Below are positions 1-64,000 of a stretch of 64,000 nucleotides of DNA, piece after piece; position 1 is the stretch's first letter; each line of letters starts with the position of its first letter. Source of the stretch: Nitrosomonas sp. Nm132 (GTDB taxonomy: Bacteria; Pseudomonadota; Gammaproteobacteria; Burkholderiales; Nitrosomonadaceae); NCBI RefSeq assembly GCF_900100485.1, contig NZ_FNDH01000003.1:1-64000 (forward strand). Direction: 5' to 3'. The notes below the pieces were generated by a model. The model was not told the DNA's origin. It did not search any database and saw only the letters and a list, made by a program, of their open reading frames with translations. A program made the translations under genes and the position numbers.

Positions 1-137
1 ACAGCCATGACGCCTTGCTCATCCAAATATCCCAAAATAATTCGTGCCCGAAACACCGCTTTGTAGGGCTCCGTTTGGCTATTCGCCCGCCGCTCCAATG
101 TTTTCCGTGTCCGTTCATCGCAATTTAATAGGTGCAT
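1..137 (-). pseudogene. IS630-like transposase, N-terminal part (runs off the window)
   Basis: An open frame enters from the left edge on the minus strand. Its ATG at 137-135 is preceded by a strong GGGAGG ribosome site. The 45 visible residues (MHLLNCDERTRKTLERR..., then YKAVFRARIILGYLDEQG) resemble the N-terminal helix-turn-helix of IS630/Tc1-mariner-type transposases, which typically read LxRRxRSxTxPxRxxxRARIIL. The catalytic DDE part would lie outside the window, so I cannot tell whether the gene is intact. IS630-type enzymes duplicate a TA target, which matters because small elements in this window also show TA duplications. The family call rests on a short stretch. Confidence 0.5.
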
Positions 138-218
138 ATGCTTCCTCCCTGGAAGATAGCATGCACCTTATCGCTAAATAATGCAATTAAGCACTAGCGT
201 TTGTGGAGCATGATTTCT

Positions 219-329
219 ACAGTATTGGAGGCTTTATTCCGTTAGCACTTATGTTGGTATTGTTATCACGCAGCCATCGCATTATTGGAAAGATTACAGC
301 ATTGGAGGCTTTATTCCGTTAGTACTTAT
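219..329. repeat. Direct repeat pair, 34 bp, 77-bp period
   Basis: Positions 219-252 and 296-329 share 32 of 34 bases (core TTGGAGGCTTTATTCCGTTA). They lie between the transposase start and the glycosyltransferase gene. Nothing else is recognisable in 138-423. They may be remnants of insertion-sequence ends or paired regulatory sites for the gene at 424. Confidence 0.6.
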
Positions 330-423
330 AAAGGAAATGGGTCGATAGTCAATGCCGGCTCCGTAATGATATTTCTTACTTTCATAGTTTCGAACTCAAC
401 TTCAACAATTAACCGGAATTACC

Positions 424-1182
424 ATGATTACACCTAAACGAACTCAAGTACTTGACACACAGGTTGATTGCATCAATATGACTGGCGCACTTAAATATGT
501 TGATCACCATATTCTAACCGGCAATAAGGCAGATACCATCCTGGCGGTCAATCCTGAAAAGATTTATGCCTTGAGGCAGAACAGATTCTTGAAGGATTTC
601 TTTAGCAAAGCGGCGATTCTGATCCCGGATGGCATAGGAATTGTGTTTGCCATGCGCATGAATGGGCACAAAGCCGAGCGTGTAGCCGGTGCTGATCTGA
701 TGCAGCAAATCTGTGCACAAGCTGAGAAAAAGGGCTATAGGATTTTCATCTACGGCGCGAAGGAAGAAGTAAACCGAGGTGCAGTAGAGCGCCTGCGTGA
801 ACGTCATCCTGCTATCCAGATCGTTGGCCGCGCCAATGGCTACGTTAAAGAAGAAGGCATGGGAGCACTGGTAGCGCAAATCAATGAATCAAAAGCAGAG
901 ATACTCTTTGTCGCAATGGGTAGTCCACGACAGGAAGAGTGGATGGCAAAGTATCTCGACCAGCTAGAAACAGTCAGAATATGTCAAGGTATTGGAGGTA
1001 CGCTCGATACAATAGTAGGCACCGTAAAGCGCGCACCACTACTCATGCAACGCCTCAATCTTGAGTGGTTTTACCGGTTGTTGCAGCAGCCAACGCGGGC
1101 CAGCAGACAAATCAAGCTTCTTCGATACGTTAGGGAAATAGGCATTGATCGTCTGAGATCATTAATGGCAGGCTCACACTAA
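424..1182 (+). CDS. WecG/TagA/CpsF-family glycosyltransferase
   Basis: This 252-residue protein has the family pattern. AVNPEKI near residue 40 and PDGIGIVFA near residue 68 are followed by VAGADLM, then the nucleotide-sugar segment GSPRQEEW near residue 160 and GTLDTIVGTVKRAP near residue 195. It ends with the typical LEWFYRLLQQPTR. Members of this family (GT26) transfer N-acetylmannosaminuronic acid or a related sugar onto a lipid-linked intermediate for surface polysaccharide, at the inner face of the membrane. The length is normal. No other polysaccharide genes are visible, although the cluster may continue left of the window. The exact sugar cannot be read from the sequence. Confidence 0.85.
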   Translation: MITPKRTQVLDTQVDCINMTGALKYVDHHILTGNKADTILAVNPEKIYALRQNRFLKDFFSKAAILIPDGIGIVFAMRMNGHKAERVAGADLMQQICAQAEKKGYRIFIYGAKEEVNRGAVERLRERHPAIQIVGRANGYVKEEGMGALVAQINESKAEILFVAMGSPRQEEWMAKYLDQLETVRICQGIGGTLDTIVGTVKRAPLLMQRLNLEWFYRLLQQPTRASRQIKLLRYVREIGIDRLRSLMAGSH

Positions 1183-1225
1183 TTGATTTACTGCCCAGTC
1201 TCCCAGACTCACTATTAACCGGTAT

Positions 1226-2185
1226 ATGACAGGGTACATCGATGTATTCAACGGCGACGCTGACGGCATCTGTGCGCTGATTCAGCTTCGGCTGGCTGAT
1301 CCGGTGGATGCTCAATTAATTACCGGCGTCAAACGTGAAATCGCCCTGCTACAGCAAGTTGATGCCACGCAGGGCGATCAAATCACGGTTCTGGATATCT
1401 CGCTTGATCGTAACCGCGCCGATCTTCAACGATTGCTTGCGACTGGTGCAAACATTCGTTATTTTGATCATCATTTTGCCGGCGAAATTCCTGTTCATCA
1501 CAGATTGCAAACGATCATTGACGAGTCCCCAGAAGTTTGCACCAGCTTGCTGGTTGATCGCTATCTGAAGGAACGTTACTCGCTATGGGCCATAGTCGCT
1601 GCTTTCGGTGATAACCTGGTGCAGGTCGCTGAAAAGCGCTGCGCTGAACTTAACCTGAATGCAGCCGATACCCGGCGCTTGCGTCAACTGGGTGAGTTGC
1701 TCAACTACAATGGTTATGGTACGCGTATCGAGGATCTGCATTTCCATCCTGCTTCACTTTTTCAGGCGATGCGGCATTTCGTTGATCCGCGTCAGGCCTA
1801 TGAGCGCTCACCCGAGCTGGCTGTGCTGGCAGCAGGTTATGCAAATGATATGGAGCACGTCAAAACGCTGATGCCCGAACAGGTCTCGCCTGCCATTGCA
1901 GTTTATCGGCTGCCGGACACAGCCTGGGCGCGTCGCGTGATAGGCCTCTGGGCCAACGAGCTATCGCAAATGTACCCTGAACGCACTCATTTGATTCTTT
2001 GCCCGGATGGAGAAGGGATGTTTTCGGCCAGCGTGCGCGCTGCCAGAATACGCCCATATGGCGCTTCAGCCTTTTGTCGCCGTTATCCAGAGGGAGGCGG
2101 GCGCGAAGCGGCGGCTGGGATCAATCGATTTCCAGAAACAGCTATAATCGGTCTGATCGCTGATTTTGAGCAAACGTTTGGTTAA
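1226..2185 (+). CDS. DHH-family phosphoesterase
   Basis: The 319-residue protein carries the DHH phosphoesterase metal motifs: NGDADG (residues 9-14), a middle DIS (57-59) and the signature DHH (81-83). Near residue 295 is a C-terminal DHHA1-like GGGREAAAGI. Relatives cleave phosphodiester or phosphoanhydride bonds with Mn or Mg (RecJ, nanoRNase, exopolyphosphatase). The lack of extra domains fits a small, uncharacterised DHH hydrolase. Its substrate cannot be inferred. Its TAA stop is formed exactly at the junction with the MITE at 2185-2348, and removing the element restores a TAA stop at the same place. Confidence 0.8.
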   Translation: MTGYIDVFNGDADGICALIQLRLADPVDAQLITGVKREIALLQQVDATQGDQITVLDISLDRNRADLQRLLATGANIRYFDHHFAGEIPVHHRLQTIIDESPEVCTSLLVDRYLKERYSLWAIVAAFGDNLVQVAEKRCAELNLNAADTRRLRQLGELLNYNGYGTRIEDLHFHPASLFQAMRHFVDPRQAYERSPELAVLAAGYANDMEHVKTLMPEQVSPAIAVYRLPDTAWARRVIGLWANELSQMYPERTHLILCPDGEGMFSASVRAARIRPYGASAFCRRYPEGGGREAAAGINRFPETAIIGLIADFEQTFG

Positions 2186-2348
2186 CCCGAATATTTCATA
2201 AATTGGCACGTGCCCTCACTTGTCTTTTGATTAATAAGAAAGATTTTGCTCAGTCGGGTGTATGAATCACTACACCACTCTTTCTCAAAACTTCCCTATT
2301 AATCAAAATCCTGCGTGATCATCACGCGAATTTATGAAATATTCGGGC
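2185..2348 (-). mobile_element. MITE family A, copy 1 (164 bp, TA target duplication)
   Basis: The terminal inverted repeats CCCGAATATTTCATAAATT and its complement bound the element. It is flanked by TA at 2183-2184 and 2349-2350. A second internal inverted repeat (TTTTGATTAATAAGAAAG and partner) and a GGGTGTA...TACACCC hairpin mean that the whole unit can fold into one long stem. It has no coding capacity. It is in reverse orientation to copies 2-4. Its first base supplies the last base of the TAA stop of the DHH gene. Confidence 0.85.
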
Positions 2349-2483
2349 TAACCTGACTGAAGAGACTATCTTTTATGTCTGCGCAGCGCGCCATGCCTAA
2401 AAGACCCGGTTTTTTATAAAAAATCTTATAAAAACTCAACAATGTCACATGCATGGCAATTTCAGGTAGCTATATTGATCATA

Positions 2484-2559
2484 CTTCAAAATTCGGTTCT
2501 CGTAATCTCTCACTCAGCCTTCTCCCAGCGGGAGAAGGTATTGATGCCGAATTTTGAAG
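2484..2559. repeat. Palindromic repeat family B, copy 1
   Basis: Inverted ends CTTCAAAATTCGG and CCGAATTTTGAAG enclose a central CTTCTCCCAGCGGGAGAAGG hairpin. TA lies directly outside both ends (2482-2483, 2560-2561), as a TA-duplicating MITE would leave. Further copies lie at 26336-26409 and 29765-29866. Confidence 0.75.
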
Positions 2560-2650
2560 TAATTCCAATTCCTAATAGAAAAGGCAATAATTTTTGACAT
2601 ATGGCGGATTGTCTAAACTTGAGAATACAGCTACAAAAGCGAGAACTCAA

Positions 2651-2767
2651 ATGCCTGATTTCTCACTGATGGCAGATCGTTCCAGTAAATCCATTGCTGT
2701 TTCCGGCAAGCCCGCCGAACCACGAATCCGCATGAGCATGCCGGTGCTCCTGCCGGACGGCGTTTAA
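2651..2767 (+). CDS. Possible small ORF, 38 residues, unknown
   Basis: A short frame starts MPDFSLMADRSSKS and ends PVLLPDGV. Its second half has GC-rich third codon positions like local genes. A weak GAGA ribosome site precedes the ATG. I recognise no family, and it could be the tail of a decayed gene. It lies between the family-B palindrome and the 3' end of the convergent MutS-like gene. Confidence 0.2.
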   Translation: MPDFSLMADRSSKSIAVSGKPAEPRIRMSMPVLLPDGV

Positions 2768-2784
2768 CCAGAGAGAGATCTTTT

Positions 2785-4443
2785 CTAGGATTTTCCTGGC
2801 AATGTCGCCAGGTGCTTTTCTACATCCTCCTTGCTGAAACCGATGGCACTCGCCACGCGATCGGCATGGCTGACTCGGGATATTCCTGAGATCAACCGGT
2901 GAGTGGGGCCTTCTGGCAGAAACTCGGCTTGCAAATAGCTGCCGATGCCTTCGCTCTGTAAGCGCTCGCACAATTCGTGATTATGCGTAACCAAAATCGT
3001 TGTTGCGCCAAGCTTATGAAAACCTTTGAGCACATACTCGGAAAGTGTCATTTTTTCTTCAAAAGTCGTCCCTTCCGCAAGCTCGTCGAGTACGACCAGA
3101 CTGAGTGCGGTCGAATTGAAAAAAATCTCGCGGGTTTGTTTCAGTTCGTGAGCAAAGCGCCCCATTCCTTCGTCCAGACGTCCTGGTTCCGGCACCTGAT
3201 AAAAAATATGCTCGGCTGGCACCAGCCGCGCCGCTGAGGCTGGAATATAGCCTCCTGCCTGTCCTAGCAACTGAATCTGCGCGACCGTTTTGCAATACGC
3301 TGTTTTTCCACCACTATTTGGTCCGGTGATAATCAGTAACCGATTGGCTGCATCCAGTCTGATATCATTGGGCACATAGTCTGGTTGTGTTTTGGCAAGC
3401 AATGGATTTTTTGCATTCGTAACGGTGAGCGTGTGCTGCCCGGCTGTGATGATTTCAGGTAATGCCATTTCTTCGCGAACAGATTGAGCATAGCGACGCA
3501 AAGACAGTAATTCATCGATCATGCCAAGTGCTTCCAATGCCTTGGCCAGATCGGGGCTTTGACGGAAAAGCTTCTGCAGCGGATAAATCACCGAATCCCG
3601 GTCGGAAGAACTGACGGCTTGCATAATGATGGGAATAATCGGCACGGTCAGGATCAGGATACCGTAACCAATATAGCTGGCACCTAACTCAACCAGCATA
3701 TTCTGAAAGAAAAAAAGCAGACCTGTTACGATGGACAGAAATATCAGTGATGGCAGCCATTTGAACATGGATGGGCGGAAGCGGGGAATAGGCAGGTAGC
3801 GCGGCTTCTCTTCGCTGGTTTTAAACTTGCCATCGATGACGTAAATTGGGCCCTGCATCAAAGCGTAGGTTCGTGACCCCCCAAAATCACGAATGGCCTG
3901 AATCAGTTCCTGCAAATAAGTGCTTTGGACAGGCGGCAGTGAATCCGCTTCTTCGACCAAATCGATTGCAAATTCAGTTCCATCAATGAACTGATGATAA
4001 CCATATCCCCCAAACTCAAGCTTTCCCGTTTTATTTTTTGGATTATCCGTGGTGAGCCCACCCGCAAATTCTCCATAAAGAAGGTAGTAGAGTAATTCTT
4101 CCCCAGGCGCCATTTTCTTAACAAAGCCATCAAGCGCTGCGAACAGTTGGGGATTGGCTGCCAACTCACGTAAGGCTTCCTGTTTTTTTTGCAACAGCTG
4201 TGCGTCATGAGTAGGCCTGGCCAATGAACGATAAAGGACAGATTGCCCTATCTGGGTTTCTGCCTGATTGATTTCGTCAAATAAAGCATCCGCTTCAATC
4301 GCATGGAATGTCTTGGGATCCAGCACACCATAATCAGCGTCGGTTGGCCGCGTATCCCGTACACCCGCAGGCTGCTTACCACTCGATAAAATAAATGATC
4401 CACGCCAGATAGGAATGGAATTGGATTCTGTTGCATCACTCAT
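2785..4443 (-). CDS. Membrane-anchored MutS-like ATPase
   Basis: The C-terminal half is a MutS-type ABC ATPase. It has Walker A GPNSGGKT near residue 373, a following QxxLLxQxG segment, Walker B LVVLDELAEGTT, and the switch histidine in ILVTHNHELC. The N-terminal half lacks the mismatch-recognition domains. Near residues 230-280 it carries two hydrophobic segments (LIFLSIVTGLLFFF and ILILTVPIIPIIM) that should span the membrane. Thus it is not mismatch-repair MutS but one of the poorly studied membrane MutS-related proteins. I start it at the ATG at 4443, which has AGGGGA eight bases upstream. A longer frame begins only with TTG at 4476. Its role is unknown. Confidence 0.75.
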   Translation of the reverse strand: MSDATESNSIPIWRGSFILSSGKQPAGVRDTRPTDADYGVLDPKTFHAIEADALFDEINQAETQIGQSVLYRSLARPTHDAQLLQKKQEALRELAANPQLFAALDGFVKKMAPGEELLYYLLYGEFAGGLTTDNPKNKTGKLEFGGYGYHQFIDGTEFAIDLVEEADSLPPVQSTYLQELIQAIRDFGGSRTYALMQGPIYVIDGKFKTSEEKPRYLPIPRFRPSMFKWLPSLIFLSIVTGLLFFFQNMLVELGASYIGYGILILTVPIIPIIMQAVSSSDRDSVIYPLQKLFRQSPDLAKALEALGMIDELLSLRRYAQSVREEMALPEIITAGQHTLTVTNAKNPLLAKTQPDYVPNDIRLDAANRLLIITGPNSGGKTAYCKTVAQIQLLGQAGGYIPASAARLVPAEHIFYQVPEPGRLDEGMGRFAHELKQTREIFFNSTALSLVVLDELAEGTTFEEKMTLSEYVLKGFHKLGATTILVTHNHELCERLQSEGIGSYLQAEFLPEGPTHRLISGISRVSHADRVASAIGFSKEDVEKHLATLPGKS

Positions 4444-4657
4444 GATTGTTTCCCCTGTTTTGACAAAATGATTCAAATAGCTCTTACGCTAATTAGTATG
4501 CACATAACTTTATCTGATTTTATTTCAATGCGTGGCATAATCGGGTAAACGATTCCCGCGTAATCGATCATTTCTTTCCCCAATAAAAATTGATAATCAC
4601 ATTCTGAGTACAGTTGCCTATTGAGCCAGCAGAAAAAATGGTTCAGGCATTTTTATC

Positions 4658-5812
4658 ATGCAAAAAACAAAAATATTGTCCCGTTTGCTCCTTTTTCTAT
4701 TCATCGTTGCGCTGCTGGGTTATGCCGGCTGGCAGCTAACACGCAAATCCCCTATGGAAGTGGAACTTGCCGCGATTACACGCGGCACAGTGGAAGCCAC
4801 TGTCGTCAATACGCGTGCGGGTACGATCAAAGCCTGCCGGAGAGCCAAACTGGCTCCTGCTGTGGGAGGACAAATTATTAAACTGCCCGTAGATGATGGC
4901 GATCGCGTCGAGGAAGGGGCGATACTGCTGGAACTATGGAATGCCGATCTGGTGGCACAATATGAACTGGCCAAACAACAATTAGCTACCGCCAAAAGCC
5001 GCCAACGCGAAGCCTGCATCATGGCTCAAAATGCCCAACGCGAATCAATCCGTACCCAGCAGCTCGTTTCCCAAGGGTTTGTCAGCCCACAGCGGGCCGA
5101 AGATGCCGATGCCAATGCGCAAGCTCGCCAAGCAGGCTGTGCAGCTACAGCAGCCGATGTCAAGCGCGCGCAAGCACAAATCGAAGTCACTCAGGCCAAT
5201 CTGGATCGCACCATACTGTATGCGCCCTTTGCTGGCATCATTGCCCAGGTTACGGGCGAGCTGGGTGAATACACCATGCCCTCCCCGCCAGGCATTCCTA
5301 CACCTCCCGCGATCGACCTGATTGATGATTCTTGTTTGTATGTCAGTGCGCCGATGGATGAAGTGGATGCGCCTAAAATAAAAATCGGACAGGAAGCACG
5401 CATTACGTTGGACGCACTGCCTGGCCAATCCTTTGCTGGAACGGTGCGCCGTATTGCGCCATATGTCACAGAAATCGAAAAGCAGGCACGCACCGTGGAT
5501 GTTGAAGTCAATTTTACCGAAGGCTCAAACTATGCTTTATTAGTAGGTTACAGCGCGGATGTCGAAGTGATCACTGATCGGCATGAACAGGTTCTGCGTA
5601 TCCCAACCTCCGCTATCCGGCAACAGGGCAAAGTGCTGATATTGGGTCAGCATGATCGCCTGGAAGAACGTACGCTGAAAATAGGGCTGGCCAATTGGGC
5701 ATTCACGGAAATTATCAGTGGCTTGGCGGAAGGCGATCAGGTAGTGACCTCCTTTGACGACGAAAGTACTGTGGCCGGCGTGATCGTCAAACCCAAAACA
5801 GCTCAGCCATGA
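4658..5812 (+). CDS. Periplasmic adaptor (HlyD/MacA-type) of an ABC exporter
   Basis: This is a 384-residue membrane fusion protein. It has an N-terminal membrane anchor (residues 7-26), then a split lipoyl/barrel-sandwich domain around a coiled-coil hairpin at about 105-185 that is rich in Ala, Gln and Lys (AKQQLATAKSRQRE). A beta-barrel domain follows, with the conserved LYAPFAGIIAQV and a GxVxxIAPYV segment. It heads a four-gene operon in which every junction is a 4-base stop/start overlap. It would couple the inner-membrane ABC permeases to an outer-membrane channel, which is not encoded here. The substrate is unknown; related Dev/Mac systems export lipids, peptides or macrolides. Confidence 0.85.
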   Translation: MQKTKILSRLLLFLFIVALLGYAGWQLTRKSPMEVELAAITRGTVEATVVNTRAGTIKACRRAKLAPAVGGQIIKLPVDDGDRVEEGAILLELWNADLVAQYELAKQQLATAKSRQREACIMAQNAQRESIRTQQLVSQGFVSPQRAEDADANAQARQAGCAATAADVKRAQAQIEVTQANLDRTILYAPFAGIIAQVTGELGEYTMPSPPGIPTPPAIDLIDDSCLYVSAPMDEVDAPKIKIGQEARITLDALPGQSFAGTVRRIAPYVTEIEKQARTVDVEVNFTEGSNYALLVGYSADVEVITDRHEQVLRIPTSAIRQQGKVLILGQHDRLEERTLKIGLANWAFTEIISGLAEGDQVVTSFDDESTVAGVIVKPKTAQP

Positions 5813-6480
5813 TCCAGCTTTCAGCCATTACCCGCGCCTTTCATATGGGAGATCAGGAGATTCGTGCGCTCGATCACATTGATCTGGAAATTGTCTCGGG
5901 TGAATATGTATCGATCATGGGACCTTCTGGTTCAGGGAAATCCACCCTGCTCAACGTCATCGGCCTGCTGGATAGGCCAGATAGCGGACGCTACCAGCTC
6001 GATGGCAAAGACGTCACTGATTTAACCGAAACCGAGCAGGCGCGTGTGCGCAGAGAAAAAATTGGTTTTGTTTTTCAATCGTTTCATCTTGTCCCTCGCC
6101 TCACCGCTGCAGAAAATATCGAGCTGCCGCTGATCCTAACCGGTATTCCACCGGCTGAGCGCAAAACGCGCGTAGAACAGGCATTAGCTGCCTTTAATCT
6201 GAGCGAACGCGCTCGACATCGCCCGGCTGAATTATCCGGTGGCCAGCGCCAGCGGGTCGCGATTGCACGCGCGACCATTCTGCGCCCAACCGCCTTGCTG
6301 GCGGATGAACCAACAGGCAATCTCGATCATCGAATTGGCTCGGAGGTAATGGCGCTACTGGAAGATCTGCATCATACCGGCACTACCCTCATTGTGGTGA
6401 CACATGATCGCGAACTGGGATTACGGGCACACCGCCGCATTGCCATGCGCGATGGTCATATCGTGGCAGATGAACAATGA
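5809..6480 (+). CDS. ABC exporter ATPase (MacB/LolD-type)
   Basis: The 223-residue ATPase has Walker A GPSGSGKS (about residue 39), a Q-loop in GFVFQSFHLVPRLTAAENI, signature LSGGQRQRVAIARA, Walker B ALLADEPTGNLD and the switch VVTHD. The QSFHLVPRLTAAENI form is typical of the LolD/MacB branch, which works mechanically from the periplasmic side instead of moving substrate through the membrane. It overlaps the adaptor gene upstream and the permease gene downstream by four bases each, so the three are translationally coupled. Confidence 0.9.
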   Translation: MIQLSAITRAFHMGDQEIRALDHIDLEIVSGEYVSIMGPSGSGKSTLLNVIGLLDRPDSGRYQLDGKDVTDLTETEQARVRREKIGFVFQSFHLVPRLTAAENIELPLILTGIPPAERKTRVEQALAAFNLSERARHRPAELSGGQRQRVAIARATILRPTALLADEPTGNLDHRIGSEVMALLEDLHHTGTTLIVVTHDRELGLRAHRRIAMRDGHIVADEQ

Positions 6481-7679
6481 AGCTACGGGATACCCTGCAG
6501 TTTTCATTCAAGACGGTCACGAGCTACCCTATCCGCTCATTTCTCATCATTCTGGCGATGGCGCTGGGTGTGACTGCAGTCGTCGTCCTGACTGCGCTGG
6601 GTGATGGCGCGCGCCGTTATGTGATTCATCAATTCTCATCAATCGGTACCAATCTGATCATCGTTTTACCTGGTCGTGCTGAAACCGCTGGCAGCTTCCC
6701 CGGTGCAGCCATGGGGCAGACTCCACGTGATCTGACATTAGAAGATGCCCGCTGGATTGGCCAGCTTCCTCAGGTGCGGCGCTATGCTCCGCTCAATGTG
6801 GGATCTGCTGAACTCGCTGGCGCCAGCCGCTTGCGGGAAGTCACTGTACTGGGCGGCACCGCAAATATTTTGCCCATCCGGCACATGGAGCTTGCGCAAG
6901 GCAGCTTTCTGGCACATGGCTCGCAACACAGCGCACAAATCGTATTGGGAGCAAAACTGGCTGAGGAATTTTTTCCCGATGGCAACGCAGTAGGTCAGCG
7001 TATCAGGCTAGCCGACCGGCGATTCATCGTATCAGGCATCCTGGCCAGTCAGGGAGAAACGATGGGATACAATTCAGATGAGATCGTCATTATTCCGATT
7101 AATCATGCCCAAGCGCTCTTCGATACCACATCGCTTTTTCGCATCCTGATCGAAGTCAGGAATCGCAGTGATATTCTCTCTGTTAAAGAAGCCGTTCGTC
7201 AGGCACTGATTCAACGTCACGATGGCGAAGAGGATGTTACCATCATTACCCAGGATGCTGTACTCGCCACTTTCGACCGCATTCTGCGGGCGCTCACGCT
7301 CGGCGTGGCTGGCATTGCTGCGATCAGTCTGGCGGTAGCCGGTATTCTGGTCATGAATGTCATGCTGGTAGCAGTCAGTCAGCGCACAAGCGAAATCGGC
7401 TTACTCAAAGCACTCGGTGCACCTGCAAGCGATATTCGCCGTTTATTTCTCGCTGAAGCCGCCTGGTTATCTCTTACGGGCGCCATCTTCGGTCTTATTC
7501 TGGGATATCTGGGTAGCCTGCTGATTCGCCTTGCTTATCCGCAGCTACCTGCCTGGCCGCCTGTCTGGGCCAGTCTAGCCGGCATCATGGTTGCGCTGAC
7601 AACCGGTATTATTGCCGGTCTGCTGCCTGCCGCCCGCGCTGCACGCTTGGATCCCGTCAAAGCATTGAGTGGCAAATGA
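6477..7679 (+). CDS. FtsX/MacB-type ABC permease 1
   Basis: The 400-residue permease has the MacB topology. One N-terminal membrane helix (SFLIILAMALGVTAVVVLTAL) is followed by a large periplasmic MacB-PCD domain of about 220 residues and a C-terminal block of three helices. The block contains the family signature SEIGLLKALGA and ends PAARAARLDPVKAL. It is followed by a second, divergent permease gene overlapping by four bases, so the transporter is probably a heterodimer of two half-permeases with two copies of the separate ATPase. Confidence 0.88.
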   Translation: MKLRDTLQFSFKTVTSYPIRSFLIILAMALGVTAVVVLTALGDGARRYVIHQFSSIGTNLIIVLPGRAETAGSFPGAAMGQTPRDLTLEDARWIGQLPQVRRYAPLNVGSAELAGASRLREVTVLGGTANILPIRHMELAQGSFLAHGSQHSAQIVLGAKLAEEFFPDGNAVGQRIRLADRRFIVSGILASQGETMGYNSDEIVIIPINHAQALFDTTSLFRILIEVRNRSDILSVKEAVRQALIQRHDGEEDVTIITQDAVLATFDRILRALTLGVAGIAAISLAVAGILVMNVMLVAVSQRTSEIGLLKALGAPASDIRRLFLAEAAWLSLTGAIFGLILGYLGSLLIRLAYPQLPAWPPVWASLAGIMVALTTGIIAGLLPAARAARLDPVKALSGK

Positions 7680-8875
7680 AAATACTCGACACGTTTCAGT
7701 TTGCGCTCCATGCTCTGACAGCCCATCGGCTCCGCACACTATTGTCAGCATCGGGAATTGCTATTGGCATTGCGGCCGTCATCCTGCTGACTTCGATTGG
7801 CGAAGGGATTCAGCGTTTCGTGCTGGCTGAATTTACCCAGTTTGGCACCAATATCCTGAACGTTACCCCAGGGAAAACCAAAGCACATGGTAGATCGGTT
7901 GGCTCCATCAGCAGTGCGCGCATACTGACGATTGAAGATGCACTGGCCGTTAAGCACTCGCGCTATGCTCAATACGTCAACCCCAGTGTCATGGGTAATG
8001 CTGAAATCCGTGCGGAAGGCCGCAGTCGGCGTGTTACCGTTTACGGGCAAGGTCATGATTTTGACAAAGCCTTCAATATGAGCGTGGCGACTGGGCAATT
8101 CCTGCCTGCGGATGATCCACGCAATCCACGCGCATTTGCTGTACTCGGTGCAAAAGCGCATAGCGAGCTATTCGGCAATGCCAATCCGCTCGGCGCCATC
8201 TTGCAGGTCGGCGGCTCACGTTTCCGTATCATCGGAGTCATGGCGCCCAAGGGACAAATTCTCGGATTTGATCTGGATGATACCGTATTCATTCCCACTA
8301 CGCGGGCGCTGGAAGTATTTAACCGCGAAGGCCTCATGGAAATCCAGATCGTCTATCCGCCGGAAACGTCCTTGAATGCCGTCGTGGAAGACGTGCGGCG
8401 CATTCTGATTGAACGGCATGGACGCGAGGATTTTACGCTTACCCCTCAGCAGCAGATGCTCAGTACCCTGTCTACCGTATTGAACATACTCACCTTTGCC
8501 GTCGCTGCTTTGGGCGGGATTTCGCTATTGGTCGGTGCTGTGGGTATGGTGACGCTCATGCATATCTCCGTCGCTGAGCGCGTGGCAGAGATTGGCTTGC
8601 TCAATGCACTAGGCGCTACCCGTGGCCGTATCCGCCTGCTGTTTTTGATGGAGTCTACCGTACTGTCAACACTCGGCGGATTAGCCGGGCTGGCGATTGG
8701 CACCGCGCTTGCTTCGCTGCTCAAAATCGTGGTGAGCGGTTTACCCGTCAGTATTCCGTGGAATTTTGTCACGGGCGCCTTGGCAGTATCCGTGTTGATC
8801 GGCCTGGCGGCAGGCGTTATCCCCGCCATGCACGCCGCACGGCTCAATCCGATCGATGCGTTGAGGGCAGAGTAA
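7676..8875 (+). CDS. FtsX/MacB-type ABC permease 2
   Basis: The 399-residue paralogue of the preceding permease has the same layout: N-terminal helix TLLSASGIAIGIAAVILLTSI, periplasmic core, and three C-terminal helices with VAEIGLLNALGATRGRI and the end MHAARLNPIDALRAE. Clear divergence between the two copies suggests an old duplication and an obligate heterodimer. It is the last gene of the operon. An AACTCTCA...TGAGAGTT inverted repeat directly follows (8874-8933). Confidence 0.88.
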   Translation: MKILDTFQFALHALTAHRLRTLLSASGIAIGIAAVILLTSIGEGIQRFVLAEFTQFGTNILNVTPGKTKAHGRSVGSISSARILTIEDALAVKHSRYAQYVNPSVMGNAEIRAEGRSRRVTVYGQGHDFDKAFNMSVATGQFLPADDPRNPRAFAVLGAKAHSELFGNANPLGAILQVGGSRFRIIGVMAPKGQILGFDLDDTVFIPTTRALEVFNREGLMEIQIVYPPETSLNAVVEDVRRILIERHGREDFTLTPQQQMLSTLSTVLNILTFAVAALGGISLLVGAVGMVTLMHISVAERVAEIGLLNALGATRGRIRLLFLMESTVLSTLGGLAGLAIGTALASLLKIVVSGLPVSIPWNFVTGALAVSVLIGLAAGVIPAMHAARLNPIDALRAE

Positions 8876-8982
8876 CTCTCAATTCGAAAAACCCCCGCAC
8901 CAATTTTCAATTGAATTCATAGGGGTGAGAGTTGTAAGCTGTCATTTCCCGTTCTTATACTTATTTTGATTGCTCACATTTC

Positions 8983-10959
8983 ATGAAAAAACCCGTTAGC
9001 CGCATTCTCCTCATCAATGATGAGAAGCTGATTCTGAAGGCATTCGTCAAAGGATTAAACGTCGCGGCCAAGTCGATGGAAAATCCGCTGGGTATCAGCT
9101 TTACAGGCGTCACGACTGCACATGAAGCACTGAAGGCCATTGAGGAAGAGGGTGACATCCAGGCTTTGGTGGTCGACGATAAGTTGTATACCCTGCAAAG
9201 CGAACGGAAAGGTTCGCGCAATCTGCAAATGACCGCATTGGAGCTCGTACAGAAAGTTTCTCGCTTCCGCCCTGAGCTGAATATTTATGTATTGATCGCT
9301 CAAGAACAGGAGGATGAAGTCGTTGATGCGCTCTTTTCCGAAACGGTGGACGGCTATTTTTACCGTGAAGAGCGTGACTACCGCGGCATGTACCGCATCC
9401 TTAATGCACAGCTCCAGGATAAAGCGCGTACACCTTTCTATGACCAACTCAAGCATTATGTTTTGATGGCCAAAGATGCCTGGCATACACCGGGGCACTC
9501 TTCCGGTGATTCACTGCGCGACAGCCCCTGGGTAAGCGATTTCTACGAATTTATCGGTGAGCATATTTTTCGTGCCGATCTGTCCGTGTCTGTCCCCATG
9601 CTCGATTCGCTGATGGAACCTACCGGAGTGATCGCCGAAGCACAAAAAATTGCAGCCAAAGCGTTTGGCGCACGCCGCACCTTTTTTGCTACCAATGGCA
9701 CTTCTACCGCCAATAAGGTAATTTTCCAGACTTTGCTCGCCCCAGGAGAAAAATTACTGTTGGATCGAAACTGCCACAAGTCGGTGCATCACGGCGTAGT
9801 CCTTTCGGGCGCCCACCCGGTTTATCTCGATTCCTCCGTCAACAAAAAGTTCAGTATCTATGGGCCTGTTCCCAAACAAACCTTATTCAGCGCAATCGAG
9901 CAGCATGCCGATGCAGAAGCCTTGATATTGACCAGTTGCACTTACGATGGCCTACGCTACGATCTTCCTCCGATCATCGAAGCTGCGCATGCGAGAGGAA
10001 TCAAGGTCATTATCGATGAAGCCTGGTATGGCTTTGCCCGCTTCCACCCGGCTTTCCGTCCCACTGCCTTGGAAGCAGGTGCGGACTATGCGACGCAAAG
10101 TACTCACAAAGTGCTGTCTGCTTTCTCCCAATCCAGCATGATTCATGTCAATGATCCTGATTTCAACGAGCACCTGTTTCGTGAGAATTTCAACATGCAT
10201 ACTTCCACCAGTCCGCAATACAGCATGATTGCGAGCCTGGATGTCGCGCGCAAGCAGGTCACGCTGGAAGGATATAAATTGCTCTCGCGCACATTGGAGC
10301 TCGCAAGAGAACTCCGTTCGCATATCAATTCCACGGGGGTATTTCAGGTGCTGGAGTTGCCCGAACTGCTACCCGATGAAGTCAAGCATGACGGTATCCA
10401 ACTCGATCCCACTAAGGTGACGGTGGATATTTCACGCTGCGGTTTTACGGTAGAAGAACTGATTCGCGAATTGTTCGAGCACTACAATATTCAAGTGGAG
10501 AAATCTACTTTCAACACGCTTACCCTCCTGCTGACCATCGGCACGACCCGCAGTAAGGTATCGCGTCTTTATGATGCGCTGATGCGCATTGCGCGTGAAG
10601 GCCGCGCGCCACGACGGCTTTACCAGACACCGGAGATTCCTCATTTCACTGAGTTAAGATACTTGCCACGCGATGCATTCTACTGCGGTGGTGAATTAGC
10701 ACCATTACTGGATGAAGAAGACAAGGTCAATAAAAATCTCGAGGGAAGAGTATGCACCGATCAGATCACGCCCTACCCGCCTGGTATACCGGTGCTGGTA
10801 CCAGGGCAAACCATTACCAATAGCGTCATACACTATCTGGTCAGCATGCTGCGCTCGCAAAAACGCGTGGAAGTTCATGGCATCGTCTATGATGGTTATC
10901 TGCCCTGCCTGAGGCTACTGACTGCTGCTGAGGAAAGAAATCTGAGAAAACTGCCTTAA
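8983..10959 (+). CDS. PLP-dependent Orn/Lys/Arg decarboxylase
   Basis: This is a fold-type I decarboxylase of the AdiA/CadA/SpeC group. Residues 1-140 form the response-regulator-like wing domain (ILLINDEKL, VVDDKL). The catalytic core follows with ATNGTSTANK, the PLP-contacting DRNCHKSVHHG, DEAWYGFARFHP and the Schiff-base lysine K376 in QSTHKVLSAFSQ. The C-terminal domain carries TPYPPGIPVLVPGQ. At 658 residues it is shorter than the enterobacterial enzymes (about 710-755). Substrate choice cannot be read with certainty, though arginine or lysine decarboxylation for polyamine synthesis is most likely. It is probably transcribed alone and converges on phoR. Confidence 0.85.
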   Translation: MKKPVSRILLINDEKLILKAFVKGLNVAAKSMENPLGISFTGVTTAHEALKAIEEEGDIQALVVDDKLYTLQSERKGSRNLQMTALELVQKVSRFRPELNIYVLIAQEQEDEVVDALFSETVDGYFYREERDYRGMYRILNAQLQDKARTPFYDQLKHYVLMAKDAWHTPGHSSGDSLRDSPWVSDFYEFIGEHIFRADLSVSVPMLDSLMEPTGVIAEAQKIAAKAFGARRTFFATNGTSTANKVIFQTLLAPGEKLLLDRNCHKSVHHGVVLSGAHPVYLDSSVNKKFSIYGPVPKQTLFSAIEQHADAEALILTSCTYDGLRYDLPPIIEAAHARGIKVIIDEAWYGFARFHPAFRPTALEAGADYATQSTHKVLSAFSQSSMIHVNDPDFNEHLFRENFNMHTSTSPQYSMIASLDVARKQVTLEGYKLLSRTLELARELRSHINSTGVFQVLELPELLPDEVKHDGIQLDPTKVTVDISRCGFTVEELIRELFEHYNIQVEKSTFNTLTLLLTIGTTRSKVSRLYDALMRIAREGRAPRRLYQTPEIPHFTELRYLPRDAFYCGGELAPLLDEEDKVNKNLEGRVCTDQITPYPPGIPVLVPGQTITNSVIHYLVSMLRSQKRVEVHGIVYDGYLPCLRLLTAAEERNLRKLP

Positions 10960-10969
10960 GGCAGGCTGG

Positions 10970-12355
10970 TTACGGTATGGGTGGAATGGTTTTATTGGAG
11001 GGTATGGAGCTTATATCATGAGCAGTGCTGCCTGCCTTATTTCTTACCAAGCGTTTTGCCGGGAACCAGATTTTGAAAATACTTCCTTTTTCTATTTCAC
11101 TGACAATTTCCATGCGCGCCTGATGACGACCTGAAACATGCTTGACGATCGCCAGCCCTAAACCGGTTCCACCGGTTTCACGGGAGCGACTACGATCAAC
11201 TCGGTAAAACCGCTCCGTCAGACGCAAGATATGCTCTGGTCCAATGCCGATGCCACTATCCTGGACATAAAACAAGCCTTGATCCTGTTCTTCTATCCAG
11301 TTCAATGAGATCTCCCCGCCTTCGGGCGTATAACGCACGGCATTACTGACAAGATTACCCAAAGCACTGCGTAATTCATCTACACTGCCTAGCAAATGAG
11401 CATCACTTAAAATATTCAAAGTAATATGATGGCGCCCTGCACTGAGCGATTGCGCTTCTTGAAACAAGCTATGCAGCAATTCGGCAATATCGATGTCTTC
11501 CTCATGCAAGATATTCTGGGCGTTCTCAAGCCGCGACAGTGTCAGTAAATCCTCAACCAGCCGTTGCATCCGTTTTGCCTGATCAGCCATTAAAGTTAAT
11601 GCACGCTTTTCCATCTCGCTGTCTTTAATTTCTTCATCTAACAGTGTTTCCAGAAAGCCGCCTATGATGGTCAAAGGTGTGCGCAACTCATGTGAAACAT
11701 TGGCGATGAAATCCCGGCGCATGATTTCCATTTTTTCAAAGCGGGTAATGTCCCGGCTGATTAGCAGCTTCTCCTTGTCTCCATAAGGTACCAACTGGAG
11801 TGAGAGTATCATTTCTTCATATCGGGATTGTTTGATCACCAGGGGTTTACTGTAATCTCCAGCAGCCAAATACGTTACAAACTGCACCTGCCGGACCAAA
11901 TGGGTAACATGCTGGCCAATATCGAGCTTCAAATCCAAGCCCAAGTGTTGTTCAGCAGAGGGGTTACACCATTCAATGCGATCCGCTTCATCCAAAATAA
12001 TAATCCCTTCCGGCATTGCTGACGTTGCGCGCTGCAAACGTCCCAGCGCCTTGCTCAGGGTCTGCCGGCTTCGATAATAGCGCCGGATAAAACGTGTGAG
12101 CCGAATGAATACGTCTCCCCATGGACCAAAACTGCTGGGTATAGTGGATATCGTGGATGAGTCAATAGAAGTATGATCAAAGCGCTGAAACCATCGATCA
12201 AGAGAAGCCAGGCAATAGATATGGTGTATCGTTATTCCCAGCAGGATAAAGCTGAATAAAAGCAGTGCCGTTACAGCACCTACCGCAACCCATAGCACGG
12301 CTGTAACCACGATCAGCAAGAAAATACCAGTCAAACGTTGCCAGAGATCAAACAC
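10970..12355 (-). CDS. phoR: Phosphate-regulon sensor histidine kinase PhoR
   Basis: The 461-residue sensor kinase has two N-terminal membrane helices (residues 9-45). A PAS domain follows (EGIIILDEADRIEWCNPSAEQHLG). The phosphoacceptor box is FIANVSHELRTPLT, and the ATP-binding domain has N, G1 and G2 boxes (ALGNLVSNAVRYTPEGG, DSGIGIGPEH, GTGLGLAIVKH). The short periplasmic loop and PAS domain match PhoR, which senses phosphate through PstSCAB-PhoU and phosphorylates PhoB. It lies 272 bases after phoB, an unusually wide gap in which I see no gene. Confidence 0.88.
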   Translation of the reverse strand: MFDLWQRLTGIFLLIVVTAVLWVAVGAVTALLLFSFILLGITIHHIYCLASLDRWFQRFDHTSIDSSTISTIPSSFGPWGDVFIRLTRFIRRYYRSRQTLSKALGRLQRATSAMPEGIIILDEADRIEWCNPSAEQHLGLDLKLDIGQHVTHLVRQVQFVTYLAAGDYSKPLVIKQSRYEEMILSLQLVPYGDKEKLLISRDITRFEKMEIMRRDFIANVSHELRTPLTIIGGFLETLLDEEIKDSEMEKRALTLMADQAKRMQRLVEDLLTLSRLENAQNILHEEDIDIAELLHSLFQEAQSLSAGRHHITLNILSDAHLLGSVDELRSALGNLVSNAVRYTPEGGEISLNWIEEQDQGLFYVQDSGIGIGPEHILRLTERFYRVDRSRSRETGGTGLGLAIVKHVSGRHQARMEIVSEIEKGSIFKIWFPAKRLVRNKAGSTAHDISSIPSNKTIPPIP

Positions 12356-12617
12356 GTCAATATCTCGGTCTCGGGAAGGGATAAAAAATTATTCTGGTTG
12401 CTTTAGAAATTCACATCTTTCCAGGCAGCAAGCTTGGGAAAGACTCACTTGTCGGGTATTATGCTTGAAAAACCGGGCAGGTACAGAAAAAATATTCCAG
12501 TATTAGGCGCATCCCTGGATAAAAATTACAATCAATCCATTAAAAACAGCGAATCGACTGGAGGCACATATGAGTTCACTTTCCAGCCGGTCCTAGAAAT
12601 GATTCAGCTGTACTCTT

Positions 12618-13346
12618 TTATTCAACGCCTACTTCGCACCGTGTTGAAAAACGATAACCTGTCCCCCTCACTGTTTGAACCAGTTCATCCTTCCCGACAT
12701 CTTCAAGCGCTCTGCGCAGTCTTCGTATATGAACATCCACTGTTCGATCTTCAACAAAGACATGATCTCCCCACACGCGATCAAGCAACTGTCCTCGCGT
12801 ATGCACACGCTCGGTATGCGTCATCAAAAAGTGCAGCAGACGAAATTCGGTCGGTCCCAGTACAATTTCTGATGATTTTGATTGATTCTCTCCATCGTCG
12901 TTAACGGTTACTCGATGCGTTGCCGGATCTAATTTTAGTCCGCCCACCTCAACCACTTCATCTGATACTTCTGGTAAGCGCCGGCGTAGCACTGCCTTAA
13001 TGCGCGCAATGAGTTCGCGGGGTGAGAAAGGCTTAGTGATATAATCATCTGCACCAATTTCCAATCCGGTTACTTTGTCACTCTCCTCCACGCGCGCCGT
13101 TAACATGATAATGGGAATCGCCCTCGTTCTCGCTCCCTGCCGTAGCATCCGGGCAAACTCGATGCCGCTCACATTTGGCAGCATCCAGTCCAGTAGCACC
13201 AGATCTGGCAACACGTCATTAACCATATCCTTCGCTTGTTCTGCGCTGCCTGCGCATAAAACAACGTATCCTGCATTGCGTAAATTGTATGAAACCAGTT
13301 CCTGGATTGCGGGTTCATCTTCCACGATCAGTATTGTTGCAGCCAT
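12618..13346 (-). CDS. phoB: Phosphate-regulon response regulator PhoB
   Basis: This OmpR-type regulator has a receiver domain with acidic pair ED (residues 9-10), phosphoacceptor D53 in LVLLDWMLP, and lysine in the [10 protein letters not shown] segment. The winged-helix DNA-binding domain has [23 protein letters not shown] and [10 protein letters not shown] place the start at the ATG at 13346, preceded by GGAG, which gives the usual D53 numbering. A GTG four codons upstream is possible. It pairs with phoR downstream. A candidate Pho box lies about 58-75 bases upstream of this start, implying autoregulation. Confidence 0.9.
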
Positions 13347-13403
13347 TAGCGACTCCACTCAAAAAATATTTTCTAAAAATTTCTGAGATAATATAAAGAT
13401 ATC

Positions 13404-13421
13404 ATTACATTTTTATGACAA
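13404..13421 (-). promoter_or_regulatory. Candidate Pho box upstream of phoB
   Basis: Read on the minus strand the site is TTGTCAT-AAAA-ATGTAAT: two 7-base half-sites separated by an A-rich 4-base spacer. The known consensus is CTGTCAT-AWAW-CTGTMAY. It differs at two or three positions and sits at a promoter-like distance from phoB. PhoB would bind it as a tandem dimer. Confidence 0.5.
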
Positions 13422-13471
13422 ACATCATAGATGTCATATATCGACAATCTCAATTTTCTAAATAGACACCC

Positions 13472-13849
13472 ATGGCAGGACTTAATAAATACACTCCCAT
13501 TCCAACTGAAATAACCCTCCACAAAAAATCGAGGGTACTGGAAATCTCCTTCAATGACGGTAAGACTTTTCAACTACCCTGCGAGTTTCTTCGAGTCTAC
13601 TCTCCCTCAGCAGAAGTAAGGGGGCATGGCCCGGGGGATGAAATCCTGCAAACAGGCAAGCAGGAGGTATCGATTACGCATATTGAACCTATAGGTCATT
13701 ACGCTATCCAGTTGAATTTTTCTGATGGTCACAATACTGGGCTTTACTCGTGGGATTTACTTTATAATTATGGATTGAACCAAGATGCAATGTGGCAACG
13801 TTATTTGCAACGGCTAAAAGAAGCTGGCATTAACCATGAAACGACCTGA
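13472..13849 (+). CDS. DUF971-domain protein
   Basis: The 125-residue protein has the DUF971 pattern (the N-terminal domain of gamma-butyrobetaine hydroxylase, also found alone): LEISFNDGKTFQLPCEFLRVYSPSAEVRGHG, then VSITHIEPIGHYAIQLNFSDGH and a LYSWDLLYNYG end. Single-domain forms in proteobacteria often lie near ubiquinone or Fe-S genes, and here ubiE follows 65 bases downstream on the same strand. The function is uncharacterised. It is divergent from phoB, so the 125-bp gap between them carries both promoters. Confidence 0.85.
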   Translation: MAGLNKYTPIPTEITLHKKSRVLEISFNDGKTFQLPCEFLRVYSPSAEVRGHGPGDEILQTGKQEVSITHIEPIGHYAIQLNFSDGHNTGLYSWDLLYNYGLNQDAMWQRYLQRLKEAGINHETT

Positions 13850-13914
13850 CTCACCCAGTACATTTGCTTTCATGAGCCTCCATCATTTTTTCAATTCTCG
13901 CCCAATTATTTGAC

Positions 13915-14649
13915 ATGACAAAAACTACCCATTTTGGCTTCAAAACTGTTTCAGAAACAGAGAAAGCACATAAAGTCGCAGATGTTTTTGATTCGGTGGC
14001 CGCACGCTACAATCTGATGAATGATCTGATGTCGCTCGGCTTGCATCGGCTCTGGAAGCGATTTGCTATCGACGCAAGTGGCGCGAAAGCGGGAGATCGG
14101 GTCCTCGATATTGCGGGTGGAACAGCCGATTTGACAGCATTGTTCGTCAAACAAGTGGGTGAAACAGGCCAAGTGTGGCTAACCGATATCAATAATTCCA
14201 TGCTGACAATCGGCCGGGATCGCATGTTGAATGAAGGCGTAACTATCCCAGTAGCTCAGTGTGATGCAGAAAAATTACCATTCCCTGACAATTATTTTGA
14301 GCATGTCAGCGTAGCATTTGGTCTCAGAAACATGACCCACAAAGATATTGCGCTCAAAGAAATGCTGCGTGTACTCTGCCCGGGTGGATCGCTTATCGTG
14401 CTGGAATTTTCCAAAGTATGGAAACCACTGCAACCTTTTTATGATGTTTATTCCTTCAAGATACTCCCTACCATGGGGCAATTAGTCGCTAAGGATGAAA
14501 AAAGCTATCGCTATCTTGCCGAATCGATTCGTATGCACCCTGCACAGGAAGAATTGAAACAGCTTATGCAGCAAGTTGGATTTGAACGAGTGGAGTATTT
14601 TAATTTGACTGCCGGAGTGGTTGCTCTCCATCGGGGCTACAAGTTCTAG
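13915..14649 (+). CDS. ubiE: Ubiquinone/menaquinone C-methyltransferase UbiE
   Basis: This 244-residue SAM-dependent methyltransferase has UbiE hallmarks: [24 protein letters not shown] near residue 25, motif [36 protein letters not shown], and the C-terminal [22 protein letters not shown]. It methylates the ring of the demethylquinone intermediate in ubiquinone synthesis on the cytoplasmic face of the membrane. It is possibly co-transcribed with the DUF971 gene and converges on apbE. Confidence 0.93.
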
Positions 14650-14669
14650 AAGCGCGTTTTAACTCATCT

Positions 14670-15593
14670 TTAACCAATCTCTAGGACATTCTCGCCTTCT
14701 TCCGTAAGCGAGCCTCCGATATGCCCATCGACATCTACCCATAGATGGGGTAATCCGAGATCTTCAAGCCAATCCTTGCCCTGATGCTCCTTGAGCATCC
14801 CAATCGTTGAGGCGCTACCTGCAATAACACAGAAATCACCTACGACACTCACTGCAGCCATTCGCCTGGCTGGCCAGCCTGTTTTCGGATTCAAGACATG
14901 ACCGTAACGAATGCTATTTATGGTGATACAGCGCTCATAATCTCCACTGCTGGCAAGTGCGCCAGAATAGAGTTCCAGCGTCTGTAATAAGGTATCAGGG
15001 TAGCGCGGATGACGTATTCCGATTCGCCAAGGACTGCCGTCTGCATGCGGTCCAATAATCTTGATATCCCCTCCCAAGTTGACCATCCCGTGTTGAATAC
15101 CCCTATTCCAACATATCGTGGCAGCACGATCGACCGCATACTCTTTAACGACACCGCCTAAATCAAGCTCCATGCCAGGAAGCGGAAATTTAAGAATAGG
15201 TGATGCCCAACGCAGCTTATGCCAGCCAACTCTATCCAGCAAACCTTGGATAACCGCTTCATCCGGTAATTGATCTGATTTGAAATTCCAAGCGTGATGC
15301 AAAATACCCGAAGTAATGTCAAACAATTCATCGCTTTCACGATAGCAGGTTTCTGCATAATCCAGTAACCCGGCTGTTTCGTTATCGACAATAATACTCC
15401 CTCCTTTCGCTGCAACACGATTAATTTCTGACAGAAAGCTGCTTTCACGATAACGTGAATAAAACGACTCTAATCGTTGAACATCGGCAATTGCTGCATC
15501 CACAGCACGCCCTGCTTTAGTCTCGGTTGCAGCATAAAGCTGTATCTCACAGGCCGTACCCATTGCATTAAAGGGAAAGCGGTAGAGTTTCAT
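14670..15593 (-). CDS. apbE: FAD:protein FMN transferase (ApbE family)
   Basis: The 307-residue ApbE-type enzyme has FNAMGTACEIQLYA at the start, VDAAIADVQRLESFYSRYRESSFLSEINR, the catalytic-region DLGGVVKEYAVDRA, HVLNPKTGWPAR, and ASTIGMLKEHQGKDWLE. These enzymes use FAD and Mg to attach FMN through a phosphoester to Thr or Ser of a D-x-x-[ST]-G-A-[ST] motif. No signal peptide or lipobox is visible and the upstream frame is closed by TAA, so this copy looks cytoplasmic, unlike most. It is the last gene after DUF3570 on the same strand, 160 bases downstream. The DUF3570 protein carries a matching motif. Confidence 0.88.
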   Translation of the reverse strand: MKLYRFPFNAMGTACEIQLYAATETKAGRAVDAAIADVQRLESFYSRYRESSFLSEINRVAAKGGSIIVDNETAGLLDYAETCYRESDELFDITSGILHHAWNFKSDQLPDEAVIQGLLDRVGWHKLRWASPILKFPLPGMELDLGGVVKEYAVDRAATICWNRGIQHGMVNLGGDIKIIGPHADGSPWRIGIRHPRYPDTLLQTLELYSGALASSGDYERCITINSIRYGHVLNPKTGWPARRMAAVSVVGDFCVIAGSASTIGMLKEHQGKDWLEDLGLPHLWVDVDGHIGGSLTEEGENVLEIG

Positions 15594-15753
15594 TGCAGCG
15601 AATACTTAAATAATCATTCACAAGACCCCTAAATTGTTATTTTCGTTCAAATCCCGTAACAATACGATCATAAACATCCAAGCCTTTCAACGAATAAGCC
15701 TGGATAAGACGGGTAATTCAGCAATTCAGAGTATTCCCGATCAGAGATTTCTG

Positions 15754-18498
15754 TCAGAAGCTATAGTGCCAAGTAGCTGAGAGCGCACCTTCACGTTCAA
15801 GTTGAAAACCATTGACATCATCACGTAGCGGTTGCACCCATTCAAAAGCGAAATGATTACCGGAAAACTTGCCGCTAGGCACGGAAGCATTCACGCCAAT
15901 GCCGATATCCCAATATTGGCCACCATGATTGGCAGGAAAATCCATCGGGCCAATACGCGCGTTAAATTCATTGAAATCTCCATGTATCCTATCACGGAAA
16001 GTATAAATTCCCCGTACCGAGGCTGCCAGCCAATTGGACAATTGATATCCCCCCCAAGTGGATGCCTGAAAAATGTCACCCAGCCGATAACCTGATTCAT
16101 TGCTGCGTTCCATCCGCTTGACACCATAAAGCTGGGCTCCCCAATACCAACGATCGCTTGTGCCGGCATAAGTCAGGTTAGGTAAAAAATCCCACGTGCC
16201 ACTTCCTAATTGCATGTCAAAATGAAACAATCCTCCATCAACCTGAAACATTCGCCGCATTTTCAAATCTACTTTTCCGGTCGGCGCGCTGATACCTAAG
16301 CCCGCATGCAGCCGATGCCCGGGTATTTCATATAACTTGATCAGTGATGACAATATGGTATCGCCAACCCCGCCAGTTGTATGCCCGCCGGTGCCAGTAT
16401 GCTCATGAACACCCGGGACGGGTGGCGGACGTCCTTCCAACTGACGCAAATTCATGTCCATATCCATGAATTGCGGCATGATCATTAGATTCAGCCAGCG
16501 AGTAGGCGCATACATGATATCGAGCATGTGCATTTTCATGTTCATCTCGGTGTGGGTGAACCGGCACAAGGTAATGTCGCTACAGCCTTCGTTGACAATC
16601 GACAGATCGCTGGCCTGGTGCGCACCGCGCAACATATCACCCGCCTGGCGAGAATACATGAAACGATACCCCACCATCAGTTCACCTGGATTATCCAGCA
16701 TATGGCCAAACATGATGCCGGCTGGCACAGAGTGCGCACCATGGGCATGCCGCGGACCATGATCATGATTCGCATGGTTGTGCCCAGTCTCTTTATTCAT
16801 GCGGGAATTAATGGCTTCCATATCCACTTTAATCGCGGCATTGGCCACATAAAAATCAAAATCAGCAAAACTGCTCTGACCATTTCCGCCCAGCTTCAGT
16901 GAGCTCGCGCGCGCGTAATATTCAAAAGCCGCTTCTAGCTCAACTCCCTTGGTAAATCTCTTATTGAGTACCACCCCCCCGCTCAATGAACCAAAACCGG
17001 ATAAACGATGATCACTGGAAAAATTTTGAGGCAGTTTGGCCGCATCAAATGATACCAGCTGGGGTCGCAGATTAAGTTCAGTGGCATCAACCAGATTACC
17101 GTTGGCATCAAAAAAATTATCATTTCCGTTACGAAAAAATTGTTGATTCGGATCATTCACATCAACCCAGACTTGCCGCCCTGAGGCATCGATAGCCGTT
17201 TTACGAAATGCCTGGTTGGAGATGAGATACGGCTGATAGAAATCGGCTGAATCTTGCGAGTAATAGCGAATTCGAGGCGTAATGGTCCATCCATGACTCA
17301 GTGGTTGCACCCAATCCGCTTCAAAGGTATGCGCATTGACCCCCCAATCATCGAATGAAAATTGATAATTCAAATGTAAGGCGGCATCCACTGGGCTGAT
17401 ATGCTGTACGTATTTACTGCTCAAAGCCAGTTGATTGCGTATATTCGGACGCTGCTCCAATAGAGCGCGCGCATCACCGGTTATAGAAGAATTTGAACCA
17501 GGGTTAAGGGTATCCGGGTTAATAAAAATAACCGTCATGACTTTGTACGGATTCTCCATGAAGCCACTGCTATGGGTATAACCGATATTGGTATCGATCA
17601 ACGAGCCTTTGCCAAGAACCTGTGTCAATCCCAGATTGGCGGTCCAATCCTGGCGATCGCCACGTAAGATTTCCGAACCGCTGCGCCGCTCAATTTGATT
17701 TGCATAAGCAGTGCGCGTCACATAAGGCAGAAGGTCAGGATCGAGAATGGCGGATGTCTCGCTGCTGGTATACCCTGCTCCGAATTTCAGGCTGGTCAGC
17801 TTCTGATTAAAATCCAGACGGCCGCTGATATTGCCATAGCTGGATTTATAATCATTTTCTAATGAAAATCCACCGCCTGCATTGACAGCCGCCTCATTCC
17901 ATTCATAACCCAATCTAAAATTTGCCTGATTACGTGTTTCCGGCGATGCGGATGAAAGAATCAGTACAGTGCGCGGATCGATTACCTTCCCCCCCTCGGG
18001 TATCAGTCTGAGGGGATTCAGATTTTGATCCAGTAGAACCTGGGTTTGGACCAAAGGAGACGCACCAACCGTAATCACTCCCTGAGGTGAATCTTGCAGA
18101 ATAGGCCGATTGCCATTGGCTACCAGAGGCGCTGTGGTGACGGGCGTCGCACCTGACCACGTATCCTGTGTATAGCTGAATGAAAATTTTACGCGATCAT
18201 AAAAGGTAAAATTGCCACTCCCATGCACAACATCCACCATAATGGGCTTAAGATTGCTGTGTACATTGTAGAGATTACGCTTCCCTTCCTGATACCGGTT
18301 ATATTGAAAGCTGACGCTGTCATTACTGGGACTTGCGCCCTGTGCAGGCGATAGTAACAGACCGGGTAAAACGAGCGCTGCGGACGTCAATGCTTGCAGC
18401 GTTGTTTTACGGCTAGAGGTCAGGCTAACTTTCGAATCGCGAGATTCAGGATTATCGACTGAATGCTGTGCTAAACCAGCTGAGTGTGGAGCGTTCAA
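15754..18498 (-). CDS. Large outer-membrane beta-barrel protein: DUF3570 part fused to a second barrel
   Basis: The protein has 914 residues. A hydrophobic segment near 35-54 (ALTSAALVLPGLLLSPAQGA) is the export signal. Residues about 60-560 look like DUF3570, with alternating beta-strand pattern and many aromatic turns. A linker near 575-600 is extremely His-rich (HNHANHDHGPRHAHGAH). Residues about 600-914 resemble outer-membrane proteins of the Phenol_MetA_deg type, with a Met-rich run (MKMHMLDIMY, MIMPQFMDMDMNL) and the C-terminal aromatic signature WHYSF. Residues 112-118 (DTWSGAT) match the ApbE flavinylation motif. The start is TTG, 20 bases after the DUF4266 gene, with no better in-frame codon, which suggests coupled translation. 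Roles in metal handling or envelope electron transfer are inferences. Confidence 0.75.
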   Translation of the reverse strand: MNAPHSAGLAQHSVDNPESRDSKVSLTSSRKTTLQALTSAALVLPGLLLSPAQGASPSNDSVSFQYNRYQEGKRNLYNVHSNLKPIMVDVVHGSGNFTFYDRVKFSFSYTQDTWSGATPVTTAPLVANGNRPILQDSPQGVITVGASPLVQTQVLLDQNLNPLRLIPEGGKVIDPRTVLILSSASPETRNQANFRLGYEWNEAAVNAGGGFSLENDYKSSYGNISGRLDFNQKLTSLKFGAGYTSSETSAILDPDLLPYVTRTAYANQIERRSGSEILRGDRQDWTANLGLTQVLGKGSLIDTNIGYTHSSGFMENPYKVMTVIFINPDTLNPGSNSSITGDARALLEQRPNIRNQLALSSKYVQHISPVDAALHLNYQFSFDDWGVNAHTFEADWVQPLSHGWTITPRIRYYSQDSADFYQPYLISNQAFRKTAIDASGRQVWVDVNDPNQQFFRNGNDNFFDANGNLVDATELNLRPQLVSFDAAKLPQNFSSDHRLSGFGSLSGGVVLNKRFTKGVELEAAFEYYARASSLKLGGNGQSSFADFDFYVANAAIKVDMEAINSRMNKETGHNHANHDHGPRHAHGAHSVPAGIMFGHMLDNPGELMVGYRFMYSRQAGDMLRGAHQASDLSIVNEGCSDITLCRFTHTEMNMKMHMLDIMYAPTRWLNLMIMPQFMDMDMNLRQLEGRPPPVPGVHEHTGTGGHTTGGVGDTILSSLIKLYEIPGHRLHAGLGISAPTGKVDLKMRRMFQVDGGLFHFDMQLGSGTWDFLPNLTYAGTSDRWYWGAQLYGVKRMERSNESGYRLGDIFQASTWGGYQLSNWLAASVRGIYTFRDRIHGDFNEFNARIGPMDFPANHGGQYWDIGIGVNASVPSGKFSGNHFAFEWVQPLRDDVNGFQLEREGALSATWHYSF

Positions 18499-18518
18499 AC
18501 CTGTTATCAGGGCATGGC

Positions 18519-18746
18519 TTAGAAACAGCCGCAGCCGCCACCACCCCCTGCAGAATTGATACTGGCAGCAGCCTCGCGACTACCATAGATGTGTCCCCGA
18601 ATACTGCTTTGTAAGGGATTAGGGTCTAGCGCCATATGCGATTTAGCAAGATTACCGCGCTCCCAGGGAGCAATCTGAGCACAGCCCGATAAGGTTGCTC
18701 CACTGAATAGGATGATGGAAATGACAATAAAATGAGTTACTTTCAT
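18519..18746 (-). CDS. DUF4266 small lipoprotein with Gly-rich CxC tail
   Basis: The 75-residue protein has a lipoprotein signal (lipobox LSGC) and the DUF4266 core WERGNLAKSHMALDP. Its tail is a Gly stretch ending GGGGGCGCF. Two Cys in a CxC at the very C-terminus suggest a metal ligand or a disulfide partner for the neighbouring thioredoxin. I start it at the ATG at 18746; a TTG one codon upstream is possible. DUF4266, DUF3570, a TlpA thioredoxin and ApbE lie together on one strand, which implies one envelope function. Confidence 0.85.
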   Translation of the reverse strand: MKVTHFIVISIILFSGATLSGCAQIAPWERGNLAKSHMALDPNPLQSSIRGHIYGSREAAASINSAGGGGGCGCF

Positions 18747-18798
18747 CAATAAGTCAAACCGGGAATTTTCTGCAGCGACACAAAAATATGAACTGCCT

Positions 18799-19314
18799 CT
18801 ATATCTCTTCTATCAGAAGCTGCTCAATCAAGCGACGTAACTCTTCAGCCTCGCCAGTGCGGAAACCCCGATGGATATGCCGGACAAAGCCTTTTTTGTC
18901 GATAATATAAGTGGATGGCATGGCAATCACTCCGAAATCTTGTGCGCATTGTTTACTGGCATCGATCAAGATCGGAAAATTGACAGGACGCTTGGCAAGA
19001 AACTCTTTGGCGTCTTCAACGCTTTCATCCAAATTGATCGCGATCACTTTCAGCCCCTTGTCTTTAAACTCATGCGTGAGCTGACTCATGAAGGGAAATG
19101 ATTTGACGCAAGGAGGGCACCAGGAAGCCCAGAAATCCACATAAACCACTTCGCCTTTCATCGCTTCCCAGCCTTCAGCCAATTTCCCATCTAAAAAAGA
19201 CAACTGGCAATGCGGCGGCGGCGTATTTCCTTCCAAGTGTGCCCGCACAGGTGACACCACCGAAAGACAAAACATCAAGCTGGCTGCAAATAATAAATTG
19301 GCTTGCTTAATCAT
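18799..19314 (-). CDS. TlpA-family periplasmic thioredoxin
   Basis: The 171-residue protein has an N-terminal signal peptide (ANLLFAASLMFCLSVVSPVRA) and a TlpA/ResA-type thioredoxin fold. The fold carries VYVDFWASWCPPCVKSFPFM, the WCxxC redox site, then the cis-proline segment AMPSTYIIDKKGFV. It would reduce or oxidise Cys pairs in exported proteins. The adjacent DUF4266 CxC tail, 50 bases downstream in the same direction, is an obvious candidate substrate. The length is typical of single-domain TlpA proteins. Confidence 0.88.
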   Translation of the reverse strand: MIKQANLLFAASLMFCLSVVSPVRAHLEGNTPPPHCQLSFLDGKLAEGWEAMKGEVVYVDFWASWCPPCVKSFPFMSQLTHEFKDKGLKVIAINLDESVEDAKEFLAKRPVNFPILIDASKQCAQDFGVIAMPSTYIIDKKGFVRHIHRGFRTGEAEELRRLIEQLLIEEI

Positions 19315-19371
19315 TTTAGAAAGATATCCTATTTTAAAAAGACATCTACCTGCTCATCATTAAAACTGCGG

Positions 19372-19851
19372 TTATTCGAATTGATCGACGAAAAGATCTG
19401 TCCCGGTGTGCTCATTATTGACTGTCTTGCAGTGCCATTCGACTTCAAAATTCCGGGCGCCAGCCATGGTTTTGTTCGCCATCATAAAATATGTTCCATT
19501 CCCTCCACGCAGTGTTACCTCAGGGCTGAAATGCGCATCACCCGGCGTAGTATCGGTAATATTGATCGCTTTGCTGCCTTTAAGAAGCTGGAGGCTGACA
19601 AACATTCCGGGTACGGGGGGAGAATTATCTCTGATCTTGACAGCAAGATAATCCGCTGGCCCAACGCCGCTTTCATCAAAACAAGTTACGCGCGCCAGTG
19701 CAGTAAATGTTGCCTTGTTGCCAGCAGGATCAAGTACGGCGCCTCCGCCATGCGCGCCACAGATTGCTGCATAACCGGTCGTAACGATCATACTTGCGCT
19801 CAATAAAATTTTTCCCAGGGATTTTTGTAGAAATGGATGATGCTTAATCAT
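19372..19851 (-). CDS. Secreted protein, unknown family, possible mature N-terminal His
   Basis: I start this 159-residue protein at the ATG at 19851 because GAGGAGGAA lies just upstream; a longer frame to 19920 lacks such a site. A signal peptide (KILLSASMIVTTGYAAICGA) would leave a mature chain starting HGGGAVLDPAGNK if cut after CGA. Two later Cys (VTCFDESG and EWHCKT) could form a disulfide. I do not recognise a characterised family. The sequence looks like a small beta-sandwich periplasmic protein. It lies between the TlpA gene and another secreted protein with the same N-terminal feature. Confidence 0.65.
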   Translation of the reverse strand: MIKHHPFLQKSLGKILLSASMIVTTGYAAICGAHGGGAVLDPAGNKATFTALARVTCFDESGVGPADYLAVKIRDNSPPVPGMFVSLQLLKGSKAINITDTTPGDAHFSPEVTLRGGNGTYFMMANKTMAGARNFEVEWHCKTVNNEHTGTDLFVDQFE

Positions 19852-20055
19852 ACTTTCTTCCTCCTCTTTTCGTATATTAGACTTATTCATCAGCATGCCA
19901 TCGATACGATATGTTATCAAACTGCTCTAGATTTTCCTCAGTCCATCAGCGCTGCCATCCGTAAGCTTACCGTCTTTCAACGCTCGAAGAAACCATTAGT
20001 TTTTTCGAGGATGCGAACAGGATCCATAACCCCATTCGCAATCGTTATCTCCTAT

Positions 20056-20817
20056 TTATTCAGGCCAGACTTGCTGACCGTTGAACTTGATCGGCATATC
20101 ACGCATGATCTGTGCCGCAGAGGGCCTTACCTCGACATCGACACCGCTACCGCATGACCCAGGCAGCGGATTCTTCGTCAGGTCGCGGGTAATCGTCAGT
20201 GAAGCGGGCCCATCATCTGTAGTACTCACGCGATCATAGGGCGTCCCCAGATTATTATGAGTCCATAGATTGGCAACTGCACCTGCTTCCCCGCCGCCGT
20301 TGCGCAAGGCATCAATCCCGCTAATCTCACAAATATCTGCGATGGAAACGAAGAACTTGACGCTTTTAGCACAGGAAGTCGGCTCGATATTCGTCGCACT
20401 GACTCTAAAAGGAACAAATGCGTTCATGTGAGCCGGCATGCCCGGTCCACCGCCAGACCAGAATCCGACGACATTACCTGTCGGCCCCTGTTTCTCATCC
20501 ACAAAATCAAAGACCGCCCGTGTCTGGAGAGGCTGAACGTTAGGTCCCCAGTTTGAAACAAAATCGGTCAATGGACCACCATGAGGCTGACCCCCGACAG
20601 TAATGGAAGAATCCGTGCCATCTGGAAAAACCACTGAAGTACCAATAATTGCTTTTTCACCGCAGCCATGACCAATGGTAACATTATTGAGTATTCTAAT
20701 TCCTTCATTGAGTGTTGCTGTTTCCAAGCGGGTATGTGCCAGCGCACTCTGCCCTATGCCTGCCAGCATGGCTGCCGCTAAAGCCAGCGTTAGTGTTCTG
20801 ATTTTATTTTTTTTCAT
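20056..20817 (-). CDS. Secreted protein, unknown family, mature N-terminal His and HGCG motif
   Basis: This 253-residue exported protein has a classical signal peptide (LTLALAAAMLAGIGQSALA) whose ALA cleavage site would leave His as residue 1 (HTRLETATL). It also has GHGCGEKAIIG, further Cys (PTSCAKSV, ADICEISG, GSCGSG) and several His. A free N-terminal His is the ligand used in CopC-like, LPMO and PmoB copper sites, so copper binding is an attractive but unproven idea. GGGAG-type ribosome site. It is the first gene of the minus-strand group that runs through TlpA and DUF3570 to apbE. Confidence 0.65.
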   Translation of the reverse strand: MKKNKIRTLTLALAAAMLAGIGQSALAHTRLETATLNEGIRILNNVTIGHGCGEKAIIGTSVVFPDGTDSSITVGGQPHGGPLTDFVSNWGPNVQPLQTRAVFDFVDEKQGPTGNVVGFWSGGGPGMPAHMNAFVPFRVSATNIEPTSCAKSVKFFVSIADICEISGIDALRNGGGEAGAVANLWTHNNLGTPYDRVSTTDDGPASLTITRDLTKNPLPGSCGSGVDVEVRPSAAQIMRDMPIKFNGQQVWPE

Positions 20818-21347
20818 AATAGCTCCCTGTCTAATCTCTAAAAATGATGAATACGTGATTTATTCACGGCAACCGCCCAAAAGACCCATTCCACTTGCCC
20901 GAGATTAATTTACTAACAAAGATGAATGTAATGTGCCTGCGACCCCCATCTTCTTTTTCAAAATAAATGAATGGGTAGTCGGAAATCATTATCTGGTCTA
21001 CTCAAGCAAATAACAATGCGGCAAATTGTCGCACCTCACTCTTTCTGTTTTGGATGCGCTTACGCTCACTTCGCATTGCATTGATTAATAAATAGATATA
21101 TTCATTAACCATCATTCAGCCAGGAAAGCGAATGAATCAATGTGCGACAATTTGCCGCACTTGCAATGTCTCACTGATTAAAAAAATTATGGTTAACCCG
21201 AATATTTCATAAATTCGGGTTAATAAAGAAGTGCCAGCGGCATTGCTTACACTCATGATTTCACGAAGGAGCATTTACAGACTAAATTTGATTGGGGCGG
21301 AATTTTTTATACGGTAATGCTATAGCCCCGGGAGGGAGGCATCAATC
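20818..21347. other. Intergenic 530 bp: inverted repeat and solo MITE end, no gene
   Basis: This gap holds a perfect 18-bp inverted repeat (TGCGGCAAATTGTCGCAC at 21017-21034 and its complement at 21142-21159). It also holds a 25-bp remnant of MITE family A at 21196-21220. I see no coding frame. The promoter of the secreted-protein cluster must lie near its left end. Confidence 0.6.
21196..21220. repeat. Solo end remnant of MITE family A
   Basis: ACCCGAATATTTCATAAATT is followed at once by the outer tip of the opposite end (CGGGT), with TA on both sides (21194-21195, 21221-21222). It looks like an internally deleted copy that keeps only its tips. Confidence 0.7.
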
Positions 21348-23018
21348 TCACTTATTTTTCTGCAGCATTTCGGCGGCATGCTTGCGCGTCGTGGCAGTAA
21401 TATTCACCCCTCCCAACATACGCGCGATTTCCTCGACCCGTTCCTGCTCATTCAGTGAGTGGATAGAACTCAATACCGCTTTGTCAGCAGCGGGTTCGGC
21501 TGTTTTAAACACCTGCCAATGCTGATCGCCCATCGAGGCAACCTGGGGCAAATGGGTAATACAGAGCACTTGGCGCGTTTTACCTAACTGCTTGAGGAGT
21601 TTGCCGACAATTTCAGCGACCCGCCCCCCAATTCCTGCATCCACTTCATCAAATATCAGGGTGGGTGCAGTGCCTACCTGACTGGTAATCACCTGTATCG
21701 CAAGACTGATACGTGACAATTCCCCCCCGGAGGCAATTTTTGCCAGTGGACGTGGGGGCAGCCCCCCATGGGTTGAAACCTGAAATTCGATTTGCTCGCG
21801 CCCATGGGCATTGCCGTGGTTAAATGGCGTCAGCACGATATCAAAACAGCCCCCTGACATGGCCAGCGTTTGCATCGCTCTAGTAACCTGACATGCCAGC
21901 GTTTCAGCCGCTTTTCGTCGCGCGATGCTCAGTGTATTGGCAAGCTCGTCGTAGGTTGTCTGTGCCGATGACACTGCTGCGGCAAGACTGCTTCCGTCGG
22001 CATTTCCTCCAAGCTCCTGCAAGCGTTGCATGGTTCGCTGCAATAAATCAGGTATCTCTTCTGGAGGAACATGATATTTTCTAGCCAGAGTGTGGATGGC
22101 GGCCATCCTCTCTTCGGCGATATGCAGGCTTTGCGGATCCAGATCCAGACTCTGCTGATAGTGCTTCAATTCATAGACTGCCTCCTGCAACTGAACCTGG
22201 GTAGTTTCTAATAAATCATAAGGAGACTTGAGATGACTGTCATAATCAAGCAAATGACGCAAGCGAGCGAGCACAGCATGAAGTTGCCCCAGCGTAGCTG
22301 ATTCACTCTCTGACAATATTTCCAGGCTTGATTCGGCGGCTTCCAGCAAATTTGCCGTATGAGACAAGCGACTATAATCAGCTTGTAAGGTTTGCCACGC
22401 TTCAAGTGAGAAATTCAGTGCAGAAAGCTCCTGAAGTTGCCATTCCAGTTGTTCGCGCTCCTGTAAGAAGTGAGCTGCATCCTGTTCCCACGCCAAACGT
22501 TGCTGATGTAATTGCTGCCAATGCTGATAAGCTGTTGCCACCGCCTTGGCTAACTCGCTGTTGCCTGCATAGCCATCCAGCAAATCACGCTGCATTTCAC
22601 CCCGTAACAAAGACTGGTGCGCATGCTGTCCATGAATATCGACGAGCTGTTCACCGGCGGCACGAAGTTGCTGCAAAGTGACGGAACAGCCATTGATATA
22701 GCTTCGTGAACGCCCATTAACATCCAAGATGCGGCGAAGTAAGCAAATGCCGGGATCAGCTTGCAGATCCTTTTCTCGCAACCAATCCTGCATACCAGGA
22801 ATAGGATTGATATCAAACTCGGCAATGATTTCTGCGCGCTCACAGCCATGACGTATCTGACCTACCTCACCACGCTCTCCCAATACGAGCATCAATGCGT
22901 CAATCAGAATCGATTTTCCTGCACCCGTTTCACCGGTCAAGACGGTAAAACCCGGCTTGAACGTTAATTCAGCCCAGTCAACAATCACAAAATCACGAAT
23001 GGTCAAATGAACCAGCAT
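21348..23018 (-). CDS. recN: DNA repair ATPase RecN
   Basis: The 556-residue SMC-like protein has Walker A GETGAGKS (about residue 32) in the RecN-type N-terminus MLVHLTIRDFVIVD. Long coiled-coil arms follow over residues about 150-370. The C-terminal signature is LASGGELSRISLAI, Walker B is LIFDEVDAGIGG, and ITHLPQVASMG follows. It acts early in double-strand break repair. I start at the ATG at 23018 because the frame extends only to a TTG. The gene follows nadK by nine bases, a common proteobacterial arrangement. No LexA box is visible in the short junction. Confidence 0.93.
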   Translation of the reverse strand: MLVHLTIRDFVIVDWAELTFKPGFTVLTGETGAGKSILIDALMLVLGERGEVGQIRHGCERAEIIAEFDINPIPGMQDWLREKDLQADPGICLLRRILDVNGRSRSYINGCSVTLQQLRAAGEQLVDIHGQHAHQSLLRGEMQRDLLDGYAGNSELAKAVATAYQHWQQLHQQRLAWEQDAAHFLQEREQLEWQLQELSALNFSLEAWQTLQADYSRLSHTANLLEAAESSLEILSESESATLGQLHAVLARLRHLLDYDSHLKSPYDLLETTQVQLQEAVYELKHYQQSLDLDPQSLHIAEERMAAIHTLARKYHVPPEEIPDLLQRTMQRLQELGGNADGSSLAAAVSSAQTTYDELANTLSIARRKAAETLACQVTRAMQTLAMSGGCFDIVLTPFNHGNAHGREQIEFQVSTHGGLPPRPLAKIASGGELSRISLAIQVITSQVGTAPTLIFDEVDAGIGGRVAEIVGKLLKQLGKTRQVLCITHLPQVASMGDQHWQVFKTAEPAADKAVLSSIHSLNEQERVEEIARMLGGVNITATTRKHAAEMLQKNK

Positions 23019-23027
23019 GCCAGTCAA

Positions 23028-23912
23028 TTAGTAATTTTTCTGAGGAATTTCACTCCAACCCAGCTTCTCCCGTAGCATGCGATAATAACTATGATTGACT
23101 GCATGCAACAACTTGACTGTCTCGGAAAAACGCCGCACGATAATTTTGTCATGCCCTCCCAAATCAAACCAGGAATGACTATCCGCATAAATTTTCGTTT
23201 CAGTCGTATTCAGCACTTTGATTTCGATGAGTGCATCCGGCTCAACCACGATAGGACGATTGCTCAAGGTATGAGGACATACTGGAACCAGTTCAATCAA
23301 ATCAAGGCCAGGATGTAAAATCGGCCCTCCTGAAGAAAGTGCATAGGCTGTTGAGCCTGTAGGCGTGGCCACAATCAAGCCATCAGAGCGTAAAGTGTAG
23401 ACATATTCATCATTGATGCGCACCTCAAACTCAATCATACCGGTACTGATACCCCGGTGAACGACCACATCGTTAAATGCTAACGCCCTGAACACACTCA
23501 CCTCATTCCGTAATACTTCCGCAGACAGCAGTGTCCGTTTTTCCATTACAAAGTGTCCATCCAGCATGGCGCCAAGCGTTTCCACCATGGTATCAACCGT
23601 CAAATCGGTCAGAAAACCGAGCCGTCCTTGATTGACTCCAACCAGAGGCACATTAAATGGCGCAAGAATTCGTGCAATATTCAGCATGGTGCCATCTCCT
23701 CCCAACACCACGGCAAGGTCAGCCTGCGCACCAATTTCTTCTAGTGTCAGCACGGGATAGTCAATCTTTCCGATATGCGATGCAGTCAACTGGTCAAGCG
23801 CCACTTCGAAATTACGACTGGCCAGATACTGCGCCAGACTCAATAATGGAGTCAGAATATCTGGATTTTTATGCTTACCGATCAATGCAATTTTGTTGAA
23901 AAATGCGCCCAT
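23028..23912 (-). CDS. nadK: NAD kinase
   Basis: Phosphorylates NAD to NADP. I start at the ATG at 23912 (MGAFFNKIALIGKHK), giving 294 residues, the usual length. A longer open frame upstream is hydrophobic and unlike the family. Motifs are VVLGGDGTMLNIARIL (GGDGT), the NQGRLGFLTD segment, and the NDVVVHRG and TPTGSTAYALSSGGPIL ATP/NAD-binding loops. It is followed by recN and is divergent from hrcA, leaving about 210 bases for two promoters. Confidence 0.93.
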   Translation of the reverse strand: MGAFFNKIALIGKHKNPDILTPLLSLAQYLASRNFEVALDQLTASHIGKIDYPVLTLEEIGAQADLAVVLGGDGTMLNIARILAPFNVPLVGVNQGRLGFLTDLTVDTMVETLGAMLDGHFVMEKRTLLSAEVLRNEVSVFRALAFNDVVVHRGISTGMIEFEVRINDEYVYTLRSDGLIVATPTGSTAYALSSGGPILHPGLDLIELVPVCPHTLSNRPIVVEPDALIEIKVLNTTETKIYADSHSWFDLGGHDKIIVRRFSETVKLLHAVNHSYYRMLREKLGWSEIPQKNY

Positions 23913-24122
23913 TAAAACCAATCTATATTTGAGATATCCAATTATCTTTGGAAAACTTATGAATATTAACGCAGCATATCTGAAAGGTAAAAATATTGTT
24001 AAAACAATCTTTAGAAAAATATGAAAAGATCGGTAAAACCATTTCTCTCCCAGATTAAAATAAGCAGAATTTTTACCCCAGAACATACTCGCCAGTAAGG
24101 CTGAATCGTGTAGAATAAACAG

Positions 24123-25145
24123 ATGCTTAACGAACGTGCAAAAATCTTGCTGAAGACACTGGTTGAACGGTATATCCATGAGGGTGAGCCGGTGGGATCG
24201 CGTTTACTTTCTAAATTCTCCAGGCTGGATCTCAGCCCCGCCACGATCCGCAATGTCATGGTTGATCTTGAGGAAATGGGTTATGTCACGAGCCCCCATA
24301 CCTCAGCCGGAAGAATACCGACTGCACTGGGTTACCGCTTTTTTGTCGATAGCTTGTTGATAGTTCAATCTCTGGATAGTAAAGAAGTGTCTCACCTGGA
24401 ACACCAGATGCATCCCGATAATCCGTCACGGCTCATCAATGTTGCTTCGCAACTGCTCTCCGAATTGACGCAATTTGCAGGAGTCGTCATTACGCCTAAA
24501 CGATCAGGCGGCGCCGTATTTCGTTATATAGAGTTTATGGCTTTGTCTGAAAAGCGCATTCTGCTTATTATGGTGACGCCGGAAGGCGATGTGCAGAACC
24601 GGATCATTTTCACTGATGTAACTTACAGTCAGTCAGATTTGATCGAGGCGGGCAATTTTCTCAATCAACATTATGCAGGCTGTACACTGGAAGAAATTCG
24701 CGGCCGTCTGCAAGTAGAATTGAAACAATTGCGTCATGACATGACGAGCCTCATGAATACAGCGATCGAGCTTAGCAGTGATGTCATCCGGGAAAGCAGT
24801 GAAGCCGTCGTGCTGGCAGGAGAACATAAACTTCTTGATGTTAAGGATCTCTCTGACAATCTGGTTAATTTAAAAAAATTATTTGAATTATTTGAACGTA
24901 AGACCAAATTATTAAAGCTAATGGAATTGAGCCGCCAGGCGCATGGTGTGAAAATTTTCATTGGCGGAGAATCGGATGTCGCCGCATTGGATGAAGTGAG
25001 TGTGGTGACAGCCCCTTATGAAATTGAAGGAGAAGTGGTAGGCACTGTCGGCGTCATTGGCCCGAGGCGCATGGCTTATGAGCGTGTGATTCCGATCGTG
25101 GACATTACAGCCAGGCTTCTTACGAGTGGATTGTCGCGAAATTGA
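24123..25145 (+). CDS. hrcA: Heat-shock repressor HrcA
   Basis: The 340-residue protein has an N-terminal winged helix (RAKILLKTLVERYIHEGEPVGSRLL, then LSPATIRNVMVDLEEMGYV and the SAGRIPT hinge). The C-terminal end is TVGVIGPRRMAYERVIPIVD. HrcA represses groE and dnaK operons by binding CIRCE (TTAGCACTC-N9-GAGTGCTAA). I found no CIRCE near this gene, and no dnaK, dnaJ or grpE neighbour is in the window, so its targets lie elsewhere. hemH follows 40 bases downstream on the same strand. Confidence 0.93.
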   Translation: MLNERAKILLKTLVERYIHEGEPVGSRLLSKFSRLDLSPATIRNVMVDLEEMGYVTSPHTSAGRIPTALGYRFFVDSLLIVQSLDSKEVSHLEHQMHPDNPSRLINVASQLLSELTQFAGVVITPKRSGGAVFRYIEFMALSEKRILLIMVTPEGDVQNRIIFTDVTYSQSDLIEAGNFLNQHYAGCTLEEIRGRLQVELKQLRHDMTSLMNTAIELSSDVIRESSEAVVLAGEHKLLDVKDLSDNLVNLKKLFELFERKTKLLKLMELSRQAHGVKIFIGGESDVAALDEVSVVTAPYEIEGEVVGTVGVIGPRRMAYERVIPIVDITARLLTSGLSRN

Positions 25146-25185
25146 TTAACCATTCATATCCATATGTTTAAGCAGATATAGTACT

Positions 25186-26277
25186 ATGCCCATGTTACCT
25201 GAACCCGCCTATCAACACGGAACTCTGAATAAAATCGGTGTGTTGCTGATTAATCTGGGAACACCTGATGCGCCTACTGCAAAAGCACTGAGGTCTTATC
25301 TGAAGCAGTTTCTCAGCGATCCACGGGTCATAGAAGCGCCGCGCTGGATCTGGTGGTTTATCTTGAATGGCATCATCCTTAACACGCGCCCCAGAAAATC
25401 AGCTGAAAAATACGCACAAATCTGGATGCCAGAGGGCTCTCCGTTAAGAGTCCATACTGAACGCCAAGCCAAATTACTGGCGCGCGCCTTGGAAGATCGC
25501 ATTAAGCCCGCTCCTATTGTTGAATATGCCATGATTATTGGCAATCCCTCTATTGCAGATATAGTACGACGCATGAAAGAGCGCGGCTGTGACCATATTC
25601 TGGCATTTCCGCTTTTTCCTCAATATGCTGCTAGTAGCAGTGGCTCAGCGATGGATAGTCTTTTCTCGGAATTGAAAAAGATGCGCAATATTCCTGCTAT
25701 TCGCACGGTTAAGCATTTTCATGCTGATCCAGGCTATATTGCCGCAATGACACAAAATGTCCGCGATTATTGGGCCGTGCATGGCAAGCCTGACAAACTC
25801 ATCATCAGTTTTCACGGGGTACCGCGCAAAACGCTCGACAAGGGCGATCCTTATCACTGCGAATGCCAGAAAACCGGCAGACTACTGGCGGAGGCGCTAG
25901 AGCTGGATGCAGAGCAATATCAAGTGTGTTTTCAGTCACGTTTTGGCAACGCGAAATGGCTGACACCTTATACCACGGTGGTCCTGAAGGAATTGGGCAA
26001 ACTCAAAACACAGCGAGTGGATGTTGTTTGCCCTGGTTTTGTTTCAGATTGCCTTGAGACCTTGGAAGAAATCGCCATTGAAGGAAAAAAAACTTTCATC
26101 GAAGCGGGTGGACAGGAATTTCATTTCATTCCATGCCTCAATGAGCATCAAGACTGGATCAAAGCATTGAGCGATATGACCTACTCCCACCTGCAGGGAT
26201 GGTTAGGTTTAGAGCCCTCCGAAGAAGAAGCGGAGCAATCCCAAAAACTAGCGCTTGAAATGGGCGCGATTGAATAA
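25186..26277 (+). CDS. hemH: Ferrochelatase
   Basis: Inserts Fe(II) into protoporphyrin IX, the last step of haem synthesis. The 363-residue protein has [14 protein letters not shown] at the start, [10 protein letters not shown], the [16 protein letters not shown] block, and [19 protein letters not shown] with the catalytic His. [15 protein letters not shown] and [16 protein letters not shown] follow. A short acidic tail ([11 protein letters not shown]) is extra. It probably shares a transcript with hrcA and converges on dapE. The family-B palindrome at 26336-26409 lies in the junction. Confidence 0.95.
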
Positions 26278-26335
26278 TCCGCTGCTGATAAGCAGAATAG
26301 CCGATTGCCTCCTTCTATCATCTATACTCATCACA

Positions 26336-26409
26336 CTTCAAAATTCGGTTTTTATCATCCCTCATCCGACCTGCTCCCAGCGGAAGAAGGCATAGCCCGA
26401 GTTTTGAAG
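26336..26409. repeat. Palindromic repeat family B, copy 2
   Basis: The left end CTTCAAAATTCGG pairs with the right end CCGAGTTTTGAAG (one mismatch), with a TGCTCCCAGCGGAAGAAGG centre. It sits between the convergent 3' ends of hemH and dapE, where it could end both transcripts. Confidence 0.7.
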
Positions 26410-26426
26410 CGTGCTAATCAGTGCTA

Positions 26427-27584
<1,158 letters not shown>

Positions 27585-27652
27585 TTATAGAATTTAAAAA
27601 GACGCGCAATCAATCAATCTGGCTGGTTCATACGCATTTTGCTGAACCTATT

Positions 27653-28435
27653 TTAAGGGCCAGCCAGCAGGCTCTGTAAGGCATTTTGGCCACGTTCGCC
27701 GAGAAAGAAGTCCTTGATAAAAGGGTGATCAATTTTGATGATATCGGGTAACTTACCTAATGCAACGAGGCGCCGATCGGCTAAGACAGCGATCCGTGTA
27801 GATATAGCAGCCAACGTATCCAGGTCATGAGTGACCATAACGATCGTTAGCGTAAATTCCTTACGTAACGCCTGGATAAGTTTGACAAAACTTTCGCTCA
27901 GCGCTGGATCCAGTCCAGCGGTAGGCTCGTCCAGGAACAGCAGCTCGGGATCCAGCGCAAGCGCCCGCGCTAATGCAACGCGCTTGATCATGCCCCCAGA
28001 AAGTTCTGCAGGCATTTTGTTGGCATGCTGCACCCCCACATCAACCATATCAAGTTTTAACATTACCATATCGCGAATCATCTCTTCATCCAGGCAATGT
28101 AGCTCGCGCATCGGCAATGCAATATTGTCAAATACAGTGAGCGCACTAAAAAGTGCGCCTTGCTGAAACAAAACCCCTGAGCGATTACGCAAACTTCTCA
28201 ACAAATCAAGATCACAATCATATCTTGTGTAGCCAAACATTTTCACATTACCTTGTGCCGGTGTCTCCAAACCTAACATCTGGCGCAGCAAGGTTGTTTT
28301 ACCACTGCCCGACCCCCCCACCAATGCCAGCACTTCTCCCTTATAGACGCTTAAGTTAATGTTTTCATGGATAACATGACTATCAAAGCGTGTATATAGG
28401 CCTTCTATCTCTATAATACGATCGTCGCTAATCAT
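27653..28435 (-). CDS. MlaF-like ABC ATPase
   Basis: The 260-residue ATPase has Walker A GGSGSGKTTLL, signature LSGGMIKRVALARALALD, Walker B LLFLDEPTAGLDP and switch MVTHDLDTL. The SGGMIKRVALARA form and the FQQGALFSALTVFDNI Q-loop are characteristic of the MlaF/Mkl branch that drives phospholipid or sterol movement between the two membranes. The start codon overlaps the stop of the permease gene by one base (TAATG), so the two are coupled. Confidence 0.9.
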   Translation of the reverse strand: MISDDRIIEIEGLYTRFDSHVIHENINLSVYKGEVLALVGGSGSGKTTLLRQMLGLETPAQGNVKMFGYTRYDCDLDLLRSLRNRSGVLFQQGALFSALTVFDNIALPMRELHCLDEEMIRDMVMLKLDMVDVGVQHANKMPAELSGGMIKRVALARALALDPELLFLDEPTAGLDPALSESFVKLIQALRKEFTLTIVMVTHDLDTLAAISTRIAVLADRRLVALGKLPDIIKIDHPFIKDFFLGERGQNALQSLLAGP

Positions 28436-29580
28436 TATCTTGCCATCTTAAGTCCTACATTCGAGAAAACCACTGCAAAAATCGCATCGATAAGAATAAC
28501 CGCAGTAATGGATGTCACAACGGAATTGGTCGTACCCTCTCCAAGGCTTTCAGTATTAGGTTTAACGCGCAAGCCAAAATGACAAGCGATCAGGGCGATG
28601 GTCATGCCGCAGACAGCTCCCTTACCCAACCCTATCCATAAATTCTCAACTGGAACGGCATCGGGCAAGCTGCTTAACGCATATTGATAATTTAACCCTA
28701 TTTGCACATCAGCCGCCAGAATCCCTCCCAGCAGCGCAATCGCGCTGGTCCAGAGCACCACGAGCGGCATGGCGATGCCTAATGCAATCATTTTAGGCAA
28801 CACTAAACGTAAACTGTGAGGAATACCCATGACAGTCAGCGCATCCAGTTCTTCAGTGACACGCATGACGCCAAGCTGAGCTGTCATCGAGGAACCAGAG
28901 CGCCCTGCCACCAGTATCCCAGCCAGCATTGGACCCAACTCGCGAATGATGCTCATCCCCAGAATATTGACGATAAAAACATCCGCACCAAAGGTATGAA
29001 GTTGCTCAGAAGAAAGATAACTTAAAACGATACCAATCAGAAAACCTACAACTGCAGTAATACCCAGTGCCTGTGCCCCGGTTCTGAATAGGTTTGCGGA
29101 AATCTCCCGCAAAGGAATCTGTTTGGGATGTTTGATGAGATAGAAAATGTTCAGTAATACCTGACCAAATAACATAATCAAACCAAACAAATGATCCCAA
29201 AATAAAAAGAAACGCCTTCCGAGCGTCAGAATAGGCCAAAGGATGTCACGGCGTACAGGTTTAGGGGCAGGAGAGGCTTTCTCCAGATGAATAAAAAATC
29301 CATCCTGCTTGGATTTTACCAACAAATGTACCGGGCGACGCATCCCCCAGGCTCGCCAGATTAATACTGCACCCGCAAGATCCATCTGCTGAATGCCGGT
29401 CAAATCCCAGTGGAGATCGGGTTGCGCCGCAAAACAAGCGAGCTTAGCGCCCACTTTCCGTAACTGCTGATCTAATGCTGCCAGCGTATAACTACCTGTA
29501 AGTTTGATGCAAGGTACCTCGCCTTCGACGATCACTTGATACCAAGGTGACGAATTATCATTAAGATTACTGGGTAGCAT
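28435..29580 (-). CDS. MlaE-like permease with N-terminal STAS-like domain
   Basis: The 381-residue protein has about 120 N-terminal residues resembling a STAS domain (GEVPCIKLTGSYTLAALDQQL, MDLAGAVLIWRAWG). An MlaE permease follows, with five to six helices and the family block ELGPMLAGILVAGRSGSSMTAQLG and VTEELDALTVMGI. In the Mla system MlaE works with MlaF, the MCE protein MlaD and the STAS protein MlaB. Here a STAS-like domain is fused on, and no MCE-domain gene adjoins the pair. Confidence 0.88.
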   Translation of the reverse strand: MLPSNLNDNSSPWYQVIVEGEVPCIKLTGSYTLAALDQQLRKVGAKLACFAAQPDLHWDLTGIQQMDLAGAVLIWRAWGMRRPVHLLVKSKQDGFFIHLEKASPAPKPVRRDILWPILTLGRRFFLFWDHLFGLIMLFGQVLLNIFYLIKHPKQIPLREISANLFRTGAQALGITAVVGFLIGIVLSYLSSEQLHTFGADVFIVNILGMSIIRELGPMLAGILVAGRSGSSMTAQLGVMRVTEELDALTVMGIPHSLRLVLPKMIALGIAMPLVVLWTSAIALLGGILAADVQIGLNYQYALSSLPDAVPVENLWIGLGKGAVCGMTIALIACHFGLRVKPNTESLGEGTTNSVVTSITAVILIDAIFAVVFSNVGLKMAR

Positions 29581-29764
29581 AATTACTTTTTACAATAATA
29601 TTTGTGAAACATCGCTCTGAAACAAAGATAGCCTTTGCAAGAAGTATTAGAGCACAGCAAGTCATTATAGACTACCCCGAAGAGATAAGCCCCTGAGATA
29701 ACTGTTTGAGGCCCCAATCAGCAACGTGTCATCGACAAGAGCTTGTCATTGGATACGAGCGTAT

Positions 29765-29866
29765 TATACTCATCGCCCTTCAAAATTCGGCAGCTATACC
29801 CTCTCCCGCTGGAAGAAGGCCGGATGAGGGATGATAAAAACTGAATTTTGAAGGGTGATGAGTATA
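29765..29866. repeat. Palindromic repeat family B, copy 3 (longest)
   Basis: The ends TATACTCATCGCCCTTCAAA and its near-perfect complement flank a CTCTCCCGCTGGAAGAAGG core. Here the inverted repeat runs 24 bases per side with one mismatch. It occupies the roughly 300-bp gap between the MFS gene and the MlaE-like gene. I see nothing else there. Confidence 0.75.
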
Positions 29867-29887
29867 GTCCCACGGCAAACTGATGAT

Positions 29888-31144
29888 CTATCTCAATCCC
29901 TTAAGATCGGGAAGAAGGAAGAAGCAAAATAGCGTAGCCGCACCGGAAAGAATAATCAATGGGGGTAAGTATCCTTCAAACCAGTTAATCAACATCCACG
30001 AACCTGCTATCGCTGACAACTGAGCAAAGCCATTAGTTAGCGACATCAGTACCGCAAAAGTAAAGCCTTCTGCTCTTTTAGGGCAGGCTTTGCCGGCAAG
30101 CGTAAGGATAGCAAGAAGAGCAATCATGCTCGTAATGCCAAAGAAAAATGACAATACAATAAACAGTTCGTCACTATAAGGAGCTGGATTGATCACACTC
30201 AGGTAGGAAAAGGTGCTAATAGCGCCTGCAATAATGCTGAAGACCAGTTGAAAATGGAGTTCGCGATTGCTGACGTATTTGCCATAAAGCCAGGCGCCAA
30301 CAATTGAACCGAATGAGCCTATAGCCCCAAGCTCACCAATGAACGATTGAGAAAAATTGAGCGTGTCGGTCATATGGTAATAGATTGGGATGCCAAAACT
30401 TGGGCTAAAATTCCAAAAGATTAGAAATAGCATAGCAGCCCAGAGTAAACGACTTCGAAAAGCTTCACGTAACCCCTTTACTGTGACTATCAATGAAGCC
30501 AGTTCCATTGCGGTCTTTTTTTCTTTTACGACTAACCAACTAAGAAGCGCTATTGCTGCCGGGGCTATCATGGCAATAATGGCCGCTGTGCGCAAACCGG
30601 TACCAGGGTCAGCCATGCCCGCTAACCATCCCCCCACTAATGAAGTAACTATTTGAGCAACATAAAACCAAAACCACTGTACTGCCTGAAATTGGCTAAT
30701 CATATTGAATTTCCGGCCATTCTCGACCATTAAGGCATCGATAATGACATCTGAGGCTGCCGTTCCTATGGCAGTTAGGAGAAGAGCCATGATCAATGAG
30801 TCACCGTTTGATATTTCTGCTAACCAAAAATAACCAGAGCTGGTGAGTATATTTACAACTAACAACCAAGACTTACGACGATATCCAAACAAGGAAATTA
30901 AATCGCTAACTAAGCCATAAACAGGTTTAATAATCCAGGGAATAGTTAAAAAGGCCAGATAGTTGGTAGCACCTACCTCGTTTAAGTGCATGACTTCCTT
31001 GAGATAATAGTTTAAAGGCTGATATATCAAGCCTCCTGACTGAGCAATGCCTTGGGCAAAGTAAACGACACCAAAGAGAAAAATAAGATGATTTACATAA
31101 GGATTATTGAGGGATTCCTGACTTGAGGGAGCAATATTTTTCAT
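29888..31144 (-). CDS. BT1-type major facilitator transporter
   Basis: The 418-residue membrane protein has about 12 hydrophobic helices. The N-terminal pattern is YFAQGIAQSGGLIYQPLNYYLKEVMHL, then PWIIKPVYGLVSDLISLFGYRRKSWLL and TAASDVIIDALMVENGR. This is the folate-biopterin transporter (BT1) branch of the major facilitator superfamily, known from trypanosomatids, cyanobacteria and plants. The substrate in this organism is unknown; a pteridine or other small anion is the family-based guess. It has no operon partner. Confidence 0.8.
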   Translation of the reverse strand: MKNIAPSSQESLNNPYVNHLIFLFGVVYFAQGIAQSGGLIYQPLNYYLKEVMHLNEVGATNYLAFLTIPWIIKPVYGLVSDLISLFGYRRKSWLLVVNILTSSGYFWLAEISNGDSLIMALLLTAIGTAASDVIIDALMVENGRKFNMISQFQAVQWFWFYVAQIVTSLVGGWLAGMADPGTGLRTAAIIAMIAPAAIALLSWLVVKEKKTAMELASLIVTVKGLREAFRSRLLWAAMLFLIFWNFSPSFGIPIYYHMTDTLNFSQSFIGELGAIGSFGSIVGAWLYGKYVSNRELHFQLVFSIIAGAISTFSYLSVINPAPYSDELFIVLSFFFGITSMIALLAILTLAGKACPKRAEGFTFAVLMSLTNGFAQLSAIAGSWMLINWFEGYLPPLIILSGAATLFCFFLLPDLKGLR

Positions 31145-31296
31145 AGGCGTTACTTTTGTGAAGTGTTACCTTTGATAAGGGTTGCTCTGAAGTGGTTCCT
31201 TTTGGCAGGATAAAATAACCTCAGAAAAAATAGCATCAGATTGTTTCAATTAAATATTCTCTCGATGTCTTGCCACTCTAACCGATACGAGTCTGA

Positions 31297-32379
31297 TCAA
31301 CCCTTATATCGTTCTGGTGCAATCACCCTAATGTAGGAAAGCAGCATTTCTTCCAGAAACAGCCTGGCGTTGAGAGGATGTCGCGATAATTGCTGCGTTG
31401 TGATCAGATTTCGCCAGAAGCTGGCAAGCAACTTGGGATCTGCGGTCGCGACCAGTTTTTTTATCGCCATTTCCTGATGGGGATGGTAACGAATCTTTCC
31501 AGTCGTACTAAAACTCATCAGGTCATAGCACCACTTTTGCAGCCAGCTGACGATATCCGGCACATCCAGCTTATATAGCTTGTTGGTCAGGGAAATAGGA
31601 TCAAAGCTGGCTGGCTGGCTGATTTGCCGAATAAAATCGGTATACTGGGCAAAATAATCGTCATGGCTAAACGCTACTGCCTGCAAGGGTGACGAGCCTG
31701 CCAAAGCCATGCAGATATCGGGATGCTTGACTTCCTGCTGCGTCAGCCAGTTGCGTACAGAAGCCGCATCAGGCACTGGCATGGTGATTTGCTGGCAACG
31801 GCTACGAATCGTTGGCAGGAGATCCTGCGAGCGATGCGCCACCAGCATGAACAGGATACGGGATGGGGGCTCTTCCAGTTTTTTTAATAATGCGTTAGCC
31901 GCTGGAATATTCATGGCTTCTGCCGGATGAATCAGAACCACCTTGAATCCATCCTGGTGACCGGAAAGATAGACGAAATCGTTCAGCGCCCGCACTTGCT
32001 CGATGGTAATGTGTTGACTGGGTTTTTTCCGGGTCTTAACGGTATCTGCATCCTGCTTGTCCGTACCACTGCTCTCAGATGCAGCTTCGCCAGATGATTC
32101 AGCGAATACTTCCGGCGTCATCAGGTTGAAATTCGGATGCGTCCCCTGCTCGAACCACTTGCAGCTTGCACACATCCCACATGCAGCCTGTTCTGCCGTC
32201 ACCCGTTCACATAATAAAGACTTGGCAAGGTTACGCGCAAAATCCAGTTTGCCTATCCCCTTTCTGCCCTTCAGCAGCAGCGCATGTGTTTTCAAAGCAA
32301 CCGTACCTCTGACTTGCTGCCAGATGGTATGTTGCCAGGGATAGAGTTCGTTCATTCGCTGAGGCGCTATCGTGCTCAA
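31297..32379 (-). CDS. holB: DNA polymerase III delta' subunit
   Basis: The 360-residue clamp-loader subunit has [24 protein letters not shown] (a degenerate Walker A, as usual for delta'), zinc-binding Cys in [10 protein letters not shown], sensor-type [20 protein letters not shown] and [12 protein letters not shown]. It is part of the clamp loader that places the beta clamp on DNA. An Ala/Ser-rich insert ([16 protein letters not shown]) lies after the zinc finger. It overlaps tmk by four bases, the standard tmk-holB pair. Confidence 0.92.
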
Positions 32380-32999
32380 TTAAATAATGTTTCCTGGATG
32401 ATACCTTCCAGTGCGCTTGTCACATCCTGGAGCGGCCGGCTGGCATCGATCAACCGGATTCTTTCGGGGAATTGCTGCGCCCGCTGTAAATAAGCTTCAC
32501 GCACCCGGCGAAAAAATTCATCCTGCTCTTGCTCGAAACGATCGGCTGTTTTAACCGATTGCACACGCTGCCTGGCTGTTTCTATGGGGACATCGAAATA
32601 CAGCGTCAGGTCAGGTTGGAATGAACCTTGTACCCATTGTTCCAGTATTTGCAGTTTATCAAATGAAACGCCTCTGCCTCCGCCCTGGTAAGCAAAGCTC
32701 GCATCGGCAAAGCGATCTGAAATAACCCAGTCTCCTCTGGTGAGCGACGGCAAAATCACTTTATCCAGATGCTCCCGCCGTGCTGCAAACATCATCAATG
32801 CTTCCGTTTCTGCATGCATGATCTGACGTTGATCCAGCAGCAAGGTACGCAGTTGCTCTCCCAAAGGAGTACCGCCCGGCTCACGCGTCATCACGTTATT
32901 AATTCTCTTCCGACGTAGAAAATCTTCCAACCAGATAAGATGAGTGCTTTTACCCGCACCATCAATGCCTTCTAACGTAATGAATTTTCCCTGTTGCAT
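32376..32999 (-). CDS. tmk: Thymidylate kinase
   Basis: I start this gene at the ATG at 32999 ([18 protein letters not shown]), which gives 207 residues, the normal length; 12 further codons upstream look non-coding. It has P-loop [23 protein letters not shown] (the DR/PGG dTMP site), [18 protein letters not shown], and LTLYFDVP. It makes dTDP from dTMP. It is co-translated with holB and divergent from ampD. Confidence 0.94.
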
Positions 33000-33083
33000 G
33001 CGTGTCTGCTTATCTATCGCCCATGAATAAAACACAACTGAATCAGCTTTGCACTATTATAGCTGCCCAATATCTTAAATCTC

Positions 33084-33710
33084 ATGAGCAGAATAAAAAA
33101 ACAGCGTATGCAAATCAATACTGCCGGCCATCTTGAGAAGGCACGTTTCATTCCTTCACCCAACTGTGATGAGCGTCCACCTGAATGCGCCATCAGCCTG
33201 CTGGTGATACACAACATCAGCCTGCCGCCGGATGAATTCGGCGGAAATGGCGTGATTGAGCTATTCACCAACCAGCTTGATCCGGAAGCGCACTCCTATT
33301 ACCAGTCGTTGCGTGATCTCAAAGTTTCCAGCCACTTTTTTATTCGCCGCGATGGAGAAATTATTCAGTTTGTCCCGTGCACACTGCGTGCCTGGCATGC
33401 TGGTGTCTCATGCTGGCAAGGCAAGGATCGCTGCAATGATTTCTCCATCGGGATTGAACTCGAAGGAAGTGACTTCCTGTCCTTTGAACCCATTCAGTAC
33501 GACAGGCTCATCGCACTTACTTCGGCTTTGCTCAAAACCTACCCCATTACCGATATCGCAGGACATGCCGATATTGCACCCGCACGTAAAACTGATCCAG
33601 GTCCTTATTTTGATTGGGAGCGCTACCGGCAAGGACTTTCCTGCTTAACCTCAGAACCAGCCTCTCATCCTGACAATTACTCAGAGCCCGTGAAAACGAA
33701 GTTTCGATAA
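33084..33710 (+). CDS. ampD: 1,6-anhydro-N-acetylmuramyl-L-alanine amidase AmpD
   Basis: The 208-residue cytoplasmic zinc amidase of peptidoglycan recycling has FIPSPNCDERPPE, the zinc His in LLVIHNISLPPDEFGG, SSHFFIRRDGEIIQFVP, RAWHAGVSCWQGKD (second His), and GHADIAPARKTDPGPYFDW with the third zinc ligand. The last residues (PVKTKFR) are encoded by a short repeat that recurs in inverted form at the end of the mutarotase gene, so the C-terminus may have been extended by that repeat. Confidence 0.92.
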   Translation: MSRIKKQRMQINTAGHLEKARFIPSPNCDERPPECAISLLVIHNISLPPDEFGGNGVIELFTNQLDPEAHSYYQSLRDLKVSSHFFIRRDGEIIQFVPCTLRAWHAGVSCWQGKDRCNDFSIGIELEGSDFLSFEPIQYDRLIALTSALLKTYPITDIAGHADIAPARKTDPGPYFDWERYRQGLSCLTSEPASHPDNYSEPVKTKFR

Positions 33711-34434
33711 AACGAAGCCTGGATAAAACAAAATTCTGGCGAAGCCACTGATTATTCTGTGTAACTGGCACTCAACACAGTGCTCATAAGCTGAGCGTCT
33801 AAGTGGACGCTATGATTAAACTTCTCATTGATTTCCAATGAGCTGTTTAACGGTGGTATTCGCCAGAACGCTCGGGCTGATAGGTCACTTCCACTATGCG
33901 AACGCGTAATACTCCACCGCCTGGTTTTGGCCACTCAATTTCGTCTCCTTGAGAAAGACCAAGCAGTGCGCTGCCGACAGGTGCAAGGATGGAAATCTTG
34001 CTTCCGCTCGCGTCAATATCTTTGGGATAGACCAATGTTAATTCGAATTCTTCGGACGAAGATTCAACCTTAAATTTTACGGTAGAATTCATGGTCACCA
34101 CAGTAGGTGGAACATCCTGAGGATCGACCACTTCGGCCCGCATCAGTTCAGTCTCTAATTCATCCCTTCCCGGAAAAGCATTGCTGGGCAATGATTCAAC
34201 AAGGCTATCCAATCTTTCCGCATCGAGCGTTGAAATTATAATTTTTGGTCTGGTTTTCATTTTCACTCTCTTGAATTTTGATTAATACAGGTTACCCCAA
34301 CAATGAAAGAAGATCTAACAAGAAAACAGGTGAAGCGCGGATCCCGCGCAACGTACCTATCAAAACATGTAGCAGATCTACTGGTAAAACGCCGTTTTAT
34401 CAAAACTTCGTTTTGCCGGAACTTCGTTTTCACA
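33689..34434. repeat. Inverted pair of short AAAACGAAG repeats flanking rnk
   Basis: GTGAAAACGAAGTTTCG at 33689 and following is matched on the other strand near 34418-34434 (GTGAAAACGAAGTTCCG), each followed by more AAAACGAAG-like units. One arm encodes the last codons of ampD; the other overlaps the stop of the mutarotase gene. Only the two arms are repetitive; rnk lies between. Confidence 0.6.
33847..34266 (-). CDS. rnk: Rnk-like nucleoside diphosphate kinase regulator (GreA/GreB C-terminal fold)
   Basis: The 139-residue protein has a short N-terminal helical part (RPKIIISTLDAERLDSLVE) and a GreA/GreB-type FKBP domain (VTMNSTVKFKV, LTLVYPKDIDASGSKISILAPVGSALLGLSQGD), with a short C-terminal extension. 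Rnk binds RNA polymerase but lacks the transcript-cleavage coiled coil. The gene stands alone between two other genes, bracketed by short inverted repeats. Confidence 0.85.
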   Translation of the reverse strand: MKMKTRPKIIISTLDAERLDSLVESLPSNAFPGRDELETELMRAEVVDPQDVPPTVVTMNSTVKFKVESSSEEFELTLVYPKDIDASGSKISILAPVGSALLGLSQGDEIEWPKPGGGVLRVRIVEVTYQPERSGEYHR

Positions 34435-35335
34435 GACTCTCAGCACGATAATTGGCAACCAATTTGAACTCACTACCTGGCTGAATGGTGATGATATCCG
34501 TTGCAGCATTGGCGGTTTCAACACACAGCAGGCGCAAATAATCATCATCTTGCAAATCGCCCATTTCTGCCGAGATTTTCGCCCATGGATTCCACACAAC
34601 TGCCGTTTCACTGCCTTGAGAAGCGATTCGAATCTGACGTTTCATGGCGGCATCATGAATTAGGATATCATTTAATACATCCAGGTAAATGCGATCCACT
34701 TCCGAGCTGATGGTCACAGCGCCTGACTGCGTTTTTTGCTGCCCCCCCTCAACCTTGTCGATATATTGCCTGCCTTCCAGTCCCGACACACGGGTTTGAT
34801 GAATATCGCCCACGCTAAAATAGGTATGGAAGGCTTGCGTAATTGAGAACGCTTCGCTACCCATGTTCCGAGTCACAAGTTCCAGATTTAATGCTTCACC
34901 CACAGTAATTTTCAGTACTAGGGCAAAAGCATGTGGCCAGATTGTCTGCGTCTCTGGCGTATCCGTCAATCCTAATACCACCTCGGCATCGCCATTGGCA
35001 GCCACACTCGTTTCGATGACATCCCACATCCGGTTACGCACAAAACCATGGGCCGGACGACCTTTTCCTTCGGGATCAGGACCAAACCATGGCCAGCAGA
35101 TCGGCACCCCTCCTTTGATCGCCTTGCCTGCCTGATAATAGGCTTTCTCGCTGAGGAACATCAAATCATCCGTTTTACCGGCAGACCGGAAAGAAAGCAC
35201 TTGTCCCGCGTAAACCGAAATCAGCGCATTGGCTTTGGCATTATTGACGCGAATAAATGGAAAACCACCCTGCCCTTCGATAAACTCAACCTGACCAGCA
35301 ATCCCGTGATCCCTATTTAATTGTTCAATCCTCAT
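34430..35335 (-). CDS. D-hexose-6-phosphate mutarotase (YeaD-like)
   Basis: The 301-residue aldose-1-epimerase-like protein shows GGVPICWPWFGPD, AHGFVRNRMWDV (catalytic His), LVTRNMGSEAFSITQAFHTYFSVGDI (second His) and VVWNPWAKISAEMGDLQDDDY. These match the glucose-6-phosphate 1-epimerase branch, which interconverts alpha and beta anomers of hexose-6-phosphates. Length is normal. It is divergent from acnA; the 200-bp gap between them shows no gene. Confidence 0.88.
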   Translation of the reverse strand: MRIEQLNRDHGIAGQVEFIEGQGGFPFIRVNNAKANALISVYAGQVLSFRSAGKTDDLMFLSEKAYYQAGKAIKGGVPICWPWFGPDPEGKGRPAHGFVRNRMWDVIETSVAANGDAEVVLGLTDTPETQTIWPHAFALVLKITVGEALNLELVTRNMGSEAFSITQAFHTYFSVGDIHQTRVSGLEGRQYIDKVEGGQQKTQSGAVTISSEVDRIYLDVLNDILIHDAAMKRQIRIASQGSETAVVWNPWAKISAEMGDLQDDDYLRLLCVETANAATDIITIQPGSEFKLVANYRAESL

Positions 35336-35536
35336 TTTTTACCTTATTTTTTGTCGCGATAAGGTTGGAATGATAAACTTAAATCAAAATAAATCATAAC
35401 CATTCAATGCTAGGGAAACTCTGAATAAGTAAGTGAAGGGGAAACAGTGCAAGGTGCAATGCAACCATGTGCTGCTGCAACTACATTGTAACCACTTATG
35501 CAGGCCCACCCTATCGTTATCGTATAAGGAGCCACC

Positions 35537-38404
35537 ATGACCCACACGCTATTTAATTCACTGAAAACGCTGCAACTCCCTGATGGCCAAACTACCCAGT
35601 TCTATTCCTTGTCAGCACTGGAAGAAGCCGGTCTCGGCAAGATTTCACGACTCCCGGTCTCCATACGCATCGTCCTGGAATCGGTGCTGCGCAATTGCGA
35701 CGATAAAAAAATTACCCGGTTACATGTCACGCAACTGGCTGGCTGGCAACCGAATGCTGCACGCACTCATGAAATTCCATTCGTGGTCGCACGCATCGTA
35801 TTGCAGGATTTCACTGGTGTGCCGCTACTGGTTGATCTCGCGGCGATGCGCAGTGCTGCGGAAAAGCTGGGCAAAGATCCCAAACGCATCGAGCCGCTGG
35901 TACCGGTCGATCTAGTAGTCGATCACTCCGTTCAAGTCGATTACTATGGCGATAAAGATGCGCTGGCACGTAATATGGAAATGGAGTTTCTCCGCAATAA
36001 GGAGCGTTACCAGTTCATCAAATGGGGCATGCAGGCATTCGATACCTTCAAGGTTGTCCCTCCCGGCATCGGCATCGTGCATCAGGTTAATCTGGAATAC
36101 CTGGCGCGCGGCGTGCATCAGAAAAATGGCTTAATTTATCCCGATACGCTGGTGGGCACCGATTCCCACACTACCATGATCAACAGCATCGGCGTCGTGG
36201 GCTGGGGCGTGGGTGGCATTGAAGCGGAAGCCGGCATGCTGGGGCAGCCGGTTTATTTCCTTACTCCCGATGTAGTGGGTGTCAACCTGACCGGTCAATT
36301 GCGTGAAGGGGTGACCGCCACCGATCTGGTCTTGACTATTACCGAAATGCTGCGCAAAGCGAAAGTAGTCGGCAAATTCGTGGAATTCTTCGGTGAAGGC
36401 GCTGCGTCGCTGAGCCTGCCTGATCGCGCCACCATCGCCAACATGGCACCTGAATATGGCGCCACCATGGGCTTTTTCCCAGTCGATGACGCCACCCTCC
36501 AATACTTCAGAAATACCGGTCGTACAACTGAAGAAATCAATACATTCGAAGCGTATTTCAAGGCGCAAGGACTGTATGGCATGCCGCGCAAGGGAGACAT
36601 CGATTACAGCCAGGAGCTGCAATTGGATTTGAATTCGATCATGCCTTCACTGGCTGGACCGAAACGCCCGCAGGACCGTATCGCGATCGGTGATCTCAAA
36701 TCAACCTTTACTGAGCTCTTCAGTAAACCCGTGACAGAAAATGGCTATGGCAAGCGGGCGGAAGATCTGGCACGCGCTTATACCACACGCGATGTCAGTA
36801 GCTCGAGTAGCGATGTGTGTGTCACCAGCCCGATCAATCAGGATGAAGCCACTCTGCCCCCAGGTTCTGACCGAAATGTGACTGAACTGGTCAACAATCG
36901 TCCCACTCAGAATACTGTCAAAATTGAGCCCGCTGAGGAGCCTACTGGGTTGAACAAACCGGTTGAGCTGCATCATGGCGATGTCTTGATCGCTGCGATC
37001 ACTTCCTGCACCAACACGTCCAATCCCACGGTATTGATCGCTGCCGGACTACTGGCTAAAAAAGCGGTCGAAAAAGGTTTGAGCGTCAAACGCCATATCA
37101 AGACCTCACTTGCGCCGGGCTCACGCGTGGTTACAGAATATCTCACTGCTGCCGGCTTACTGCCTTATCTGGAGCAACTGGGCTTCAGCCTGGCGGGTTA
37201 TGGCTGCACCACCTGTATCGGCAACTCGGGCCCTCTGCCAGAGATCATCGAAGAAAGCGTCGTCAAGGAAGATCTCGTTTGCTCAGCCGTCCTCTCCGGC
37301 AACCGGAATTTTGAAGCAAGGATACATGCCAATATCCGTGCCAACTTCCTGGCTTCCCCACCGCTGGTGGTAGCTTATGCCATCGCAGGCACCGTGCTGA
37401 AAAATCTCGATACCGAACCGCTGGGTTTGGGTAAGAACAATCAACCTGTCTGGCTGCGCGATATCTGGCCAAGCAGCGCAGAAATCGAATCTTTGATGAA
37501 ATTTGCCACCCAGGCCGACACGTTCCGGCGGCTCTATAGCGATTTCACCCAAGATCATCCGCTCTGGAACAATATCACCTCAGTCACCGGCAAACTGTAT
37601 AACTGGCCGGATTCCACCTACATCGCCGAGCCACCTTTTTTCCAGGATTTTTCCTTGCAGCCGGCGCCTGTCAATAAGCCTGGCGGCATCTGTGGCGCAC
37701 GTACATTAGCGATTTTCGGCGATTCCGTCACGACCGATCATATCAGCCCAGCCGGCTCGATCAAGGAAACGGCTCCCGCAGGCAAATATCTGCTCGCCAA
37801 TGACGTCAGCAAGGCTGACTTCAACAGCTATGGCTCCCGCCGCGGTAACCATCATGTCATGATGCGCGGCACCTTTGCCAACGTACGCATTAAGAACCTG
37901 ATGATTCCAGGCAGTGAAGGCGGGGTAACGTTGTTCCGCAGCCACGATGCCGCAGAGGGTGAGCAGATGACGATATACGATGCCGCCATGGGCTATATCG
38001 CACAAAATGTACCTACCGTTGTATTTGCTGGCAAGGAATACGGCACTGGATCAAGCCGCGACTGGGCAGCCAAGGGGACCCAATTACTAGGCGTCAAAGC
38101 TGTCATTGCCGAAAGCTACGAACGCATTCACCGCAGCAATCTGGTCGGTATGGGCGTCTTGCCCTTGCAGTTCAAAGGCAGTGATAACGCTCAATCCCTC
38201 GGTATCGCAGGCGATGAGCAATTCGACATTCTTGGCATCGACACCATTCAACCTCAGCAAGAGGTCACGCTAGTCATTCATGGCAGGGATGGCAGTCACC
38301 GCGAAATCCCGTTGCTCTGCCGCATCGATACCGCGATCGAAGTCGATTATTATCGGCATGGCGGCATCCTGCCTTACGTGCTCAGGCAATTGATGAACAG
38401 CTAG
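35537..38404 (+). CDS. acnA: Aconitate hydratase A
   Basis: The 955-residue aconitase of the AcnA/IRP type isomerises citrate and isocitrate with a 4Fe-4S cluster. Visible parts: [52 protein letters not shown], the cluster Cys in [10 protein letters not shown] and [14 protein letters not shown], then the swivel domain [17 protein letters not shown] and [15 protein letters not shown]. It is about 60 residues longer than E. coli AcnA. The extra length sits at about residues 418-475, a Ser-rich linker ([14 protein letters not shown]). AAGGAG ribosome site. A strong hairpin follows. Confidence 0.95.
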
Positions 38405-38411
38405 GAAAATT

Positions 38412-38441
38412 CAAATGGGCTGCTGACCAGCAGTCCATTTG
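38412..38441. terminator. Hairpin between acnA and vapC
   Basis: CAAATGGGCTGCT pairs with AGCAGTCCATTTG (12 of 13 pairs, 4-base loop). It lies between convergent genes, with AT-rich flanks on both sides, so it may act bidirectionally. Confidence 0.6.
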
Positions 38442-38463
38442 ATACGAATTTACACGTTTGACA

Positions 38464-38859
38464 TCATCCTTTCCAAACGTGTACTTCGGGCGGAATCCCT
38501 GCCTCACGTGCCGCCTTGCAAAACCCTCGGTCGAAAGTATGCATGATGATGGAACCGCATACCGCCAAGTGAAGTGCATCAGCAAAATCGGTACCGTTTT
38601 GATACCAATCCAGGGCACGCACTATAGCGAGCGAATTTTCTACTTCGGTATTTTCGGTTTGTAACAGCAATTGGAAAAAATCGTAAATCCGTTCGCGCGA
38701 AAACTTATAGACGCAACGCAACACCCACTCGGTTTCGAGCAACACGGTCCGCGAAATCCAGGCATGACGCGTTTTAAGCAGATTCTCGACAATTTCGGCT
38801 TGAGCTGGATAGTCATCGACAACCAGCCGCACCAGCATATTGGTATCGAAGGCAATCAT
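38464..38859 (-). CDS. vapC: PIN-domain toxin VapC
   Basis: The 131-residue PIN nuclease has the first acidic residue in IAFDTNMLVRLV (D5), the glutamate in VLLETEWVL, and the C-terminal acidic cluster GTDFADALHLA and THTFDRGF-like HTFDRGFCKAA. VapC toxins cut tRNA or rRNA when the antitoxin is lost. It overlaps the antitoxin gene by four bases and lies downstream of it, the usual order. Confidence 0.88.
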   Translation of the reverse strand: MIAFDTNMLVRLVVDDYPAQAEIVENLLKTRHAWISRTVLLETEWVLRCVYKFSRERIYDFFQLLLQTENTEVENSLAIVRALDWYQNGTDFADALHLAVCGSIIMHTFDRGFCKAAREAGIPPEVHVWKG

Positions 38860-39131
38860 CGGTTAGGTTGCTCCGGGTCATCCCAATCCCCTGCGTACTC
38901 AACTGGCCGACAAAGTTTTTCAGTCGAAACGGGAGGGCCATCATATTTCATAAAACCACGCAGATCTTCCAGGCGAAGCTTTCTTTCTGCCGGTTTGGAT
39001 CTCAGTAACACACCGGATTCAGTCATATCGATAATGAGCTCCTGCCCAGCTCCCCAATGCAATTTATCCCGAATTTCTTTGGGTATCACAATCTGTCCCT
39101 CTCTTGATAGTGTAATCGTAGCAACCGTCAT
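38856..39131 (-). CDS. vapB: AbrB/SpoVT-type antitoxin VapB
   Basis: The N-terminal swapped-hairpin DNA-binding domain is clear (ITLSREGQIVIPKEIRDKLHWGAGQEL). The C-terminal tail (RGFMKYDGPPVSTEKLC) would wrap around VapC. I start at the ATG at 39131, preceded by GGAGGAG, giving 91 residues; seven further upstream codons are possible. It should autoregulate the operon with VapC. Upstream, 39153-39390 shows no gene. Confidence 0.85.
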   Translation of the reverse strand: MTVATITLSREGQIVIPKEIRDKLHWGAGQELIIDMTESGVLLRSKPAERKLRLEDLRGFMKYDGPPVSTEKLCRPVEYAGDWDDPEQPNR

Positions 39132-39392
39132 GACGCTCCTCCAGTAAGACAAATAGTAAGATTCATTATTGAACGATTTGATTGGCAGCGCAAGTACTCT
39201 AATTAATCTTTAAGAATCCTGCTTGCATCCTTTTGCAAGGCGTTGGATGGCGCGCGCTATACCAAGCACCCGGCTTAGCCGGCCTTCTGCTTCCCGACTT
39301 GTTGCAGCACACTATTTCGCATAATCTGGATTGGAAACGACCACTCCAGTAAAATTGCGGTTCTCAGGATTATTCCATTTTGGTTGCCGCTA

Positions 39393-39557
39393 GCCCGAAT
39401 ATTTCATAAATTCGCGTGATGATCACGCAGGATTTTGATTAATAAGAAAGGTTTTGAGAAGGAGGGGTGTAGTGATTCATACACCCGACTGAGCAAAACC
39501 TTTCTTATTAATCAAAAGGCAAGTGAGGGCACGTACTAATTTATGAAATATTCGGGC
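39393..39557 (+). mobile_element. MITE family A, copy 2 (165 bp)
   Basis: The ends CCCGAATATTTCATAAATT and its complement bound the element, with TA at 39391-39392 and 39558-39559. Internal arms TTTTGATTAATAAGAAAGG and partner fold into a long hairpin. The last base plus the flanking TA form the TAG stop of the gene at 39557-39988. Confidence 0.88.
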
Positions 39558-39988
39558 TAGAGATCAGGCGCAAGAATCAGCGGTGGTTTATTAAATTTGT
39601 GGCGCATGGCATTAATCGCCTTCAGTATACTGGGCTGACCAACTATTCTGGCTTCCAAGACACGCTTCCCAGGAAAATCCATAAGAGAAATTCCAATCAG
39701 CATAGTTAGCAAACCCTGTCCTGGTAAAAAAAGCATAACAAAACCAGCCGAAAGAAACACGATGCCAACAAAACTCTTGATGATTAACCCGATTGCCCGC
39801 AACACGGGATGTTGGCCTTTCATCCAGTAGCGTGGAATGCGTGTGTCAAAATAATCTGCCGGTAAGCGGATCAGAATGATTGGGATGGTAATCACGGAAG
39901 CAATCAAGCCAATAATAGAAGCTATAGTGATACCGATAAGGATATGGATTGGAATCCATTGCTGAATTATTTCAAGTACTTCATCCAT
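39557..39988 (-). CDS. Small PGPGW-type membrane protein
   Basis: The 143-residue protein has two hydrophobic blocks: residues 13-40 (IHILIGITIASIIGLIASVITIPIILI), and residues about 70-105, where FLSAGFVMLFLPGQGLLTMLIGISLMDFPGKR matches the family that usually reads PGPGxLTLLIGL. The function is unknown. Its stop codon TAG straddles the junction with MITE copy 2; without the element the stop would still be TAG, so the protein is full length. Confidence 0.75.
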   Translation of the reverse strand: MDEVLEIIQQWIPIHILIGITIASIIGLIASVITIPIILIRLPADYFDTRIPRYWMKGQHPVLRAIGLIIKSFVGIVFLSAGFVMLFLPGQGLLTMLIGISLMDFPGKRVLEARIVGQPSILKAINAMRHKFNKPPLILAPDL

Positions 39989-40057
39989 GAGGTGCAGCCA
40001 ACGAGGTGGCCCAAAAAAAATGACAAACTTGGTGAATTGGGGTTGTTAACCTAACTA

Positions 40058-40222
40058 TCCCGAATATCTCATAAATTCGCGTGATGATCACGCAGGATTT
40101 TGATTAATAGGGAAGTTTTGAGAAGGAGGGGTGTAGTGATTCATACACCCGACTGAGCAAAATCTTTCTTATTAATCAATAAGACAAGTGAGGGCACATG
40201 CCAATTTATGAAATATTCGGGC
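40058..40222 (+). mobile_element. MITE family A, copy 3 (165 bp)
   Basis: Same structure and orientation as copy 2, with slightly diverged left tip (CCCGAATATCTCATAAATT). TA lies at 40056-40057 and 40223-40224. Its last base completes the TAG stop of the small gene at 40222-40371. Confidence 0.88.
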
Positions 40223-40371
40223 TATATCCCTATTTTTATATCTCTAATGGCGATCGCTTCCAAAGCATCGAATTTTGTAGGATTCAGCATTTCTTCCAAT
40301 AATTTTCTGATGTCTTCAATACTGGCTTTAGATAGATTGATGTCCAACTCAACCGTCACTTCAACTTTCAT
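40222..40371 (-). CDS. Small protein, 49 residues, unknown
   Basis: A short gene starts MKVEVTVELDINLSKASIED and ends IAIRDIKIGI. AAGGAG lies seven bases upstream of the ATG, a strong argument that it is real. The sequence is amphipathic and Glu/Ile-rich. I recognise no family, but it could be a small antitoxin-like or ribbon-helix protein. Its TAG stop straddles the end of MITE copy 3 and would also be TAG without the insertion. Confidence 0.5.
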   Translation of the reverse strand: MKVEVTVELDINLSKASIEDIRKLLEEMLNPTKFDALEAIAIRDIKIGI

Positions 40372-40543
40372 AAATCGCTCCTTTTAACAATTTCCCTGAT
40401 GCAGTATAGCGAGTTGTAAAATATTAGTCTTAAAAACCACAATTGGACAAGCGCGGCATGCCGTGATCCGAAGCCAGACAAAAACTACCTTAATACTGCA
40501 GGAGTATCCTCATACAGATCATTTTGAGCTTCACCTAGGATGG

Positions 40544-40771
40544 CTACTGGGCGCTACCTACGACAACAGAATCAACACTTACGAAATGAAGGCGAATCAT
40601 TTCCGGCACCTTACCTTCATCAAAATGACAATGCACGGCATCGCGCACTTGCTGATGCAAACTGGCAAGATCATCCGCCTCGGTAAAAATCGATTCACCC
40701 AGCGCACGGGCGGTATAGCCGCCTTCAGATGTTCCCTCGACCAAAAAGAAAATTTCATTTGCTTTATTCAT
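40544..40771 (-). CDS. HicB-like small protein, orphan
   Basis: The 75-residue protein (EIFFLVEGTSEGGYTARALGESIF, then DDLASLHQQVRDAVHCHFDEG) resembles the HicB-like small proteins often found beside HicA toxins and sometimes misnamed 2-oxoisovalerate dehydrogenase. It has the partial RNase-H-like HicB fold but no DNA-binding tail. No intact HicA-sized frame follows in 40372-40543, so it looks like an orphan antitoxin. Confidence 0.65.
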   Translation of the reverse strand: MNKANEIFFLVEGTSEGGYTARALGESIFTEADDLASLHQQVRDAVHCHFDEGKVPEMIRLHFVSVDSVVVGSAQ

Positions 40772-40858
40772 TCTTATACCTGTTTAATGGAAATTACGAT
40801 AGAAGGTAATATATCTTCGATTACGAGAATCTGATTATCTTCCGATAAGTTCAGCACA

Positions 40859-40939
40859 TCACTGGTGATACCAAGGCAATTGTGCAAGCACCGCTTGCAC
40901 AAATTCACTATCCGGCCACGCTTTGGCAAAGGCACGCAT
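40859..40939 (-). pseudogene. DUF1016/YhcG nuclease fragment at the array end
   Basis: The minus-strand frame reads MRAFAKAWPDSEFVQ then AVLAQLPWYHQ before a stop. It is immediately preceded in frame by IAY. This closely matches the conserved N-terminal block of DUF1016 (YhcG/PDDEXK) proteins, typically YMRAFAEAWPDEE...AQLPWGHN. Upstream the frame runs straight into the last CRISPR repeat at 40948. So only a slice of a larger gene survives, cut at the array boundary. Confidence 0.55.
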
Positions 40940-40947
40940 ATATGCAA

Positions 40948-43736
40948 TTTCTAAGCTGCCTGTGCGGCAGCGAACTGAGTAAAGAACTTTACATTGGGCG
41001 TGTGAGCTTTCTAAGCTGCCTGTGCGGCAGCGAACGTTGTCATCATTAATAGCGTCGCCTTCTTCCCTTTCTAAGCTACCTGTGCGGCAGCGAACATCGG
41101 AATTGTATACGCCATCGTCTTTCCTATTTTCTAAGCTACCTGTGCGGCAGCGAACTTTCCGGGCGCGCTCTAAGCCGATATTCGACCTTTCTAAGCTACC
41201 TGTGCGGCAGCAAACCTAGTGAAATCCAGCATGTTTATCTCAGTATCTTTCTAAGCTGCCTGTGCGGCAGCGAACGATCCCGAGCTGAAATCATTGCTGC
41301 AGCAGCTTTTCTAAGCTGCCTGTGCGGCAGCGAACCGCCTACCACGCTGTGCGCGGCAATAGCGACTTTTCTAAGCTGCCTGTGCGGCAGCGAACAATCT
41401 GAGAAGTGCCAGCGACTCATTATCACTTTTCTAAGCTGCCTGTGCGGCAGCGAACTATCTCATAGTTACCACTGGATAATGATAATTTTTCTAAGCTGCC
41501 TGTGCGGCAGCGAACAACTAATGGTCGTTGGTTCTACTGCTTTGTCATTTCTAAGCTGCCTGTGCGGCAGCGAACAATCCACACACAGCAACGGCTACGG
41601 AGTCGTATTTCTAAGCTGCCTGTGCGGCAGCGAACGAGACGCCCTGGATGCAGGGTACTCGTCATGCTTTCTAAGCTGCCTGTGCGGCAGCGAACGCTTT
41701 TCGCCGGATGGCCTCGCCCACTTCTTTTTTCTAAGCTGCCTGTGCGGCAGCGAACGCACGCTGCGCGGAAAACCATTTTTAGTCACTTTTCTAAGCTGCC
41801 TGTGCGGCAGCGAACTGCCGCTTTATCTCTTGCTGAGCATCGCGCATTTTCTAAGCTGCCTGTGCGGCAGCGAACACAGCGCAACGCTCGCAATGAATGC
41901 GGCAGCCTTTCTAAGCTGCCTGTGCGGCAGCGAACGCTTTTCGCCGGATGGCCTCGCTCACTTCTTTTTTCTAAGCTGCCTGTGCGGCAGCGAACATTCA
42001 GTCACATCTACAATAAAGCGCGCGAGTTTTCTAAGCTGCCTGTGCGGCAGCGAACAATCTGCTTAATATAGATCGCGCTATTTCTTTTTTCTAAGCTGCC
42101 TGTGCGGCAGCGAACGGGCGAAAGATTTATCAGGATCATTTCCAACTTTTCTAAGCTGCCTGTGCGGCAGCGAACTGGTAGACCAAATCTCTTCGGGTCT
42201 TAGCAATTTTCTAAGCTGCCTGTGCGGCAGCGAACATACCTGGTCGGTCATAACGTGGACTTTGACTTTTCTAAGCTGCCTGTGCGGCAGCGAACTCTGT
42301 TTACGCTGCCTTGTCGGATGCTGTGTTTTTCTAAGCTGCCTGTGCGGCAGCGAACGCGAATAGTCATCATATTCTCCGATCAATAAATTTCTAAGCTGCC
42401 TGTGCGGCAGCGAACATGATACCAATGTCCGGGCTGTATCATTAATGTTTCTAAGCTGCCTGTGCGGCAGCGAACGCTAAAAGCTAGGGCGAAAGCGTTT
42501 ACAATCTTTTCTAAGCTGCCTGTGCGGCAGCGAACATCTACGCGATGCGGTGGTTGAAGAATCTGGTTTTCTAAGCTGCCTGTGCGGCAGCGAACTATCA
42601 GATTTAAGAAGATTGATATCCCATTGATTTCTAAGCTGCCTGTGCGGCAGCGAACTCCGCGCTTCGGCATCCTAGTTACGTTTAACATTTCTAAGCTGCC
42701 TGTGCGGCAGCGAACGTGGGCGATTGATCAAATACCTAAGAATGAAATTTCTAAGCTGCCTGTGCGGCAGCGAACTATGAGCGAAAATGCTTAGAAGTTG
42801 GTTATGATTTCTAAGCTGCCTGTGCGGCAGCGAACCCTGGATTTTGGATTTTAGTAATGAGTAGTCATTTCTAAGCTGCCTGTGCGGCAGCGAACACTTC
42901 CCCCCGTCTTTTGCCGTAAATCTTCAATTTCTAAGCTGCCTGTGCGGCAGCGAACGATTTATGCCGACACCCTGGGATATTTTAAAATTTCTAAGCTGCC
43001 TGTGCGGCAGCGAACCGGAACATCTTCTATTGAGATGCCACCTGCAATTTCTAAGCTGCCTGTGCGGCAGCGAACAAATTAAACAATTAGCATACCAATT
43101 TTATCAAATTTCTAAGCTGCCTGTGCGGCAGCGAACTCCTCCAATTGTTTAATAATTCTTTTATGTACTTTCTAAGCTGCCTGTGCGGCAGCGAACATAA
43201 ATATAGGCCCGTGTGACAAACGATATTTTTTCTAAGCTGCCTGTGCGGCAGCGAACACGTCTGATCTGAGCGGATACCGATTTTAAGATTTCTAAGCTGC
43301 CTGTGCGGCAGCGAACGGAACATTGTACCAACCTTTGATTACGTATTTTTTCTAAGCTGCCTGTGCGGCAGCGAACTGGCATTTATCAAAAAGCCCGATT
43401 CCGAAAGATTTCTAAGCTGCCTGTGCGGCAGCGAACTGCTTAAGAGCGCAGGAATGGCGATGTCTAGCTTTCTAAGCTGCCTGTGCGGCAGCGAACTGAT
43501 TAAAGCGATCTCCCGGGCCATCCATTTTTTTCTAAGCTGCCTGTGCGGCAGCGAACAAACAGAGAATTATCGATATCGATGAATCAGTTTTCTAAGCTGC
43601 CTGTGCGGCAGCGAACCGAGACGTAGAGCCATCGTTGCGGCCTTGATCTTTCTAAGCTGCCTGTGCGGCAGCGAACTTGAAACCGACAAACCAATCATCT
43701 TTGTCTCATTTCTAAGCTGCCTGTGCGGCAGCGAAC
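40948..43736 (-). CRISPR. Type I-F CRISPR array, 47 repeats and 46 spacers
   Basis: The 28-bp repeat on the crRNA strand begins GTTCGCTGCCGCACAGGCAG and ends with the I-F handle CTTAGAAA. The CTGCC...GGCAG stem is the Cas6f substrate. All spacers are 32 bp except one of 33 bp at 43076-43108. Three repeats near the far end (41068, 41128, 41188) carry a G-to-A change in the stem on the plus strand, and the last of them also has CAAAC. All others I checked are identical. The handle orientation, the AT-rich leader at the high end and the variant repeats at the low end all say transcription is on the minus strand. Spacers at 41696-41727 and 41936-41967 differ by one base. Confidence 0.98.
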
Positions 43737-43873
43737 TGGAGTATAACACTCAAAAAACTATAAACAACAATCGTTTAATGTGAAATGAACAAAATACCTA
43801 ATAATTTTTCAGTAATTAATAAGTAACTGATTCTTTGTAAATTATTAAAGAACGAAAAAAATAGGTATAAAAA
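43737..43873 (-). promoter_or_regulatory. CRISPR leader with candidate promoter
   Basis: This is a 137-bp strongly AT-rich stretch between the first repeat and the toxin gene. On the minus strand TTGTTT (43767-43762) and TATACT (43745-43740) are 16 bases apart, the best sigma-70-like pair I see. The TATACT ends three bases before the first repeat, so transcription would start inside that repeat but before its hairpin. Confidence 0.6.
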
Positions 43874-44458
43874 TCACAGATAATCTGACAGCAATTCCTC
43901 ACACCATTCTGGAATCGATACTCGCTTTAACTCAAGACATCCGTTGCGTATTACCGCTATTTGCTGAAACGGGCTATCCGCCCGAGAGTTGTCCAGGATG
44001 TATGCTTGATCACATAGCGGTAAAACCTGCTTAACCAATTGCAATACTCTGGGTATTCGCGCCTTAACTTTTTCATCCGGCACAGCATGGCCGCCTTCGC
44101 TCATCCGCTGCGCAATACGCGCGAGGTTGAGTTGTGTCTGTTCAAGGTGAATAAAGACAAGCACAATTTCATAACCCAGCACTTTTGCATTGGCAACAAA
44201 ATCGATTTTAGAGTGATGAGAAAAAACGGTTTCAAAACAGAACGTGCGTCCGTCCTGTAATAGCCGCAAACGAATGGCTTCGGCAATTTTAGCGGCTTCA
44301 TAGCTGTATTGCTCGGGTTGATCCGGATGTAACTGCTTCGCCAGGATATCCGCATTCACAAAAGGCATACCGAGCGGTTTAAGTTGCAGCCGGTAAAACG
44401 TAGTTTTTCCGGCGCCGTTGCCGCCCGCAAGCAGCCAGAGTTGTTTTTCTTTTTTCAA
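43874..44458 (-). CDS. Zeta-type toxin kinase
   Basis: The 194-residue P-loop protein has Walker A GGNGAGKTTF near residue 12 and VNADILAKQLHP, the substrate-binding pattern of zeta/PezT toxins. It also has FETVFSHHSKIDFV, a basic SEGGHAVPDEKVKARIPR lid region and a C-terminal ILDNS segment. Zeta toxins phosphorylate UDP-N-acetylglucosamine or related substrates and poison the cell. The start is TTG overlapping the antitoxin stop (TTGA). It lies in the same direction as the cas operon and directly precedes the CRISPR leader. Confidence 0.82.
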   Translation of the reverse strand: MKKEKQLWLLAGGNGAGKTTFYRLQLKPLGMPFVNADILAKQLHPDQPEQYSYEAAKIAEAIRLRLLQDGRTFCFETVFSHHSKIDFVANAKVLGYEIVLVFIHLEQTQLNLARIAQRMSEGGHAVPDEKVKARIPRVLQLVKQVLPLCDQAYILDNSRADSPFQQIAVIRNGCLELKRVSIPEWCEELLSDYL

Positions 44459-44877
44459 GTGACGCTTTCATTCAATGGAATAAACTGGCCGTTCTGAAAA
44501 CGGCCGGTAGTGATGTTGCCTTGCTGATCAATACGCTCCAGATACCCCGGATGTTTTGATGAAGTCTGATAGCGGATCGCTGCGGATGTAACACGCCCGG
44601 ACAGCGATCCGTTTTTCCGGTCGTTCTCAAGTGTTTTAAAAACTTCAGCCGGATCGACTGGAATGCCATAGACGGGTTCCACTTTTATTCTTGAAAGCCC
44701 CAACTTGACGGATAACATCACATCAGGATCAAGCGTATCAGCCACAGAACGCCCGAGCTCCGCCCAAAACTCTATCTGTTCGGCGGTGCTGCGATGAAAA
44801 CGGTCAGCAGTCAACTCTGCTGCTTTCATCAGTTCTTCTTGCAACCGAATGGGGGATGCCGATTTTGCCATAGTCAT
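44455..44877 (-). CDS. ParD-like antitoxin of the zeta-type module
   Basis: The 140-residue protein has the ParD-like antitoxin pattern SPIRLQEELMKAAELTADRFHRSTAEQIEFWAELGR (a ribbon-helix-helix variant). The C-terminal tail reads GYLERIDQQGNITTGRFQNGQFIPL. It overlaps the toxin start by four bases and precedes it. The second ATG at 44871 is better spaced from the GAGG upstream and may be the true start. A perfect 19-bp palindrome 30 bases upstream is a natural operator for autoregulation. Confidence 0.8.
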   Translation of the reverse strand: MTMAKSASPIRLQEELMKAAELTADRFHRSTAEQIEFWAELGRSVADTLDPDVMLSVKLGLSRIKVEPVYGIPVDPAEVFKTLENDRKNGSLSGRVTSAAIRYQTSSKHPGYLERIDQQGNITTGRFQNGQFIPLNESVT

Positions 44878-44906
44878 GCCTCACATATCATTACAAAACC
44901 ACCATA

Positions 44907-44925
44907 TTGTAGCAGTCTGCTACAA
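44907..44925. promoter_or_regulatory. 19-bp perfect palindrome, candidate antitoxin operator
   Basis: TTGTAGCAG-T-CTGCTACAA lies between cas6f and the antitoxin gene. On the minus strand its right half contains TACAAT, a usable -10 element, so a bound antitoxin would block the promoter. This is typical architecture of autoregulated type II toxin-antitoxin operons. Confidence 0.6.
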
Positions 44926-44987
44926 ATTATTTGTGATTGTTTTAAATGACTGTTTCCGAAAGCTCGGCAGCAGATACGGCAAATGGT

Positions 44988-45632
44988 CTAAAATTCAGGC
45001 ACGGTTGCTGTGGAACTCAGGCCATAAGTCGTAAAAGTTCCGTCATTATAATTTTCAACATCCGTTTTCTTAATCCACAAGCAAAATGTATTACCGTTAC
45101 TCAAACTTTTCAGTCGGATAAACGGTGTGGTGATGGTTTTATGCGGCATTTCACTGTAGCTCATCAACATTCTTTCACACTCGGTTGTATTATCGTACCT
45201 TGCACTCAATTCAACCTTGCCATTGAACGCGGTTTCGTAATCTAGCCCATGCCGCCTGGCATAACGCCGGGCCAACCGCTCTCTGCCGGTTTTAGGTTGC
45301 TCACGCTGATAAATAGCATAGCCTTTGACTGCGCCTGGTACCGGACGGATACCAGTGCAATGCACGTAATCGCTCAAACGGCCTAATCGTTTGTCCGCGT
45401 CGAACTGGGTTAGCACAGTTTCATCCGGCGCAAACAACCGCAACTTGCTGCCCAGGACACCAAATTTTTCACCCAGTTTGTACTCGGGAAAGGATAAGCC
45501 GATCGGCACGCGTTTTTGAGCATCCTGGATTTCAACCAAGCCAAGGTGGATTTGCTGGAAGGTTTTGGACCAGAGGCTAAAAAAATTAATTTCAGCATTG
45601 GATAACAAGCTGATTTCCTGATAATAGTTCAT
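44988..45632 (-). CDS. cas6f: Cas6f (Csy4) crRNA endonuclease
   Basis: This 214-residue RAMP protein has N-terminal MNYYQEISLLSNAE and a His at residue 29 (QQIHLGLVEIQD), matching the catalytic H29 of Pseudomonas Csy4. The Arg-rich helix RERLARRYARRHG binds the repeat hairpin groove. Then comes the C-terminal SNGNTFCLWIKK segment. It cuts the repeat transcript 3' of the stem and stays bound to the crRNA. AAGGAG ribosome site. It is the last gene of the cas operon, 12 bases after cas5fv. Confidence 0.93.
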   Translation of the reverse strand: MNYYQEISLLSNAEINFFSLWSKTFQQIHLGLVEIQDAQKRVPIGLSFPEYKLGEKFGVLGSKLRLFAPDETVLTQFDADKRLGRLSDYVHCTGIRPVPGAVKGYAIYQREQPKTGRERLARRYARRHGLDYETAFNGKVELSARYDNTTECERMLMSYSEMPHKTITTPFIRLKSLSNGNTFCLWIKKTDVENYNDGTFTTYGLSSTATVPEF

Positions 45633-45644
45633 TATTTCTCCTTA

Positions 45645-46673
45645 TCACCGGATAACATCAACATACGCCAAGCCTTTCTTGCCTAAATAGAAACTTGACA
45701 CACCAGCATCGTCAATCATACTTTTCAACCGCTGAGCTTTATCTTCTGGAATATCGAGAAGAATTTCCAGCGTACCGTTTGCTTTGGTTAATAAAGAAAC
45801 CACTTCACCTTCGCCTTTGCGTTTTTCCTTCAGCTGGTATGGATTTCCCCATATTGGTTTTTTACTACCCGTGGTGTATCGATCCATAAAATCTTTTGGC
45901 GTATAACCACGTTTTGAAATACCGGCTAAACCACCATTTTTTGTAAGTGCGAGTGATACGTCATATTTCTGACTTAAACGACCAATCTGCAAATACAACG
46001 CTGAACAGTACAATTCAATTGGTTTTATTTTGTTTTCGATGATTTTATAAGCCACGTCAGAAAAACGTTTCTGCAATGTATCCAAAGCATTCTTTACCAT
46101 TTCAATATCAATGGCCTTTAATTTGTTTAATTCATCCAGTTTTTGTAAAGCGTCTAAAGGATCAAATTGCTTGGAAGAGTGTATTTGAAAGCTTTCATCA
46201 ATAATAAAGCGGCAAAGGTTTTCAATATCAAGCGTCAAAACTCCCCAAAAAATGTTTGAATAATCTGATCTAAAAACCGGATCGTTTGCTTTAATCATTC
46301 CAGTGAATGAATTCTGATCTGTATTTCCTTCCATATTTCGGATATAAACCGTTTCAGCATTGACAGACTCACTTTGATTCTGCTGGTCGTTAAAAGATAT
46401 GCATTCTTCCAAATCTGAAAAGAAGTATTTAGGACAATTTCTGGATTGATAAAGCTTTCTTTGATCACCGATAAGTCGATTCAATACTCCCATCACTGTG
46501 TCATGAGTAATTTCACGTTTGATAAAATTCGGATAATTGCCTTGATTATCCCGTTTTCCCAAAGTCGTCATTGAACCGACAAATGTCCGACCACCTTTTG
46601 GTAATGGTTCGTTATTGGAACCGTCCAAGAACGAATTTCGCCAGGATGCTTCATATTTAATAGTAATCCGCAT
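45645..46673 (-). CDS. cas5fv: Cas5fv of type I-F2
   Basis: The 342-residue protein begins MRITIKYEASWRNSFLDG and has FVGSMTTLGKR, ITHDTVMGVLNRLIGDQRKLYQ and a C-terminal FYLGKKGLAYVDVIR. This matches Cas5 of the I-Fv (I-F2) variant known from Shewanella putrefaciens CN-32. That Cas5 binds the crRNA 5' handle and, through an extra domain, takes over PAM recognition from the missing large subunit. It sits between cas7fv (9 bases upstream) and cas6f. It is not similar to Csy2 of the I-F1 type. Confidence 0.88.
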   Translation of the reverse strand: MRITIKYEASWRNSFLDGSNNEPLPKGGRTFVGSMTTLGKRDNQGNYPNFIKREITHDTVMGVLNRLIGDQRKLYQSRNCPKYFFSDLEECISFNDQQNQSESVNAETVYIRNMEGNTDQNSFTGMIKANDPVFRSDYSNIFWGVLTLDIENLCRFIIDESFQIHSSKQFDPLDALQKLDELNKLKAIDIEMVKNALDTLQKRFSDVAYKIIENKIKPIELYCSALYLQIGRLSQKYDVSLALTKNGGLAGISKRGYTPKDFMDRYTTGSKKPIWGNPYQLKEKRKGEGEVVSLLTKANGTLEILLDIPEDKAQRLKSMIDDAGVSSFYLGKKGLAYVDVIR

Positions 46674-46682
46674 GATTCTTCC

Positions 46683-47657
46683 CTATTTGGCATAAAAATA
46701 AATGGTATAAGGGGATTTTGGTTCTTCGTTAATTCCGGCTGAGTTGCGCTTTATGCGCATCATTTTGTTGCTGTCGTTGTAATCAACTAGCAAGTTATCG
46801 ACATACATATAGCCTTTGGCTTGACGAATACTAAGTTCTTCAATCATGCGCAATGTTTCTTTGACGAGAATATCTGTCGCTTCGTTATCTAATAAAATGC
46901 CGACTTCGCCTTCCTCGAAAATCGTTCCACCACGCACGTAGTTGGAGTGAAACACAGCCTTGGGATTACGGTTAGGGTCGATTGATTTAATGAAACCTTG
47001 TACTGCCTGAGCAACTTTTTCGCCTTCACCGTCTTTGATAACCATTGAAGCCCGGTCGAATTTTTTATCCAGAGAAATGAATTGCAATTGTTCAATACTG
47101 ATTGAACCGTAAGCTAAATATTCTGTTTCACCAAACGTGGTTTTGGAGAAAAAAGAGTTGCTGGCAATATCATCGCCTTTATCGTCCTTGTCTTTTTCTT
47201 TGGTACCGGAACGCCCCATTTGTTCGAAATTGCCGTTACCCAATTGATCAATGAAATCTTCCAATAGCAACGGGCTGGTTCGTTTACATTGACTGGCTGG
47301 AACTACATAACCGCGGACCAAACCGGTGATCGACGTTAGCACAGAAAGCAGATTTTTATCCTTGGCGTAATGTAGATCAAAGGCTTGATCTCTAAATATA
47401 TGGTGCCTTATACAGTTTTGGCTGATATACATTGGTGTTTGTTTAAAATCGATTTCCGACGGGTCTTTTTTCAATTTATAGCCTTTATCACTTTCTTTGC
47501 CGGTTAAATTGGTATAGCCGCGTAATTTTGGCATCGAATGGTTATCGATAATGCGCCCATCGCTCTGCAAAGTAGTCGGACCATTCCAGTTAACCACTCC
47601 ATATCCATAAGCAACTACTTTAAAATCCACGCTTTTAATTCCGGTAATTTTTGGCAT
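46683..47657 (-). CDS. cas7fv: Cas7fv of type I-F2
   Basis: The 324-residue RAMP backbone subunit begins [27 protein letters not shown] and contains [27 protein letters not shown] and a C-terminal [12 protein letters not shown]. It coats the crRNA spacer in multiple copies in the I-Fv Cascade. A Lys/Asp-rich insert ([12 protein letters not shown]) is probably a flexible thumb loop. It follows cas2-3 by two bases. With no Cas8f or separate small subunit, this and Cas5fv make up the whole DNA-binding complex with Cas6f. Confidence 0.88.
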
Positions 47658-47659
47658 AC

Positions 47660-50587
47660 TTAATCCTCGTTAGTTGTTAATTGCTTGATTGAAATTGCGC
47701 CGATGGGCTGTTTGTCGCACACGGCATAGTAAATAGCATAACTATGCCGCGCGCTTTCCCCGCCAACCTGGTCCAGACCTTCTGGGGTATAGCTTAGATA
47801 AACGGGAAATTCCGGGTCTCTTGCCTCGTTGAGCAAAATGAAATCTTTGTATGCTTTCTGACCACCGATAATATTGTGGTGTTTGCTTTTCATGTAAGCC
47901 AACAAGTTTCTATCGCTATCGCCGTAGCCTTGGATTTCATCCAGCGACGCAGTCAAATTGTCGAATTGCTCGCGGTCGCTCACTGGAGCTTGGTAAGCAT
48001 ATTCGTTCAAGAATTTGATCTTTGGCCATTGACTAACCTCGCATATCGCCATTTGCACAAACCGATTTTCACCGCGTAAAGAATGTTTGCTGATTTTGCT
48101 GCGACCTTTCTCAGTAGTTTTTTTCGGTGGAATGGTAATCGGATCGACAACCTTGTTTTGAATCAACTGTACGCCCTGTTTGAAGCAAGCCAATAAATCC
48201 GATTCCATTGCCTGCTTGGCAAGTTCTGTTTCATGAAATTTTCGGTACAGCGAATAAAGCTTTGGCAATTGGATTGTTTGGTTCTCAATTTCTTCGGTTT
48301 GCAAAAAGCGATACCAAACCTTGGTGGCGGCGAAGGAATATTGCCGGTTTAGGAATCGGGCGGCTGCTCCGGTGCCTTTACCTTGATGGATCAATTCCGG
48401 CACAGCAACACAGTAAATATTGGTTGCAGAATTGGCTCCGAATCGATCGAGCCGACCCAAACGTTGCAGAAAATTTTCTGCAGTCGTGAGTTCGGACACC
48501 ATATAATCGGAAGTGATATTTAACGATGCCTGCACAATCGGCCCGGCTCGCAATACATTGTATTTTGGAGTACCGTTTTTTTTGAAGGATTCGTACACTT
48601 CATCGAACAATTTGTGCTTATCGCTTTTTTTGAACTTGGAATGTAGCAATATTGCATTTTCGGCATTCTGATTGCGAATAAAGCTTTTTTGTGCAGTTTG
48701 GGCGGTATTACTGATTACAATGGTATTACCGCTTTGCTCGTAATACAGCGGGTTGCTTTCATCCTGTAGTATTTCATCGAATATCTTGAATTCAATAGAA
48801 TATTTACTAGGATTGAAACTGGGCATTTCGATAATGTCTTCCGGTTGAATCCCTATGACGGCGTCAAGGAAAAAGTAATGCGGTGTGGCGGAAACCAGCA
48901 AGGTATTGGCAAGCCTTCCTTGAGATTTTTTGCATTCGACCAATTCTGCAAATAACAGGTTGAACGCCGGCATGGCGATATATTCGTGAAACTCATCAAA
49001 TACGACATGCGCGTTCAAGACATTAATCAGCGTGTTCACCTTTGTGTGGGTGATAATGGTGCTGAATACTTGATCGATGGTAGTGATGACGATATCGCCA
49101 GAAAAAAAATCGTCTTCCGCCGTACCTTTTCCCCATTTTCTGGTGTATTTGAACTCGCCTGTATTAATTTCGATATTGGTGTCTGGCAAATATTGCTCGG
49201 AAGTCAATTCGAGAAATAAACCTTGGCAGACTTGTACACGTGGACAAATCCAAATGATTTGCTGACCATTCTTTAACATTGCCCACTCCAATGCAATCTT
49301 GGTTTTACCACATCCGGCTGGGCCAGACAGAACGGCAACATCGTTTACTTTGCTGAGCTGAACGGCGATTTCATGCTGTTTGCTAGTGCGCTCGCTGGAC
49401 GGAAATTGCGTCATGCAGGATTGAATTTGCGAACACAAACTACTTTCTGACAGCAAGGTCTCGTCGACCAAACGGTGTAAAGTTTGATATCTGACATGGT
49501 TGTGCAAATCTTCAGCGGATAATCCGGAGATCAATCGGTCTACGGAAACGACACACGCGCGCATTAGATTGTGTAGGGCGTTGGCGGTAATTTGCTGTCG
49601 ATAATCGTCGATACGATTTTCCAGCTCATACGTTTTGTAGTTGGGTAGCGGTGTTGTCTTGATGTTAGCCAATGAATCCAAATCTACCGTTTCGCAGTAA
49701 ATTCTGTTAATCAACGATGTTTCGGTGTTCCGATATTTTTGATCAATTTCACCAATTTGTTGTAACAGCCGTTGTGCTTTCTCAACGATTTCCGAAAACT
49801 GGAGAGACCCTAAATTGCCGTTAAATTTTTTATGAATTCCGCCAAACGTCGAAAACTCAGGGTCTTTTTCCTTACGGTATGGTTTGGCATGGTGCCAATA
49901 AATAGTATGCTTGATTGCGTTCTTGTGACCAGTACTGATACCTTTGAACGAGACAGGATCGAGTAATTGATAAAGCAGAACAGAGATCTCGTTATGGCGC
50001 GGATGCTTTTCGAAGCTGAATTTGGTGTCGTTTATGTGCTGGCCGTCCTCCGCCTGGCAATCTTTTTTCTTCGGGTTTCTCACCCAATCCTGAAAGGCAG
50101 GATCGATTTTCCCGGCATCGTGCAAACAACCCGCGACAAATGTCGCGTCTGCGCCGTTTTTATTGTCCGGCGTCAAACGCGCTAGCAGTTGCTCTGCTAC
50201 ATAACCCACAGCGAACAAATGTTCTGCCAATGCCTGTAGGTGGGTGTTGGCATAGAGAAAATTGGGATTAGGTGCTTGTTTGGGTATGTCCATTATGAGT
50301 TCCTTGGTGGTGGAATTTACTGGCACGATGCCTTGCGGATTGAATTGGTCTCGATTCCCCACAATCCAAACCAACTCGCTTCGACTCCGCGATCTGATCC
50401 AATGACAAGCCACAGCGGTATTTTTGGTGGCAGTTTTGCGCAGCAGGGTTTTGACGGCGATCAATCCTTCTTCCGTGATGACGGTTTGCCAGGCGTTGTC
50501 GCCGATGCGGTTGGCAAAAGCATCCAGTACTCGCCGGGTACGACTAAGCGCTTTTTTCTCGCATTGGCTGACGAAGGTAACCATCAT
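47660..50587 (-). CDS. cas2-3: Cas2-Cas3 fusion nuclease-helicase (type I-F)
   Basis: The protein has 975 residues. Residues 1-95 are the I-F Cas2 domain. An HD nuclease follows (H123 in [11 protein letters not shown] at 156-157 in GCLHDAGK, then [11 protein letters not shown] and YWHHAKPYR). The superfamily-2 helicase has Walker [10 protein letters not shown] near 425, DEFH in VVFDEFHEY near 530, VSATPHYF, and motif VI in [13 protein letters not shown]. It degrades targeted DNA and, through Cas2, joins Cas1 in spacer acquisition. It overlaps cas1 by four bases (ATGA). All catalytic motifs I can see are intact. Confidence 0.95.
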
Positions 50588-51567
50588 GATTGATTCCCCT
50601 CACCCCGTCCCTCTCCCAGGGGGAAAGGGGGATTTTGTAGAGCTTGTTGCTTGACTTGCTCGAACATGAAATCCATGGCCTTGTGTTCGGTAAATTTTTG
50701 CAGGATTTGCTGGCGGAATTCCTGTTCGCTCATTTTTTCCTTGGCACAAACGAAGGCCCAAGGCAGGACGATGGCGTCTTTGACCAGATCGGCGATGTCG
50801 AACACCAGTGCGCCGCGGCGAGTTTTTCCGTGCATCACAGCAAAACCATGCGGTATTCCCAATACCCAGAGTGTGCTTGCTGCAAGGCCATAGGCCAAAT
50901 AATTACCATGATTCAGAAAAGCGTTTGCACTGTCGGTGCTGTCGTAATTGCGCACGAAGTCTTTTTGCTGGGTTCGGCTGACGGCGACTTTGTAGAGGTT
51001 TTTGGTGAGCTGCGCTTCGATCAACAATAACTCGGTTACATTAGCGGCTTGTTCTACTTTGTTCGTGTAGCCCGCGAATGCTTGCGTGACATCCTGGTCG
51101 TCGATAAAGAAGCTCTCATTTTTTAAATCTTTATCTTTGCTCCATGCGCTTTGCAAGTAATTGATGCGCAAGAGCTGAAAGTGTTTTGCGACTTTTAATC
51201 GCTTCTCATCATCAAACCAAAAAGATAACCATCCTTGAACATATTCTGTGGGGCGATACTCGCTTTGCGGTGTGAGCCATTCAATTTCAGTTCCCATCAG
51301 CAGCGGTGTGCCGCCGCCACCACTGAAACCGATCAAAACACCGGCCGATGCGAGCATGCGTACCGCCGCCTGCGTAATTGAAGTCCCGGTACCTAATAAA
51401 ATAACCGTAGTATTGGCAATCGGAATATTCCAGTAAAGTTGCTCATCTTTGGCTTCTGTCAAATAGAGAACACGCCCATCTTTTTGCATCACACGGCACT
51501 TTTCCAGGTAATAAATATTGGCTCGTTTGGAGTGCAGAATTGCTTTTAAATCGGTTAATTGCTCCAT
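50584..51567 (-). CDS. cas1: Cas1f integrase
   Basis: The 327-residue spacer-acquisition nuclease of the I-F group has an N-terminal LKAILHSKRANIYYLEKCRV and TVILLGTGTSITQAAVRMLASAGVLIGFSGGGGTP. The C-terminal helical domain has the metal-binding LNHGNYLAYGLAASTLWVLGIPHGFAVMHGK and GALVFDIADLVKDA. The last 16 residues or so ([16 protein letters not shown]) come from a dispersed palindromic repeat and are not part of the family. It is the first gene of the operon. GGGGG lies ten bases before the ATG. Confidence 0.95.
   Translation of the reverse strand: MEQLTDLKAILHSKRANIYYLEKCRVMQKDGRVLYLTEAKDEQLYWNIPIANTTVILLGTGTSITQAAVRMLASAGVLIGFSGGGGTPLLMGTEIEWLTPQSEYRPTEYVQGWLSFWFDDEKRLKVAKHFQLLRINYLQSAWSKDKDLKNESFFIDDQDVTQAFAGYTNKVEQAANVTELLLIEAQLTKNLYKVAVSRTQQKDFVRNYDSTDSANAFLNHGNYLAYGLAASTLWVLGIPHGFAVMHGKTRRGALVFDIADLVKDAIVLPWAFVCAKEKMSEQEFRQQILQKFTEHKAMDFMFEQVKQQALQNPPFPLGEGRGEGNQS
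50592..50636. repeat. Dispersed CCCTCTCCC-type palindrome within the end of cas1
   Basis: CCCTCACCCCGTCCCTCTCC and the following AGGGGGAAAGGGGG form the hairpin repeat widely scattered in proteobacterial genomes. It lies in frame at the 3' end of cas1 and encodes PFPLGEGRGEG. Confidence 0.65.
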
Positions 51568-51650
51568 TTAGTAATATCCCCCTAATTCAAAAACAAAAAG
51601 ATGCAGAGCAATTGACTTCTATTTTGAAACACTACATTCCTCTCACAAGC

Positions 51651-51934
51651 TCAATATTTATCAAGATTATTGCTTTCCTCAACTTCATTAACTGTAAAAA
51701 AAATGGCTTCATCCGCATGACATTCGCAGCAAACGACAAAGCTGCCAGGACATCCTTCTGTGCAATTCTCGGATAATTCTCAATAAATTCTGTTATGCTC
51801 CAGCCAGAAGCAAGACAATCGAGGATCAGTTCGATTGAAATACGGGTTCCGGAAATAACCAGTTTTCCCGCTAATACATCCGGATTTTTAACAACACAAA
51901 TCTTTCAGCAATACTGTTTATTTATATCTGCCAT
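51651..51934 (-). pseudogene. DUF433 antitoxin-like gene with stop and frameshift
   Basis: From the ATG at 51934 (GGAGGTGAG upstream, overlapping the HIRAN gene end) the frame reads MADINKQYC, TGA, then KICVVKNPDVLAGKLVISG, TRISIELILDCLASGWSITE, FIENYPRIAQKDVLAALSFA. This is a clear DUF433 domain, as found in VapB45-type antitoxins. After ALSFAANVMRMKPFF the natural ending TVNEVEESNNLDKY continues only after a frame change in an 8-A run at 51696-51703 on the plus strand. So there is a premature stop at codon 10 and a homopolymer frameshift. No toxin partner is visible before cas1. Confidence 0.7.
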
Positions 51935-52318
51935 CTCACCTCCACCACGATCCGCTCCCACGGATTATTACTTTTTTTCAACCCTACTATCAAAGCTGAC
52001 ATTTTCTCGCCACGATCCAGCAATTGCGAGATTGCGGCATTGTCCATCCGCGGAATGTAGCCAAGTTTGTGGCCTTGCCAGGTTATGCTGATAGCACGCT
52101 CGTCATAAGGGTTATCGGCTTCGCGCACCAGGGTAAGCGGCTGGCCAACAGAGAATTGCGGCCAGAGCGTTTCACCGTGGTAATACTGGAATCCAGCCAG
52201 AGGTGAAATCTGTAAGGTTTTCCATGCAGTTTGGATTCGATTTGGCGTGCGCAATGGCAGGCAGAGTAAGCCCGCTGATCAGTGTCGTAAGTGATTTCAG
52301 GAATAAGCGCCGTGACAT
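51922..52318 (-). pseudogene. Exported HIRAN-domain protein, frameshifted
   Basis: From an ATG at 52318 the sequence encodes MSRRLFLKSLTTLISGLTLP then AIAHA, a signal peptide with a twin-arginine (Tat) SRRLFLK motif. One base out of frame, the next segment encodes the HIRAN domain (SPLAGFQYYHGETLWPQFSVG, LTLVREADNPYDERAI, KLGYIPRMDNAAISQLLDRG). In intact relatives the two parts are one protein. The frame change lies between about 52235 and 52260. Either a one-base deletion inactivates export, or this is a sequencing error. HIRAN domains occur in DNA-repair proteins, but this exported form is uncharacterised. Confidence 0.75.
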
Positions 52319-52391
52319 GATATTTTCTTGTAAATGAGTTTATGGTTATCCTCATTATCCCTCACCTGCAGGCTCAAAATCTGACCCTGTT

Positions 52392-53359
52392 CTAACCATA
52401 TTTTTTTATCACTGCCCGCAGGCGAGTGATGACTTCCTGCCGTAATTCAGCCGGCTCCAATACTTCCACTCCAGCGCCATGCTTCAGAATATCCATCACC
52501 AGTTCGCTGGCATTGGCATAAGGGATGCGCAGTTCATAGCTGCCATCGGATAACAGTGTTCCTTGTTGCTGGGGATGCCATTGTTCATCGGCAACCCAGC
52601 GGGCGCGCTCGGGTGAGAAAAGCACACGGCGGTCTCTTTAGGTTTGCCGGCAAAAATACCGTAGCTGGAAGCAAAATGGACGTCGAGTTCAGCGTCGCTG
52701 AATTCGAGCGCAGCCTGATCGAGCGAATGAGATGCGCTGATACGGTCGACGGCAAAGCTGCGCAGCGCCTCACGCTTATGGCAATAAGCATCCAAATACC
52801 AGTTATCGCGATAATGAGTGAGGCGCTGGGGTGAAATCTGGCGCTGGGTAGTCTGGTCGTTGCTGCGACTGTGATAGAGGATGTGCAACCGCTTTCTTTG
52901 CAGCAATGCACTGGTCACGGACTGGAAATGCTCCGTGGCCGGTTTTCTTGCGGTCATTTGTAAAATACGGATGCGCCTGGCGATTTCATCCTTGTTTGAC
53001 TGTATAGTGGCAAGAATTTTTTCCAGACGGGCTTTTATCGGCTTGAGACGATCGTCTAATAACCCGGGCTGAGTTTGTTCCAGCAACTGCTGCACGGTCA
53101 ACAGTGCATACAGTTCATCAGCATTGAACCACAGTCCCGGTAGTTCAAAGACCTCCCCTTCGCGGGTCTCATAGAAATAGCCATTGCGTTCACGGTCGTA
53201 TTTCAGCGGCGCATTAAAGTACAGCCGCAATTCGTCAATGATGCGCTTGACCGTGGCGTGTGAGCATTCGAGTTTTTCCTCGAGTATTTGTCGTGAAACA
53301 GGCTGCCGCCTGGTGGCAAGTATTTGGTGCAGCTTGTAAATGCGTTGCAGACGGTCCAT
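52392..53359 (-). pseudogene. WYL-domain regulator (YafY-like), frameshifted
   Basis: An N-terminal helix-turn-helix (RQILEEKLECSHATVKRIIDEL) is followed by the WYL domain (ILYHSRSNDQTTQRQ, SPQRLTHYRDNWYLDAYCH, LRSFAVDRI). After FAGKPKETAV the frame breaks near 52622-52627. The natural continuation LFSPERARWVADEQWHPQQQ, then GTLLSDGSYELRIPY and LRQEVITRLRAVIKKYG, lies in another frame down to 52392. A single lost base explains it. WYL proteins sense ligands or nucleic acid and often regulate CRISPR or other defence genes, but here the gene converges on nothing and is probably dead. Confidence 0.8.
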
Positions 53360-53614
53360 TCTGGCTACTCTGTTTATTTTTGTTATACCGCATGGCTAAC
53401 CCGGCTTAGCTCCTGGATGAATAACGGTGGATTTAACCACAAGCTACGCAATTTATGAGAAATGCATTCCTATTTTGATCGATCATACCAGCCATGCCAG
53501 CGGCAATACATAACAAACGGCTGGTCGGAGTAGAACTTAACAGCAATACCCGGACGAGTAAAACCGGGTCGCTGGGAGAATGGTGCAGGTCTGGGTTTTA
53601 ATAATCAGAATTTA

Positions 53615-53649
53615 TTATCCACAAATTCCGTGGATAAGGCTGTGGGTAA
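53615..53649. promoter_or_regulatory. Cluster of three DnaA boxes
   Basis: TTATCCACA (53615-53623, perfect consensus) is followed by CGTGGATAA (53629-53637) and TGTGGGTAA (53641-53649) in the opposite direction, all within 35 bases. The rest of 53360-53781 has no gene. A CTCGCCCT...AGGGCGAG hairpin at 53732-53758 follows the AddA-like gene. Confidence 0.55.
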
Positions 53650-53731
53650 CTGCTTTATGTCGCGGAAGGGCAATGATTATTCGGGGTGCTTCAAAAAGAT
53701 GCCACAAAGTGTGATGGACTTACTTCTTCCT

Positions 53732-53758
53732 CTCGCCCTTCGACAGACTCAGGGCGAG
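53732..53758. terminator. Hairpin after the AddA-like gene
   Basis: CTCGCCCT and AGGGCGAG form an 8-bp stem around TCGACAGACTC. It matches the dispersed CGCCCTTCGACAGGCTCAGG repeat known in many bacteria. No U-run follows, so termination is uncertain. Confidence 0.4.
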
Positions 53759-53781
53759 CAGTACGAGAATGAGTCAGGTAT

Positions 53782-56700
53782 TCACTTTATCGCATATGGC
53801 CATTCCCGCCATTCTCTGAGCATCGGGAAATACAGTCCTAACCGGATAGGTCGTTGCTCTCTCTGCTGCATCAAGTTCGCATAGCGTTCCAGTTGCGGGC
53901 GATAGCGCAGCTGTTCTCGATCGAGGAAGGCTTCGATATCGCTGCCCAGGTGGGTACCTGTTTTGTAATCGATAATCCAGCGTATGCCTGTTGCATCGAC
54001 AAAAGTTCGGTCCATGACGATATGATCGAGTCCTTCTTCGCGCATGCCGCTCAATGCCCATTCGCAATGGGCGTCGGCATGCTGTCCGCTTAGAATCCAA
54101 CGGCCTCTTTCATCCTCCCACAGGGTCTTGAGTGCGGTGGATAGTTGCATCAACGCATGATCGAAATGAGTCTGCGCGACCCCATTTTGCATCAGCAAAA
54201 CCCGGCCAGCCTGTTCAAAACGGAACAAATCCTGGCGGCCAAAACATTCGATGCCGGTTTTACCGATATGCTGCAGCAAGCGATGTAGGACTGTGCCGAC
54301 CTGCCGGGCGGTTTCGCCCGCCCAGTCAAATTCGATCGACTCTTCCGTGATCTGGCGCGAGGCTGCAATGGTCACTTTGACAGCTTCAGGCGGTGGAGGG
54401 GAAGCCCAGTCCGCCGCCAGACGAAATCGTTTAGCCGGAAGTAGGGGTAGCCACTGAGTAGTCAGTTCTTTCGAGGCATTTTCTGCCGATTCTTTATCGC
54501 TAACCTGAGCATTCAGCAAAGCCTGAAAATGCGCTTTTACTACTGGCCATAGCCGCGCCAGCAGGGAATTTTCAGGCGGGGGCTTAATTTCCATGATCTC
54601 TGCATCCGAGTGGTTCACATGGCCGAACAGATGCAGGCGATGTTTAGCGCGTGTGGCCGCAACGTATAGCAAGCGGCCATTTTCCCGATAGCCTTTTGAT
54701 TTATCCAATTGCCGCAGGGAGGTCATAATCGGATTGGCGTCATCACCCATTGCACTGATCGGTGCAAGCAGCAATGCGGGGTAACCCGATTTGAGTTGAT
54801 GTTTCATCCAATATAGTAACTTGGTTTCATCATGCTTGCCCGTCCGGCCAAGGCCCGGCAGGATCACCGTATCGAATTCCAGTCCTTTCGCCTTATGGAT
54901 GGTCATGAGCTGCAGCGAGCCATCCGCCATCACGTCCGGCAAAGCGTAGAGTCGAGCGACACGTTCATCGAGTATCTGAATATCCGGCAGTTGACCGGCT
55001 TCGGTCAATTCTTCCAGCAACTGGAAGTAAACCTCCGCGTCGTCCAGATCCGTTTCATCCGTCACACAGGCCGGTCCGCCCAGTGCGATCCACGTGCCTT
55101 CCACATTCCTGCGCAAGGAACGTGCTGCCTGCTGAATGATCGCGCTTTCAACGATGGGCAGTACGCGGGCAAGCCGCTGCTGGCCATCCTCACTGAGTTG
55201 CGCAAGCTGGGTTGAATCCCGCAGCAAATCAATGATCGTTTTTTGAAAATCGCCACCCGCCAAGGCATACAGGTCCTGCAGCGTCAATCCACACCAAGGC
55301 GCACGCAGCAACGCCAGCCAGGCGATACGATCGCCATGGTGCAGCAAGGCGCGGGTCAGGGCAAGCAAATCCTGGATTATGGATCGGTGCGTGAGCCGTT
55401 CGATTTCGACTGCCTGAAAACGCAGCCCGGCCTGCTTCAGTTGCGCGATGATCTGCACGAGGTGGGAGCGGTTCCGAACCAGGATGGCGGTCGTGCCACT
55501 CGAATAGGCCATTTTGGCCTGCTGCACAATCGATGCGATTTGTTGCGCCTCGGCCTGATCATCCCGTTGCAGCGAAGGATAAAGGGTGACCGCTTCAGGG
55601 TGAGTGGCTGCATGAAAAGCGACGGACGGTGCATAGGACACGGCGCTTGAGGCTATCTCGTCCTTTGCGGGCAAAATGGCAGGGAAATGCTGATTGATCC
55701 AGTCGATGATCCCCTGCTGGGAACGAAAATTGACCGATAAGCGCAGAAATTCAAGTGGAATCTGGCCAAATACGCCATGATCGCGGATCTCAAGGAATAA
55801 GCCTACTTCAGCTTGCCGGAAGCGGTAAATGGATTGCATGGGATCGCCCACCAGAAAAAGCGTGCGGCCATCATCCGGTTGCCAGCCCGCGGTCAATCGC
55901 GCCAGCAGCTCGGCCTGATTGAACGAGGTATCTTGAAATTCATCGACCAGCAAGTGCTGGATACGGTAGTCCAATGCCAATGCCAGATCGGTGGGCGCAT
56001 CAGGTTCCCCAAGCGCCTGAATCGCAGCCAGTGTCAGCGCTGGAAAATCGACCTGCCCCATTTCACGAAATGTGACTTCCAGATACCCCGCCGCTACTGT
56101 GAGCAGTTTGAATAATGCTTGCAGCGTCTCCCATTCATCCTCTCTGTATTGATGCGGGGGTAATGTCCGGATCAAGGCCAGTTGCTGGACAAATTCATTT
56201 TCAGTCACCAATGCTTGCAGCAAGTCCTCCATTCGCTGCTTCATCTCGCGATAGTGCGCCTTTTCTTCTGGATGACTTCCCTGAGAAGCAGGAGGAAACC
56301 CTTCATTTTTGCTCACTCTCTTTCGCAATTCGCCCTTGCTCGTCAACAACAAGGTGGCGAGTCCTTCCCATTGCGGCCGGTCGGTGATTTGCCAACCTGG
56401 TAAATCCTGCAGGGTTTGGCAATGCGCAATGACAGAATCGCCCGTTTCAGGCTGGTTTGCGGCAAACTTTGCCAAAGCGACGATCTCCGCGCGATTAACG
56501 GCAGGAGCCTGATCAACGAGCGTTCGTAACGCATCGGTCACCCATTCAGTCAATCCGGCTTCCAGTTTGTCACGCATGAGCACTTCATGATGGGGCCCCG
56601 CCAGATAAGCGAGCCATTGATCACGCCGCGCGAGCATGCTCGCGATCAACTGCTGGAGCTTGTCCAGTCGGTTATCCAGATGCGCGATCAAATGCGCAAT

Positions 56701-57219
56701 GGCATCCGACCATTCACCCTCCGACTCGACTACCTCGATCGTTTGCCGGGCCGCTTCCTGATAGAGATCGGATGCTTCCTCCGCGATCGATGGCAGCACA
56801 CCGAACTCAGAAAGAATGGGCATTTGGCTGACCAGTCCAGCGCACAAGGAATCAATCGTCTGAATGCGCAAGCGGGCAGGATTCTCGAGCAATTGCCAGT
56901 CTTTGGCCTGATCGTGCGCCAGCACACGCTGGGCTAGCTGCCAGGTTTGGCGTGCGTATTCTTCTTGCGGAGGCGAAGTATCTTGAGCAGTGGTCAATGC
57001 CTGCAGAATCCGTTGGCGCATTTCGCTTGCGGCCTTACGGGTAAAAGTGATCGCTACGACTTCCTCGGGTGAATCGACTCTCGCCAGGAGTACCAGAAAC
57101 CGCTGGGTCAGCAGGCCAGTTTTGCCTGATCCAGCAGGCGCCTGAACGATAAAAGACTGCTGTGGATCGAGCGCTCGCAGCCGCTCGGCCTGGTCGGCGA
57201 CTTCCGGTCGTATCGTCAT
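53782..57219 (-). CDS. AddA-like UvrD-type helicase-nuclease
   Basis: The 1145-residue superfamily-1 helicase has Q-motif and Walker A FIVQAPAGSGKTGLL (about residue 25), VAITFTRKAASEMRQR, Walker B LLVDEFQDTSFNQAELL, VGDPMQSIYRFRQAEVGLF, LSVNFRSQ, MTIHKAKGLEFDTVILPGL and LLYVAATRAK. At the C-terminus is a RecB-type nuclease: GTVLHRLLQHIG, later TFVDATGIRWIIDYKTGTH. It pairs with the next gene (four-base overlap) to resect double-strand breaks before recombination. It belongs to the proteobacterial AddA-like branch. Such enzymes also supply DNA fragments for CRISPR adaptation. Confidence 0.88.
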   Translation of the reverse strand: MTIRPEVADQAERLRALDPQQSFIVQAPAGSGKTGLLTQRFLVLLARVDSPEEVVAITFTRKAASEMRQRILQALTTAQDTSPPQEEYARQTWQLAQRVLAHDQAKDWQLLENPARLRIQTIDSLCAGLVSQMPILSEFGVLPSIAEEASDLYQEAARQTIEVVESEGEWSDAIAHLIAHLDNRLDKLQQLIASMLARRDQWLAYLAGPHHEVLMRDKLEAGLTEWVTDALRTLVDQAPAVNRAEIVALAKFAANQPETGDSVIAHCQTLQDLPGWQITDRPQWEGLATLLLTSKGELRKRVSKNEGFPPASQGSHPEEKAHYREMKQRMEDLLQALVTENEFVQQLALIRTLPPHQYREDEWETLQALFKLLTVAAGYLEVTFREMGQVDFPALTLAAIQALGEPDAPTDLALALDYRIQHLLVDEFQDTSFNQAELLARLTAGWQPDDGRTLFLVGDPMQSIYRFRQAEVGLFLEIRDHGVFGQIPLEFLRLSVNFRSQQGIIDWINQHFPAILPAKDEIASSAVSYAPSVAFHAATHPEAVTLYPSLQRDDQAEAQQIASIVQQAKMAYSSGTTAILVRNRSHLVQIIAQLKQAGLRFQAVEIERLTHRSIIQDLLALTRALLHHGDRIAWLALLRAPWCGLTLQDLYALAGGDFQKTIIDLLRDSTQLAQLSEDGQQRLARVLPIVESAIIQQAARSLRRNVEGTWIALGGPACVTDETDLDDAEVYFQLLEELTEAGQLPDIQILDERVARLYALPDVMADGSLQLMTIHKAKGLEFDTVILPGLGRTGKHDETKLLYWMKHQLKSGYPALLLAPISAMGDDANPIMTSLRQLDKSKGYRENGRLLYVAATRAKHRLHLFGHVNHSDAEIMEIKPPPENSLLARLWPVVKAHFQALLNAQVSDKESAENASKELTTQWLPLLPAKRFRLAADWASPPPPEAVKVTIAASRQITEESIEFDWAGETARQVGTVLHRLLQHIGKTGIECFGRQDLFRFEQAGRVLLMQNGVAQTHFDHALMQLSTALKTLWEDERGRWILSGQHADAHCEWALSGMREEGLDHIVMDRTFVDATGIRWIIDYKTGTHLGSDIEAFLDREQLRYRPQLERYANLMQQREQRPIRLGLYFPMLREWREWPYAIK

Positions 57220-59945
57220 GATTCATTCCCCTTATCCCCTGCCTCGGCATCGGCTTCATCCAGCAAGGTCAATTCATTGATGCGGCACAGCGGGTGTAGC
57301 GTGCAGTAGGTACACGTGGCAGGGTATTGCTTGGGATCGACCGCCGCTTCGCCACGGCAGAAGCTGTCGCCAAGCCTTTCCAGGGTCGCTCGCCAATGCG
57401 CCAGCACTTGCGGCCAGTCGCCTATCTCACGGGTCTGCGGCAGCTTTTCATGGGATTTCACTCCAGGCAAAATTCCCTCCTCCATTGTGACGCCACTGAA
57501 TGCCATCTGACCCGCTCGCACCTGGGCAAAGGCCATGCCGGCAAGATTCTCGGTGGAAATCAGGCTGTAGAGCGGCAATTGCGGCTCATCGGGGCGGTCT
57601 CCGAACCATTGGCTGGCTTTGGCTTCACCTGTTTTGTAATCAATGATCAATCGACACCCGTCTGCGATTTCATCGATGCGATCGACTTTGAGCTGAATGT
57701 TGAGCGTGCCCACAACCCATTCATATTTTTTTTCTTTCTCAATGACCCGGAAAGGCGAACGATTTTTTTCCAGATCCAGCCATGACAGTACTTGACGATG
57801 CAACCTATCAGCCTCCATGGCCCTAAAGCGTCGGGTAAATGTTTGCGGATAATGCGGCGCTATTTCAGTGATAGCCGCATTGATTTGATCCAGCACCAGT
57901 GTGCTGAGTTGGGTATCTGGCAATGCGACCAATTGTTCGTGCGAGTCTAGCCTATCCCAGACTTTTTCCATGATGCGATGCAGAAGATTACCTCGCGCCA
58001 TGGCATTCAAGCCGATCTGGATTCCCCCCAGCGGCCCGGCACCCAGACGTAACTCCGCAAATGCCCGGAAGGGACATGCCGCCTGCAACTTGAAAATGCG
58101 ACTGCCGCCGCTGGTTGTCGTCTGCGCCAGAGATGGCGCGGGATCATGAAGCCACTCACTCAACTGGGCGCTACGATGCACAGTATCACGCCATGAAACG
58201 ATCTTACTCACTAACAGCGACTCCACTGCCAGAGAGGGGAAATCCTTGATCATAGGGCTAGGACGCAATGCTTCCTCGCCATTCCGCTGCGGATAACTGA
58301 CAATCACCTCATCGGCGCTCGTTATGATGCGCTGGGTAAGCCTGCGCGTCACAGACAATTCACGTTGTTCGCTTGAATGCGGCAACTCATTTTTGCGCTG
58401 TAATGGCAAGGGAATGAAGGGATTAGGCTGGGGCGATGGCGGCCATACCCCATCATGCAGCCCCATGATCCATAGATGATCGAACTGCATACCATGCGCT
58501 TCGAGCGGGCCGAGCACCTGAACCGGTGCAACGCCTGTTTGCGGTTGAAAAATGCGCTCTCCAGTCATTTGCCCAAGCTGACTCAATGCAGCAGACCATG
58601 ATATCTCTCCCGTTACCCAATCCAGCGTAGCCAATTCCGCCAATAAGGCATGCCACGCTTCAACTGTCTGATATTCATCACTCGATAAGCGGTATCCTTC
58701 CAGCCAGCCGACCGTCTTGAGTAGCTGGGCGAAATGCTGCACCCATTGCCCTGGATGATCCTTGCGTGGACAGGTTTGCAGCCACGTTCTCAGCATATCG
58801 AGTTTCTTTTCCAGTACGGCGCAGGCATAGCTGCGATTTGTTTTTGACGCATGATAATGCAAGGTATCAAGGGATACACTGGGCTCACCCGTTTCGCGCA
58901 ACCGCACATCCAGCAAGGCGCGTGCGCTCGACTCCTGCTCCCAGCCCGCAATAAAGGGCGAGTGAAGCAACAGGCTCACGTCCTGGAGGCTGATCGTAGG
59001 CTTGAACAGTTCAAGCAGCTTCAATGTCACCGTGATCAGCGGAAAGGCGCCCAATGACTTACCGAGAGACACATTGTAGGGGCGCTCCTGATTCGAATGC
59101 CCGGGATGAAAAATTTGCGGAATCAGGATTTCATCCAATGCATGCGTAACGACTTCACGGTGAGAAGACAGCTCTGGCACTACAATCCCTATTTGCGCCT
59201 CAGGATGATGCTCCAGCTTCTGCCGCACCCAGCGCGCCATCAAGATCGCCTCCTGACGATTGTCGGCGCTCGCAATCCGGGCTATTTGACTGTTTTTTGG
59301 CTTTAATTGCAGCCACTGCACTTTGCAACCCAATCGATCCAGCGTTTCCAGCAAAACAGATTGCTGAGGCGTGAGCTCATCAAAGCCGGTTAACACCAAC
59401 TCATTGGGTGCCTGCAATGCTTCCCGCGCAAAGCAATGCCTGAGCTGATCCGGTAGGCAGGCGATCGATAACCAGCCTTTTTGCTGGCAAATACGCTGAA
59501 AGAATGACTGCCATTTCCAGAATAATCGGCTGTCATCGTTGTACTGAAAAATTGACTCATTTTGCGGTAAGCACCATTCCTGCAGCAACTGCCAGGCTTT
59601 CTGCACCTGGAACGCAGTCCTGCTCATCGGCTGAAATGACAGATCCGAAGCGATCATCTCCTGCCAAATAGCACGCTCCTGATAAGGCGTAAGCAGTCGT
59701 CCAAATTCAGAAAATGCGCCTGATATCAGGGCTTCCTCCCATAACCGTTGCAGCCAGCTATTCCACGGCAAAATATCCGGTGTCAGCCAGGGTTCTGCAT
59801 CCCCAGCAACTGCCGCCTGGTCAAAATGTTGATGAAGCACGTGAGCCAGGCGCTGATTTCCGGTAATTACCGTGATGCCTTGGTTTAATTTAGCGAGAAT
59901 ATCCACGCTATCAGCCAGCAGTGGATCAAGCCGGTAAGCTTTCAT
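57216..59945 (-). CDS. AddB-like PD-(D/E)XK nuclease subunit
   Basis: The 909-residue partner of the AddA-like helicase has a helicase-like N-terminal half that is degenerate (VITGNQRLAHVL). The C-terminal nuclease domain shows GNLLHRIMEKVWD, VDRIDEIADGCRLIIDYKTGEA and QLPLYSL. Four Cys (AACPFRAFAELRLG plus CTYCTLHPLC) match the AddB-type iron-sulfur staple. It forms the second nuclease of the two-subunit resection complex. It is the first gene of the pair; upstream is the divergent secreted-protein gene. Confidence 0.85.
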   Translation of the reverse strand: MKAYRLDPLLADSVDILAKLNQGITVITGNQRLAHVLHQHFDQAAVAGDAEPWLTPDILPWNSWLQRLWEEALISGAFSEFGRLLTPYQERAIWQEMIASDLSFQPMSRTAFQVQKAWQLLQEWCLPQNESIFQYNDDSRLFWKWQSFFQRICQQKGWLSIACLPDQLRHCFAREALQAPNELVLTGFDELTPQQSVLLETLDRLGCKVQWLQLKPKNSQIARIASADNRQEAILMARWVRQKLEHHPEAQIGIVVPELSSHREVVTHALDEILIPQIFHPGHSNQERPYNVSLGKSLGAFPLITVTLKLLELFKPTISLQDVSLLLHSPFIAGWEQESSARALLDVRLRETGEPSVSLDTLHYHASKTNRSYACAVLEKKLDMLRTWLQTCPRKDHPGQWVQHFAQLLKTVGWLEGYRLSSDEYQTVEAWHALLAELATLDWVTGEISWSAALSQLGQMTGERIFQPQTGVAPVQVLGPLEAHGMQFDHLWIMGLHDGVWPPSPQPNPFIPLPLQRKNELPHSSEQRELSVTRRLTQRIITSADEVIVSYPQRNGEEALRPSPMIKDFPSLAVESLLVSKIVSWRDTVHRSAQLSEWLHDPAPSLAQTTTSGGSRIFKLQAACPFRAFAELRLGAGPLGGIQIGLNAMARGNLLHRIMEKVWDRLDSHEQLVALPDTQLSTLVLDQINAAITEIAPHYPQTFTRRFRAMEADRLHRQVLSWLDLEKNRSPFRVIEKEKKYEWVVGTLNIQLKVDRIDEIADGCRLIIDYKTGEAKASQWFGDRPDEPQLPLYSLISTENLAGMAFAQVRAGQMAFSGVTMEEGILPGVKSHEKLPQTREIGDWPQVLAHWRATLERLGDSFCRGEAAVDPKQYPATCTYCTLHPLCRINELTLLDEADAEAGDKGNES

Positions 59946-60077
59946 GAATTCCAGATTGCCCTCACAAGCAAAAATTTACCATTATGCATTGACTGTTCAT
60001 ATCATGTTGAAATAGGTAGAATTGCGAACCAGAAGTACCTTTATTTAGTTTAAAAGAGAAGAATATCAGGAGAACGA

Positions 60078-60599
60078 ATGAATAAAAAATTGATCGGCAG
60101 TATGTTTCTTGCAGTTACATTGTTATGGTCCGCTCAGGCGCTATCTGAGGAAGCAGGATCAGAAGCAGGATCAGTAGAGCCTTCACAAGAGGCTCCCGCT
60201 TCAGAAGTTTCCTCTCCAGAAGCAAAAGAGCCCTCTCAAGAAGCCTCCTCTCCGGAAGCAGCCGAACCATTACCAAGCGGCCAGGGTTGGCGGCTTGTTC
60301 GTACTGTGGAAATAGCGAAGACCGGTAAATTTGTGCAGATGGTACTGGTAGATTTCAAAAGAGAAATGGATCAAACGGTCTATAGCGCTGCAATTCAACG
60401 ACTCTGTGGTAAAGAAACGGAGTTCTGCCGCATAAGATTCTGGACTCAAGAACGTTTCATCCCCGAGAAAGTGACCCTCACACACGAGCAGCTCAAAGCT
60501 CAGAAAGCTGAATTCATATTAAATAAGTCAGCTAGTATCCGCAAAACAACCTGGTCTTGCGATGCTAATCCCGATAAAACTCATTGTGTGAAGTACTAA
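60078..60599 (+). CDS. Secreted Ser/Glu/Pro-rich protein, unknown
   Basis: The 173-residue protein has a signal peptide (KLIGSMFLAVTLLWSAQA). A low-complexity acidic stretch of short repeats follows (EAGS, EPSQEA, SSPEA) over residues about 25-65, then a compact C-terminal part (GWRLVRTVEIAKTGKFVQMV, RLCGKETEFCRIRFWTQERF, TTWSCDANPDKTHCVKY). Four Cys in the C-terminal part suggest two disulfides. AGGAGAA ribosome site. I do not recognise the family. The repeat region could be a linker holding the folded part away from an envelope partner. Confidence 0.65.
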   Translation: MNKKLIGSMFLAVTLLWSAQALSEEAGSEAGSVEPSQEAPASEVSSPEAKEPSQEASSPEAAEPLPSGQGWRLVRTVEIAKTGKFVQMVLVDFKREMDQTVYSAAIQRLCGKETEFCRIRFWTQERFIPEKVTLTHEQLKAQKAEFILNKSASIRKTTWSCDANPDKTHCVKY

Positions 60600-60611
60600 T
60601 CACCAGATACT

Positions 60612-60642
60612 CCCCACATTCTTGTTCTACACAAATGTGGGG
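60612..60642. terminator. Hairpin between the secreted-protein gene and lpdA
   Basis: CCCCACATT pairs perfectly with AATGTGGGG around a 13-base loop, between convergent genes. TAAATAT follows, with only a weak U-run. Confidence 0.55.
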
Positions 60643-60685
60643 TAAATATCACTCCATCAGGATAAGCAGTCGAATTAAACGACCA

Positions 60686-62146
60686 TCAGATATGCAACGC
60701 TCGCTTATCCACAGCTAAAGCCGCTTCATGTAATACCTCCGATAACGAAGGATGCGCATGGATGATCCGCGCAAGATCCTCGCTGCTGGCAGCAAATTCC
60801 ATTGCAACAACAGCTTCCGCAATCATTTCGGAAACATAGGGGCCAATCATATGCACGCCCAGGATACGATCCGTATCAGCGTCGGCGAGCACTTTCACAA
60901 AGCCGCTGGTTTCTCCCAAGGCACGTGCGCGCCCATTGGCCATGAAGGGGAATTGTCCTGCGCGATAAGCAATACCGGCTGCTTTAAGTTCCTGCTCGGT
61001 TTTTCCTACCCAGGCTATTTCCGGCGAGGTATAAATCACCCAAGGGATGATATTCAGATTAACTTTGACAGACTCATTGGCATGACCTTGCTTTTCGGAT
61101 GCAATCATTTCTGCGACAGCCACCCCTTCTTCAGAAGCTTTATGTGCCAGCATCGGGCCTCGTACCACATCGCCGACGGCATATACTTTAGGCAGGTTGG
61201 TACGACAGTATTCATCGACTTCAATATAACCACGTTCATTCTTGCTTAAACCCATCTCGTCTGTACCCAGACCTGCTGTATTGGGTATTCTGCCCACGGC
61301 AACGATCAGTTTATCGACCTCCAGTTTTTGGGATTCCGCTTCAGCATCAGCATAATCAACCACTACCTGCTCCTTTTCAACCTGGATTGACTTGATCTCG
61401 ACACCGGTCTGGATCACTAATCCTGACTCACGTGTAAAGATTTTTTGCGCTTCCTTTGCAATCTGCTCATCAGCGGCCATCAGAAAATTTGACTGCGCCT
61501 CCAGTATGGTTACTTCTGAACCAAGCCGACGCCATACGCTACCCATCTCCAGACCAATGACTCCTGCGCCAATCACCCCCAGACGTTTAGGCACCTCCGT
61601 GATAGCTAATGCTCCGCTATTATCCAATATGCGATCATTGTCAACGCTGATGAACGGCAATTGACGGGGCGTTGATCCGGTCGCAATGATGACGTATTCA
61701 GCCTGAATTTCTTCGATCTCGTCACCATTCTTTACCTGAATTTTCCAGATACTATTTTCTTCTTCATGCTTAAACAGTGTTCCTCTGCCATGCAAAGAAG
61801 TGACCTTGTTTTTCTTGAATAGCATGGCAATCCCGCCCGTGAAAGCCTTCACAATTTTATTTTTGCGCGTAATCATCACGGGCACATCCATGGATAGACC
61901 TTCCAGCTTGATGCCATGATCGATAAATTTATGCGCAGCACGTGCATAATTCTCAGAAGATTCCAGTAACGCCTTAGATGGAATACAGCCCACATTGAGA
62001 CAAGTGCCTCCCAGACTCGCTACGCCTTGATCATTCTTCCATTCATCAATACATACTGTATTAAGACCTAACTGAGCACAACGAATAGCTGCCACATAGC
62101 CGCCCGGACCTGCACCAATAACAGCCACATCGAAAGATTTAGTCAT
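60686..62146 (-). CDS. lpdA: Dihydrolipoamide dehydrogenase
   Basis: The 486-residue flavoprotein is E3 of the pyruvate and 2-oxoglutarate dehydrogenase complexes. It has the FAD GxGxxG motif in VAVIGAGPGGYVAAIRCAQLG, the redox-active disulfide GGTCLNVGCIPSKALL, the NAD GVIGAGVIGLEMGSVW motif, and VYAVGDVVRGPMLAHKASEEG. The dimer-interface catalytic His is in IIHAHPSLSEVLHEA. It stands alone here, with no E1 or E2 gene adjoining. MITE copy 4 lies directly upstream in its promoter region. Confidence 0.94.
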   Translation of the reverse strand: MTKSFDVAVIGAGPGGYVAAIRCAQLGLNTVCIDEWKNDQGVASLGGTCLNVGCIPSKALLESSENYARAAHKFIDHGIKLEGLSMDVPVMITRKNKIVKAFTGGIAMLFKKNKVTSLHGRGTLFKHEEENSIWKIQVKNGDEIEEIQAEYVIIATGSTPRQLPFISVDNDRILDNSGALAITEVPKRLGVIGAGVIGLEMGSVWRRLGSEVTILEAQSNFLMAADEQIAKEAQKIFTRESGLVIQTGVEIKSIQVEKEQVVVDYADAEAESQKLEVDKLIVAVGRIPNTAGLGTDEMGLSKNERGYIEVDEYCRTNLPKVYAVGDVVRGPMLAHKASEEGVAVAEMIASEKQGHANESVKVNLNIIPWVIYTSPEIAWVGKTEQELKAAGIAYRAGQFPFMANGRARALGETSGFVKVLADADTDRILGVHMIGPYVSEMIAEAVVAMEFAASSEDLARIIHAHPSLSEVLHEAALAVDKRALHI

Positions 62147-62187
62147 GAATCACCTTATAAAAATGAGTGGTTACAAACGAAGGAGAA

Positions 62188-62329
62188 CGTGATGATCACG
62201 CAGGATTTTGATTAATAGGGAAGTTTTGTAAGGGAGTGGTGTAGTAATTCATACACCCGACTGAACAAAACCTTTCCTATTAATTAAAGGACAAGTGAGG
62301 ACACGTGTCAATTTATAAAATATTCGGGC
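62188..62329 (+). mobile_element. MITE family A, copy 4 (left end lost)
   Basis: Same internal sequence as copies 2 and 3 (CGTGATGATCACGCAGG to the right end ATATTCGGGC), but the outer left tip is missing. TA follows at 62330-62331. Not at a stop codon of a visible gene. It lies between nagZ and lpdA, upstream of lpdA. Confidence 0.8.
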
Positions 62330-62403
62330 TAAAATAGATCCTTTCAGCAACAACGCCTTCCAAACAAGTAATCTATCAGGGATAGTATTTCAGGTTGATT
62401 CAA

Positions 62404-63450
62404 TTAAAATGACAGTTCCTGATTGCCTACCCCGATTTCACTGATTTCCCTGACAGCCTGAACGAAATATGCAGCTTCGTGTAGCTTTATCATTGATTGC
62501 GCATGGCGCCGTCCACGCATATGCGCTAGCCGCGCAAGACTCACAGCGGGAATCTCCCATTGCAATGTTTCCAGCAATTGGTCGGCAGATTGGAAATCAT
62601 TGCATACCAATACCATGTCACAACCTGCTTGTAATGCTGCCCGGGCACGCTCAGTGATGTTGCCATAGCCAGCGGTACCTTGCATGCTCAAATCATCACT
62701 AAAGATACAACCATCAAATCCCAATTCATTTCGTAAAATATTTTTCAGCCAGAAGCTGGAGAATCCGGCAGGATACCCATCCATTTTAGGATAAATCACA
62801 TGTGCCGCCATAATCCCTGCCAAGCCAAAATTGATCATCTGACGAAATGGAATCAGATCATCCATCTCGATATCGGCATAAGTGCGATCATCCATGGCTA
62901 TTTCAAAATGCGTATCTGCCTGAATATGCCCATGCCCGGGAAAATGCTTGCCTACTGCAGCCATTCCGCCTGATTTCAAGCCCAGCATTAAACTATGCGC
63001 TAGTTCTGCAATCGCCTGGGGGGTGCGATGGAAAGCACGGTCACCAATCACACTACTTTGCCCATAATCGATATCAAGCACGGGAGTAAAGCTCAAATCA
63101 ACACCGCAAGTGGACAACTCCGCCGCCAATACATAACCGGTTTGCTTGGCCAGATGGCGTGCCTGGTGAGGATGCCTGTCCCATATCTTACCTAATTCGC
63201 GCATCGCCGGTAATGGCGTAAAATCTTTACGAAAACGTTGTACCCTGCCACCTTCATGATCCACGGCAACGAGTAAAGGTGGATTTCTGAGTGCGTGGAT
63301 CTCAGCAGTCAATGCTGTCAACTGTTCACACGACTCATAATTGCGGGTAAACAAGATGATGCCTCCTGTAAGGGGATGGCGTAACCTTGCTTTATCTTCG
63401 ACTGATAACTGGGTACTCACGATATCGAGCATCACCGGACCCAGCGACAT
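62404..63450 (-). CDS. nagZ: Beta-N-acetylhexosaminidase NagZ
   Basis: The 348-residue GH3 enzyme removes GlcNAc from 1,6-anhydro-muropeptides in the cytoplasm, the step preceding or alongside AmpD. It has [16 protein letters not shown], the substrate loop [19 protein letters not shown], the catalytic histidine motif [15 protein letters not shown], and [13 protein letters not shown] with the catalytic Asp. I start at the ATG at 63450, which forms a TGATG overlap with acpS; a GTG one codon upstream is possible. Both AmpD and NagZ of the recycling pathway are thus in this window. Confidence 0.93.
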
Positions 63451-63830
63451 CACGCCTTCTCCAGAATCACAAAAGCACTGGCTAGATTGAGTTCATCGCT
63501 AAGGGAAAGATGGTGGCTAATAATTCCCTCACGCCTGATCAACTCGGCTAAATCAGGATGAAACTGGAAATACGGTTTACCAAGAGAAGTATGAGCAACA
63601 GTGATATTGTTTAACGTTACAGGAGAGCGTAGGCCAGTACCCATTGCTTTGGAAAGAGCCTCTTTGGCCGCAAAGCGCTTAGCTAAAAATATAGCTGGTT
63701 TAGCATCCTTGATGTAATCAGACCATTCGTGCTCTGCTAACAATCTACGCGCGAAACGTTCGCCATATTTTTCAAGTGACTGCGCAATACGGGAAAGATC
63801 GACGATATCTGTGCCGATTCCATAAATCAT
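63450..63830 (-). CDS. acpS: Holo-acyl-carrier-protein synthase
   Basis: The 126-residue phosphopantetheinyl transferase has the N-terminal metal-binding [33 protein letters not shown] with the catalytic Glu and Lys, and SLGKPYF and HHLSLSDE near the end. It converts apo-ACP to holo-ACP from CoA. The start overlaps the pdxJ stop (ATGA), the widespread pdxJ-acpS arrangement. Confidence 0.94.
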
Positions 63831-64000
63831 TGACTCGCTTCCAGCATGAGTTGCTTCATCTCTCTAACCGCTTGCGCTAATCCAACGAATAATGCATGTG
63901 ACACAATAGCATGTCCGATATTGAGTTCAGAAAGACCTTGTATCGCTGCAATGGGCCGGGTATTTTGGTAATGCAGTCCATGACCAGCGTTAACTTTTAA
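63827..64000 (-). CDS. pdxJ: Pyridoxine 5'-phosphate synthase PdxJ, C-terminal part
   Basis: The frame enters from the right edge and ends at 63827. The 57 visible residues include [18 protein letters not shown] and [20 protein letters not shown], then [13 protein letters not shown]. This is the conserved PdxJ C-terminus, with the GHGLHYxN and ELNIGHxIV motifs. PdxJ makes pyridoxine phosphate, the PLP precursor. The N-terminal three quarters lie outside the window. Confidence 0.93.

Follow-up and report, generated by a model that had tools for sequence, protein, structure and literature searches.

The 64,000-nt stretch of Nitrosomonas sp. Nm132 DNA analyzed here (hereafter, the window) carries a type I-F2 (I-Fv) CRISPR-Cas system on its minus strand. 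Five adjacent genes (44988–51567) encode Cas6f (Csy4) (44988–45632; TIGR02563, 4.8e-35), Cas5fv (45645–46673; PF20158, 1.3e-68), Cas7fv (46683–47657; NF040577, 6.3e-143), a Cas2-Cas3 fusion of 975 aa (47660–50587; TIGR02562 at residues 1–141, with the Cas3 core and HD domains), and Cas1f (50584–51567; TIGR03637, 3.9e-142). The type I-F2 assignment follows from the presence of cas1f with the cas2-cas3 fusion, of cas7fv, cas5fv, and cas6f, and of a 28-nt repeat with 32-nt spacers. Within this locus the large subunit (Cas8f/Csy1) is absent, all five genes belonging to other cas families. Shewanella putrefaciens CN-32 has an I-Fv (I-F2) system with the same spacer length and the same effector, made up of Cas7fv, Cas5fv, and Cas6f and lacking a large subunit (PMC7266957), although the host differs: the genome under study encodes AmoA, and its bearer is thus an ammonia oxidizer. 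Between the leader and cas6f (43874–44877) are a zeta-toxin/AAA_33-like gene and a ParD-like antitoxin gene. The region upstream of cas1f (52496–59945) encodes a WYL-domain regulator and two large AddAB-like proteins with UvrD helicase and PD-(D/E)XK nuclease domains.

The CRISPR array (40948–43736, minus strand) consists of 47 repeats of 28 nt (GTTCGCTGCCGCACAGGCAGCTTAGAAA in the crRNA sense) and 46 spacers, all of 32 nt except for a single 33-nt one, and is the only array with this repeat in the assembly. Beyond its last repeat lie 160 AT-rich bases (43737–43896, minus strand) that, on inspection of the printed sequences, closely resemble the array leader of a relative from the same genus (G040, locus L019); the low end of the array shows no such resemblance by inspection. 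Repeats 3–5 (41068–41215) share the variant CTACC in place of CTGCC, repeat 5 additionally has GCAAAC, and repeats 1 and 2, beyond them, are canonical; this pattern at the old end of the array suggests past recombination or gene conversion.

Two spacers of this array, at 41696–41727 and 41936–41967 (both 32 nt, minus strand), are identical at 31 of 32 bases in pairwise comparison within the array and are separated by three other spacers, exactly as the original prediction had described. The sole difference is C at 41718 against T at 41958 on the plus strand. In the crRNA sense this is position 10 counted from the PAM-proximal end, with G in the guide carrying the C allele (5'-AAAGAAGTGGGCGAGGCCATCCGGCGAAAAGC) and A in the other. 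With the leader lying at the high end, the T copy (number 30 from the leader) is the newer and the C copy (number 34) the older. Among 46 random 32-mers, about 1e-14 such pairs would be expected by chance, and the next most similar spacer pair in the array is identical at 18 of 32 bases. The neighbors of the two copies, at offsets from -6 to +6, are dissimilar (5–14 of 32 bases identical), which excludes a tandem block duplication in one step. Neither spacer has a further copy in the assembly, and the arrays of eight relatives have no spacer in common with this one.

The original prediction had proposed searching with both spacers for natural targets carrying each allele, and this yielded none in any collection: searches of IMG/VR, INPHARED, PLSDB, 85,000 species genomes, and 125 genomes of the family turned up no protospacer. 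Exact and codon-degenerate searches of IMG/VR gave no match, INPHARED and PLSDB gave weak partial matches (none full length), and the whole continuous array used as query retrieved no convincing target. Degenerate peptide searches with the pair returned only matches at chance level; the only one from the genome contigs, in locus L134, belongs to a short reading frame on a contig from Bacteroidia and was judged to be chance. Codon-degenerate matches in four relatives, two of which were read (L131 and L133), run antisense to a ppx exopolyphosphatase-like gene, and another in L129 falls in a gene for a BepA-like M48 peptidase (GFNPDGMADFFG, identity read from the sequence). Because the number of codon-degenerate matches was close to the control level, no target is named.

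The pair was compared with other arrays of its kind. Type I-F and I-F2 loci were sampled from relatives, from the class, and from a second order, and arrays were located by script with a simple finder made for this analysis, giving 92 arrays including that of the window (43 in a first set and 49 in a second) with 3,845 spacers. Isolated spacer pairs in the same register with 1–6 mismatches number 27 including the window pair, at separations of 2 to 72; without it, 26 such non-tandem variant pairs are spread over 17 arrays. A further 25 pairs overlap with a shift or on opposite strands, and as duplication cannot generate these, re-capture of homologous sites is common in these arrays. Exact copies in tandem, in blocks, or at the same spacing account for 31 pairs, and seven exact pairs are isolated (separations of 2, 2, 3, 4, 5, 5, and 23). 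For an array of this kind, the window pair is ordinary. In one relative from the same genus (L016), spacers 7 and 35 cover overlapping sequence on opposite strands and differ at four positions within it; this is a single locus captured twice, from diverged targets.

The mismatches of the variant pairs favor one codon phase. In the 26 pairs outside the window, crRNA positions equal to 1 mod 3 (1, 4, 7, 10, and so on) account for 51 of the 82 mismatches, compared with a mean of 27 under random rotation of phase at the level of pairs (p = 3.5e-5). The phase came to light in the first array set (32/50; p = 0.0002); the second set, on which it was subsequently tested, provides the cleaner evidence (19/32; p = 0.026). 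Positions 1 mod 3 are in the wobble phase if a Gly or Pro codon begins with the GG/CC PAM; the need for this PAM at both captures would favor sites where it starts a conserved Gly or Pro codon. All four changes between spacers 43 and 46 of L115 are synonymous in the phase frame (PNVEQAGNWIK), as are all four between spacers 5 and 77 of L039 (PVDFGIDRIRQ), and the pairs L113 26/37 and L078 3/50 are likewise fully synonymous in this frame. In a relative from the same genus, L017 spacers 1 and 3 differ by four changes (positions 7, 10, 13, and 16) that are synonymous on the opposite strand, where the frame has a stop only in the last (outermost) codon, in both spacers. Some other variant pairs are non-synonymous in either frame, and the phase is a tendency rather than a rule. 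Six residues of the L115 peptide, QAGNWI, are also encoded in frame within the gene for a Pseudomonas phage Kakheti25 virion protein, at a site that matches the spacer at 23 of 32 bases and lacks the PAM; degenerate searches of IMG/VR with the L115 and L017 pairs gave no match.

The window mismatch, at position 10, conforms to the predicted phase, as one mismatch in three would by chance, and is synonymous in the Gly-PAM frame: the plus-strand frame before the PAM position reads FSPDGLAHFF, with GCC and GCT both encoding Ala. Read in this phase, the opposite strand has a stop in the newer allele. As a lone mismatch it adds little to the codon-phase case (about 0.62 against 0.34). That near-identical I-F spacer pairs, the window pair included, record synonymous divergence of target genes in one codon phase has, in our judgment, an even chance of being correct.

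Based on the base rates and the codon phase in other I-F arrays, we consider it probable that the two spacers were captured at different times from one 32-base protospacer present in two sequence variants of a single target, presumably a phage or other mobile element, and that the difference between them is silent. The conserved GG PAM would have fixed the same spacer boundaries at both captures, and the differing base would most likely be a silent difference between target lineages (GCC or GCT in the predicted frame). The seed of a type I-F guide comprises positions 1–8, of which 6 is unpaired; the differing base thus lies outside the canonical seed, the point on which the original prediction had asked for a check. 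A mismatch at position 10 that forms an rG:dT wobble should be tolerated, provided that the type I-F seed rule also applies to I-Fv, and the older guide would probably still recognize the newer target. As recognition was probably retained, the second capture need not have followed escape, and naive or interference-driven acquisition would be enough for it. Two points weigh against this reading: the collections searched yielded no protospacer, and taking the same protospacer twice needs a target family that is met repeatedly or a hot spot. Of the proposal of captures from a target and its point mutant, the two target variants are retained, and the point mutant is not supported.

The main alternative, which we regard as unlikely, is that one spacer was duplicated within the array and one copy later mutated from C to T, for example if slippage between repeats had duplicated four units in tandem and three units were then deleted. 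The original prediction had argued from the differing neighbors that block duplication is unlikely; this holds for a single step, and does not hold for duplication followed by deletion, since the isolated exact pairs of other I-F arrays have the appearance of just that sequence of events. The separation of the window pair (4) keeps the alternative alive and counts against two captures, as it is within the range of 2–5 units seen in six of the seven isolated exact pairs. The C/T difference is a transition, and in a large survey duplications predominated among complex events, with 86% of the candidates for duplication classed as such, vs. about 2% as reacquired or independent (PMC11472070). Cases in that SpacerPlacer catalogue of duplications and reacquisitions resemble the window pair in that one spacer occurs twice in one array, and differ from it in that the window pair has one mismatch and different neighbors. 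Against duplication with mutation stand the three events it needs and the near absence of mutated copies: tandem and block copies comprise 31 exact pairs vs. one single-mismatch pair (L056 39/40), so that a mutated isolated copy should be rare. By our own estimate (roughly 0.04–0.1 times the six isolated exact pairs that are no more than 5 units apart), 0.2–0.6 mutated near-spaced duplicates would be expected, whereas two cases at separations up to 6 are seen besides the window pair (L039 103/105 and L123 11/17).

It is still less likely that the T allele is a mutant by which the target escaped, and that the older spacer, by recognizing the mutated site in part, primed its re-acquisition. Type I-F priming is strong near an old protospacer (PMC4117759), but it spreads new spacers around the old site rather than placing them specifically on the identical one. 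A seed escape would place the mismatch within positions 1–8 or in the PAM, whereas that of the window pair is at position 10, would form an rG:dT wobble with the older guide, and is synonymous in the PAM-defined frame; on these same grounds the claims of escape with primed re-acquisition and of an arms race at one locus are not supported. Other arrays contain six isolated pairs with a single mismatch, and in four of these it is at crRNA position 1 or 2, in the PAM-proximal seed (L039 103/105, L044 6/42, L057 46/68, and L078 15/24); for these four, to which the window pair is unlike, seed escape with re-capture and end effects are both possible. In Legionella pneumophila, spacer pairs matching LME-1, the older member of which mismatches the seed or PAM, have been taken to mean that closely related elements invaded more than once (PMC5071653). 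The window pair is like them in comprising the same or overlapping spacers within one array; the Legionella system, by contrast, is type I-C with known targets, and the window mismatch is at position 10. Whether the target difference was neutral or an escape, two captures in all are very probable.

An assembly or sequencing error, or strain variants merged in a draft assembly of 135 contigs, is highly improbable, because both copies are on one contig with distinct flanks, the assembly contains no further variant copy, contamination is estimated to be low (0.06), and even with a wrong base two spacer copies would remain.

The meaning of the window pair alone is modest, and the codon-phase signal across arrays is a more interesting by-product than the pair itself. 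Codon phase could help to separate re-capture from duplication where targets are not known, and could distinguish neutral target divergence from seed escape, as in the single-mismatch pairs at positions 1–2. Pairs of this type show that the host has met several variants of one invader gene.
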